This document shows, in pieces, positions 1 through 40,900 of a stretch of DNA of 40,900 nt (its first letter is position 1; each line of letters begins with the position of its first letter). The notes beneath the pieces are model-generated. The model searched no databases. It had not been told where the DNA came from and saw only the letters and a program-made list of their open reading frames with translations. Made by a program: the position numbers and the translations under genes. The stretch is from Veillonellaceae bacterium (GTDB lineage: Bacteria > Bacillota > Negativicutes > JAAYSF01), in assembly GCA_012523975.1 (NCBI GenBank), contig JAAYSF010000012.1, positions 1-40,900 on the forward strand. Direction: 5' to 3'.

Positions 1-305
1 CCCTGACGGGAAAGCAGCCGGTTGCCAAACCCTAATCGCTCGGGGCTATCGTGATTTCCGGCAATAGCTATAACCGGGACTTTCAAGTCCAAAAGCAGTC
101 GCGATAGTGTGTCATCCAGGAGATTGACGGCTTCTGTCGGCGGTACGGCGCGATCATAAATATCGCCGGCAATAACCACAGCGTCGGGTTTGGCATCGCG
201 TACTAAATAATAGAATTGATCTAGGACATGGGCCTGGTCTGACGTTAAATGAACGCCATGAAAGATTCGACCCAAGTGCCAGTCTGAGGTATGAAGAAAC
301 CGCAT
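1..305 (-). CDS. sbcD: Exonuclease SbcD, N-terminal part (runs off the window)
   Basis: Calcineurin-like metallophosphoesterase, nuclease subunit of the SbcCD (Mre11-Rad50-type) complex that opens DNA hairpins and trims protein-blocked ends. About 101 residues are present. Metal-binding motifs are clear: a DWHLG motif within the first 12 residues, AGDIYD around residue 50 and GNHDSPER around residue 88. The start chosen is the ATG at 305, giving the usual MRFLHTSDWH opening. A GGGGACGGAG ribosome binding site lies about ten bases upstream. The C-terminal part and any sbcC partner lie beyond base 1. A sigma-A-like promoter sits at 366-394. Family identity is secure. Confidence 0.93.
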   Translation of the reverse strand, partial: MRFLHTSDWHLGRIFHGVHLTSDQAHVLDQFYYLVRDAKPDAVVIAGDIYDRAVPPTEAVNLLDDTLSRLLLDLKVPVIAIAGNHDSPERLGFGNRLLSRQ

Positions 306-365
306 CTTATCCAACTCCGTCCCCACAAAATTCATTCTTTAAGATTATTAAATTCGGCACTGCAA

Positions 366-394
366 ATCATAAACCCTACAAATAAATATGGCAA
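366..394 (-). promoter_or_regulatory. Sigma-A-like promoter for sbcD
   Basis: On the minus strand TTGCCA (394-389), a 17-base spacer, then TATGAT (371-366). Each hexamer has one mismatch to consensus. The predicted transcript would have a leader of about 50 bases before the sbcD start at 305. Confidence 0.55.
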
Positions 395-440
395 AATAAG
401 TCCGCTAAGTATAAGCTTCTACTCTTGACCACGTTTTCAC

Positions 441-469
441 GTATGGCTTTGAAAACACAGGGCAGACTA
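441..469 (+). promoter_or_regulatory. Possible forespore (sigma-F/sigma-G) promoter of the 36-codon gene
   Basis: GTATG (441-445), 17 bases, CAGACTA (463-469) resembles the Bacillus sigma-G pattern GHATR-N17/18-CATNHTA with one mismatch. Read with a 14-base spacer, GGGCAGACTA (460-469) also fits the sigma-F pattern. The weak point is that the start site would fall almost on the ribosome binding site at 476-482, leaving a very short leader. Confidence 0.35.
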
Positions 470-487
470 ACTTCGGGAGGTGATTGT

Positions 488-598
488 GTGCCAAAGGACA
501 AGCGCAGTAAAGTCAATGAAAACAATCCAGAACCGCCCGCACTCAAGAACGACAACCCTAAAAAGAACTTCCCTTGTAAAAACTCGCTGCCCACTTAA
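488..598 (+). CDS. Small hydrophilic protein, 36 residues, possible minor spore protein
   Basis: GTG start at 488 with a strong GGAGGTG ribosome binding site at 476-482 (five-base spacer), TAA at 596-598, then a canonical terminator at 610-640. The peptide begins MPKDKRSKVNENN and ends CKNSLPT. It is rich in Lys, Asn and Pro, has no hydrophobic segment and has one Cys. The complete unit (possible forespore promoter, ribosome binding site, short ORF, terminator) between divergent sbcD and mgsA argues for a real gene. Composition recalls the small minor acid-soluble spore proteins of Bacilli (SspO, SspP type), but no specific family is recognised, so a spore role is inference. It is short enough for routine annotation to miss. 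Confidence 0.6.
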   Translation: MPKDKRSKVNENNPEPPALKNDNPKKNFPCKNSLPT

Positions 599-609
599 TC
601 ATCTCCGGC

Positions 610-645
610 AAGCCCGGCACTCCACATGCCGGGCTTGTTTATTTA
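610..645 (+). terminator. Rho-independent terminator after the 36-codon gene
   Basis: AAGCCCGGCA (610-619) pairs perfectly with TGCCGGGCTT (627-636) around a seven-base loop and is followed by GTTTATTT. Confidence 0.85.
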
Positions 646-698
646 GCAGTTTAACTATACACTAAGATTAGAATGAAAATTCAGTCAGAGGTGATCCT

Positions 699-1070
699 AT
701 GAGAACAATTGCTCTTATTGCGCATGATCGTAAGAAACAAGAGATGCTGACTTTTGTTCAAAACCATCTTGATATTCTAAGTCTGCATAATCTTATTGCT
801 ACCGCAACTACCGGCCGCATTATTAATGAGAATACTCCGCTTAATGTTACTCCCTATTTATCAGGTCCACTCGGCGGCGACCTGCAGATTGGCGCCCGGA
901 TTGCCGCTCAAGAGGTTGATATCGTTATTTTCTTACGAGATCCACTGACGTCGCAGCCTCATGAACCCGATATTACTGCACTGCTGCGTGTCTGTGATGT
1001 TCACAACATTCCTGTTGCCACTAACGAAAGCGGTGCCCATATGCTGCTTTCAGCATTGAGCGCCGGGTAG
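699..1070 (+). CDS. mgsA: Methylglyoxal synthase
   Basis: Converts dihydroxyacetone phosphate to methylglyoxal and phosphate in the cytoplasm, a glycolytic bypass that relieves phosphate limitation. The 123 residues are the usual length for the short form. Active-site residues sit at a constant offset of ten from E. coli MgsA: His9 (IAHD), Asp61 in GPLGGD (general base), Asp81 in FLRDPL, His88 and Asp91 in PHEPD. AGAGGTGAT precedes the ATG by a normal distance. It is monocistronic: a terminator lies upstream at 610-640 and a bidirectional one downstream at 1133-1164. No regulator is visible nearby. Confidence 0.96.
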
Positions 1071-1132
1071 AAGTTCCTTGCCTATTTTACCTATTCATAT
1101 AAAAAAGCGCTTACCCTGCAAATAAATATAAC

Positions 1133-1164
1133 AGCCCTGCCGAAATTAAAAAATCGGCAGGGCT
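1133..1164. terminator. Bidirectional terminator between mgsA and the DUF4127 gene
   Basis: AGCCCTGCCGA (1133... ) pairs with TCGGCAGGGCT (1154-1164) around an A-rich loop. T-rich sequence follows on the plus strand. The two flanking genes converge here. Confidence 0.8.
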
Positions 1165-1170
1165 TAGTTA

Positions 1171-2727
1171 TTATTCTTTTGTCTTTATTGTTATTTCAAA
1201 CATTCTGTTCCAAGGAAAGTGAACTTTGAGTTGACTGGTCGGCAAATCTTCAAGATTGCGCTCGGCGAACAGTTTAATCTTCTCGCTGGCCTTTTCTGTA
1301 ACCAGCGGTTCAAGCTCATTGAGATACATCAAATTGCCGTTATTAGGGTAAATAACCTCCTGATATAACTGGCCGCGGATATTAGCTTGATAGGCCCAGT
1401 CGTCCAGATAACGCACAGCGAGCAAGTGCTTGCGGTCATCGTCCGACATGGCCCTAGCCATCATACCCTGGCCGATAGCATAGCCCAAGGTGTTGCTGGC
1501 AGTATTCCAGCCAGAGTAGGAACTCAAACTGCCTAACAGCTTACGGTCGGCCAGTTCGCGCATAAGTGCATTATCAGCGCCGTTAGCAAAGGCAATATCA
1601 GCAACTGCTACTGTTTTACCATCGTCGACATGCCCGGAAACCTTCTCAGCAAACCGGCGGGTGGCATAGGAGGCCCACGCAATATTATCAATTGATTCCG
1701 CTTCACGCGTCACGCCATTGATTGGAGTATTTACCGCCAGTATCATGTCGGGTTTCTGCGGCTTCGGCATTATAATGCCGCCTGCGGCAATAATGTGATC
1801 GTTTATCGTCTTAGCGGCAGGCTGGTCTTCATAACTCGGTACAGTGGTCCCGCCTGCTCCTAACGCATAATCCACCTGCACGATGGGAATTTTCCAATTA
1901 AGATCGTTATAGGCGCGCGCCAGCATTATCATGCCTAGTTGATCGGCGCCTGGGAATGACGTAAACTTGCTGGTCGGCAGCCCATCTGCAAGCTTGGTTA
2001 TCGCCAATCCTTCTTTATGGGATTGAGAATACGGCGCAGTATCGTCGCGGCCGATAAGCAGATAGTTTAAGTGACCCTTTTTGGCCAATTCAATAAGCCC
2101 GGCGTTGATTTTAAAGTTCTTATCACGACGACTCATCCAGTCAGCCATCAAGTCCTGAGGCACTGCGGCGACCGCCGCTTCCAGCCTTTTCTCTTCTTGA
2201 GCGGATAAACCTTTAAGCTCGGCTTTATCGCGGAGAGCTGTTATTAAGAAAATATCTGGACCATATTTCTCGTAATACCAGGGCTCAACACCGCCCGAAC
2301 TGGCTTGCGGCGTACGCATAATGGTGTTAAATACATAGAGCCTTATACCAGGATTGTCAACTTTTAACTTTTCAAAGCGTTTAAGCCGCTCTTCAAGAAG
2401 ATATTGGGCATAATCATGTGTTCGCGAATCAACAAGACCACCGTAAATAAGCGAGTCGGCCGACACAACAATAGCATCTGCCTGCTTAGCATGATCGTTA
2501 AGCCATTGCCAGAGTTTATCGGCATCGCCTTTGCGATTGCGTCCTGCCAAATATTCAACCGGAGGCGTCAATATCTCCAGATTGGCCGCTTTAACAGTAT
2601 CTACGGCATATTCAAGGCTAACCGGCCGATCATCAATAGGTATAAAAAGCACCGTCTCAGCTTCGGCCTGCGGCCCGACAATCAGCAGACAAAAAAATAC
2701 TGCTGTAATAACCAACCTTTTAAACAT
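1171..2727 (-). CDS. DUF4127 family protein, exported
   Basis: 518 residues. An N-terminal signal peptide (MFKRLV, hydrophobic core, AEAE near residue 23) suggests export. The mature part opens with VLFIPIDDRPVS, the typical start of DUF4127 proteins, which are common in spore-forming Firmicutes. No enzymatic activity has been assigned to the family as far as I know; the conserved IPIDDRP, SADSLIYGGLV and LLIGRDD stretches look like a periplasmic or cell-surface enzyme fold, but that is inference. The ribosome binding site AAAGGTGAG is well placed before the ATG at 2727. It is transcribed alone and ends at the terminator shared with mgsA. Confidence 0.85.
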   Translation of the reverse strand: MFKRLVITAVFFCLLIVGPQAEAETVLFIPIDDRPVSLEYAVDTVKAANLEILTPPVEYLAGRNRKGDADKLWQWLNDHAKQADAIVVSADSLIYGGLVDSRTHDYAQYLLEERLKRFEKLKVDNPGIRLYVFNTIMRTPQASSGGVEPWYYEKYGPDIFLITALRDKAELKGLSAQEEKRLEAAVAAVPQDLMADWMSRRDKNFKINAGLIELAKKGHLNYLLIGRDDTAPYSQSHKEGLAITKLADGLPTSKFTSFPGADQLGMIMLARAYNDLNWKIPIVQVDYALGAGGTTVPSYEDQPAAKTINDHIIAAGGIIMPKPQKPDMILAVNTPINGVTREAESIDNIAWASYATRRFAEKVSGHVDDGKTVAVADIAFANGADNALMRELADRKLLGSLSSYSGWNTASNTLGYAIGQGMMARAMSDDDRKHLLAVRYLDDWAYQANIRGQLYQEVIYPNNGNLMYLNELEPLVTEKASEKIKLFAERNLEDLPTSQLKVHFPWNRMFEITIKTKE

Positions 2728-2760
2728 ATACTCACCTTTCTAATTTGCATACTGTCACTG

Positions 2761-2787
2761 GTGTCACGAGGACGGTTCTACTGACAC
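2761..2787. repeat. Short palindromic fragment, REP-like
   Basis: GTGTCA (2761-2766) and TGACAC (2782-2787) are inverted repeats flanking GAGGACGGTTC. GGACGGTTC between TGTCA-type arms is a recurrent intergenic motif in Firmicute genomes, from memory often near REP-type transposases. None is encoded here, so this is a relic or non-autonomous copy. Confidence 0.35.
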
Positions 2788-2826
2788 ATCGCTGCTTCCC
2801 TTTGTTCTCATAGCTGTTTTGAATTT

Positions 2827-2852
2827 AAAAGGGTCCGCGCAGTGGCGAACCC
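2827..2852 (-). terminator. Terminator of the 69-aa gene
   Basis: On the minus strand GGGTTCGC pairs with GCGGACCC (2852-2831) and TTTT follows. It lies just beyond the stop of the 69-residue gene. Confidence 0.5.
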
Positions 2853-2864
2853 GCAAATTTCGAA

Positions 2865-3074
2865 TTACAAGGTTTCGTTGGAAGTAATCTGAACTTTGTA
2901 ATCACCGCTTGATGTGCGTTTTATTACCCCTTTTTTGCCTGCTCCGTCATCTACTGTTATTGCCTGGAGATTATGTCCGATAAGAAAATCCAGTACTTGC
3001 GTTTTGATAAACCCTTCCCAGTTTTCTTTATTTTTAAGTTGCGGTTGTTCAAGCTCTTTTTCCAATATATCCAT
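2865..3074 (-). CDS. Hypothetical protein, 69 residues
   Basis: ATG at 3074 with a strong AGGAGG about eight bases upstream. The protein begins MDILEKELEQPQ, is charged and soluble, and has an amphipathic N-terminal half (KENWEGFIKTQVLDFLIGHN) and a Gly/Lys-rich middle (DDGAGKKGVIKR) that looks like a small beta-hairpin. No family is recognised. It follows the PAS kinase at 3177 by about 100 bases on the same strand and may be co-transcribed with it. An overlapping frame upstream (start 3151) is very basic and has a worse ribosome binding site, so this frame is preferred. Confidence 0.65.
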   Translation of the reverse strand: MDILEKELEQPQLKNKENWEGFIKTQVLDFLIGHNLQAITVDDGAGKKGVIKRTSSGDYKVQITSNETL

Positions 3075-3176
3075 TTGATTAACCTCCTATGGTTGTCGTA
3101 CCAGTAAATATTCGCTGCAGCTAGTCCGATTCCTCCCTTTTTGCGCTGCATTTCCTTGCTCCAATATATCTCAAAT

Positions 3177-5012
3177 CTATGGAAAATTTACGTCACTTGT
3201 AGTAGAGGTTATGTTTGTGTCAGGAGAACCGCCCCCGTGACAGAAGCGGATGAAGAAAGTCGTCCCGCTTTTACCAGTTTCCACTGAAATATGGGCGTTA
3301 TGCCGTTTGGCGATACTATAGCATACCGGCAGCCCGAGACCGGTACCGGTATCTTTCGTCGTCAAAAAAGGGGTTCCCAGCTTATCTAACATTTCCGGTG
3401 AAATACCAGAGCCCTCATCTTTAATTGCCAGTACAACTGCCTCTTCTTCGCGATAGGTGCTAATCGTTATCGTTCCGCCCTCGGACATAGCCTCAAGCCC
3501 GTTGCGGACAAGGTTTAAAACGCACTGGCGGATTTCTTTTTCATCCAGCAATAAATCCGGCACGTCGGCGAAATTGGCGATGATACTTTTATTCATCCGC
3601 AGGGCATCAGCCTCCATGAGCGGCAGAACAGTTCGAATTACTCGGTTCAGATTGGCCATCTTGGCATCAATTGCTTTGTTTTTCGCCAAGGAAAGATACT
3701 CGGTTATTATCGAATTGGCACGATCAAGCTCCTCAATCATTAAGCTGAAAAAGCCGCGATATTTATCCAAATCTGGTTTTGTGCTTAACATTTGCAAGAA
3801 ACCGCGCACAGTTGTCATCGGATTTCGGACCTCATGCCCAATGCTGGCTGCCATCTCACCTACCAAGTTAAGTCGATCAAGCCGGGCCATTTCTTTTTCC
3901 ATCTGTTTTATTTCAGTCACATCTCGGATAATTGCTAATACATACTCAATACTGCCATCGTCACTAAACTCCGGCGCCGCATGGATATGACATTGGCGAA
4001 TACCGCGAATAGTGGGTATTTCCGTTTCAAATACCTCGCCCTTACCCGTAGAGAAAACCTGATTGCAATGTTTACGAAAGTTCTCCGAGTATTCGCGAGC
4101 GATATTAAAATCATCCCATGTCTTGCCGGCTAAATAGTCTTCGGGGATGTCTGTCAAGAGCTTGATAGCAGGGCTGACGTAAACAAAACGATACTTACGA
4201 TCCAGTCGTACGATGACGTCCAGCGAGTTTTCAACAAGGGTTTTAAACTGTTGACGACTGCGCCTAAGCTTGGCTTCTTCCTTTTTTCGATCATTAATAT
4301 CGCGAAAAAACACTGCTATGCTATCGGCAGAAGGATAGAAACGAGTCTCTGCCCATTTACCGATAGTGGGAAGATAATCTTCAACGACAGTATTAACATT
4401 CTCAGTTCTTGCTTTAATTGCCGCTTTACAAATTTGCGAATGAGGCTCAAGGGGAAATTCAACGGCAATATTTTTGCCAATTAGCTCCTCCCGCGGTCTA
4501 CCTAGCATTCTTTCACTTTCTTTATTTATATTTAGGATATTTAAACTCCGGTCTAATTTGATATAGCCATCATTCATTTGCTCCAAGAGGCTGGCAATTT
4601 GCGGCTGGGTTGTATCTACCGCCTGCTGCTCACCAACATTTGCTAATTGCAGCAACAGAAACTTCCGACCTTTGATAACAATATAATCGACAAATAAGCG
4701 TGCGGTAAGTACATGACCTTGACTACTCCTAAGGCTGCTGACATATTCCCGCAAATACCCCTGGGCCATGATCCGCCGCTTGGCCTCGGCATATTGCTTT
4801 CTATTGTCCAATATTTGCAGTTCTTCCAGCGTTTTGTCGAGCAGCTCATTTAAACTATAGCGAAATGTCTGGATAAAGCGGTAGTTAGCATTAACAACTT
4901 TTTCCTCCGGTAAAGATATAATGCAGGCGGGATTTTGCATAATTGCAAACATTTTAAAAAAGCGAGCCTCAGCTTCAACGATACATTTTTGCAAGCTGGC
5001 TAGGTTTTTCAT
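3177..5012 (-). CDS. Soluble PAS-PAS-PAS sensor histidine kinase (sporulation-kinase type)
   Basis: The 611-residue protein autophosphorylates on His and passes the phosphate to a response regulator. Order: PAS about 15-125, PAS about 140-255, PAS with PAC about 260-385, HisKA with GHEVRNPMTTVRG carrying the phospho-His, then HATPase_c (N box LNLVRNGLEAM, G1 DEGSGI, G2 GTGLGLPV). No membrane segment is seen, so it senses a cytoplasmic signal. The ATG at 5012 has GGAGG seven bases upstream, better than the longer frame starting at 5093. There is no adjacent response regulator, typical of orphan kinases feeding the Spo0A pathway in spore formers; that target is inferred. The catalytic core closely matches those at 28956 and 37892. 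Confidence 0.9.
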   Translation of the reverse strand: MKNLASLQKCIVEAEARFFKMFAIMQNPACIISLPEEKVVNANYRFIQTFRYSLNELLDKTLEELQILDNRKQYAEAKRRIMAQGYLREYVSSLRSSQGHVLTARLFVDYIVIKGRKFLLLQLANVGEQQAVDTTQPQIASLLEQMNDGYIKLDRSLNILNINKESERMLGRPREELIGKNIAVEFPLEPHSQICKAAIKARTENVNTVVEDYLPTIGKWAETRFYPSADSIAVFFRDINDRKKEEAKLRRSRQQFKTLVENSLDVIVRLDRKYRFVYVSPAIKLLTDIPEDYLAGKTWDDFNIAREYSENFRKHCNQVFSTGKGEVFETEIPTIRGIRQCHIHAAPEFSDDGSIEYVLAIIRDVTEIKQMEKEMARLDRLNLVGEMAASIGHEVRNPMTTVRGFLQMLSTKPDLDKYRGFFSLMIEELDRANSIITEYLSLAKNKAIDAKMANLNRVIRTVLPLMEADALRMNKSIIANFADVPDLLLDEKEIRQCVLNLVRNGLEAMSEGGTITISTYREEEAVVLAIKDEGSGISPEMLDKLGTPFLTTKDTGTGLGLPVCYSIAKRHNAHISVETGKSGTTFFIRFCHGGGSPDTNITSTTSDVNFP

Positions 5013-5035
5013 TGCTTTTCCTCCACATACAATTC

Positions 5036-5172
5036 CATTTATCCGATGACAAGACGCTACTAGACTCCCCTTCGCAATAGAAGTTAATAGCATCTAAGTC
5101 CCTGGGTAAGTTCGGCTAAGCTTCAGATAGAACTAAAACTCTACCCGAAGCAAGTCTCACTTTATCACTTAG
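5036..5172. repeat. Dispersed structured repeat, divergent copy C
   Basis: Begins TTTATCCGATGAC, as do the copies at 13751 and 16334, and shares the later blocks TAAGTTCG-CTAAG and AAG-CTCACTT. It can fold: CTAAGT (about 5094) with ACTTAG (about 5168), GGGTA with TACCC, and AGTTC with GAACT are nested. It lies in the gap upstream of the PAS kinase, so it could also act in its leader RNA. Confidence 0.45.
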
Positions 5173-5245
5173 GTTAAATTTGACAATAATCACCAGTATC
5201 CTGCCTATCTTTTACATTTTTTGGGCAATTAAGGGAACTGTCCCG

Positions 5246-5307
5246 CAAAAAAAACCGCAAAACACAAAGGCTGCTGTTAGCTTGCGAAACCTTACGTGCT
5301 TTGCGGT
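5246..5307 (-). terminator. Terminator of the Mg2+ operon
   Basis: On the minus strand ACCGCAAAGCAC (from 5307) pairs with GTGTTTTGCGGT, with an additional AAGG/CCTT inner stem, followed by eight T (5253-5246). It begins eight bases past the transporter stop codon. Confidence 0.8.
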
Positions 5308-5314
5308 CTTATTA

Positions 5315-6574
5315 TCAGAACAAGGAACTGACTGCCTCGGGTGCTATTGTCGAAAACAGCAAAAGGAGCGTCAAAGCAATTAGAATCAACGTAATCATCC
5401 ATACCAGCGTGTTGTACGCCTTAGAGTTGGCATATTCGCCCATAATATTCTTATCACTGGCAATGAGTACCATAAATATGAGGATGGGTGGTAGTAAGAT
5501 GCCGTTTATTACCTGTGAAACTAACATAACAGCGTAGAGTGACAAGCCCGGCCATAGCACCATTCCGGCGCCTAGCGCAATAAGCACAGTGTATAGACCA
5601 AAAAACACCGGAGCTTCCTCATATGTCTTATTGATGCCGTGCTCAAATCCTAACGCCTCGCATACCGCATAAGCAGTGCTCAACGGAAGAATAAACGCAG
5701 CCAGCATTGATGCCCCTAAAAGCCCGAAGCCGAATAACATACTAGCATACTTACCGGCCAGCGGCTCCAGCGCATAGGCCGCGTCTTGGGCGGTTTCAAT
5801 TGTAATGCCGTTCCCATACAGCGTGGCAGCAGTAGCAACAATTATAAAAAAGGCAATAAGCCCGGTAAAAAACGATCCTATATAAACATCCCACCGCGTC
5901 AGTTTGTAGTCCTTGGCAGTAATACCTTTATCGACAACGGCGGCCTGTATGTAAAACTGGCCCCAAGGCGTAATTGTGGTCCCTATTACCCCAACTGCCA
6001 TCAGCAGAAATGCCGTATCGCCGGAGAAGGTTGGTTTGACGGCTGCCGAAAGCACTTCATTCCATGGCGGGTCAATAAGAATACCGGTTATTACATAACT
6101 GAAGAAAGTAAGGCACAGGGCTAAGAAGATTTTTTCAATTCTATCATAGCTGGCCTTGAGCACTAGCCACCAGATTAAAACAGCCATAATCGGAACAGAA
6201 ATGTATTTACTTATTCCAAAGATTTCAAAACTTGTCGCTATCCCAGAAAACTCTGATGCGGTCGTCCCGAGGTTGGCAATAATCAAAATAGCCATAGCAA
6301 AAAAAGTCCATTTTACGCCGAACATTTCTCGAATTAAATCCGACAGACCCCGTCCAGTTACAGCACCGGTCCGTGCCGATATCTCCTGAGCAATAGTCAG
6401 AAAAACAATCCCTGTCAGCATAATAAACAACATTGAATAGCCGTATTTAGCGCCGGCCGCCGAATAAGTCGCAATTCCGCCAGCATCATTATCGGCAAAC
6501 GCCGTGATAATTCCCGGCCCCATTACCGCCAGAAAAAGTCCGAGGCGCTTGCGCCAGCTGCTTAAAAAACCCAT
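5315..6574 (-). CDS. Nramp-related divalent metal transporter, probable Mg2+ type
   Basis: The 419-residue membrane protein has about 11 hydrophobic helices in the LeuT/Nramp fold. In TM1 the canonical DPGN is DAGG (Asp30-Gly33): the Asp is kept, the Asn ligand is Gly. In TM6 the canonical A-T-x-M-P-H is T-T-I-T-P-W (199-204), so the Met ligand that selects transition metals is Thr. Loss of these ligands is the hallmark I recall for Nramp-related Mg2+ transporters (NRMT), as opposed to MntH. The gene begins two bases after the MgtE-like sensor ends, with GGAAGGGGG as ribosome binding site, and the operon is headed by an M-box riboswitch, which independently points to Mg2+. Substrate is inferred from site and context, not measured. 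Confidence 0.85.
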   Translation of the reverse strand: MGFLSSWRKRLGLFLAVMGPGIITAFADNDAGGIATYSAAGAKYGYSMLFIMLTGIVFLTIAQEISARTGAVTGRGLSDLIREMFGVKWTFFAMAILIIANLGTTASEFSGIATSFEIFGISKYISVPIMAVLIWWLVLKASYDRIEKIFLALCLTFFSYVITGILIDPPWNEVLSAAVKPTFSGDTAFLLMAVGVIGTTITPWGQFYIQAAVVDKGITAKDYKLTRWDVYIGSFFTGLIAFFIIVATAATLYGNGITIETAQDAAYALEPLAGKYASMLFGFGLLGASMLAAFILPLSTAYAVCEALGFEHGINKTYEEAPVFFGLYTVLIALGAGMVLWPGLSLYAVMLVSQVINGILLPPILIFMVLIASDKNIMGEYANSKAYNTLVWMITLILIALTLLLLFSTIAPEAVSSLF

Positions 6575-6576
6575 GC

Positions 6577-7866
6577 TTAGCGCCCCCTTCCCATGCGTTT
6601 CCGCAGCGCAACCCAGAAGTGGGCATCGCCTTTGCCGCGTTCAGGGATAATAAGATCAAGAATATCGTCAACCGTAATAATTCCCAGCATTATGCCTTCA
6701 CTATCTACGACAGGCACTGCCAATAGGCTGTATTTGTTGATGATATCAACAACTTTTTGATGGTTATCATCATGCTCTACCGCAACTACCTTAGTATGCA
6801 TAATATCATGCAGATAGGTTTCGGGAGACGCTACAATAAGTTCGCGCAGCGACAGCACACCTTGGAGGTGCTCGGCCTCATCGGTTACAAATATATAATA
6901 AATAGTCTCAGCAACAGGGGCTAATTCGCGCAGGCGATTTATGGTCTGCTCAGCAGTAAGCCGTTCAGAGAAACTTATATATTCGGTAGTCATCAGCGCG
7001 CCGGCCGTATCTTCTTCATATTGCATAAGTTCGCGGACTTCATCGGCATCTTCTTGTTCCATCAGGTTAAGTAAGCCCTGCGACTTTTCAATCGAAAGCT
7101 CGCCAAGGATATCTGCCGCTTCATCCGGCGGCATCTCTTCCAAGATATCGGATGCCCGGTGCTCATCCATTTGCTCAATAATTTCGACCTGGGTGTCAAG
7201 ATCCATTTCTGCTAAGGCATCAATTGCCTGCTGCTCTTCAAGATTATTAATAAAATCAGCCCGACGCTTATAATCCATCTCTTCAAGAATGTTAGCGATA
7301 TCAGCGGGGTGAAGCTGCTTAAGCTGTTGCTTATCCCGGATAAGCTGCAGCACTGAGGTGCGCTTTTCGAGTGGTTTAATATTCTCAAACCCGAGCAGCT
7401 GGTTTTCCCAGCGTTTGAATAAAAATTCCAGCCCTAGCCGCCTGAATAAGCCGCGCACACCAATATCAACAGCTACAAGCAGCATGAACCGCCGCTCGTC
7501 CTGAGCAATCCAGGACAGCGTTATATCATTGACCCTAACCAATCTTGAGCCTTGCAGGTCGATTATTTGCTTATCCAATAACCATTTACTGATGTAAATA
7601 TCTTCTTCTTTGAGGGCAATCCACTTATCTGTCGAAAAATTGCCTGTCAATACTATTCCTTTATCACTTAATCTTTCAACCATATCTATAGGGATCAGTT
7701 CGTGGGTCTTGCTGGCATACTTGATACCAACCACCTGCGGCGAGTTGCCGTCCCATCGCATTGCCATATCTTTTACTTTGCCGACCTTTCGGCCATCGGC
7801 GTCATAAATCGGTTTACCCTGCAGCGAACTGAAATAATATTCTCCAAGAACTGTAACAGCGTTCAT
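6577..7866 (-). CDS. MgtE-type Mg2+ sensor without membrane domain (PRC-PRC-MgtE_N-CBS-CBS)
   Basis: 429 residues, soluble. Order: PRC barrel about 12-80, second PRC-like barrel about 95-165, MgtE_N helical repeats about 190-300 (LHPADIANILEEM, EEMPPDEAADILGEL), CBS pair about 300-425 (PVVDSEGIMLGIITVDDIL). In MgtE the N domain and CBS pair bind Mg2+ and close the channel through a plug helix. Here the five-helix MgtE channel is absent and the protein ends in a basic tail (RKRMGRGR). Start at ATG 7866, eight bases from GGAGG; a GTG at 7884 overlaps that site and is less likely. It is followed immediately by the Nramp-like gene, and the inferred role is Mg2+-dependent gating of that transporter. 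Confidence 0.9.
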   Translation of the reverse strand: MNAVTVLGEYYFSSLQGKPIYDADGRKVGKVKDMAMRWDGNSPQVVGIKYASKTHELIPIDMVERLSDKGIVLTGNFSTDKWIALKEEDIYISKWLLDKQIIDLQGSRLVRVNDITLSWIAQDERRFMLLVAVDIGVRGLFRRLGLEFLFKRWENQLLGFENIKPLEKRTSVLQLIRDKQQLKQLHPADIANILEEMDYKRRADFINNLEEQQAIDALAEMDLDTQVEIIEQMDEHRASDILEEMPPDEAADILGELSIEKSQGLLNLMEQEDADEVRELMQYEEDTAGALMTTEYISFSERLTAEQTINRLRELAPVAETIYYIFVTDEAEHLQGVLSLRELIVASPETYLHDIMHTKVVAVEHDDNHQKVVDIINKYSLLAVPVVDSEGIMLGIITVDDILDLIIPERGKGDAHFWVALRKRMGRGR

Positions 7867-7867
7867 A

Positions 7868-7975
7868 CTATGCCCCTCCTTCACCCCCGGACTCCGGTCC
7901 GCGGTTTATATTATGACCGTGCAGGCCAAAATGCCCTACGCAGCGATAAAAACTATGATAAGGCCCGGAATCCAT
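7868..7975 (-). CDS. Small ORF, 35 residues, first cistron of the Mg2+ operon
   Basis: ATG at 7975 with AAAGGAGGTGG five bases upstream, a near-perfect ribosome binding site, inside the riboswitch-controlled transcript after its terminator. The peptide begins MDSGPYHSFYRCVGHFGLHG and ends in Gly/Glu-rich residues. It has four His and one Cys, which could bind metal. Its TAG stop is one base before the ATG of the MgtE-like sensor, and that gene's GGAGG lies inside this ORF's last codons, so the two are probably translationally coupled. It could be a leader peptide whose translation controls the sensor, or a small functional protein. No known family is recognised. Confidence 0.6.
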   Translation of the reverse strand: MDSGPYHSFYRCVGHFGLHGHNINRGPESGGEGGA

Positions 7976-8022
7976 AAAACCACCTCCTTTTTTATTGTTC
8001 CTTAAATCTTTCGACGAATAAA

Positions 8023-8051
8023 TAAAAGACCCTCTATAATAGAAGGTCTTT
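8023..8051 (-). terminator. Riboswitch-controlled intrinsic terminator
   Basis: On the minus strand AAAGACCTTCTA (from 8051) pairs with TAGAGGGTCTTT, then TTATTTATT. It lies between the M-box aptamer and the 35-aa ORF and is the expected expression platform: formed when Mg2+ is bound, blocking the operon. Confidence 0.8.
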
Positions 8052-8077
8052 CAAACGGCGCGAAAAGCACCCTTGAC

Positions 8078-8235
8078 CTTCCCCCTCGTTGAGCTTTGGC
8101 ACTGAATGACGTAGAGAATGCTCAGCCACATTAAGTAAAACCTTAAGCCGGTAATACCTGTTATACCCATTGGCGTCTTTCGACGTTTCCGGGCAGTGGC
8201 ATATGTTCAATCCAGGAGCCTCACCTAACAGAGAA
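8078..8235 (-). promoter_or_regulatory. M-box (ykoK) Mg2+ riboswitch aptamer
   Basis: The minus-strand RNA carries the conserved M-box blocks in order: GTTAGGTGAGGCTCCT (about 8229-8214), GCCACTGCCCGGAAACGTCG followed by AAAGACGCCAATGGG (8200-8166), AACAGGTATTACCGGCTTAAGGT, and CAGTGCCAAAGCTCAACGAG (about 8104-8085). Order and spacing fit the family described for mgtE and mgtA leaders in Bacillus. When Mg2+ is plentiful the aptamer folds and the terminator at 8023-8051 forms. It controls the 35-aa ORF, the MgtE-like sensor and the Nramp-related transporter. Recognition is by eye, and the match is extensive. Confidence 0.93.
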
Positions 8236-8251
8236 AATATTTGTTTTACTT

Positions 8252-8281
8252 ATTATAGTCCCCGCTTGCCAAGCACGTCAA
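8252..8281 (-). promoter_or_regulatory. Sigma-A promoter of the M-box operon
   Basis: TTGACG (8281-8276), 18 bases, TATAAT (8257-8252) on the minus strand, placing the start about 10-15 bases before the aptamer. The spacer contains a perfect GCTTG-C-CAAGC dyad (8264-8274), a possible operator. Confidence 0.75.
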
Positions 8282-8300
8282 CAAATTGGCTTTTATATTC

Positions 8301-8465
8301 TCAATTAAGAATAACAATTCGATATACCGGTAAGGTTAACCCAGTTAATATCAGAACGTATACTCCATAAGCACCGGCCTTGTTTTCATTTTCTTTAAGC
8401 CACTTGGCATAGGTATAGGCGTGAATGGCGGCCAAAACCGCAATAAGCAGCGATATATAATCCAT
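8301..8465 (-). CDS. Small membrane protein, 54 residues, at the end of the ger operon
   Basis: ATG at 8465 with GGAGG four to five bases upstream. The protein begins MDYISLLIAVLAAIHAYTYA and has a second hydrophobic stretch near the C terminus (AYGVYVLILTGLTLPVYRIVI), joined by a short charged loop (KWLKENENK), giving two predicted helices. It begins 10 bases after the gerC stop and is therefore the fourth cistron of the operon. Small two-helix proteins linked to gerABC operons in other spore formers affect germinant receptor function (GerD/GerX-like accessory roles), but no such homology is claimed. Function unknown. Confidence 0.7.
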   Translation of the reverse strand: MDYISLLIAVLAAIHAYTYAKWLKENENKAGAYGVYVLILTGLTLPVYRIVILN

Positions 8466-8475
8466 ACTTCCTCCG

Positions 8476-9744
8476 CTAATCAACCTTGTTTGGTATCGTT
8501 TTCCACATCAGGCCGGTCCGCCGAATTTTAGTTTTAACTTTAACTTGAAATTCAGCCTGACTATAGATTTCAGGCCAATTGAGTTTCATAAACTCGTCGT
8601 ACGTTCGGAAATTTGTTCTGGCCACATACCCGAAACCGACAACATCTGTTTGCATAGCCTGCGTTCTATCCAGCATTTTCATAATGCTTTTTTCCAGCGC
8701 CCGTGTCAGCTGTTCCTCAAGCATCGGGCGGTATTCCTCCATTTCAAAATTGGTGCCGCTCGGCAGATTAGTAATCTCCGCCTCAATAAAGACTTCAGCG
8801 CCTAAAGAAGCCTGCCCATCATTCAGCTCAGCCGTTAGCTTTGGCCGTTCGCCCAGTCGGATATCCAAAGTTACCTGGACTCCGGGCATAACAGGATCTT
8901 CGACACTATAGAACCCTTGTCTGAACTTGCCGCGAAGAATTTCCATCATCCGCGTTTCCTGACTGTTTAAGATGCCGACCATTTTGTCATCATGAAAAAC
9001 CGCTGTGCCCATTATTTCGGCCGGAGTACCCGCCTGTTCCGGCTCTTCTGCATTGCCGACCCTCGGTAAATTCCCGGCCTCAAATTCGTCCACTTTGTTT
9101 GGCGACGTCTTTCGTCTAGTCGGCTCGATTGAGTCTTCAAACTTATTAATTCCGCCTAATGCGATAATAGGCGCCGCGCACCCCTCTTTTAACCTGGTAT
9201 AAAATTCATGCAGATTGGTTCGCGGAAAATAGCTTGATTCATTACTGGCCAATAGCATTGTTTCATAAAACCGCGTTGGCACAACGTCAATTTTGGGGTT
9301 ATGTTTTTTCATAAAGTTTTGCGCGCTGTCATCATTTACTACGATGAGCAATATACTGCCGCGAACTTCCCTAAATCTCATTATCGGCCCTAATATTTGC
9401 CCGAGTCCCTGTTTAGCTAACTCATCACCAATTATAATTATCTTGGTATGCGACCATGAAGGTGCGCGTGCCGCCCCTGAATTTTGCATCGAACGAGCCT
9501 CAGCAAGGGTATCGGCCGTAATGGTACCTAAAATTGTAATGTCCTCGCTCTTGCCCCCCTCTGTCGCCAGCGCCCGCGGAACAGCAATCTGAAAGGTCAC
9601 ATCAAGCTTGCCGGTTTCTCTTTTACTTTTGTCAAACCCTACCACTAGAACAAACGCGTTCTCGTCTGTCTCGCGAGAGCCGAAACATCCGACTGACAGC
9701 AGCGTAAACACCAACAAAAGCAAGGCTAATATCATCCGGCGCAT
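8476..9744 (-). CDS. gerC: Spore germination lipoprotein, Ger(x)C family
   Basis: 422 residues. Lipoprotein C subunit of a GerA-type germinant receptor in the spore inner membrane. The N terminus has a hydrophobic signal ending in a lipobox-like SVGC around residue 19, followed by the family's GSRETDENAFVLVVGFD opening. The C-terminal half (AEVFIEAEITNLPSG) matches the conserved domain 3 region. GGAGG precedes the ATG at 9744 by seven bases. The start overlaps the gerB end by 13 bases, indicating translational coupling. Gene order A-B-C is standard for these receptors; the germinant cannot be deduced. Confidence 0.93.
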   Translation of the reverse strand: MRRMILALLLLVFTLLSVGCFGSRETDENAFVLVVGFDKSKRETGKLDVTFQIAVPRALATEGGKSEDITILGTITADTLAEARSMQNSGAARAPSWSHTKIIIIGDELAKQGLGQILGPIMRFREVRGSILLIVVNDDSAQNFMKKHNPKIDVVPTRFYETMLLASNESSYFPRTNLHEFYTRLKEGCAAPIIALGGINKFEDSIEPTRRKTSPNKVDEFEAGNLPRVGNAEEPEQAGTPAEIMGTAVFHDDKMVGILNSQETRMMEILRGKFRQGFYSVEDPVMPGVQVTLDIRLGERPKLTAELNDGQASLGAEVFIEAEITNLPSGTNFEMEEYRPMLEEQLTRALEKSIMKMLDRTQAMQTDVVGFGYVARTNFRTYDEFMKLNWPEIYSQAEFQVKVKTKIRRTGLMWKTIPNKVD

Positions 9745-10838
9745 TTAATTGCCTCCTTCTTACGCTTTTTCAGCAAAGCGGCAATAATTAGTATTGAGGG
9801 AATAATGTAAAGTCCGATATTAAAATAGGTGGTAATAAGAATGCCGTCGAGCACAATAATAGTAGCAATATCGGGAGGCAACATTGCAGCCTGCGCTAAT
9901 AGTATGCTTGCAATCGGAATGAGCGGCCGCAATGTCGGTAAATTCAGCAGCCGGGTTATAAGATACAGTCCAATATATAGGTTTATGGCAATCGCCAACA
10001 CGCCGGCTATTACCCACAAGACAATAAATAGCGACTCAATTCGTTGGATATAGCGACTTAAATAAACAAGGCGCGCCATTTCAAAAAAAGGCAAAACCTT
10101 TTCTTGGGCCGCCCCGACCCCGAATACCAGGGTAAATACCAGGACGGTTGCCGACTTAAGCATTGAACTTAAACCAATACCAAAAACAGCCGCTATTTTT
10201 ATCGATGACAGCTTTTGAAAGTTAGGAGCTAAAATAATCAGCGCAAGGACTCCGGCTTGGGCGCCAGCTACAAGAAACGCTGACGGAATAACCTTCTCAA
10301 GCCCTGTCCCCTGCCATGGGGCAAGGTTATAGATATTGTAGTATGGCGCTAATAAGAGCAATACTAGAACGAGCGCCAAAATACTAAATGGGGTTATTAT
10401 ATAATTAGCTCTTACCATAGCCTCCAATCCGGCGTAACATAGTACCGCGGCAACGCCTAAATAAACCAAAATTATTACTGAGAATTCAGCTTTGGGTAAT
10501 GCTGTCAGCAACGTATTCTCGGCAAATTGTCGGGAAAGAAGAATGGCATCAAGAAAAAAGAGGCTAATATAATATAAAGTTACTAACCATGCGCCAACCC
10601 GCCCCAACAGTATTTTGCTGACTGTATACAGATCGCCTTTAAAGTTGCTGAGCACATAGCTTAACCCCCACACGATACTAATCGGCGGCACAGCAGCAAG
10701 CAGTGGGATGAGCCAAGCCAGACCGGCGCCACGCTCGACCGTCTGGGCTGGTGTTGTCAAAAAGATAAACGGAAAAGTTAGCATTATGACTAGCGATATT
10801 CCGCCTGCTACTCCCTTATTACCTGGCTGATAGCTCAC
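9732..10838 (-). CDS. gerB: Spore germination permease, GerB family
   Basis: 368 residues, about ten membrane helices, APC-superfamily fold. In GerA-type receptors the B subunit holds the germinant-binding pocket. The family opening GNKGVAGGISLVIMLTFPFIF is recognisable, as are hydrophobic helices through residue 350 and a basic tail (KKRKKEAIK). The GTG start shares four bases (GTGA) with the gerA stop, and the 3' end overlaps gerC by 13 bases, so the three genes form one tightly coupled operon. Confidence 0.92.
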   Translation of the reverse strand: MSYQPGNKGVAGGISLVIMLTFPFIFLTTPAQTVERGAGLAWLIPLLAAVPPISIVWGLSYVLSNFKGDLYTVSKILLGRVGAWLVTLYYISLFFLDAILLSRQFAENTLLTALPKAEFSVIILVYLGVAAVLCYAGLEAMVRANYIITPFSILALVLVLLLLAPYYNIYNLAPWQGTGLEKVIPSAFLVAGAQAGVLALIILAPNFQKLSSIKIAAVFGIGLSSMLKSATVLVFTLVFGVGAAQEKVLPFFEMARLVYLSRYIQRIESLFIVLWVIAGVLAIAINLYIGLYLITRLLNLPTLRPLIPIASILLAQAAMLPPDIATIIVLDGILITTYFNIGLYIIPSILIIAALLKKRKKEAIKCAG

Positions 10839-12712
10839 TGTTCGTCCCCCTTCCCTACAGGGGGCTCAGTAATCCACTTACGGCTGATATGGGGCTGACG
10901 CCGCTGGTCTTTAGTGTTAAGTTCATCAGGCCGCATTTCCTGTCGAAAAACAGAACCGCGCCTTACAATATCAAAACCTGGCATGGTTTTAGGCCCTATT
11001 GGAACCAAATAAGGTAGCCCAAATGATTTCATACTACAAAGGACTACTGTTACTAGCAGAAGACATAAAGTAACGCCAACAAGCCCCATAACCAAAGCAC
11101 TAAACAGAAAGATAAACCGCAGTAGCCGTAGGGCTGTGGCCATACGATAATCCGGGATAGTAAAGGAAGCCAGGCCTGTTATCGCAATAACAACTACCAT
11201 AATCGGACTGACAAGATTCGCTTCAACGGCAGCTTGACCGAGTATCAAAGCACCGACAATACCGATCGTTGAGCCTAACAGCCCCGGAATGCGTAGTCCG
11301 GCCTCGCGAATTAATTCAAACGCGAATTCCATTAACAATATCTCAATTATAGCCGGAAACGGGACTCGTTCCCGCGCTCCGGCTATTGCCAGCAGGAGCT
11401 CAGTAGGAAGCGCTTCCTGATGGAAGTTAGCAATCGAAAGATATAATGCCGGCAGCACAACTGACAAAATTGTCCCCACCAGCCTAAGAATGCGGGTAAA
11501 GTCGGCAAGCGGTGTTTTTAAACTAAAATCATCCGCTGAATGAAAAAAGGTAAAAAATCCAGCCGGCACGATATGGGCAAAAGGCGTACCATCGAGAATA
11601 ATAGCCACACGCCCCTCGGCCAGATGGGCTGTTACCCGGTCAACTCGTTCTGTGGATAACGACTGAGGAAAAGGAATGCTCGGATGGTCCTCGATAAGCT
11701 GCTCAAGAATGCCTAAGTCGACAATATAGTCTGTCGATATTCCCTCGATTCGCCTTCTTACCTCGGCTACCAAGTTAGGATTGGCTACCGACTTTAGGTA
11801 CATAATCGCGCATTTTACCGGGATTCTCTCCCCGACATTGATTATCTCGGTTACAAGCTGATTAGTCTGCATCATAGATCTGATAAGTCCGGTGTTAACG
11901 CGCAGCGCTTCAGCAAAAGCTGCCTGCGCCCCCCGCACCGACTGCTCGATCTGCGGTCGTTCCGGCCCGCGATGTTCATAGCCTTTGGTCTCAATAATAG
12001 CTGCACCCGGCACGCCATCAATGAACAATATGGTATCTCCGCCATTTAAGCCGATGGCTACATCTCTGAAAAGGGTAGTCTCTTTGGCCTGATTGCTGGG
12101 CAGGCATTTATCAACGATATATGCTAAATACTCAAGGCTGATAGCATCTTTGTCCGTACCGTCAAATTTCATTAACGGCTGAAGAATTGATAGATTTATG
12201 ACCTGCTTATCAATGAGACCATCGGTAAAGACAATCATGGCCTTAGTCGGGTTTTTCCCCGGAATAACGAAATCGCGCATAACAATATCCTTGTTAAGCG
12301 GTATATGATAGAGCGCTTTTAAAGTGTCTTCGTTCTCATCAATGCGAGAGCTGATTGAGCGGTCGATTGGAGTTAACTCATAGTCATAACTTAAGACGAT
12401 GGGGTCTACTTCCTTCCGCTGTTCCTCCAATACTTTAAACTCATAGGCAAGTTCTTTAATCTTTTCCGCATCCTGGCGTTGTATCGCCGTCCGGACCTCT
12501 TCCATGAATTCCCGCAATCGATGGGCGTATTTTAATAGCGTGGCCATTTCCTGGGCTGAGGTTTCTAACCCTCGCCGAGCGTCCGGGGTAAAGTCTTGTC
12601 CCTGATCTTCGGCCGTTTCATTTAGAACAAATGGTTTAGGCAAACGCGGCGGCTGATAAACAAGCAGGTTTTTAACTGAGCTACAAATTTTAGTTATGGC
12701 ATTCTCGCCCAC
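10835..12712 (-). CDS. gerA: Spore germination protein, GerA family
   Basis: About 625 residues: a soluble N-terminal region of roughly 370 residues, then four to five membrane helices (from LPALYLSIANFHQEALPTEL onward) and a hydrophilic tail (SRKWITEPPVGKGDEQ). Family motifs include DRSISSRIDENEDTLK and IDGVPGAAIIETKGYEHRGP. GerA subunits form the oligomeric ion channel of the germinant receptor. I prefer the GTG at 12712 because GGGAGGTGG lies eight bases upstream. A longer frame starts at a TTG at 12751 behind a weaker AAAGGAA. First gene of the operon; no convincing forespore promoter was found upstream. Confidence 0.92.
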   Translation of the reverse strand: MGENAITKICSSVKNLLVYQPPRLPKPFVLNETAEDQGQDFTPDARRGLETSAQEMATLLKYAHRLREFMEEVRTAIQRQDAEKIKELAYEFKVLEEQRKEVDPIVLSYDYELTPIDRSISSRIDENEDTLKALYHIPLNKDIVMRDFVIPGKNPTKAMIVFTDGLIDKQVINLSILQPLMKFDGTDKDAISLEYLAYIVDKCLPSNQAKETTLFRDVAIGLNGGDTILFIDGVPGAAIIETKGYEHRGPERPQIEQSVRGAQAAFAEALRVNTGLIRSMMQTNQLVTEIINVGERIPVKCAIMYLKSVANPNLVAEVRRRIEGISTDYIVDLGILEQLIEDHPSIPFPQSLSTERVDRVTAHLAEGRVAIILDGTPFAHIVPAGFFTFFHSADDFSLKTPLADFTRILRLVGTILSVVLPALYLSIANFHQEALPTELLLAIAGARERVPFPAIIEILLMEFAFELIREAGLRIPGLLGSTIGIVGALILGQAAVEANLVSPIMVVVIAITGLASFTIPDYRMATALRLLRFIFLFSALVMGLVGVTLCLLLVTVVLCSMKSFGLPYLVPIGPKTMPGFDIVRRGSVFRQEMRPDELNTKDQRRQPHISRKWITEPPVGKGDEQ

Positions 12713-12868
12713 CGTTTCCACCTCCCACTCATTACTGGATATTATCTGCAATTATTCCTTTTTTAAACTCAGTCCAACTAACCATACTAAAAAGGATTTT
12801 AGAGCCGATATCGAGAATTACATTCCAAATATTGGTGTAGGCTTATATTAAACAGCGGAGGGATGACA

Positions 12869-13750
12869 ATGAATTTCAGCAAGGAAAATACCGTAATAGG
12901 GTTTGTAGGTACTGGTGTTATGGGCAAAAGCATGGCCGGCCATTTACTCAAAGCCGGTTACAAAGTAATGGTTTATAACCGGACCAAGGCTAAAGCTCAA
13001 GACCTGCTTGAACAAGGCGCTTCATGGGCAGATCAAGTTGCAGAGCTGGCCGCCGGCTGCAATGTTGTTATAACAATGGTTGGCTATCCAAAAGATGTTG
13101 AGGAAGTCTATCTTGCCGACAGCGGGCTGATTGCCAACGCCAAGCCTGGTACTTGTTTTATTGATATGACAACTTCCTCGCCTAAGTTGGCTGAAAAGAT
13201 CTATCTAGCCGCTAAAGATAATAAGATGTATTCACTTGACGCCCCAGTCTCAGGCGGTGATGTTGGCGCCAAAGAAGCTCGTTTAGCTATTATGGTCGGC
13301 GGTGACAGCGAGGTATTCGAAGCCGTACTGCCTATCTTTAAGCTGATGGGTCAGAATATTATCCTGCAGGGTCCAGCCGGCGCCGGTCAACATACTAAAA
13401 TGTGCAATCAAATTGCTATTGCTGCCGGTATGATGGGAGTTTGTGAGGCCATAGCCTATGCAAAAAAATCAGGGCTTAACCCTGATATTGTTCTTAAGAG
13501 TATTGAAACAGGAGCCGCCGGCAGCTGGTCACTGTCTAACCTAGCCCCCCGGATGCTAGCTGGTAATTTCGCCCCGGGATTTTACGTAAAGCATTTTATT
13601 AAAGATATGAAAATTGCCATCGAATCAGCTCAGGAAATGAACCTTAAAACCCCAGCTCTCGACCTAGCCCTTAAGCTTTATCAAGAATTGGCCGCTCAAG
13701 GCGAAGAAAACAGCGGTACTCAAGCGCTGTTTAAATACTACGACCGATAA
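12869..13750 (+). CDS. NAD(P)-dependent beta-hydroxyacid dehydrogenase (3-hydroxyisobutyrate dehydrogenase family)
   Basis: 293 residues. Rossmann motif GFVGTGVMGKSMAG near residue 11, the substrate-binding block DAPVSGGDVGA near 124, and catalytic Lys177 in GAGQHTKMCNQ. The family reduces tartronate semialdehyde, succinic semialdehyde or similar compounds, or oxidises 3-hydroxyisobutyrate; the substrate is not resolved here. The ATG at 12869 has GGAGG seven bases upstream; an ATG six bases earlier is too close to it. The gene stands alone, divergent from gerA, followed by a repeat-filled gap. The aminotransferase and sugar-acid genes elsewhere in the window fit a glyoxylate or tartronate connection, but this is only inference. 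Confidence 0.92.
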   Translation: MNFSKENTVIGFVGTGVMGKSMAGHLLKAGYKVMVYNRTKAKAQDLLEQGASWADQVAELAAGCNVVITMVGYPKDVEEVYLADSGLIANAKPGTCFIDMTTSSPKLAEKIYLAAKDNKMYSLDAPVSGGDVGAKEARLAIMVGGDSEVFEAVLPIFKLMGQNIILQGPAGAGQHTKMCNQIAIAAGMMGVCEAIAYAKKSGLNPDIVLKSIETGAAGSWSLSNLAPRMLAGNFAPGFYVKHFIKDMKIAIESAQEMNLKTPALDLALKLYQELAAQGEENSGTQALFKYYDR

Positions 13751-13942
13751 TTTATCCGATGACTAACCCGCTCTAAGACTCCCGCTTCATCTCATTAACA
13801 ACCTGTAATCCCTCTCCTTGACGGCTAGGGAACAGGTTGTAAAATTCGAAATAAGTTCGCTCTAAGGGTCTCCGGACCCAAGGCTCACTTATACAAGCGG
13901 GAGTATACCACTACGGGTACAGGCGAGCGGTTAAGTCTCCAT
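13751..13942. repeat. Dispersed palindromic repeat, copy A (full length)
   Basis: Starts TTTATCCGATGAC directly after the dehydrogenase stop. Outer arms are inverted: GACTAACCCGCTC (13761-13773) with GAGCGGTTAAGTC (13925-13937), and ACTCCCGCTT (13778-13787) with AAGCGGGAGT (13895-13904). A further hairpin, ACAACCTGT with ACAGGTTGT (13798-13840), and GGGTC/GACCC near 13866-13879 lie inside. The copy at 16334 lacks the middle part. With 13957-14074 it fills this 337-base gap; no gene was found in it. Confidence 0.7.
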
Positions 13943-13956
13943 ACATTGTTATAACA

Positions 13957-14043
13957 AAAGCCGAGATTGCTACGCTATACTCGCAATGACACCCCTGAGT
14001 TTACTGTCATTGCGAGGATAAGGGATGTGACAATCTCGGCTTT
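13957..14043. repeat. Long palindromic element of the CAATGACA/TGTCATTGCG type
   Basis: AAAGCCGAGATTG (13957-13969) pairs exactly with CAATCTCGGCTTT (14031-14043), and inside it CGCAATGACA pairs with TGTCATTGCG (13982-13991 and about 14005-14014). Motifs of this type recur between genes in many bacteria as small non-autonomous or REP-like elements. A third dyad, TTTCCACCTTA/TAAGGGTGGAAA (14041-14074), follows and may help end the amidase transcript. Confidence 0.65.
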
Positions 14044-14087
14044 CCACCTTATTTCTACGGTCTAAGGGTGGAAACAGTTCTGTATTT

Positions 14088-14672
14088 CTATAACTCGTTG
14101 ATGCGGGAGTCGTTTAATTCGCCGGCGCAATAATAGACTGCTTTGCCTCTGATGATGTCGCCGCCGCTACCGGGCTGATCGCCGGTCTTTAAAATCCATA
14201 AATCCCAGCGTTCGTACGTGGTATCCGGGCCATAATCATCAAGATTGGCGGCCTCGGCATGGGTCATAACATGAGCCCCGTCAAGTGGTATATCCATGCA
14301 GGTACACAACACTGCCACCACCTGTGCCAGACACTCTATCTGCATATCAGTCGGCGGCTCATCACCTAAGTCATTAGGCGTTGCTCGGGCGCAGCAGGCC
14401 AGTGAAATCCCGATTGCACCGCTATTGCGCCGCCAAGTATGGGCTTTTATCTCAGCCAAATCTTCAGACGTGGCATACACACTGCCGTCAGCGTCAATGT
14501 TAATATGATAATCATCATAAAACTGCCCATAGTGTCCGGCCGTCCAATGCAGATATAGTTTAGCGTCCCGCCCGACTGCCTTGGCAGTCTGCCATAATTC
14601 ATCCCGGGCAGCTAAAGCCATATCTCTTAACCCCCCGAGAGTAATAAACCGGCCTCTTACTAGTTGACCCAT
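14088..14672 (-). CDS. N-acetylmuramoyl-L-alanine amidase-like cell wall hydrolase (Amidase_2/PGRP fold)
   Basis: 194 residues without a signal peptide. Zinc-site motifs: His in LHWTAGHYGQFYDDYH near residue 42, HTWRRNSGAIGISLACC (near 78-94), and MTHAEAANLDDYGPDTTYERWD near 135-156. The layout is that of small amidases that cut between muramic acid and the stem peptide. Lack of a signal and isolation between repeats recall prophage endolysins or sporulation-linked mother-cell hydrolases; no other phage genes are present. The ATG at 14672 follows an in-frame stop directly; GGAGGGG lies about 12 bases upstream, a little far. Confidence 0.82.
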   Translation of the reverse strand: MGQLVRGRFITLGGLRDMALAARDELWQTAKAVGRDAKLYLHWTAGHYGQFYDDYHINIDADGSVYATSEDLAEIKAHTWRRNSGAIGISLACCARATPNDLGDEPPTDMQIECLAQVVAVLCTCMDIPLDGAHVMTHAEAANLDDYGPDTTYERWDLWILKTGDQPGSGGDIIRGKAVYYCAGELNDSRINEL

Positions 14673-14767
14673 TTATTCATCACCCCTCCGCAAATATTTC
14701 AGTAATACCTGACAATTCATCTTATTCACCATAACGCTGACTCGCCACGAACGCTATCTAATAAATT

Positions 14768-14803
14768 AAAAACCTCCGCCGTTTTTAAACGGGGGAGGTT
14801 TTA
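14768..14803 (-). terminator. Terminator of the PHP phosphatase gene
   Basis: AAAACCTCCGCCGT and ACGGGGGAGGTTTT form a hairpin with T tracts on both sides. It sits 20 bases beyond the stop at 14824. Confidence 0.85.
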
Positions 14804-14823
14804 CCAGTAAGCGGCTATCTTAC

Positions 14824-15597
14824 TTAAATTTTAACATAATTAGGCTGCCTGTTTTTAAAATAAACAACTTTTAATCCGCAGTCTGCCGCAATATCCATCG
14901 CTGTATTAATTCGGCGGCCAATATCCTGCGGTTTGTGGGCGTCAGAGCCTACTGTTGCTAGTTTACCGCCCAACTCAGCAAATCGCTTATAGATGGGCAT
15001 CAACAAATCAACCGAACGGCTATCAGTGATCCGCCGGGTATTAATCTCCAGCGCCTTGCCTTTTTCTGCCGCAACTTTTAGCACTTCATCAATCTGTTCA
15101 GCAAATTCAGTATAGTAAATCTCAGGGTCGTTAAAACGGGCATACCGGGCAATATAGTCAATATGCCCTAAACTATCAATGAAATCATAACACCTCATAC
15201 ATTCCTGCATGGCCTCAAAATAGCGATAGTACACTTGCTGCTTTGTATGGGTACGGTAAAATGATTCGTGGTAGATGTCAATATTATCAATGACATGAAT
15301 TGAGCCGATTACAAAGTCAAGATTAGCCTCATCAACCAGATAGCGATTATCTTGCAGGCAATCATTCCGCATGCCAATCTCAATACCCAACAGCACATTA
15401 TCACTGCGAAATTTATCATAGGTTGCCAAATACTCCGCCACATCAAATATAAAAGCATTAGATTGGGGATACCCAAGGTCCATATGCTCGGTTATCGTAA
15501 TCCCAAGGTTTAGTTCTTGTCCCTTAGCAATCGCCTCTTGGATTTTCATTTTTGAATCTGTCGAGAAAGTAGTATGCATATGAGTATCGAATAGCAT
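14824..15597 (-). CDS. PHP-domain phosphatase, histidinol-phosphatase (HisJ) family
   Basis: 257 residues. Metal ligands of the PHP fold: DTHMHT at residue 4-9, TEHMD near 36-40, GIEIGM near 75, GSIHVID near 100, GHIDYIARYARF near 145, EINTR near 187 and GSDAHKP near 217. HisJ-type members hydrolyse L-histidinol phosphate, but no other his gene is nearby, so it could be a different phosphoesterase of the same family. The ATG at 15597 is eight bases from AAGGAG. The roughly 190-base leader has several hairpins (15732-15813). Confidence 0.85.
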   Translation of the reverse strand: MLFDTHMHTTFSTDSKMKIQEAIAKGQELNLGITITEHMDLGYPQSNAFIFDVAEYLATYDKFRSDNVLLGIEIGMRNDCLQDNRYLVDEANLDFVIGSIHVIDNIDIYHESFYRTHTKQQVYYRYFEAMQECMRCYDFIDSLGHIDYIARYARFNDPEIYYTEFAEQIDEVLKVAAEKGKALEINTRRITDSRSVDLLMPIYKRFAELGGKLATVGSDAHKPQDIGRRINTAMDIAADCGLKVVYFKNRQPNYVKI

Positions 15598-15731
15598 CAA
15601 TAGTCTCCTTCCTGTCCAAGGTTAATCTATATTATTAGCTCATTTTATGATTATTAATGTTACTTTCGCCCTTAAACTTAGGTATCCTCCATCTTTAACA
15701 AACCCGTCCATAGACTTTACCGACCGCAAAA

Positions 15732-15813
15732 GCGATAGTATCGCGTCCAACCCTTTGCGTGCATCACGCACTTCGTGGTTAACAAAAAAGACGCAAGGCC
15801 ATGACCTAGCGTC
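15732..15813 (-). terminator. Hairpin cluster with a minus-strand terminator upstream of the PHP gene
   Basis: GACGC-AGG (15813-15790 on the minus strand) folds into a stem followed by TTTTTT (15789-15784), a classic terminator reading toward the PHP phosphatase gene. Downstream are a nested AACC-GCGTG/CACGC-GGTT stem (15749-15780) and a perfect GCGATA-G-TATCGC palindrome (15732-15744). No gene ending before this terminator was found, so it may be an attenuator. Confidence 0.5.
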
Positions 15814-15895
15814 CTGGAGTATTATTGCTTAGTTATCGCGCAAATAACGCATTATTTTTACAGAATTGTAAAAACTAGCCCCGGAGGTGTCATAT

Positions 15896-16291
15896 ATGGA
15901 AGGAGTAATTTGCGCAAACTGTCATACTTGGCTGACTACCGAGATCGAGTCCTGCCCCGGCTGCGGCAGTGGGATAGTCGTTGACGGTGAAGCCAAAAAC
16001 ATTATTGATCGTCTTCAGCCTAACTGTCTTATTCACCGGTATGCTGGGTCTGACCTTTTAGAGCCGGCGGCATTTATCAAAGAGGGTAAGGTCAATTGCA
16101 AAGTCGCCACCAAGTTAAAAGAATATACAAATCCGGTCACAGTTCCCAAAAGCAAGGTATACTCTTTTAACCAGGACACTTTAAGCGCCATCCAAGCGCT
16201 GCGCAACGAGCGTACAGCAACTATAATGCGCTACGACCAGTTGATTCAAGCACATTGGCAAAAATTAAAGCCCTATAATCCGACCACTTAA
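15896..16291 (+). CDS. Zinc-ribbon protein, hypothetical, 131 residues
   Basis: The N terminus carries two Cys pairs, CANC near residue 6 and CPGCG near residue 20, forming a treble-clef or ribbon zinc site. The rest (DRLQPNCLIHRYAGSDLLEPAAF onward) is soluble and ends in a helical, basic segment (LRNERTATIMRYDQLIQAHWQKLK). ATG at 15896, six bases after GGAGGTG; a GTG at 15887 overlaps that site. It has its own terminator. No specific family recognised; a nucleic-acid or protein-binding adaptor is possible. Confidence 0.75.
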   Translation: MEGVICANCHTWLTTEIESCPGCGSGIVVDGEAKNIIDRLQPNCLIHRYAGSDLLEPAAFIKEGKVNCKVATKLKEYTNPVTVPKSKVYSFNQDTLSAIQALRNERTATIMRYDQLIQAHWQKLKPYNPTT

Positions 16292-16293
16292 CA

Positions 16294-16329
16294 AAAGGCA
16301 GCAAGCCCATTAGGGCAGCTGCCTTTTTT
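16294..16329 (+). terminator. Terminator of the zinc-ribbon gene
   Basis: AAAGGCAGC (16294-16302) pairs with GCTGCCTTT and is followed by TTTTC, three bases after the stop codon. Confidence 0.88.
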
Positions 16330-16333
16330 CAAG

Positions 16334-16437
16334 TTTATCCGATGACTAACCCGCTCTAAGACTCTCCAGACCCAAGGCTCACTTATACAAGCGGGAGTAT
16401 ACCACTACGTGTACAGGCGAGCGCGGCTAGGTCTCTG
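16334..16437. repeat. Dispersed palindromic repeat, copy B (internally deleted)
   Basis: Identical to copy A over TTTATCCGATGAC through AAGACTC, then jumps to AGACCCAAGGCTCACTTATA and continues almost identically to GTACAGGCGAGCG. About 88 bases of copy A (13782-13869) are missing. The end arms are kept with changes (GACTAACC-GCTC against GAGCGCGGCTAGGTC). Confidence 0.7.
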
Positions 16438-16452
16438 GATAATTTCGACTAG

Positions 16453-16484
16453 AATTCCGATGGCGCCATAACGCCATCGGAATT
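16453..16484 (-). terminator. Strong hairpin after the aminotransferase gene
   Basis: AATTCCGATGGCG and CGCCATCGGAATT are a perfect 13-base inverted repeat with a six-base loop, 10 bases past the minus-strand stop. It lacks a clean T tract, so efficiency as an intrinsic terminator is uncertain. Confidence 0.55.
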
Positions 16485-16494
16485 AAGTCTCCAT

Positions 16495-17637
16495 TTATTT
16501 ATACCATTCAGCTGAGGCTGCGCCTACTGCTGCACCTGGTTTAACATCATAGCCCAGACTTAGCAGCGAGCGTTCAACACCATTAAGCGTTACAGCGATT
16601 TCGGCAAAACTGATATTTCCCATATGACCGATCCGGAATATCTTGCCTTTAAGCTCACCTACACCACCGGCAACAACAAGACCGAACTCTTCCATTTTAG
16701 CTCTGAATTGAGCATCCTCAATTCCCTCCGGATACTTAACAACCGAAAGCGTCGGTGCGAGGGCTTCCGGCTTGGTAACTGGTTCAAGACCGATTGCGGC
16801 CAAACCGGCACGAACACTGCGGCCAATCAGGTCGTGACGAGCATAGCGTTCTTCGATACCTTCTTGCAGGATAAGTTTAACTGATTCATTAAGGGCTACA
16901 ACATGGTTAACCGGCGGAGTTGAGAAATAATTCGACGGATTATCCATAATCGGCAGCCAATTTTTAATATCTGTATAATAACCGGCAACAGTTCCCATCT
17001 CTTCGCGGCGGGCAACAGCTCTGTCGCTTAATGCCAGCATTGTAAGGCCGGGCGGGGTGCCAAAGGCTTTTTGACAGGTAGTAACAATGACGTCAATGCC
17101 ATAGTCTTTCATTGGTTCGGCAATACCGGCACTGGCGCAAACGCCGTCTAGAATAAACAGCACGCCGTACTTCTTAGCCAGTTCGCCAACTTCCTTAGGC
17201 TGCGACATAACCCCTGACGAAGTATCGACATGAGTCAGTGTCATTGCCGCATATTTTTTCGTTGCCAGTTTATCTTCGATTTGGGCAAGCGGCACTCTTT
17301 CGCCGGCCGGGCAGCTGAGCACATCAACATTGATACCGAGCGCTTTAGCCATCGGAATAAACCTGTCTCCAAATACGCCATGGGTAACAACCAGCAAATC
17401 TTCACCGGCGCGAACGGTGTTAATAAGCCCCATTTCCATCGACAGCGTACCGGCTCCACCAATGACAATCATATGGTCAGCTTGAAATATCTTCTTCAGT
17501 CCGGCCAGACACTCCTTATATACCTTGACAAACTCTCCGTAAGTATGCCCGTAGGTTTGGACGGACATCGCCTGTCTGATGGGCTCAGCTACAGGTGTCG
17601 GACCCGGAATCATAACTAACGGCGCTTGCTTAATCAA
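16495..17637 (-). CDS. Class V aminotransferase, alanine-glyoxylate / serine-pyruvate type
   Basis: 380 residues, PLP enzyme. It opens with MIPGPTPVAEPIRQAM, typical of the family. Asp164 in FILDGVCASAG contacts the PLP ring nitrogen and Lys190 in TTCQKAFGTPPG forms the Schiff base. Relatives transaminate glyoxylate with alanine, serine or ureidoglycine (PucG) or work in serine synthesis; the exact substrate is not fixed by the sequence. The TTG at 17637 lies eight bases from AGGAG and is preferred over the GTG at 17646, which overlaps that site. A TATAAT-like -10 lies upstream near 17680, without a convincing -35. Confidence 0.9.
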   Translation of the reverse strand: MIKQAPLVMIPGPTPVAEPIRQAMSVQTYGHTYGEFVKVYKECLAGLKKIFQADHMIVIGGAGTLSMEMGLINTVRAGEDLLVVTHGVFGDRFIPMAKALGINVDVLSCPAGERVPLAQIEDKLATKKYAAMTLTHVDTSSGVMSQPKEVGELAKKYGVLFILDGVCASAGIAEPMKDYGIDVIVTTCQKAFGTPPGLTMLALSDRAVARREEMGTVAGYYTDIKNWLPIMDNPSNYFSTPPVNHVVALNESVKLILQEGIEERYARHDLIGRSVRAGLAAIGLEPVTKPEALAPTLSVVKYPEGIEDAQFRAKMEEFGLVVAGGVGELKGKIFRIGHMGNISFAEIAVTLNGVERSLLSLGYDVKPGAAVGAASAEWYK

Positions 17638-17862
17638 AAAAACCACTCCTTCACATTCAGTATAATCCTCTTTGTAGTATTATATAGAAATTGGAAAAAT
17701 TCCTGCATATTTTATCCATATTTTTCTGACACCTATTCCTTAAACGTCATTTTGGCTTCATCATCTAAGTCGGCGTATCCTCATATTATCCCTCCTCTTA
17801 GGCTTCGCACTGCTACGCCAACCTATCGGATCTCTCTATATATTCAGAAAGATAAAGCATCA

Positions 17863-17869
17863 TTCGACA
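17863..17869. promoter_or_regulatory. Possible Spo0A box upstream of dacF
   Basis: TTCGACA is the reverse complement of the 0A-box core TGTCGAA, about 64 bases before the dacF start. The same seven-mer also occurs inside coding regions of this window, so chance is a real possibility. Confidence 0.25.
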
Positions 17870-17932
17870 GATATAGCAATATAAATTTACTAGTTGGCCT
17901 TAAGTAAGCTTGTCGTCAGGGGAGGATCGTCA

Positions 17933-19093
17933 ATGACTAGAAAATTAAAATTTGCCGGTGTCATTTTTTTTGTCTGTTTAAGCCTGATTTTATCGCAAGC
18001 CAAGGCAGCCGAGCCACCGCAAATAAGTGCCAAAGCAGCTATTTTACTGGATGCGAAAACCGGGCAAATCCTCTACGATAAAAAAGGCAACTTGCGCTGC
18101 GCCCCGGCCAGTACAACCAAGATCTTGACCGCGATTATTGCCCTTGAGAGCGGCCGGCTCGACGATGAGGTTAAAGTCAGCGCCCGCGCCGCCGGTACCG
18201 GCGGATCTTCAATGTACTTATATGCCGGTCAAACGATAACCCTACGTGAACTGCTTGCCGGGCTCATGCTGCGTTCAGGCAATGATGCAGCGGTCGCCAT
18301 CGCCGAGCACCTAGCCGGATCCACCGAAGAATTTGTTAACCTCATGAACCGGAAAGCCTATCAATTAGGCGCCTACAATAGTCACTTCTGTAATCCAAAC
18401 GGCCTCTCAGCGCCTGGCCACTATTCGACGGCTTTCGACTTAGCCTGGATGTCGCGCTATGCCTTAGCAAACCCGACCTTTGCCGAAATAGTCAGAACCA
18501 AAGAAACGAGTATCGAATGGCTAGACACCAAGGGGCATGTTCACGATAAAAACTTGCGTAATACCAATAAGTTGCTCTGGATGCTGGAAGATGCTGACGG
18601 CGTTAAAACAGGAACTACCGGCGAGGCTGGTCCATGTCTGGTTTCCAGTGCAACCCGCGGCAATCAGAAACTTATTGCTGTAGTTCTCCACGATCACTCC
18701 CGCTGGTATGATTCGATGAAACTATTGAAATATGGCTTTGACAATTTTGAGCTTTATGATTATGCTGAGCAAAATGACGTATTATCTGCCTTAGCGGTCG
18801 AGCAGGGCGTCTTAGAAGCAATTGATGCCATCGTTTCTGCCCCGGCGGCCATTGTCATTAATAACGGCGATCGCCAGTACATCACCGTAGAGGTCGATTT
18901 GCCGGAAAAAATAAAAGCCCCTGTTTATAAGGGGCAAAAAGTTGGAGAAATAGTTTTTTATGTACGCGATAAGGCTGTTAAAACGGTAGACCTTATAGCC
19001 GGCCAGGAAGTGGCTGAGAAAACATTCATCCGCAGTTTTTTCAATCGCCTACTGGCTACCTTCCGCTTGCTGTCAAACTGGGGAGTGCTGTAG
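17933..19093 (+). CDS. dacF: D-alanyl-D-alanine carboxypeptidase (DacF/PBP5 type)
   Basis: 386 residues, exported low-molecular-weight penicillin-binding protein that trims the terminal D-Ala from peptidoglycan stem peptides. Signal peptide 1-25 (KLKFAGVIFFVCLSLILSQ, cut near AKAAE). Catalytic triad motifs: SxxK = Ser60-Lys63 (PASTTK), SxN = Ser115-Asn117 (SGN), KTG = 225-227. A C-terminal PBP5-like beta domain (residues about 265-355) and a hydrophobic amphipathic end (RSFFNRLLATFRLL) are typical membrane anchors. GGGGAGG lies seven bases before the ATG at 17933. In spore formers DacF regulates cortex cross-linking; that role is inferred. cheR converges on it 19 bases downstream. Confidence 0.93.
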   Translation: MTRKLKFAGVIFFVCLSLILSQAKAAEPPQISAKAAILLDAKTGQILYDKKGNLRCAPASTTKILTAIIALESGRLDDEVKVSARAAGTGGSSMYLYAGQTITLRELLAGLMLRSGNDAAVAIAEHLAGSTEEFVNLMNRKAYQLGAYNSHFCNPNGLSAPGHYSTAFDLAWMSRYALANPTFAEIVRTKETSIEWLDTKGHVHDKNLRNTNKLLWMLEDADGVKTGTTGEAGPCLVSSATRGNQKLIAVVLHDHSRWYDSMKLLKYGFDNFELYDYAEQNDVLSALAVEQGVLEAIDAIVSAPAAIVINNGDRQYITVEVDLPEKIKAPVYKGQKVGEIVFYVRDKAVKTVDLIAGQEVAEKTFIRSFFNRLLATFRLLSNWGVL

Positions 19094-19112
19094 ATATGTT
19101 AAAGCAATCGCA

Positions 19113-19892
19113 TTATTTCGGCTTCCTGTAAAAGAACGGCAGATAATGTTCATAACCAATATCGCGGAAGTTTAGTATCGCCTCGGTGCCCCCGACGAAA
19201 AGCACCCCGCCCGGACGTAAGGCTTCCAGGAAGCGGCGATACAAGGCATCTTTAGCCTCTTCGGTAAAGTATATAACAACATTACGGCACAAAATTAGAT
19301 CGAAACCGGTTTCAAATTTATCTAATAGCAAATTGTGCTTTTTAAACTCTACCATTGCCTTAATTTCATTGCTAATGGCATAGGTACTGCCTTCCCGTTT
19401 AAAATATTTAGCCTGGCGGGCACCCGAGATATTTTTGTACTCAGTGGCAGAATAAATACCGTTACGGGCCTTTTCCAATATTTCAACATCAAGATCGGTA
19501 GCTAGAATACGATGCCTGGTATTAGGCGTCATATCCTTTAAAATCATGGCGAGGGAATACGGTTCAGCGCCAATCGAGCAACCGGCACTCCAAATTGATA
19601 GCCTGGGATTTTGAGCTAACAAGTCCGGCAGAACCTTAGTTTCAAGTTCGGCAAATTTTTCCGGCGTCCGAAAGAATTCCGTCACATTGATTGTCAAAAA
19701 ATCAACAAACTCTTTGTAGAGCTTAACATCAGCGTTAAGCTTGTTTAAGAAATCATGATAATTATTGGCACCATGGCGGGTCATAAAGTTACCGATCCGC
19801 CTTTGCATTTGTGTCGGCTTATAATCATTTAAATTAATGTTGGATTTGACATTAAATTTCTGTTTAAATATTTCCCAGTCTTGTGTACTCAC
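19113..19892 (-). CDS. cheR: CheR-type glutamate O-methyltransferase
   Basis: 259 residues. Transfers methyl groups from S-adenosylmethionine to glutamates of chemoreceptors. N-terminal helical CheR_N with NLNDYKPTQMQRRI, then the SAM domain: SAGCSIGAEPYSLAM, ATDLDVEILEKARNGIY and FDLILCRNVVIYF. The GTG at 19892 has GGAGG seven bases upstream; a longer reading from 19931 has only a weak site. There is no chemotaxis gene nearby, so it is an orphan copy that either serves receptors encoded elsewhere or another signalling array. A perfect 0A-box-like TTCGACA lies upstream at 20007-20013. Confidence 0.93.
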   Translation of the reverse strand: MSTQDWEIFKQKFNVKSNINLNDYKPTQMQRRIGNFMTRHGANNYHDFLNKLNADVKLYKEFVDFLTINVTEFFRTPEKFAELETKVLPDLLAQNPRLSIWSAGCSIGAEPYSLAMILKDMTPNTRHRILATDLDVEILEKARNGIYSATEYKNISGARQAKYFKREGSTYAISNEIKAMVEFKKHNLLLDKFETGFDLILCRNVVIYFTEEAKDALYRRFLEALRPGGVLFVGGTEAILNFRDIGYEHYLPFFYRKPK

Positions 19893-20006
19893 TACATACC
19901 CTCCAGCTTTTTTTTTACCCGGCATAGGCACCCTGTAGGCACTTTTACCGGATTTAACCGTGTTTCAGGGGATATTTGGATTTACCAATTGATTTTACGT
20001 GTATAT

Positions 20007-20013
20007 TTCGACA
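20007..20013. promoter_or_regulatory. Possible Spo0A box upstream of cheR
   Basis: The minus strand reads TTGTCGAAAT, matching the 0A-box core with matching A/T flanks, about 115 bases before the cheR start. Low specificity; see the dacF entry for the caveat. Confidence 0.25.
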
Positions 20014-20078
20014 ATAACACTGCTTTTCCTATTGATAGGTGAAATATTGCGCTGATACAGCGAAAAGACATTAAAATT

Positions 20079-20130
20079 AGCCTAAAAAACTAGACAGAGG
20101 CTATTTCCCAACTGTCTAGTTTTTTAGGCT
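20079..20130 (-). terminator. Terminator of the hypA-alr operon
   Basis: A perfect 19-base stem, AGCCTAAAAAACTAGACAG (20079-20097) with its complement (20112-20130), loop of 14. The T-run lies within the 3' arm on the minus strand, and more T follow. It lies 40 bases past the alr stop and isolates alr from cheR. Confidence 0.82.
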
Positions 20131-20169
20131 TAATTTTTCCAAACCAGCTTTGTTCTCAATTGGTAATAT

Positions 20170-21282
20170 TTATTCCATTACATAGTGGCGCGGAACCCGC
20201 TTGCCCACCAAACAAATTACCTCATAGTTAATCGTACCCAGTTTTTCGGCAATTTCTTCAGCCGGCAGCTTTGCGCCGCCAAATAATAACGCGATATCCC
20301 CCTGGGCTACACCCGGGATATGGGTAACATCGACCATACACTGATCCATGCATACTCGCCCTACAATCGGTGCCCGCTGACCACGGATAAGTACACTGGC
20401 TTTTCCCGACAGCTGCCGAGTCCAACCATCAGCGTATCCAACCGGCAGGGTGGCAATTTTGCTTGGCTTATCGGTATAGTAATCCCGCCCATAGCTTATA
20501 GACACATCCGGCGGCACCTCTTTAACACAACTAACCTTAGCCTTAAATTTCATAGCTGGCTTAAGATCAAGCTTTTTCTCAACCTCATCGGATGGCCATA
20601 AACCATACATTATTATACCCGGCCGAACCATATCAAGCTGAGTTTCGGGCATATCGAGCGTCGCAGCGCTATTGGCAATATGACGGATAGGAATCTTCAG
20701 CCCCTTATCCTCAATAAGAGCCAAAGCCTTCTTAAATCTCGCAAACTGCTCCCACGCGTATGATTTATCCTGGCTGTCGGCATTGGCAAAATGCGAGAAA
20801 ACCCCTTCTATCTCGATCCCTGGCAATTTAGCCACGGCAGCCGCAAAGTCCCCGGCATCTTCCGGCTCGATACCAATCCGGGTCATGCCGGTATCAATTT
20901 TTATATGCACTTTGGCCTTACGGCCGACAGCCTGGGCTGCCTGCGAAATAGCCTCAGCTAGTTGATAATCAAAAATTGTCTGAGTCACATCATTATCGAC
21001 TATTCGAATAGCCTGCTGCGGAGGAGTGTAACCCAGCACTAGAATGGGTCCCGTAACCCCGTCCCGCCTTAAATCAATAGCCTCATTCAAAATAGCAACA
21101 CCTAAATAATCCACACCTGCAACAAGCGCGGCTCTGATTACCGCAGAAGTGCCGTGACCATATGCGTCAGCCTTTATAACAGCGCAAATTTTTGTAGTCG
21201 GCTTTATGCACTGCTTAATTTGCCAGATGTTATGAGCAATCGCGGCAAGATTTACTTCCGCCCATACCGGACGTTCAAACAT
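20170..21282 (-). CDS. alr: Alanine racemase
   Basis: 370 residues, PLP-dependent interconversion of L- and D-alanine for peptidoglycan; in spores it can also quench L-alanine germination signals. Lys37 in AVIKADAYGHG binds PLP, the catalytic Tyr is in SISYGRDY, and GRVCMDQCMVDVT is the conserved C-terminal barrel motif. AGGAGG precedes the ATG at a good distance. It is the last gene of the hypA-hypB-spo0E-like-amidohydrolase-alr run, 32 bases after the amidohydrolase. Confidence 0.96.
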   Translation of the reverse strand: MFERPVWAEVNLAAIAHNIWQIKQCIKPTTKICAVIKADAYGHGTSAVIRAALVAGVDYLGVAILNEAIDLRRDGVTGPILVLGYTPPQQAIRIVDNDVTQTIFDYQLAEAISQAAQAVGRKAKVHIKIDTGMTRIGIEPEDAGDFAAAVAKLPGIEIEGVFSHFANADSQDKSYAWEQFARFKKALALIEDKGLKIPIRHIANSAATLDMPETQLDMVRPGIIMYGLWPSDEVEKKLDLKPAMKFKAKVSCVKEVPPDVSISYGRDYYTDKPSKIATLPVGYADGWTRQLSGKASVLIRGQRAPIVGRVCMDQCMVDVTHIPGVAQGDIALLFGGAKLPAEEIAEKLGTINYEVICLVGKRVPRHYVME

Positions 21283-21314
21283 GATACATTCCTCCTACTA
21301 CCATGGCTAGTGCT

Positions 21315-22490
21315 TTATAAACTGCTCCATTTAGCAATCTTTTGTTCCATATCGACCTTGCCAATGTGTCCATCTACTATAACATAATCCGGCTTAGCTG
21401 CCAGCAGCAGCGGATGATCGTTCCAAACGACTAAATCGGCGTCTTTACCCGGTTCGATAGTGCCGATTCTGGCTTCAAGTCCTAAAAGCTTGGCCGCATT
21501 TATCGTAATAGCCTTTAACGCCTCATCCTGATTCAGGCCAAAGCGGGCTGCAATCCCGGCGTAGACCGGCAAGAATTTACTGGGCACAACCGGGTGGTCA
21601 CTCATAAACGCAAACAGAACACCGTGCTCGGCTAATATTGCCGGCGCGCGCCACGAGGCCTCTTTAAGCTCCAGTTTCCCCTTTGTTATCATAAGCGGCC
21701 CCAGTACAACCCGTGCCTGCCGCTCGGCAAGCAGTCCTTTTATAAGATGCCCCTCAGTAGCATGCTCGATAATAATATCAAGGTCAAATTCTTCGGCAAT
21801 TCTAAGGGCAGTCACTATGTCGTCAGCCCGGTGAGCATGGGCGCGAATCGGCATTTCCCGTCGCAGCACCCGCGCAATTGCCTCCATTTCATAATCAAAT
21901 TTATGATCCTTACTGTCGAGCTTACTAAGATATTCTCTGCCCTTTTGCAGCATCTCGCGGATAAGCAAGGCCGTAGCCATGCGGGTAACCGGCATTTTTT
22001 TCTTGTCGCCGTAGGTCCGGCGCGGGTTCTCGCCGAAAGCCATTTTAAGTCCGGCATGCCGTCTGATAATCATTTGCTCAACACTTGCACGTGGTCTGGT
22101 TTTAATTACCGTACATTGCCCGCCAATCGGATTTGCGCTGCCAGGCGCTACCATTACTGTCGTTATACCGCCACCGACCGCCTCCGCCAGACCAACATCT
22201 GCCGGATTAAGGGCGTCAATAACATCAAGAGCTGGCGTAACCGGCTGGCTAATTTCATTGACATCTTCACCCGACCAGTCAAGCGACTCAGCATAAACGC
22301 CGAGATGGGTATGAGCATCGATTAAACCCGGCGTTACCACCTTACCCGTTATATCAATAATTTTACAGCTGTCAGGGAGGGCTTGGCCTTTCCCGACCGC
22401 GACTATTTTCCCCTTATCTATAAGAACAGTTCCGCCGACTAATGGCTGATTGGATATCGTAATAACTGTTCCACCAACTAATGCAAACAT
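21315..22490 (-). CDS. Amidohydrolase, imidazolonepropionase-like
   Basis: 391 residues, TIM-barrel metal-dependent hydrolase. Metal motif HTH in PGLIDAHTHLG near residue 60, HAHRAD near 218, HATEG near 242, and SDHPVVP near 294. C-terminal GTIEPGKDADLVVWNDHPL is the usual family ending. Substrate unknown; relatives hydrolyse cyclic amides or dipeptides. GAGGGG lies seven bases before the ATG. It follows the spo0E-like gene by 12 bases and precedes alr by 32, so it is in the same operon. A role with alanine or peptide turnover is possible but unproven. Confidence 0.88.
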   Translation of the reverse strand: MFALVGGTVITISNQPLVGGTVLIDKGKIVAVGKGQALPDSCKIIDITGKVVTPGLIDAHTHLGVYAESLDWSGEDVNEISQPVTPALDVIDALNPADVGLAEAVGGGITTVMVAPGSANPIGGQCTVIKTRPRASVEQMIIRRHAGLKMAFGENPRRTYGDKKKMPVTRMATALLIREMLQKGREYLSKLDSKDHKFDYEMEAIARVLRREMPIRAHAHRADDIVTALRIAEEFDLDIIIEHATEGHLIKGLLAERQARVVLGPLMITKGKLELKEASWRAPAILAEHGVLFAFMSDHPVVPSKFLPVYAGIAARFGLNQDEALKAITINAAKLLGLEARIGTIEPGKDADLVVWNDHPLLLAAKPDYVIVDGHIGKVDMEQKIAKWSSL

Positions 22491-22502
22491 TTTAAATCCC
22501 CT

Positions 22503-22673
22503 CTACCGCTTGGTCTGCTTTACCTTTTCATAAGCTACAATAATTTCATCAAGTTCCGCACTCATGCGTGCAACTTCTTCATCAATAAAATTGCCTTGTT
22601 TATCAAGGACAAGCTGATGGAGTTTTTCACGTAGTTCTTCGATTTGCCATTTTAAGGCGTCTGCGTTGGGCAT
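22503..22673 (-). CDS. Spo0E-like small aspartyl-phosphate phosphatase, 56 residues
   Basis: The short protein reads MPNADALKWQIEELREKLHQ through FIDEEVARMSAELDEIIVAY to KVKQTKR. Two helices joined by a turn and a SAELDEII core resemble the Spo0E family motif S-x-x-L-D, which in Bacillus dephosphorylates Spo0A-P and restrains sporulation. The ATG at 22673 has GGAG nine bases upstream. Its 5' end overlaps the present hypB frame by 47 bases, which depends on the 13-A run at 22689-22701 (see hypB). It lies 12 bases before the amidohydrolase. Confidence in the ORF is good; family assignment is by motif only. Confidence 0.65.
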   Translation of the reverse strand: MPNADALKWQIEELREKLHQLVLDKQGNFIDEEVARMSAELDEIIVAYEKVKQTKR

Positions 22674-23343
22674 AATTCACTGCTCCTATTTTTTTTTTTT
22701 TACCAACCTGCAATTTTAACCAATGGTACCATTCCTCAAGGCCCTCCCCGCTTCGGCATGAAGCAGTAATCAGCCTGGCATCCGGATTAATGCCCTTGAT
22801 ATCATCAATAGCAGCAGCTAAATCAAAGCCGGTATATGGTAGTAAATCCATTTTGTTTAATAAAACAGCCTGCGATTTACGGAAAACCAACGGATACTTT
22901 AAGGGCTTGTCCTCACCCTCAGTAATACTTAAAACAGTTACCTTGGCATCTTCACCGATTTCGAATTCAGCTGGACAAACGAGATTGCCCACATTTTCAA
23001 TTATTATCATATCAAGCGTTTTTAAATCCAGATTATCAATAGCACTGTTTATCATCCCAGCGTCCAGATGACACCCGCCGGCAGTATTTATTTGAATTAC
23101 CGGTACACCTTGCTGTTCAATCCGCTCAGCATCTTTACTTGTAAATAAATCGCCCTCAATAACTGCCAGCGATAGTTCGCCTTTGAGAGCGGCTATGGTT
23201 TTTTCCAGAAGCGTTGTCTTGCCGCAGCCCGGCGACCCTAGCAAATTGAGAACAAAAATTCCCTCTGCCGTTAACCGTTCATTTACAGTTCGGGATAATT
23301 GGTCGTTGGCGTCAAGAATATTGGTCATAACCTTAATCTCCAT
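22627..23343 (-). CDS. hypB: Hydrogenase/urease nickel incorporation GTPase HypB
   Basis: SIMIBI GTPase that loads Ni2+ into hydrogenase, working with HypA. P-loop GSPGCGKTT near residue 36, metal site NVGNLVCPAEFEIGE near 117, and NKMDLL (G4) near 164. No His-rich or CxxCGC nickel-storage N terminus is seen. As given the protein is 238 residues, with an odd basic tail (KKKKIGAVNYAQRRRLKMANRRTT) created by reading through 13 consecutive A. One A less gives a TAG right after the lysines, ending hypB near 22686 and removing the overlap with the spo0E-like gene. The start shares one base (TAATG) with the hypA stop. Confidence 0.92.
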   Translation of the reverse strand: MEIKVMTNILDANDQLSRTVNERLTAEGIFVLNLLGSPGCGKTTLLEKTIAALKGELSLAVIEGDLFTSKDAERIEQQGVPVIQINTAGGCHLDAGMINSAIDNLDLKTLDMIIIENVGNLVCPAEFEIGEDAKVTVLSITEGEDKPLKYPLVFRKSQAVLLNKMDLLPYTGFDLAAAIDDIKGINPDARLITASCRSGEGLEEWYHWLKLQVGKKKKIGAVNYAQRRRLKMANRRTT

Positions 23344-23684
23344 TATTCCACCTCCAAATATTCTATCGTGAGCTCACGACCCGAGAGGATCTCAACTGAC
23401 GATGACTGACACTCCGAACAGACAAAATAGAATCCTGCCACTGAAAATTCACTGGCACACTGTCGGCAGCGCCCTATCAGCGGCGTTACCTCGATCTCTA
23501 CCGCTGCATTCTCAGCAATTGAGCCGGCTGACAAGGCTTTAAAACAAAATCTAAGCGACTCAGGTTCAACATTAGTCATTTCGCCGACCAGCAGTTTAAT
23601 ACGTCCGATTTTTAGGGTGTCGTGCTGGCTAGCCGTGCTAAGCGCAACATCTAAAATCCCTTGAGCAAGAGCCATTTCATGCAT
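23343..23684 (-). CDS. hypA: Hydrogenase nickel insertion protein HypA
   Basis: 113 residues. Begins MHEMALAQGILD, where His2 is the essential Ni ligand, so the ATG at 23684 is chosen over a GTG three codons earlier. The zinc site has two Cys pairs, CRQC near 70 and CSEC near 90. Followed directly by hypB with a one-base overlap. No hydrogenase structural gene or hypCDEF is in the window; the pair may serve an unlinked NiFe hydrogenase or another nickel enzyme. Confidence 0.94.
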   Translation of the reverse strand: MHEMALAQGILDVALSTASQHDTLKIGRIKLLVGEMTNVEPESLRFCFKALSAGSIAENAAVEIEVTPLIGRCRQCASEFSVAGFYFVCSECQSSSVEILSGRELTIEYLEVE

Positions 23685-23861
23685 AGGGTTCACATCCAGA
23701 AATATTTTTCCATATTCTTACTGTTCTTTTTATATTCGGCCTTTTTCCGTTTTTTCCTGTTTAAGTTAGCGGGTACTTGGAAATTAGAGATAAGCTACAT
23801 AGCTATTCCAATTACCATTTTATAACTACTCGTCTTTGGTACTATTTGACATAACGAATAC

Positions 23862-23891
23862 GCATAAGCCCGCAAATTTCAGTCGATAATA
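23862..23891 (+). promoter_or_regulatory. Sigma-G-type forespore promoter of the SASP gene
   Basis: GCATA (23862-23866), 18 bases, GATAATA (23885-23891). This matches the Bacillus sigma-G pattern with one mismatch, at proper distance from the ribosome binding site at 23908. It fits the forespore-specific gene downstream. Confidence 0.7.
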
Positions 23892-23923
23892 TAACCACAA
23901 ACACATTGGAGGTGATTTTGTAA

Positions 23924-24214
23924 ATGGCTAGAAGCAGAAAACCTGTCAATCCACAAGCAGAAAACGCTCTTGATCGTATGAAGTTTGAAGTTGCCTCCGA
24001 ATTAGGCATAGCTGAAACAGTTCGCCAAAACGGTTGGTCAACAATGACTTCAGCTGACTGTGGTCGTGTCGGCGGTCAAATGGTTCGCCGCATGATTGAA
24101 CAGTATGAAGCAAGCATGAGCGGTACTACAGCTACTAGCAGCACCGCTACAAGCGGAACAACTGCTGCTGGCAGCACTATGACAGCTCAGTTTGATGCTA
24201 ACAATAGGCCTTAA
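23924..24214 (+). CDS. Alpha/beta-type small acid-soluble spore protein (SASP)
   Basis: 96 residues. Binds and protects DNA in the forespore. The DNA-binding core is recognisable: ALDRMKFEVASELGI (with the GPR protease site near Glu26-Leu27), GRVGGQMVRRMIEQYE. Two oddities: a Cys46 in the inter-helix loop, rare in this family, and a C-terminal extension of about 30 residues (64-96) rich in Ser, Thr, Gly and Ala. GGAGGTG lies nine bases upstream. Transcribed alone from a sigma-G-like promoter to the terminator at 24221. Confidence 0.95.
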   Translation: MARSRKPVNPQAENALDRMKFEVASELGIAETVRQNGWSTMTSADCGRVGGQMVRRMIEQYEASMSGTTATSSTATSGTTAAGSTMTAQFDANNRP

Positions 24215-24220
24215 TGTTTC

Positions 24221-24248
24221 GGGCGGCATTGCCGCCCTTAATTATTTT
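24221..24248 (+). terminator. Terminator of the SASP gene
   Basis: GGGCGGC-ATT-GCCGCCC (24221-24237) followed by TTAATTATTTT, six bases after the SASP stop. It extends into the 3' end of the convergent PolX-like gene. Confidence 0.85.
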
Positions 24249-25492
24249 CCGCGCTTTCGGTTTAGAAGTTTTTTCACTTCAGTTAATGGCCTTGTATTCA
24301 AAATATCCTCCGGACTGAGCCACCCTTTGCGCGCGGTATTAATACCATATCTGACATAATCAAATTCTTCAACAGAATGCGCATCCGGGTTGACCGATAA
24401 TAAAACCCCCTGTTCTTGTGCCTTACGGCACCAGCTCCAGTCAAGGTCAAGCCGGTGCGGACTTGAATTAATTTCAATAATGGTGCCGGTAACTGCTGCC
24501 GCGTTTATTATTTCTTCCAAATTGATGGCATATGACCGGCGTCTTAGTAAAAGCCGACCTGTCGGATGCCCTAGCATTGTTACATATTTATTACTAATAG
24601 CTTTAATAATTCGCTTGGTCATAACGGCTTCCCCCTGCCGAAAGGCCGAGTGAACCGAGGCAATAACAAAATCAAATTGAGCCAGAGTATCGTCATCATA
24701 ATCTAGCGATCCATCCGGTAATATATCACTTTCAATGCCGGAAAGAATCACAAACTTTGAATTTTTAGCATTAAGGCTGTCGATTTCCCTGCGCTGAGCC
24801 ATAATAGCCGGCAATTTCAAACCACGGGCATAATAGGCTGTTTTGCTATGATCGGCGATGCCCATATAGCTCCAACCTCGGTTATAAGCAGCGGCAGCCA
24901 TATTACTTAAACTATCGCCACCGTCCGAATAGGAGGTGTGGACATGGAATATGCCTTTTATATCCTGTTCAGCTACCAGATCAGGCAGCTTGCATTTAAC
25001 CGCTTGTTCAATTTCACCTAAGCCCTCGCGTAATTCAGGCTCAATATACTGCAGTTTGAGCTGCCGGTAAATGTCATGCTCTGAACCGGAAAAGTTGGAA
25101 AAGGTCAGGTTGTTGATTGAAGCATGATTTTGCAGCTGCTCACAATGCATTTTACTGCCGGTCGCTAAAAGTAGAGCGACAATAAAATTTTCCGGCGGCA
25201 CAACTAATATTTCAAGCGGCATACCGGTAGTCAGCCGGGCCTTTACGCGGGCCGGGCTTTTTTCGATAATACTGTCAACTCCCGGCATCTCTGCTGCCGC
25301 CTGAATAGCAGCAGCCGGATCATTGCCTGCCACAACAATATCAATATCCCTAACAGTCTGGGAGCGGCGCCTGATGCTACCGGCTACAGCCGCGTCGTCA
25401 ATAGCCTTTTGGGCACGCAAGTATTCAGCTATTTTTTCGGCCAGCGGCCAAATGTCGCTGAGAAGATACTCCTTCAATTCATCCATGTGCAT
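24242..25492 (-). CDS. Truncated PolX-family protein (partial polymerase palm plus PHP nuclease domain)
   Basis: 416 residues, versus about 570 for bacterial PolX. The N-terminal 8-kDa and fingers regions with their helix-hairpin-helix motifs are absent: the protein begins shortly before the palm motif VAGSIRRRSQTVRDIDIVV (Asp49, Asp51). The third catalytic Asp (VDLRVV in PolX) is Glu94 (LEILVVPPENF). The PHP domain is complete: HVHTSYSDGGDS near 184, GIADHSK, GIESDILPDG, IASVHSAF, GHPTGR, EINSSPHRLDL and NPDAHS. Polymerase activity is therefore doubtful, while the PHP 3'-exonuclease or phosphoesterase site looks intact. No frameshifted N-terminal part lies upstream; spoVD ends there. The ribosome binding site is weak (AAGGG). 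Confidence 0.88.
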   Translation of the reverse strand: MHMDELKEYLLSDIWPLAEKIAEYLRAQKAIDDAAVAGSIRRRSQTVRDIDIVVAGNDPAAAIQAAAEMPGVDSIIEKSPARVKARLTTGMPLEILVVPPENFIVALLLATGSKMHCEQLQNHASINNLTFSNFSGSEHDIYRQLKLQYIEPELREGLGEIEQAVKCKLPDLVAEQDIKGIFHVHTSYSDGGDSLSNMAAAAYNRGWSYMGIADHSKTAYYARGLKLPAIMAQRREIDSLNAKNSKFVILSGIESDILPDGSLDYDDDTLAQFDFVIASVHSAFRQGEAVMTKRIIKAISNKYVTMLGHPTGRLLLRRRSYAINLEEIINAAAVTGTIIEINSSPHRLDLDWSWCRKAQEQGVLLSVNPDAHSVEEFDYVRYGINTARKGWLSPEDILNTRPLTEVKKLLNRKRGK

Positions 25493-25526
25493 CTAACCCT
25501 TAAACAGCATTATTGCCCATTATTTG

Positions 25527-27503
25527 CTATCTGGGTTTGAAATATACCCGCACTTCACTGCCCGCATCAATGAGAGTGTTGGGAGCTATACTTTGGCTGG
25601 CTGCCAGTCCCGTTCCCTCCGGTATCATTGCCAGTCCTGCTTTAAAAAGCAAATCTCCGGCCTCCCGCATAGTTTTACCCTTTAAATCCGGAACAACTGC
25701 TTTACCGGCAGGAATAGGCCCGGATGGAGACGCGGCAGAAACTGCTACTGTCTTGCTTACTGTTTTAGGGAGGGCTGGCTGCCCTGAATCAGGATGTATA
25801 TTTAAATAACGCAGTACCTTGGCAAAAATTTCACCGGCTACCGGCGCTGCAGTCTCGCCACCGTAATAAACGCCGCGCGGATCATCAAGTACAACCAGAA
25901 CCGCAAGCTTCGGATCTTCAACCGGACCGAAGCCGGCGAAAGATGCAATATAGCGGCCTGCCAGGTAACCGCTCCCATCTTCCCGCAATTTCTCGGCCGT
26001 TCCGGTTTTACCGGCAATTCGGTAGCCTTTTGCCTGTGCTTTTTTAGCACCGCCCTCTGTAACTACTTCTTCTAGCATTCTTACCATCGTCCTGGAGGTT
26101 TCGAGGCTGATAACCTGCCGCATAACCTGGGTAGAGGCTGCACTGTATACCGAACCGTCGTCATTCTGGATCTCCTTGATAATATGGGGCCGAAGCAGAA
26201 CGCCGTCGTTGGCTATGGCCGAAACGGCTGTAATAAGTTGGAGCGGCGTCACGGCAATACTATGCCCGATTGACATTGTTGCTATATCTGAATCACGCAT
26301 ATTCTCAGGCTTAAACAAGATACCCTCAGCCTCGCCCGGCAGCTCGATATTGGTTGCCTGCCCGAAACCGAACGCGCGGATATAATTGGTCAGCCGGGCA
26401 GCCCCAAGTCGCATCCCAACTTCGACAATGCCGGTATTTATTGAATTCTTCATAATATCCGTAAAGCTAACCTCACCGTAACTATCGCCGCTCCAGTTTT
26501 TAATCCGCCGCCCTGACACCTCCACATAACCTTTATCAATAAACCTTTCATCAGGGTGAACCAGACCCTCCTGAACCGCTGCAGCGGCAACAATGCTCTT
26601 AAAGGTTGAGCCCGGCTCATAAAGATCGGAAACAGCCCGATTTCGCCAGTTTTCCGGTCCGTATTTATAGAACTGATTTGGATTGAAGGTCGGCCGGTTA
26701 GCCATAGCCAGAATATCACCTGTCCGAGGGTTCATAACAATTATGGTGGCCCTCGCCGCCTTAGTGCTAGCCATAGCCTTGTCCAAGCTTTCTTCAACAA
26801 TAAACTGAATAGTAGAATCAAGCGTCAGATAGACATTTTTGCCCTTTTTCGGTGGAGCAACGGTGAAAATCGATTCAAATATCGGAATACCACGATTGTC
26901 AGTATCAATAGTATGCTTGGAGAGGCTGCCCTTAATCGTTCCATCCAAGGCCATTTCAAGACCATCAAGGCCAATATCATCAGTACCAACAAAACCCAGC
27001 ACTTGGGCGGCTAAGTTGTCGTTGGGATAATAGCGCTTGCTTTCCTCAATAAAGGCCAGTCCTTTAATGTTATGTTCCTTGATTATGCTAATTACCTTGT
27101 CTGAGACCGCCGGATCAAGCGTCCGTTTAATCCAGACAAAGCGTCCGCCTGCCGCAAACCTTTCCTTGATATCAACAGCCTTCATGTCTAACACCGGCGC
27201 CAGCAGGTTAGCTATAGCATCCGGGTTCTGGTTGCTTTTTATGAATTCTTCGGGATCGACATATAACGATTTTGCCAGAAAACTGACAGCCAACTCCCGG
27301 CCGTTTCGGTCAAATATAGTACCCCGTGGCGAAAGCAGCCCTCGATTTTCCAGCACCTGCCCCCTTGCCTTTTCTGACAATTTATCTCCCTGAACGAATT
27401 GAATCCAGGCTAATCGCCCCGCTAGCATAAATAAAGCTGCTATTATAACGATAACAAATATTGTAATTCTTCTTTGCAGGCCTTTGCCCGGTATTCCTGC
27501 CAT
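25527..27503 (-). CDS. spoVD: Penicillin-binding protein, stage V sporulation protein D type
   Basis: 658 residues. Class B transpeptidase for cortex or septal peptidoglycan. One membrane helix (about 11-33), PBP dimerisation domain (RGTIFDRNGRELA), transpeptidase with SxxK in PGSTFKSI, SxN in SINTG and KTGTAEK, then one PASTA domain at the C terminus (VPDLKGKTMREAGDLLFKAGL). A PASTA domain and position next to spore genes favour SpoVD over FtsI, but the dcw cluster is not here, so this is a judgement. The ATG at 27503 has AAAGG about 12 bases upstream; a TTG at 27515 is unlikely. Confidence 0.88.
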   Translation of the reverse strand: MAGIPGKGLQRRITIFVIVIIAALFMLAGRLAWIQFVQGDKLSEKARGQVLENRGLLSPRGTIFDRNGRELAVSFLAKSLYVDPEEFIKSNQNPDAIANLLAPVLDMKAVDIKERFAAGGRFVWIKRTLDPAVSDKVISIIKEHNIKGLAFIEESKRYYPNDNLAAQVLGFVGTDDIGLDGLEMALDGTIKGSLSKHTIDTDNRGIPIFESIFTVAPPKKGKNVYLTLDSTIQFIVEESLDKAMASTKAARATIIVMNPRTGDILAMANRPTFNPNQFYKYGPENWRNRAVSDLYEPGSTFKSIVAAAAVQEGLVHPDERFIDKGYVEVSGRRIKNWSGDSYGEVSFTDIMKNSINTGIVEVGMRLGAARLTNYIRAFGFGQATNIELPGEAEGILFKPENMRDSDIATMSIGHSIAVTPLQLITAVSAIANDGVLLRPHIIKEIQNDDGSVYSAASTQVMRQVISLETSRTMVRMLEEVVTEGGAKKAQAKGYRIAGKTGTAEKLREDGSGYLAGRYIASFAGFGPVEDPKLAVLVVLDDPRGVYYGGETAAPVAGEIFAKVLRYLNIHPDSGQPALPKTVSKTVAVSAASPSGPIPAGKAVVPDLKGKTMREAGDLLFKAGLAMIPEGTGLAASQSIAPNTLIDAGSEVRVYFKPR

Positions 27504-27667
27504 GCCTATACGCAACCTTTCACTAAAATTTGCAGGCTGCTATAGTGTTCAGCCTGACTTGCCTCTTCTTTAGCTGCTAAGCTTCTCAATATTCCGGAAA
27601 TTTTGCAATTAAAATATTCGCGTAAACAAGCGGTTTACCTGCCGGTACCAATTGACCTATATGACCT

Positions 27668-28840
27668 TTATCTATCCGCCTGAGTTGGATTTGGGCCAAG
27701 AAATAGGGCAAAAATAATTAGACCGGCAAGCGCAGCAGCACTGCCCATATAGAACATGATCTCAAATCCAAAGTAGTTACCGGCAGCACCAAGAATTACT
27801 GCACCGGCTGTTATGCCGAGGTCCATAAACGAAGTAAAGAATCCCAATGCGCTGCCCCTGTCTTGCGGCGGCGTGTAATCAACAACCAGCGCATTCAGCG
27901 TTGGCATGAAGGCCCCAAACCCTAAACCGAACAATCCTCCAATTGCGGCCAGCATTGCTAAACTGTCAAGACCGGGCAGCAGCACAACGGCTAGCGCAAC
28001 CAAAGCAATGAACGGCATAACAAGCTGACGTCGGCCGATTCGGTCAGATAGCTTGCCAACCAACACCCGACTGACAATAGTGCTTAATGCATATACCGTA
28101 AAAAACATCCCAAAATCGGTCAGCCCACGCTGCGGCGCGAAAAGTGGTAAAAAGGTGAAAACAGCTCCATATGCTGTTGCGCCGCCAAATAAAGCTATTG
28201 ACGGGACAATAACACCGCGTCGTTTGCTGAGTTCAATAACGCTGGCGGGCTTATAATCTTTTCCGGAGCCTTTATTGATTTCCCTGAGAAAAACCACCGC
28301 AAACAGGCAAATAGTGGCTGCCACGGCTGCCAAGCCAAATAAATAACTAAAATTACCGGTTGTACTGATAAGCGTTGAACCCCAAGCCGGAAACAGAGCC
28401 ATGGCTACGATGTTGGACGTACCGTAAATACCGATAACTTCGCCGCGGCGATGCGGCGGAGCAATATCAGCAATATAGGCCGCCGAAGCTGCCATAAAGC
28501 AAGCATGAGCCAAGCCATGCGCACCGCGCGCGATGTAGAGCAGGGCAACAGACTGAATATAGATGTAAAGAATAAAAAACAGGATAAAAAAGATACTGCC
28601 CAACAGCATAAACCGCTTATGTCCATATCTGTCAACCATTTTGCCGAAATATGGCCGGGCCGCCACAGCGGCCAGCGTAAACCACCCCATAACCATGCCG
28701 ACCTGACCGGCTGACCCGCCTAACATATCGACATATTGCGGCATAGTTGGCAGCAAAAAATAAAAGCTGCCGAAGTAGAAAAAGTTGGCAAAACAAAGCA
28801 CTATGAAATCTCTTGACAACAAACTAAACCTCTCCTGCAT
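27668..28840 (-). CDS. Major facilitator superfamily transporter
   Basis: 390 residues, 12 predicted membrane helices. The loop motifs DRYGHKR (between helices 2 and 3) and DRIGRRQ (8-9) are the MFS signature, and the fold resembles drug-proton antiporters of the YfkF/AraJ group. Substrate unknown. The ATG at 28840 (MQERFSLLSRDF) has AAAGGGGG seven bases upstream; a longer upstream frame has no good start. spoVD follows 164 bases downstream on the same strand; co-transcription is uncertain. Confidence 0.88.
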   Translation of the reverse strand: MQERFSLLSRDFIVLCFANFFYFGSFYFLLPTMPQYVDMLGGSAGQVGMVMGWFTLAAVAARPYFGKMVDRYGHKRFMLLGSIFFILFFILYIYIQSVALLYIARGAHGLAHACFMAASAAYIADIAPPHRRGEVIGIYGTSNIVAMALFPAWGSTLISTTGNFSYLFGLAAVAATICLFAVVFLREINKGSGKDYKPASVIELSKRRGVIVPSIALFGGATAYGAVFTFLPLFAPQRGLTDFGMFFTVYALSTIVSRVLVGKLSDRIGRRQLVMPFIALVALAVVLLPGLDSLAMLAAIGGLFGLGFGAFMPTLNALVVDYTPPQDRGSALGFFTSFMDLGITAGAVILGAAGNYFGFEIMFYMGSAAALAGLIIFALFLGPNPTQADR

Positions 28841-28920
28841 TGTCCCGCCCCCTTTCTTTAATTCTATTTTACCATAAGGTTCCAAGCCCATCGCGTAGTT
28901 TGCAGTTAGAAATTTATAAT

Positions 28921-28950
28921 AAAAACTAAACGCCTGGCTTGCGCCAGGCG
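28921..28950 (-). terminator. Terminator of the second PAS kinase
   Basis: On the minus strand CGCCTGGC (28950-28943), four-base loop, GCCAGGCG, then TTTAGTTTTTATT. It begins six bases past the stop codon. Confidence 0.85.
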
Positions 28951-28955
28951 CTTTG

Positions 28956-30857
28956 TCAGCTATCTCTAATAGGCAGCTGCAAACAAAAAGTTGTGCCGCT
29001 CTCACCAGTCTTAAACTTTAGCGACCCGCCATGCCGATCAGCGATACTATAACAGACCGCCAGACCGAGACCGACCCCGTTGTCCTTGGTCGTAAAAAAG
29101 GGTGTGCCGAGCTTATCGGCAATTTCATCGGGAATGCCACTGCCTGAGTCGCTTACCGCTAAGACGATGTTGGTCTCCTCAACATAGGTGCTTACTATCA
29201 CACCGCTATTCTCAGGAGAAACTTCAAGCCCATTACGAACCAAGTTTAAGATAACCTGGCGTACTTCTTCACTGCACATCAGCGTGTCAGGTATTTCGCC
29301 TAAATTCATAAAAATGTTTTTGTTGGCTTTTACAGCATCGGCCTCCATAAGGAGGTATAACGGTTCAATAACGCTATTGAGGTTCACGCGCGTTTCAACC
29401 CGCGCCCGATTTTGGGCCAATGACAGAAAGCCGGTAATAATGCTATTGGCCCGATCGAGCTCGTCAATCATTAGTTCAAGCTGATCTTTATATTGGTTAA
29501 ATATCTGTTTCTTGCCCAGCATCTGCAAATAGCCCCGTACCGTCGTCATGGGATTTCGGATCTCATGACCAATACTTGCCGCCATCTGACCGACAATATT
29601 AAGCCTGTCCAACCGCTTTATTTCATTCTCAAAATTTCTTTTTTCGGTAATATCATTAATACCCAGTAGAATGAACTTTTCACTATCAATTTCGATTATG
29701 ACACCACTAATCAATAGGTGATGCACTTGGCCGCTATGCGAGATAAAATCCTGCTCATAATTACGGATAGTGCCTGCCAGCAGCTGGTTAACAAAACCGG
29801 CTCGCTCGATGGCTGACTGCCAAATCCCAAATTCTACAGCCGTTTTTCCGATTACTTCTTCTGCTCGCTTACCCGCCATGCTTAGTAAGCTTCGGTTGAC
29901 ATCTACAATTCGCCCCTCATTTAGTGACGTAATCATCATGGGATTGGGATTTGATCTAAATGCTTTAGCAAACCGAACTTCAGCCTGGCGGCGGCTTGTA
30001 ATGTCCTGTAGCGTGATTACTACACTTTTCTGATTATAGTGTTCAATAATATCGGCATTAACTAGTACCGTCTTACGACTGCCGTCTTTAACAGTAACGA
30101 CCGTCTCAAAATCCCGTAAATAGCCGAGCTCGTCAAGATTTTTTATTGCAAATTGGTGGGCGGACGGAGTAAGAAGGCCTATTTCCGCCGTAGACCTCCC
30201 GATAAGTTCCGTCTTGCTATAACCATAGAAGTCAAGAAAGCTCTGGTTTACATCTAGATAAGTCAGCTCGTTAATCGACACAATTGCTTTGGGATATGAA
30301 ATAGAATGAAATAACTTAGCATAATACATTTCTGATTTTTTCCGTTCTGTAATATCAGACCAAGTCGCAAAAGCACCGATTATTTCACCAGAGCTGTTTT
30401 TTAACGGACGCGAGCTAATCAGCGCCGTCTTATGCACTCCATTATCCCAGACAAAATCCAGTTCAGCATTATCGACATATTCGCCAAACCAAGCCGCTCG
30501 TTGCAGTGGCAATTCTACCGGTCTTACAAGTTCACCGTCGCGCAGAATTTTAAAGTCAAAAACGTTATGGCCATTGAAAGAAAGATTACACATAGGGTCA
30601 ACCCCCAGAAATTCAGCAACAAACGTATTATGTTTTACAACATTGCAGCTGGCGTCAGTGGCTATCGATATCCCATTGGGAACTATCAATAGCCGCGAAC
30701 ACAATTCCTGAAGCGATGAATCCTGTAATGATACAAGCAAATCCTTATTGCCATTGAACAGCGTTTTATCGATATCTTCATAGCGTTTAAGCTTTTCTTC
30801 TAATTCAGCCACGCGCTTGTGCAGCTGTTCTACCGGCATATCAACACACCCGGTCAT
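28956..30857 (-). CDS. Soluble multi-PAS sensor histidine kinase (sporulation-kinase type)
   Basis: 633 residues. N-terminal coiled coil (VEQLHKRVAELEEKLKRYEDID, about 8-35), then three PAS domains (about 50-175, 180-295, 300-410; PAC endings DITERKKSE, DITSRRQAE and DITEKRNFE), HisKA with GHEIRNPMTTVRGYLQML, and HATPase_c (LNLVRNGLEV, DSGSGI, GVGLGLAV). No membrane helix. GGAGG lies six bases before the ATG. No partner regulator is adjacent, so a phosphorelay such as Spo0F-Spo0A is inferred. The core is nearly identical in layout to the kinases at 3177 and 37892. Confidence 0.9.
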   Translation of the reverse strand: MTGCVDMPVEQLHKRVAELEEKLKRYEDIDKTLFNGNKDLLVSLQDSSLQELCSRLLIVPNGISIATDASCNVVKHNTFVAEFLGVDPMCNLSFNGHNVFDFKILRDGELVRPVELPLQRAAWFGEYVDNAELDFVWDNGVHKTALISSRPLKNSSGEIIGAFATWSDITERKKSEMYYAKLFHSISYPKAIVSINELTYLDVNQSFLDFYGYSKTELIGRSTAEIGLLTPSAHQFAIKNLDELGYLRDFETVVTVKDGSRKTVLVNADIIEHYNQKSVVITLQDITSRRQAEVRFAKAFRSNPNPMMITSLNEGRIVDVNRSLLSMAGKRAEEVIGKTAVEFGIWQSAIERAGFVNQLLAGTIRNYEQDFISHSGQVHHLLISGVIIEIDSEKFILLGINDITEKRNFENEIKRLDRLNIVGQMAASIGHEIRNPMTTVRGYLQMLGKKQIFNQYKDQLELMIDELDRANSIITGFLSLAQNRARVETRVNLNSVIEPLYLLMEADAVKANKNIFMNLGEIPDTLMCSEEVRQVILNLVRNGLEVSPENSGVIVSTYVEETNIVLAVSDSGSGIPDEIADKLGTPFFTTKDNGVGLGLAVCYSIADRHGGSLKFKTGESGTTFCLQLPIRDS

Positions 30858-30974
30858 GTTTTCCTCCTCGACAATTCTAGGTATCTATAGAAAAAAATGG
30901 AATTCGATAGAATAGTGTGGGTATTCGCGATAAATCTCTTAATACCTTCACTGATTTACAATATTTTCCCAATA

Positions 30975-30996
30975 AATTAAAAAGGGCTAACAGCCC
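30975..30996 (-). terminator. Terminator of cca
   Basis: GGGCT-GTT-AGCCC on the minus strand followed by TTTTTAATTTATT, about 12 bases after the cca stop. Confidence 0.8.
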
Positions 30997-31007
30997 CTGA
31001 TTTATCC

Positions 31008-32453
31008 TCAAATGTCCTTAGTCTGCCGCCGTTTGGCCCATTTATTGGCGGCAGCAGTTATCGCCTCTTCATCGTTTGCCAAATTTCCGTCCTGAACTCG
31101 CTGTAAGGCTATCTTTAAAAATGGGCCTATAAGCCGGGGCGTTCCTAAAGCTTGTGTCAGCCGACTTGCCGAATAACATAGATCGCTGGTGTGAACCGGC
31201 ATTTGATGAAGCATAGCCTCTATATACCTGCCAAATGTCAAAATCTCATCAGCCCCGGTACTGCCAAATCCTGTAGCGGCATTGTCGGCAACGCAAACGA
31301 TTGTCAGAAGGTCAAATGCCTTCTGCAGTTCCCGACGGCTGCGGAAAGCGCCCAACCGCGCTTCTTCCCGCAGCCAGCGCTTAACCGCCGACTGATTGTT
31401 ATTCAGATAAAAGTAAAACTTCATATGCCGAGCAACCAGCCATACTGCCAACTTTACAAACTTCGGCTTCATTTGCAAGCGGGTTAAAATAACCTGGGCT
31501 AGCTGCGCGCCCGCAGCATCATGCCGGTAATCGGTCGGCTGACCGTCTTTCATGCCACGTACGCCCGGCAAACCTTTGCCGATATCGTGTAGCAAGGCTG
31601 CCCAGCGCAGCAGTAAATCGGCAGGCACATTGCTGCACGCGGCCAATGTATGATTCCAGCCGTCATATTTGTGATAAGCCGAATTTTGCGGCAGATTGAC
31701 CAAGTGCGTTAATTCAGGAAGAATGGGAACACTGGAGCATTGGCCCTTTTCTTTTATCCGACAGTAGCATTGATTAAGCCCTGTTTCAACAAAGTAGGCA
31801 AGGCTTATCTGACAGTACTCGGCCAATAGCATCTTTTCAAGTTCACTGCGGACCCGCTCAAGCGACAACCCGGCCACACGCTGCAAATTGTCCTGCATAG
31901 CGCTTAAAGTACCATTTTCGATCCTGAACCCAAGCTGTCCGGCAAAACGGCAGGCGCGAAACATCCGCAGGCTGTCTTCCTTAAAGCGCAGTTTAGCGTC
32001 GCCTACCGCCCGAATAATTTTATTAGTGAGATCGCGTCGACCACCAAACAGATCAACAATATCCCCGCCAGCGTCCATCGCCATCGCGTTAATTGTAAAA
32101 TCACGACGCGCTAAATCAGTTTCCAGACTATCTGCAAACCAGACCTGCTCTGGCCGGTGACTGTCCTCGCCATACCGCTCGCCGCGAAAGGTAGTCACTT
32201 CAAACGTCTGCCCATTGATAATAAGCATAACAACACCGAAATTTTGGCCCAGATTATCTACAACCTGCCAGCGCTGAGATTTGGCGCAGTCTAATACCTG
32301 CTCAGGTCTGGCGCTCGTCGTGATATCGTAATCATAAGGCTCTACGCCTCGCAAGAGATCGCGAACAGCACCGCCGACAATGTACGCCTGATGGCCGGCC
32401 TTTTCAAGCACGCTTAATATTACTTTTACAGTATCAGGAATCTTCTTATCCAT
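31008..32453 (-). CDS. cca: tRNA nucleotidyltransferase (CCA-adding family) with HD domain
   Basis: 481 residues. Class II nucleotidyltransferase that adds or repairs the CCA end of tRNAs. Head motifs GGAVRDLLRG (20s), YDYDITTSA with the catalytic Asp pair, RRDFTINAMA (motif B) and the tRNA-binding helix EDSLRMFRACRFAGQLGF. The C-terminal region contains an HD phosphohydrolase motif (LLHDIGKGL), as in longer bacterial forms. AAAGGAAC precedes the ATG. A good promoter lies at 32483-32512. Isolated gene, own terminator. Confidence 0.95.
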   Translation of the reverse strand: MDKKIPDTVKVILSVLEKAGHQAYIVGGAVRDLLRGVEPYDYDITTSARPEQVLDCAKSQRWQVVDNLGQNFGVVMLIINGQTFEVTTFRGERYGEDSHRPEQVWFADSLETDLARRDFTINAMAMDAGGDIVDLFGGRRDLTNKIIRAVGDAKLRFKEDSLRMFRACRFAGQLGFRIENGTLSAMQDNLQRVAGLSLERVRSELEKMLLAEYCQISLAYFVETGLNQCYCRIKEKGQCSSVPILPELTHLVNLPQNSAYHKYDGWNHTLAACSNVPADLLLRWAALLHDIGKGLPGVRGMKDGQPTDYRHDAAGAQLAQVILTRLQMKPKFVKLAVWLVARHMKFYFYLNNNQSAVKRWLREEARLGAFRSRRELQKAFDLLTIVCVADNAATGFGSTGADEILTFGRYIEAMLHQMPVHTSDLCYSASRLTQALGTPRLIGPFLKIALQRVQDGNLANDEEAITAAANKWAKRRQTKDI

Positions 32454-32482
32454 TCATGCCGTTCCTTTAATTGATTTACTCC

Positions 32483-32512
32483 ATTATGACAGAAAATACT
32501 GCCGTTGTACAA
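32483..32512 (-). promoter_or_regulatory. Sigma-A-like promoter of cca
   Basis: TTGTAC (32512-32507), 18 bases, CATAAT (32488-32483) on the minus strand, about 30 bases before the start codon. Confidence 0.5.
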
Positions 32513-32627
32513 GTACAAGCAGCCAGTTACCAAGCTCCGCGTTTCTATCGCTTCAGTTATCGAGGTCTATCAAGTAAGCAGCACAACGCTATTGAAAAAT
32601 TTTCTGAAAAAGGACAACTTAACCTGA

Positions 32628-32655
32628 TTGACACACTAACAACCCCTAATATAAA
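32628..32655 (+). promoter_or_regulatory. Sigma-A promoter of the DapB-like gene
   Basis: TTGACA (32628-32633), 16 bases, TATAAA (32650-32655), about 35 bases before the ATG at 32691. Confidence 0.65.
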
Positions 32656-32690
32656 ATAGAGTTGCCAGTAAATTTTTAGGAGGTAGATAG

Positions 32691-33506
32691 ATGAAAATAG
32701 CACTTGTCGGCTTGGGGCGAACCGGGAAAATCGCGGCTGAATATCTTTTGCAGCAAGAAACACTTAATATGGTACTATGCAGACATGGCAGCCCGAATGC
32801 GGGTAAAGATCTAGGTGAAATTTTAGGTACTAAACCAACAGGCATAACCATTGAGACCACTGATCATTTAGAGCGTAAGTTCTTTCAGAAGCAGCCTGAT
32901 GTACTCATTGATTTTTCAGGACATAGTTTTTTGAAGGAGCATATTCATACCTTAGCCAAGTGCGGTATTAATGTCGTGACGGCAGTGACAGATTACGACC
33001 GGGCTGAAATAGAAAAGCTAAAAATCTTTGCCGAAAAAGGCAATATCGGGATCGTAATGGCTCCTAACATCACCTACGGCGTGAATGTCCTAATGCTGAT
33101 GGCTGAAATAGCGGCTGAGCTGTTAAGCGATTATGACTTCGAGGTGTTTGAGGAACACCATAAGCATAAAAAAGACCGTCCCTCCGGCACTGCTAAAAAA
33201 ATTGTCAATAAAATCAAGGACCGATTGCTAACAGATACAGAAATTCCTGAGCATGTCGTCAGGGCAGGCGGCATTATCGGCAAGCATAAAGTCCTTATCT
33301 GCGGCGAGTTTGATAAGCTGGAAATTACACACGAATCGTTTTCACGAGTGGCCTTTGCCGAGGGTGCTTATAAAGCAGCCCAGTTCATCGCCGGAAAAAC
33401 AGGTTTTTACGAGATGAGCGATATTTTTGACTACGAGCGCGAACTGCGGCGCCGCCAAACAGTTTGCCTGGAGCCTCCCGAGCTGGAAAAGGAAGACCCG
33501 GCTTAA
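32691..33506 (+). CDS. Dihydrodipicolinate reductase (DapB)-like protein
   Basis: 271 residues, Rossmann fold. The N-terminal MKIALVGLGRTGKIAAEYLL replaces the usual DapB G-x-x-G-R-M-G with a GLGRTG form. The DapB substrate motif is present as HHKHKKDRPSGTAKK (near 156-170), and the C-terminal EITHESFSRVAFAEGAYKAAQF matches the family's E-T-H-x-x-x-R-x-x-F-x-x-G-A pattern. It may be the lysine/dipicolinate enzyme or a paralogue with another substrate; dapA is not adjacent. AGGAGG lies seven bases upstream. Own promoter and terminator. Dipicolinate supply for spores is an attractive but unproven role. Confidence 0.78.
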   Translation: MKIALVGLGRTGKIAAEYLLQQETLNMVLCRHGSPNAGKDLGEILGTKPTGITIETTDHLERKFFQKQPDVLIDFSGHSFLKEHIHTLAKCGINVVTAVTDYDRAEIEKLKIFAEKGNIGIVMAPNITYGVNVLMLMAEIAAELLSDYDFEVFEEHHKHKKDRPSGTAKKIVNKIKDRLLTDTEIPEHVVRAGGIIGKHKVLICGEFDKLEITHESFSRVAFAEGAYKAAQFIAGKTGFYEMSDIFDYERELRRRQTVCLEPPELEKEDPA

Positions 33507-33571
33507 CATTTAAAAACCGAGGTGTTTATCTAAATCAATGGATACTGATGAATTAAGCAGATTGATTGTAA

Positions 33572-33615
33572 AATAAGACTACCTTCCCATCAGGGCTGGT
33601 AGTCTTATTATTTTG
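33572..33615. terminator. Bidirectional terminator between the DapB-like and CdaR-like genes
   Basis: AATAAGACTACC (33572-33583) pairs with GGTAGTCTTATT (33598-33609) and is followed by ATTTTGC on the plus strand. It overlaps the last codon of the convergent gene. Confidence 0.8.
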
Positions 33616-34786
33616 CTTGATCCATCGACAAGAGAAATTTGCACAGCAAGGCGTGCTCAAAAGAATGACAGGGATCTAAGCCTACAATTTTTTTGAGCTT
33701 TTCAAGCCTGAACTGCAGGGTGTTGCGGTGGATAAATAAGCGGTTAGCGGCTGCTGAAACATTCATATTATTGGCAAGTAGTCCTTCCAGCGTATTGCGC
33801 ATATCATATTTGCCCTTAATTGTATCAAATTTAGCCTTCAGCTCGTGCAGCGCCAAAGGATAACTGCAGTGTTCATTATGGTCTTTGAACAAATAACTTA
33901 CCAGTATGGCGTCGTGATTGATAGCCTGAATCATATTTCCAGCCGGATGTTCCAGCGCAAACTTTGCCTCGTCATAAGACTGCCGCAATTCAGACTGATA
34001 CTTTGCCCGACTGCCGAGCCCGATTTGGATTTTTAGCTTGGGCTGAATGGTATTTAGCATATCGACAATGCTTTTTATAAACTTATCTACCTGGATCAGA
34101 TTATCTTGATCCGGCACCGACTTAATTATGCACAGATTTCGCTTGTAAAATAGGCTAATATCATCAGCAGTGAAAAAAGCGGCATCTTTTATGAGATTTA
34201 AGACATTTTCCCTTATCCGGGCTGATAGTAAATTTTGCAGGCCCTGTGCCTCAAAATCATCGTTATTCATCGGCTCAAGCTTAACTAAAATAACAACGCG
34301 CGGCAAATTGACTTTGTAATTCAACATATCAGCCAAAGTATTAATTTTATCCAGAGCATTATTGGTATTATCGGCAAACAGCAAGTCTACCAATTGGGCC
34401 TTAAGCCTGTTCTCGGAACCCGAATCAGCCAGCAGCATCTCGCGCTCCAGAATTAGTTCAGTGACCGTTTTTACAAGTTTTGCGGTGTTACGAACTTCAT
34501 GGGGTTCACCAGTTACGCCAACGACACCGACAATTTTATTTTTTATATTGATTGGCCACATTACTCCAGGCAAAGCCCCAATATATTGCTGCACTTCTTC
34601 AGGTTTGATTTCAACAACATTCTGATCTTCAACAGCCAGCTTTCCGCCTTGATGGAAATTACTAATTCGCTGCGGCTGACCTGAAGCAATGATAATTCCA
34701 TTGCAGTCCATGATATTTACATTTCGTTCGACAATTTCCATAAGGTGGTCAACTATTTTCTGAGCTAAATCCTTGGCAATTATCAT
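33608..34786 (-). CDS. CdaR/PucR-family transcriptional regulator (sugar-diacid sensing type)
   Basis: 392 residues. N-terminal diacid_rec domain (AQKIVDHLMEIVERNVNIMD, residues 6-130, with GVVGVTGEP), a central GGDEF-like CdaR region (about 150-280) and a C-terminal HTH_30 (NMNVSAAANRLFIHRNTLQFRLEKLK near 345). Members respond to glycerate, galactarate, glucarate or similar acids. The ATG at 34786 is seven bases after GGAAGGGTGG; a TTG at 34804 overlaps it. It diverges from larA-uxaA across 194 bases, which contain TGCG-N6-CGCA at 34841-34854 as a possible but weak operator. It is the obvious candidate regulator of that operon. Confidence 0.88.
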   Translation of the reverse strand: MIIAKDLAQKIVDHLMEIVERNVNIMDCNGIIIASGQPQRISNFHQGGKLAVEDQNVVEIKPEEVQQYIGALPGVMWPINIKNKIVGVVGVTGEPHEVRNTAKLVKTVTELILEREMLLADSGSENRLKAQLVDLLFADNTNNALDKINTLADMLNYKVNLPRVVILVKLEPMNNDDFEAQGLQNLLSARIRENVLNLIKDAAFFTADDISLFYKRNLCIIKSVPDQDNLIQVDKFIKSIVDMLNTIQPKLKIQIGLGSRAKYQSELRQSYDEAKFALEHPAGNMIQAINHDAILVSYLFKDHNEHCSYPLALHELKAKFDTIKGKYDMRNTLEGLLANNMNVSAAANRLFIHRNTLQFRLEKLKKIVGLDPCHSFEHALLCKFLLSMDQAK

Positions 34787-34980
34787 ATTAAACCACCCTT
34801 CCAAGAGCTTCTACTACATATTCTAACATCACCCAAACATTGCGTAAATGCGCATTGTGAAAACTGCACAAAAAACCGCGGCTGGAAATAGCTATTTTTG
34901 GTAGTTGAGCACGAAGGCGCAAACCGCGAATTAATTGAAGTAATATTGCAGAAGGCACACCTAAGCTTAGGAGGGAGAAC

Positions 34981-36258
34981 ATGACCGTTATTAACATCCC
35001 ATATGGTAAAGGCTATATTCCCCTTTCAATACCTGATGAGCGTTTGGAAGGCATTTTGGAGTCGCGCGCCCATCATTACCAACCCGAAGCCTCAGAAGCT
35101 AAGCTTGTTCAGCGAGCTTTGGAAAATCCGATTGGCTCGCCAAGATTACGTGATTTGGCGGCAGGGCGTAAAAAAATTGTTATTATAACCAGTGATCATA
35201 CCAGACCTGTTCCCACTAAGATTATCGCCCCGTTGCTGCTCGCTGAAATCCGCAGCGCCAATCCGGACGCCGAAATTACCTTTTTGGTAGCAACCGGCTT
35301 TCACCGGGCCAGCACTCAGCAAGAGCTGTTAAATAAGTTTGGGAAAGAACTGCTGCGCGACGAAAGAATTGTTATTCATAACGGCTGGGACAAAGACTCC
35401 CTGATTAATGTCGGCAAATTACCGTCAGGCGGCGACTTAATTATAAACAAACTGGCAATGGAAGCTGATCTGCTCATTGCCGAAGGCTTTATTGAGCCGC
35501 ACTTATTTGCAGGATTTTCGGGCGGCCGAAAAAGTGTTCTGCCCGGCATCGTCAGTTCAGTAACTGTTTTGGCTAACCACTGCGCCGAATTCATTGCCCA
35601 CGATAAAGCGCGCGCCGGAATTCTTGACGGCAACCCGCTTCATACCGATATGCTTTTTGCCGCTAAACAGGCCAAATTGGCATTTATAATGAATGTTGTC
35701 ATTGATGCCGACAAAAGAATTATCAATGCTTTTGCCGGCGACTTAGAACAGGCACATTCGGCAGGATGTAACTTTGTCGGCGATCTGGCTTCAGTCCGAG
35801 CCAAACCAGCCGATATTGTAATCACTTCTAACGGCGGATATCCGCTTGATCAAAACATTTACCAGCTTGTAAAAGGACTTACTTCGGCCGAGGCTACCTG
35901 CAAACCGAACGGCGTCATTATCATCTGCGCGGCCTGCAATGACGGCCATGGCGGCGAGGCTTTCTTCAAGTGGTTTAAGGATGCTCCCGGCGGCGCGCGC
36001 GAAGTAATGGACAAGATTATGAAAATTGACCGTGAGTCGACCATTCCCGACCAATGGTGTGCGCAAATCCTCGCCCGCATTCAGCTTAAGCATCAAATAA
36101 TCATAGTTAGCGATCAATGCGATCATCAGATTATCAGGGATATGGGCTTTATGGCAGCGACAACTATCGGTGAAGCACTAACGACTGCCGAAACAATTGC
36201 CAGCAGCAAGGCCAAATTTACGGTAGTCCCTGACGGCGTAGCCGTCATCGTTGGCTAA
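34981..36258 (+). CDS. LarA-family nickel-pincer racemase/epimerase
   Basis: 425 residues, DUF2088/LarA family. LarA uses the nickel-pincer nucleotide cofactor bound through a Lys to move the alpha hydrogen of a hydroxy acid. Every key residue of Lactobacillus plantarum LarA is at the same number here: Asp72 and Arg75 (DHTRP), His108 (GFHR), His174 and Lys184 (EPHLFAGFSGGRKS), His200, Gln295 and Lys298 (YQLVKG). The protein is therefore catalytically complete. The substrate need not be lactate: the operon with a split UxaA dehydratase suggests a sugar acid or other 2-hydroxy acid. LarB, LarC and LarE are not in the window. AGGAGGG precedes the ATG. Confidence 0.92.
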   Translation: MTVINIPYGKGYIPLSIPDERLEGILESRAHHYQPEASEAKLVQRALENPIGSPRLRDLAAGRKKIVIITSDHTRPVPTKIIAPLLLAEIRSANPDAEITFLVATGFHRASTQQELLNKFGKELLRDERIVIHNGWDKDSLINVGKLPSGGDLIINKLAMEADLLIAEGFIEPHLFAGFSGGRKSVLPGIVSSVTVLANHCAEFIAHDKARAGILDGNPLHTDMLFAAKQAKLAFIMNVVIDADKRIINAFAGDLEQAHSAGCNFVGDLASVRAKPADIVITSNGGYPLDQNIYQLVKGLTSAEATCKPNGVIIICAACNDGHGGEAFFKWFKDAPGGAREVMDKIMKIDRESTIPDQWCAQILARIQLKHQIIIVSDQCDHQIIRDMGFMAATTIGEALTTAETIASSKAKFTVVPDGVAVIVG

Positions 36259-36346
36259 TTAATAACACAAAAGGAGTTCCATCAAATATATGGAATTAAC
36301 AGGGTAGATGCCCAACGAATTACAACTATTTTTGAGGAGGTATATT

Positions 36347-36646
36347 ATGGCTATTGATGCAATTGTGCTAAACCCATCGGATAATGTGGCAACTGCAGTC
36401 CAAGATTTAAAAGCCGGTCAGCAGGCTGCCGTGAGGCTGGAACGCGACTTACATTATGTTACCTTGGTGGAAGATATCCCTTATGGTCACAAGTTTGCGT
36501 TTCGAAGCATCAACCAAGGCCAAGATATTCTCAAGTACGGCGAAGTCATTGGCCGCGCTACCAAAAACATTGATGCCGGCTGCCATGCGCATGTACAAAA
36601 CATTGAAAGCCTGCGCGGCCGCGGCGATCTGGAAAAGGAGGCGTAA
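36347..36646 (+). CDS. UxaA-family dehydratase, small subunit (SAF domain)
   Basis: 99 residues. Matches the SAF-fold N-terminal domain of altronate and galactarate dehydratases: IPYGHKFAFRSINQGQDILKYGEVIG followed by the CHAHVQNIE ligand motif in place of HVHTHN. In UxaA this domain is fused to the large part; here it is a separate gene three bases before it, as in sulfolactate sulfo-lyase SuyAB and several clostridial enzymes. GAGGAGG lies seven bases before the ATG at 36347; an upstream start at 36308 has no such site. It follows larA by 88 bases. Confidence 0.85.
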   Translation: MAIDAIVLNPSDNVATAVQDLKAGQQAAVRLERDLHYVTLVEDIPYGHKFAFRSINQGQDILKYGEVIGRATKNIDAGCHAHVQNIESLRGRGDLEKEA

Positions 36647-36648
36647 AA

Positions 36649-37809
36649 ATGGAATTTATGGGATATCGCCGTGCTGACGGCACAGTAGGCACTCGTAACT
36701 ATGTTGGCATTTTGTCGGCCGTTGTTTGTGTAAATGAGGTAGTCGAGGCTATTGCCAGTAAAGTCGAGGGAGCAGTTCGCTTTACCCACCATCAAGGCTG
36801 TTGCCAGACACCGCTGGATATTGGCCGGGTTAACCAGGCCCTAATCGGGTTAGGCCGCAACCCTAACCTCCATTCGGTAATCCTTGTCAGCTTAGGCTGC
36901 GAGAGCACCAATCTCAACGAAGTTATTGAAGGTATCCAAGCTAGCGGAAAAACTGTCAAACACCTTGTAGTTCAAGAGGTCGGTGGTGCTGCCCGCACCA
37001 CAGCTCAAGGCATTTTAATGGCGCAGGAGTTGGTACGTGAAGCATCACTTCAGCAGCGTGAACCCTTCCCTATCAGTGAATTGGTTCTAGGTATGAAGTG
37101 TGGCAGTTCAGATACCACTTCAGGCTTAGTGCCAAACCCCGCAATCGGCGTAGCTTCGGATTTACTGGTAGCGGCCGGCGGCACTTCCATTTTAGGCGAG
37201 GTAACCGAATTTATCGGTGCTGAGCATATTCTAGCCAGCCACGCTGCTAACGAAGAAGTAGCTCAAGGCATCCTTGACCTCGTTACCCGCATGGAACAAA
37301 GAGCTATTGCCGTAGGTGAAGATATCCGCGGCGGTCAGCCGACCGGCGGCAATATCAAAGGCGGCCTCACTACTATCGAAGAAAAATCGCTCGGTGCAAT
37401 CGCCAAAGCCGGTTCATCCCCCATTCAGGCGGTATATGAATACGGCGAACGTCCTAAGGTAAAAGGCTTAGTCGTTATGGACTCCCCTGGCCGCGAGCCC
37501 GAGATACTTACCGGGCTGGCAGCCGCCGGCTGTAACGTTATTGCCTTTGCTACTGGTCGGGGAGCGCCCCAAGGCTTCCCATTCGTACCTGTTCTGAAAA
37601 TTACCGGCAGCCGCACAGCCGCTGAAAAAATGAGCGATCATATTGATATGAACTTAAGCGCCGTAATCGATGGCGGCGACACAATTCCCGATGCCGGCCG
37701 CCGCATTCTCGAAGAATTAGTTGTTATTGCCTCGGGCGGTATGACCAAAGCCGAGATATCAGGCTATACTAACTCAATGGATATCTACATGCTAGGCCCG
37801 GTTATCTAA
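36649..37809 (+). CDS. UxaA-family dehydratase/lyase, large subunit
   Basis: 386 residues, catalytic part of the altronate/galactarate dehydratase family, iron-dependent. It starts MGYRRADGTVGTRNYVGI, the family signature, and has the conserved Cys/His positions: HHQGCC near 45, LGCES near 85, MKCGSSD near 148, plus GGGDTIPDAG-like INDGGDTIPDAG near the end. Together with the small subunit it should remove water (or sulfite, as in SuyB) from a polyhydroxy or sulfonated acid. The exact substrate is not given by the sequence. GGAGG overlaps the small-subunit stop; a terminator lies at 37840. Confidence 0.88.
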   Translation: MEFMGYRRADGTVGTRNYVGILSAVVCVNEVVEAIASKVEGAVRFTHHQGCCQTPLDIGRVNQALIGLGRNPNLHSVILVSLGCESTNLNEVIEGIQASGKTVKHLVVQEVGGAARTTAQGILMAQELVREASLQQREPFPISELVLGMKCGSSDTTSGLVPNPAIGVASDLLVAAGGTSILGEVTEFIGAEHILASHAANEEVAQGILDLVTRMEQRAIAVGEDIRGGQPTGGNIKGGLTTIEEKSLGAIAKAGSSPIQAVYEYGERPKVKGLVVMDSPGREPEILTGLAAAGCNVIAFATGRGAPQGFPFVPVLKITGSRTAAEKMSDHIDMNLSAVIDGGDTIPDAGRRILEELVVIASGGMTKAEISGYTNSMDIYMLGPVI

Positions 37810-37837
37810 TACGCTCTGCAAATCCAATGTTATTAAA

Positions 37838-37871
37838 TAAACCTCCAGCTAATATGCCGGAGGTTATTTTC
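37838..37871. terminator. Bidirectional terminator between uxaA and the REC-kinase
   Basis: AACCTCC (37840-37846) and GGAGGTT (37859-37865) flank a 12-base loop and ATTTTC follows. It serves the plus-strand uxaA operon and may also stop the convergent kinase transcript. Confidence 0.75.
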
Positions 37872-37891
37872 TGTAAAATTATTGGCACGCG

Positions 37892-39760
37892 CTAGCTGCG
37901 GCTGTCTTTGCTTTGGCCGCGTTTAAACCTTATGAAAAAGGTTGTGCCATCGCATCCGGTAGCTATATCAATAATAGCATTATGCCTGGCAGCAATACTG
38001 TAACAGACCGCCAGGCCTAGGCCCGTTCCATGTTCTTTAGTGGTAAAAAACGGTGTCCCGATTTTTTCAAGCATTGCGGGCTCAATTCCTTTACCCTCAT
38101 CTTGCACTGCTAGAACTACCGCTTGATCTTCCTCAAATGTTTTAATGGTAAGATTGCCACCGACCGCCATTGCCTCAAGCCCATTACGTACAAGATTCAA
38201 AATAAGCTGACGAATCTCTTTCTCATTTAAATTTAAATAAGGAATATTCCCGGTCTCTATTCTTATACCTTTTCCGGCCAGTAAGGCGGTTGACTCGAGC
38301 AGCGGCAGCATTGTTTCAATAATGGTATTAAGATTCTGCGTCGTCAATTCCACAACTTTATTTCTGGCTAAAGAAAGAAACTCGCTAATAATCGAATTCG
38401 CCCGGTCAAGTTCCTCAATCATTAGTTCAAAATGTTTATTATACTTGCTGCATTCATTCTTGGCGCCAAGGTACTGAAGCAACCCCCGCACAGTAGTCAT
38501 AGGGTTGCGAATTTCATGGCCAATTCCTGCAGCCATTTCGCCAACCAAATGCAGACGGTCTAAGCGTGCTAGTTCTTTTTCGAACTGTTTACGTCCGGTA
38601 ATGTCGGTAACCATAACTAGCGCCCCTGAATACTGCCCGTTTTCCGCTAAAAGCGGATTAGTAGATAAACTCGCCCATAACTCTTTTCCGTCGCTGCGAT
38701 GAAACATGATTTCAGGCAGTTCCCGAACTTGCCGGCGCTTTATAAATTCTTCGGCTTGGTCGATCCATTCCTTATCGACAAAATCATAAAAAGACCCTCC
38801 GACTAATTCCATAACAGTGCAGTCCAGCATCTCTGCCATTTTTTTATTGGCAAAAGTTATTCTTCCTGCTCCGTCTAAAAGCAGGATGCCTTCGGAGGCT
38901 GTTTCTACTATCTGGCGATATCGCTCCTCACTCTCCCGCAGGGCTTGTTCGGCCTCTTTGCGTTTCGTAATGTCTTCCATAGTACCTTCAAAGTAGAGAA
39001 CTCGGCCTGTATCATCGTGTACAGCTCGGACACTTTCAGAAACCCAAATTACATCACCATCCCGCCGGCATAGCTGACGCTCTCTGCAATGAATGGCTTC
39101 TCCCGCTACCAACGAACTCTCGTAAGTCACGCCTGAAGACTGCGATACCACCTCCTCAGGGTTATCGTAACCTAAAATACGGGCCATCGATTGATTGGCT
39201 ATAAGATAGCGTCCATCCGGAGCCGCCTGAAAGATTCCCTCGATTGCATTCTCGAAGATAGAACGGTACTTTTGCTCAGCCTGACGCAATTCCGCCGTTC
39301 GTTCACGGACTCGCCACTCTAGCTCATCATTTAATTTCCATAAAGTCTCCTCAGCCTGCTTGCGCTCGGCAATGTATTTTTTTTCGGCATTATGTTTGGA
39401 TAGCGCCATTTTAATTGCTGTATGCAATTCTCGCTCTTTGAATGGTTTTACAATATAGCCGTATGGCTGTGCTGACATTGCGCGCAGCAAGGTATCTTCA
39501 TCGGTATAAGCGGTAAGATAAATAATAAGAATACCAAATAATCCATGAATTATTTCGGCAGCTTTAGTCCCATCAACTTCTCCTTGCAGTCTAATGTCCA
39601 TTAAAACCAAATCAGGCTGCAACTCTTTGGCCGCTTTAACAGCCTCTTCTCCGGTAGCCGCAACCTCCGTAACGATATATCCCATATTTCTCAGCGACTG
39701 CTGTAAGTCAAGTGCCGCGATCCCTTCATCTTCGACAATCAGTATCTTTATAGCTGTCAT
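37892..39760 (-). CDS. Hybrid REC-PAS-PAS histidine kinase
   Basis: 622 residues. An N-terminal receiver domain (Asp55 in LVLMDIRL, Lys in VKPFKERE), a coiled linker (ERRVRERTAELRQAEQKY), PAS about 165-285, PAS about 290-405, HisKA with GHEIRNPMTTVRGLLQYL and HATPase_c (NLVRNGLEAM, DEGKGI, GTGLGLAV). The receiver at the front suggests it is itself phosphorylated, plausibly by the HisKA_2 kinase just upstream. AGGAG lies eight to nine bases before the ATG. The gene begins 12 bases after the preceding kinase stop. No membrane segment. Confidence 0.9.
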   Translation of the reverse strand: MTAIKILIVEDEGIAALDLQQSLRNMGYIVTEVAATGEEAVKAAKELQPDLVLMDIRLQGEVDGTKAAEIIHGLFGILIIYLTAYTDEDTLLRAMSAQPYGYIVKPFKERELHTAIKMALSKHNAEKKYIAERKQAEETLWKLNDELEWRVRERTAELRQAEQKYRSIFENAIEGIFQAAPDGRYLIANQSMARILGYDNPEEVVSQSSGVTYESSLVAGEAIHCRERQLCRRDGDVIWVSESVRAVHDDTGRVLYFEGTMEDITKRKEAEQALRESEERYRQIVETASEGILLLDGAGRITFANKKMAEMLDCTVMELVGGSFYDFVDKEWIDQAEEFIKRRQVRELPEIMFHRSDGKELWASLSTNPLLAENGQYSGALVMVTDITGRKQFEKELARLDRLHLVGEMAAGIGHEIRNPMTTVRGLLQYLGAKNECSKYNKHFELMIEELDRANSIISEFLSLARNKVVELTTQNLNTIIETMLPLLESTALLAGKGIRIETGNIPYLNLNEKEIRQLILNLVRNGLEAMAVGGNLTIKTFEEDQAVVLAVQDEGKGIEPAMLEKIGTPFFTTKEHGTGLGLAVCYSIAARHNAIIDIATGCDGTTFFIRFKRGQSKDSRS

Positions 39761-39772
39761 TGTGCAACTCTC

Positions 39773-40900
39773 CTATTCCCCGACATTAAAGGCAACTGCA
39801 AATTCAGTTCCATTGCTGTTCGTATTTATCTGAATAGTGCCCCTTAATTGTTTTATCAGAACGATTACTAACTTCATTCCCAGTGACTCGCAATTCTCTA
39901 TCTTAAAGTCTGCTGGTAAACCAATCCCATTATCACTGACGGTCAATTTAGCTAAATTATCGGCATGATAAAGGTGAATACGTACTTCACCTTTCAGATC
40001 AAGTTTGCTGGGAAAGGCGTGTTTAAGCGAATTTGAAACAAGTTCGTTAAGAATTAAAGCGCAGGGGACTACTCGGTCAATACTGAGCGTAAATGGTTCA
40101 ATATTTATCTGCTGGCTTATGCCTCGCGCAGCTGCCCCGTACGAATGGAACAGATTAACTAAGAGGCTGGGAATATATTCACCGAGATCGATATTTGCCA
40201 ATGATTCCGACTGGTAGAGCTTTTCATGAATAAGAGCCATTGAGTAAACGCGGTCTTTGCTCTCCTTAAACATCTCAATAGCCTTTGCATCCTTGATATG
40301 GGACAATTGCAGATTCAGCATACTGTGGATTATTTGGAGATTGTTTTTGACACGGTGATGTATTTCCTTAAGAAGGGTCTCCTTTTCATTTAGGGCAAGT
40401 TGCAAGTTTGCCTTGCTGTCTTGCAGTTCCTCGTTAGCGGTAGCAAGCTGGGCAGTACGCTCCGCAACCCGCTTTTCGAGTTCCCTATTGAGCGTCTGGA
40501 TCTCTTGCTAGGCATTTTTATGGTCGGTAATATCAATCCCCATTTCCATAATAAGCGTCGATCCATCCACATCAATAAATGGAAAGTCCAGAACCCGATA
40601 CTCGCGTCCGTCCGGGCCGCTCCATTCCCACTCATGGGGCTTCATAGTTGCAAGGACGGTAAAACTTTGGCAGTTTTCGCAGGGCTCGCTGCGCCCGAAT
40701 AGCGCTTCAAAACAGCGCCGGCCGTTTACTTCACCGAATTGCTCGCGAAAAAACCGATTAGCAAAGGGAATATGATAATCAGGTGTCATCAGTATCAAAT
40801 AAGTCGGCAGCATATCTACGACATTATTAAAGCGCTGGCGTTCTAATTTCACGGCCTCCTCGGCCAATTTACGCTCGTCGATATCCCGTTCAAGCAGCTC
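39773..40900 (-). pseudogene. PAS-HisKA_2 sensor kinase interrupted by an in-frame TAG (partial at the window end)
   Basis: The upstream part (40900-40511) encodes a PAS domain with a three-Cys motif (RRCFEALFGRSEPCENCQ) ending in DITDHKNA. A TAG (40510-40508) follows, and the same frame then runs straight on as QEIQTLNRELEKRVAERTAQL into the kinase, with HisKA_2 (LLKEIHHRVKNNLQIIHSMLNLQ) and HATPase_c (LNELVSNSLKHAF, DNGIGLP). At this position relatives usually have Glu or Gln, so a single base change (GAG or CAG to TAG) explains it. The 3' half could still be translated from a TTG at 40405. Whether this is a true pseudogene, readthrough or a sequencing error is open. The 5' end lies beyond 40900. 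Confidence 0.75.

Follow-up and report, generated by a model that had tools for sequence, protein, structure and literature searches.

A minus-strand locus in a Veillonellaceae genome raises the question of what the cytosolic Mg2+-sensing part of MgtE does when it is encoded apart from its channel, next to a transporter of an unrelated fold. The locus occupies positions 8281-5247 (minus strand) of the window, the whole 40,900-nucleotide stretch of contig JAAYSF010000012.1 analyzed here, and on balance we take it to be an M-box-controlled Mg2+-uptake operon with a detached MgtE-type sensor and an importer of the NRMT (Nramp-related Mg2+ transporter) type. Operons containing an M-box, an MgtE fragment and NrmT, as well as the idea that the fragment is a feedback sensor, are already published (Shin et al. 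2014, PMC4072509). The present locus has the make-up of the operons in that study, with an M-box, a soluble MgtE-like gene and NrmT all pointing the same way in a single unit.

The C. acetobutylicum Ca_c0685 operon (PMC4072509) resembles the present one in gene order, M-box control and proposed feedback role. Its MgtE fragment, however, is split in two, whereas a single sensor gene is present here. The text of Shin et al. mentions neither a PRC domain nor a leader ORF and hairpin, both of which occur in the operon described here. Here, we add to that study counts of the linkage between NRMT and sensor, the conservation of sensor residues, and the leader ORF with its conserved hairpin.

Results and Discussion

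The operon is preceded by an M-box and a terminator

The original prediction placed a promoter, M-box, terminator, 35-amino-acid ORF, sensor and transporter in this order on the minus strand, and all were found, with the stated coordinates correct. The σA-like promoter TTGACG-18-TATAAT (8281-8252, minus strand) matches the consensus at 11 of 12 positions and is the best in the region. Downstream lies an M-box aptamer (8239-8075, minus strand) that aligns to the full length of RF00380 (model positions 1-169 of 169) with a score of 151 bits (E 1.2e-34; gathering score, 44 bits), and it is the only M-box in the genome. An intrinsic terminator of 14 pairs and a U-run follows (8053-8023, minus strand). 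In its 5' arm, GACCUUC (8048-8042) is the complement of GAAGGUC (8081-8075), which lies in the 3' strand of M-box P1, and the predicted mutually exclusive terminator and antiterminator is the standard OFF-switch M-box layout. At high cellular Mg2+ the M-box would be folded and the terminator would form; at low Mg2+ the P1 3' strand would pair with the terminator 5' arm and the operon would be transcribed. The stop codon of the sensor gene and the start of the transporter gene are separated by exactly 2 bases (6577 versus 6574, minus strand), and a probable operon-end terminator, read from the sequence at 5247-5307 (minus strand), consists of a ACCGCAAA...TTTGCGGT hairpin followed by a T run.

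The soluble protein retains Mg2+-binding residues of MgtE

The sensor gene (7866-6577, minus strand) encodes a soluble protein of 429 amino acids comprising a PRC barrel, a probable second barrel, MgtE_N, a CBS pair and a short basic C-terminus. The longest ORF (7884-6577, minus strand) would yield 435 amino acids; the homologous start is the ATG at 7866. Of the PRC-PRC-MgtE_N-CBS-CBS architecture first proposed, Pfam recovered one PRC, MgtE_N and one CBS domain, and the whole CBS pair nonetheless aligns to MgtE. The second PRC fared less well: Pfam did not detect PRC in this part of the protein even at an E-value of 5, and the PRC-like barrel appears only in the AF2 model. No membrane domain was found in the sensor. 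Its proposed detachment from the MgtE channel held up, as no channel domain follows it and the channel domain PF01769 is absent from both the sensor protein and the whole genome.

The AF2 model (pLDDT 82) has as its top Foldseek match the Mg2+-bound MgtE cytosolic domain 2yvy (TM 0.81 for the target, E 1.3e-21), with which the sensor has in common the MgtE_N and CBS fold, 39% identity and the Mg4 and Mg6 residues. In contrast to MgtE, the sensor has no channel domain and an added PRC part, and most sensors have lost the Mg5 residue D226 and the ATP-stacking Phe. Among 39 sensors (residues numbered as in MgtE), the Mg4 residues D91 and D247 are each present in 39, the Mg6 residue D95 in 35, and an acidic residue at the Mg7 position E59 in 36, while the Mg5 residues D226 and D250 are found in 6 and 21, respectively, and F227, the ATP-stacking residue, is kept in only 2. 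The window sensor has S386, D410 and L387 at the D226, D250 and F227 positions (435-amino-acid numbering). The conserved residues and the fold support the view that the soluble protein corresponds to the cytosolic sensor of MgtE in free form, with N and CBS domains that clamp on Mg2+. Its predicted function as a Mg2+ sensor gains from the retention of the N-CBS clamp residues, including the Mg4 pair in all 39 sensors.

The transporter groups with NRMT proteins

The second gene (6574-5315, minus strand) encodes an NRMT of 419 amino acids. Its best PDB match is EleNRMT of Eggerthella lenta (7qia, E 1.8e-114), followed at a distance by MntH (E 1.8e-28). EleNRMT is the closest solved relative, aligning over 399 residues, and has the NRMT motif in common with the window protein. 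According to the EleNRMT account (PMC8806188), the metal-site motif of the clade is DxxG-TxxA/T. EleNRMT itself has TxxA, whereas the window transporter has DxxG-TxxT (D30-A-G-G33 and T199-T-I-T202), which is conserved in group A1. The passages of that account consulted here mention no sensor gene, whereas the window NRMT has one upstream.

Because the transporter falls in the NRMT clade, carries the DxxG-TxxT motif and is under M-box control, its substrate is almost certainly Mg2+, as originally proposed, and in this operon it would import that ion. Two findings would fit a transporter that carries mainly Mn2+ or another metal, with the sensor reporting that metal: in A. capsulatum the relative was better at rescuing transport of Mn2+ than of Mg2+ (PMC4072509), and Mn2+ was located crystallographically in the EleNRMT site (PMC8806188). 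We consider that reading highly improbable for the window protein, however, given its NRMT-type binding-site motif, its position under an M-box, and the ability of the C. acetobutylicum homologues to rescue uptake of Mg2+ but not of Mn2+.

Sensor and transporter genes are linked across phyla

In a survey of about 400 Bacillota genomes, a sensor gene lies directly upstream of all 37 strong NRMT matches and of none of the 17 weaker homologues. The pairing had been expected to extend beyond close relatives; it occurs in several phyla, including a Woesearchaeota MAG (L099) and a Gottesmanbacteria MAG (L112), and the two genes usually overlap or nearly abut. The proposed count of detached sensors likewise came out in favor of the pairing, with NRMT downstream in 37 of 41.

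The sensor may control the transporter, by binding, gating or blocking it as first proposed. The PRC part, being what is added relative to MgtE, is likely to serve as an adaptor. The gating route of MgtE cannot simply be carried over, since a Mg5 aspartate is mostly replaced and the MgtE plug helix has no channel to act on.

Several observations count against sensor-gated transport. C. acetobutylicum NrmT restored Mg2+-dependent growth without its MgtE fragment (PMC4072509). In the only published co-expression test, with an A. capsulatum pair that has no M-box and a transporter that looked Mn2+-preferring, the MgtE fragment gave no further rescue (PMC4072509). Seven of 51 M-box NRMT loci in Bacillota have no sensor. 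Orphan sensors also exist: L157 has an M-box but no NRMT, and the others are L159, L160, which adjoins an AA_permease_2 transporter, and L161 and L162, which sit behind an era-like gene. Finally, no natural sensor-NRMT fusion was found among the sampled loci; the long open frames in G177 and G416 (840 amino acids) proved to be neighbors in frame with a stop codon between them. The missing co-expression effect and the orphans, whether with an M-box but no NRMT or beside other genes, would also be expected if the soluble protein acted away from the transporter and were encoded with it for co-regulation alone, its own role being that of a regulator, chaperone or assembly factor dependent on Mg2+. 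We regard this as rather unlikely, though a serious alternative, in view of the sensor directly upstream of all 37 NRMTs of this clade, mostly in overlapping or near-abutting genes and in several phyla.

A leader ORF overlaps a conserved hairpin

Between the terminator and the sensor lies a leader ORF of 35 codons beginning MDSGP (7975-7868, minus strand), with the Shine-Dalgarno (SD) sequence AAGGAGGTG at 7989-7981 and a TAG stop 1 base before the sensor ATG. The 5' arm of a hairpin, GGAUUCCGG (7973-7965, minus strand), spans leader codons 1-4, and 7 bases separate the 3' arm, CCGGAGUCC (7897-7889, minus strand), from the SD of the sensor gene, AAGGAGG (7881-7875). The leader family, drawn from 44 sequences, has a near-invariant MDSGP-type start, a strong SD and a stop usually at the sensor start; one of the 44, L170, is a wrong match (MDGFR) that does not affect the pattern. 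The start region pairs with a 3' arm that covaries with it and lies immediately ahead of the sensor SD. The folding energy of the leader alone is not unusual (z -0.04), so the evidence for the hairpin comes from covariation and own-versus-swapped pairing rather than from stability. Six of the seven sensor-less M-box NRMT loci lack the leader. A strict tie of leader to sensor was rejected, as L073 keeps the leader without a sensor.

The reading frame is intact in 36 of 40 leaders, and most of the variation in codons 3-5 falls on the third base. After codon 5, conservation is lost even among close relatives (8 nonsynonymous and 2 synonymous codons between the window and L006), and we therefore ruled out an ordinary protein-coding gene as the main reading. 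A working small protein, as opposed to a leader with a regulatory function, is an improbable product of this ORF: the conserved frame, the third-position changes and the precedent of a conserved small ORF under a mycobacterial M-box speak for it, but the lack of conservation past codon 5 and the covarying RNA partner of the start region speak against it.

We found no published account of this leader ORF and hairpin, although two known Mg2+ leaders bear comparison. In M. tuberculosis, an M-box is likewise followed by a conserved small ORF, uORF2, with a conserved N-terminus that includes a proline (PMC12810186); that system is a translational platform with Rho, whereas the present operon has an intrinsic terminator, and the uORF2 peptide is described as mycobacteria-specific, with different downstream genes. 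Salmonella mgtQ (PMC8092293) resembles the present leader in several ways: it is a short ORF that has a strong SD and, besides Asp2, a Pro close by, it overlaps a stem-loop, and a Mg2+ transport gene lies downstream. It is, however, only 8 amino acids long, and the SD downstream of it is sequestered in alternative stem-loops, whereas the conserved hairpin of the present operon does not include the sensor SD. Asp2 is present in most leaders, though Asp2 and Pro5 were built into the main search pattern, and in contrast to mgtQ it is lost in two loci, being Gly in L044 and L157; the arms of L157 can still pair. An MgtL/mgtQ-type ribosome-destabilizing peptide, whose acidic residues close to the start would make translation abort in a Mg2+-dependent way, is no more than a possibility.

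The leader ORF and hairpin probably couple or tune translation of the sensor, and such coupling would set sensor output. More tentatively, and with somewhat less than even confidence, we propose an undescribed third layer of control, in addition to the M-box and the proposed protein feedback, in which the translation state of the leader sets the sensor:transporter ratio, perhaps with ribosome stability conveying the Mg2+ signal.

Implications

With linkage complete among the NRMTs sampled and the Mg4 residues invariant, the role of the fragment comes down to a testable question, whether a detached MgtE sensor controls a transporter of a different fold. If it does, a single Mg2+-sensing module would serve two unrelated transporters, one in cis and the other in trans. 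A second handle on this system is the leader element, a conserved, covarying RNA with a small ORF, located where it could set how much regulator is made per transporter.

Operon layout and transporter identity

On the minus strand, a promoter (TTGACG-18-TATAAT, 8281-8252) is followed by a full-length M-box (8239-8075, 151 bits), an intrinsic terminator (8053-8023), a 35-codon leader ORF (7975-7868), a gene encoding a soluble protein with Pfam PRC, MgtE_N and CBS domains (the sensor) and, two bases past the sensor stop, a gene encoding an Nramp-family protein (6574-5315). All parts named in the original prediction were found, at the positions it assigned; of its two PRC domains, the first is matched by Pfam and the second is a barrel in the AF2 model with no Pfam match. 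GAAGGUC (8081-8075), in the 3' strand of M-box P1, is complementary to GACCUUC (8048-8042) in the terminator, a layout predicted to form an M-box OFF switch. ATG 7866, the start seen in homologues, is the most likely beginning of the sensor (429 aa), rather than the upstream GTG. Immediately upstream of the operon, on the same strand, are spore-germination genes (8476-10838; a Pfam GerAC match and an adjoining permease-like gene); a 60-codon minus-strand ORF (8301-8483) with no Pfam match and, apparently, two hydrophobic segments separates the gerAC-like gene from the promoter. In a genome of the same family (L007), a c-di-GMP-I-GGC riboswitch barely over the Rfam cut-off lies 3' of the operon (75-159).

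The nearest solved structure to the transporter is EleNRMT (7qia; E 1.8e-114, 399 residues), with MntH structures behind it at E 1e-28 or weaker. Its metal site, DxxG-TxxT (D30, G33, T199, T202), fits the NRMT-defining motif DxxG-TxxA/T given in PMC8806188. A B. subtilis mutant without its own Mg2+ transporters regains growth when given homologues from C. acetobutylicum, which show no Mn2+ import (PMC4072509). Mg2+ transport and riboswitch control of the operon are both well supported, with Mg2+ the substrate that had been proposed. The host genome encodes one CorA, one M-box (that of the operon) and a second, distant Nramp; an MgtE channel domain was looked for there and is absent.

Conservation of the sensor-transporter pair

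Most NrmT genes adjoin a homologue of the MgtE N-terminal cytoplasmic domain, and many operons of NrmT and this MgtE "fragment" are under M-box control (Shin et al. 2014, PMC4072509); the window operon is therefore a further example of a published arrangement. The same authors proposed cytoplasmic feedback regulation by the fragment. Their co-expressed A. capsulatum pair gave no better rescue, and its transporter seemingly preferred Mn2+. In full-text literature searches covering few subscription journals, no follow-up studies of the fragment came up.

The pairing extends beyond close relatives, as the original prediction required. Across 398 sampled Bacillota genomes, a sensor lies directly upstream of all 37 strong NRMT matches (E 1e-120 or better) and of none of 17 weaker homologues; conversely, NRMT lies downstream of 37 of 41 sensors, one of the other four (L158) being at a contig end. 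The pair also occurs in Woesearchaeota (L099) and Gottesmanbacteria (L112) MAGs; Chthonomonadales NRMTs mostly have no neighbouring sensor. Among 51 named Bacillota NRMT loci (from Pelosinus, Sporomusa, Desulfosporosinus, Heliobacterium and further taxa), sensor and M-box occur together at 36; seven have a sensor without M-box, seven an M-box directly before NRMT without a sensor, and one has neither. An M-box was found at 15 of 20 further, distant sensor loci.

Several loci depart from this layout. Since an M-box precedes NRMT with the sensor missing in L043, L062, L068, L069, L072, L073 and L075, some NRMTs are controlled by the riboswitch alone. Eight loci of Pelosinus and relatives (L011, L012, L013, L014, L015, L037, L039, L048) carry tandem complete M-boxes before one sensor-NRMT operon. 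Companions upstream of NRMT are shortened in L030 (PRC and partial MgtE_N, no CBS) and in L031 and L032 (PRC the sole recognised domain); PRC, not CBS, is the part that stays with the transporter at these three loci, where no M-box was found. The sensor is split into two ORFs in L025 (1109-2289, near the PRC/MgtE_N border) and L116 (202-1501, inside MgtE_N), like the split fragment reported in C. acetobutylicum. At L160 (3523-6909) a 648-aa AA_permease_2 transporter follows the PRC-MgtE_N-CBS sensor in NRMT's place, and at L161 (3612-4937) and L162 (3355-4632) a separate sensor paralogue immediately follows an era-like GTPase gene, with no adjoining NRMT. A second NRMT-like clade (E about 1e-65 to 1e-84; L163, 4081-5352; L164, 2452-5376, where two such genes stand in tandem) never had a sensor in the sample.

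Mg2+-site residues of the sensor

The stretch of the sensor that aligns to the MgtE cytosolic domain (2yvy, E 1.1e-44) covers residues 186-416 (435-aa numbering), and the best Foldseek match to the AF2 model (pLDDT 82) is a Mg2+-bound MgtE cytosolic structure (E 1.3e-21, TM 0.81 on the target). When Mg2+-site residues (PMC5882242; MgtE numbering) were placed on 39 sensors, Mg4 residues D91 and D247 were kept in all, Mg6 residue D95 in 35 (Asn in the rest), and Mg7 residue E59 was acidic in 36. The Mg5 residue D226 is present in six and D250 in 21; ATP-stacking F227 is Leu in 36, with R187 and Y170 retained. The N-CBS clamp is thus kept, but part of Mg5 and the adenine stacking are lost, a pattern that supports a Mg2+-sensing role and argues against simple reuse of MgtE plug-helix gating. 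Control of the transporter by the sensor is plausible.

A conserved leader ORF

The 35-codon ORF is not incidental. Relatives share the form AAGGAGGTGGTTTT-ATG-GAY-NNN-GRN-CCN, with starts MDSGP, VDSGP, MDAGP, MDSDP and MDTDP, and no sequence conservation past this motif; the search pattern required Asp2 and Pro5, so neither residue counts as independent evidence. An unbiased SD-start scan returned a Gly2 variant (L044; Gly2 also occurs in L157) and some loci without such an ORF. In 36 of 40 non-redundant leaders the frame runs without interruption until no more than 30 nt separate it from the conserved sensor start; the other two frames are equally open in 11 and 2, and interior-shuffled leaders in 10.3 +/- 2.6. 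The stop codon mostly lies next to the start of the sensor gene or overlaps it (TAG-T-ATG in the window). The leader is retained at L018, L170 and L173, loci in which no M-box was found, and at L157, which lacks NRMT; it is missing at six of seven M-box NRMT loci without a sensor (exception, L073); it therefore travels mostly with the sensor gene.

Leader codons 1-4, GGAUUCCGG, pair with CCGGAGUCC, shortly 5' of the sensor SD. Duplex energy averages -17.1 kcal/mol for own arms versus -14.5 for arms swapped between loci, and none of 10,000 swapped permutations reached the own-arm value. Unguided RNAalifold recovers the same helix, which is 84.5% paired on a sequence-only alignment (slid versions, 55% or less). 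Double-change cells number 18 versus 4.3 when shuffled; independent covariation events are fewer than 18, because many cells share one Desulfosporosinus-type C-G to U-A change. On its own, the window leader does not stand out in folding energy.

Most likely the leader tunes sensor output through translational coupling; a Mg2+-responsive role in the style of MgtL or mgtQ (PMC8092293) is possible. The nearest parallel found is the conserved uORF2 after mycobacterial M-boxes (PMC12810186). The leader element is apparently new to the literature and merits experimental study.
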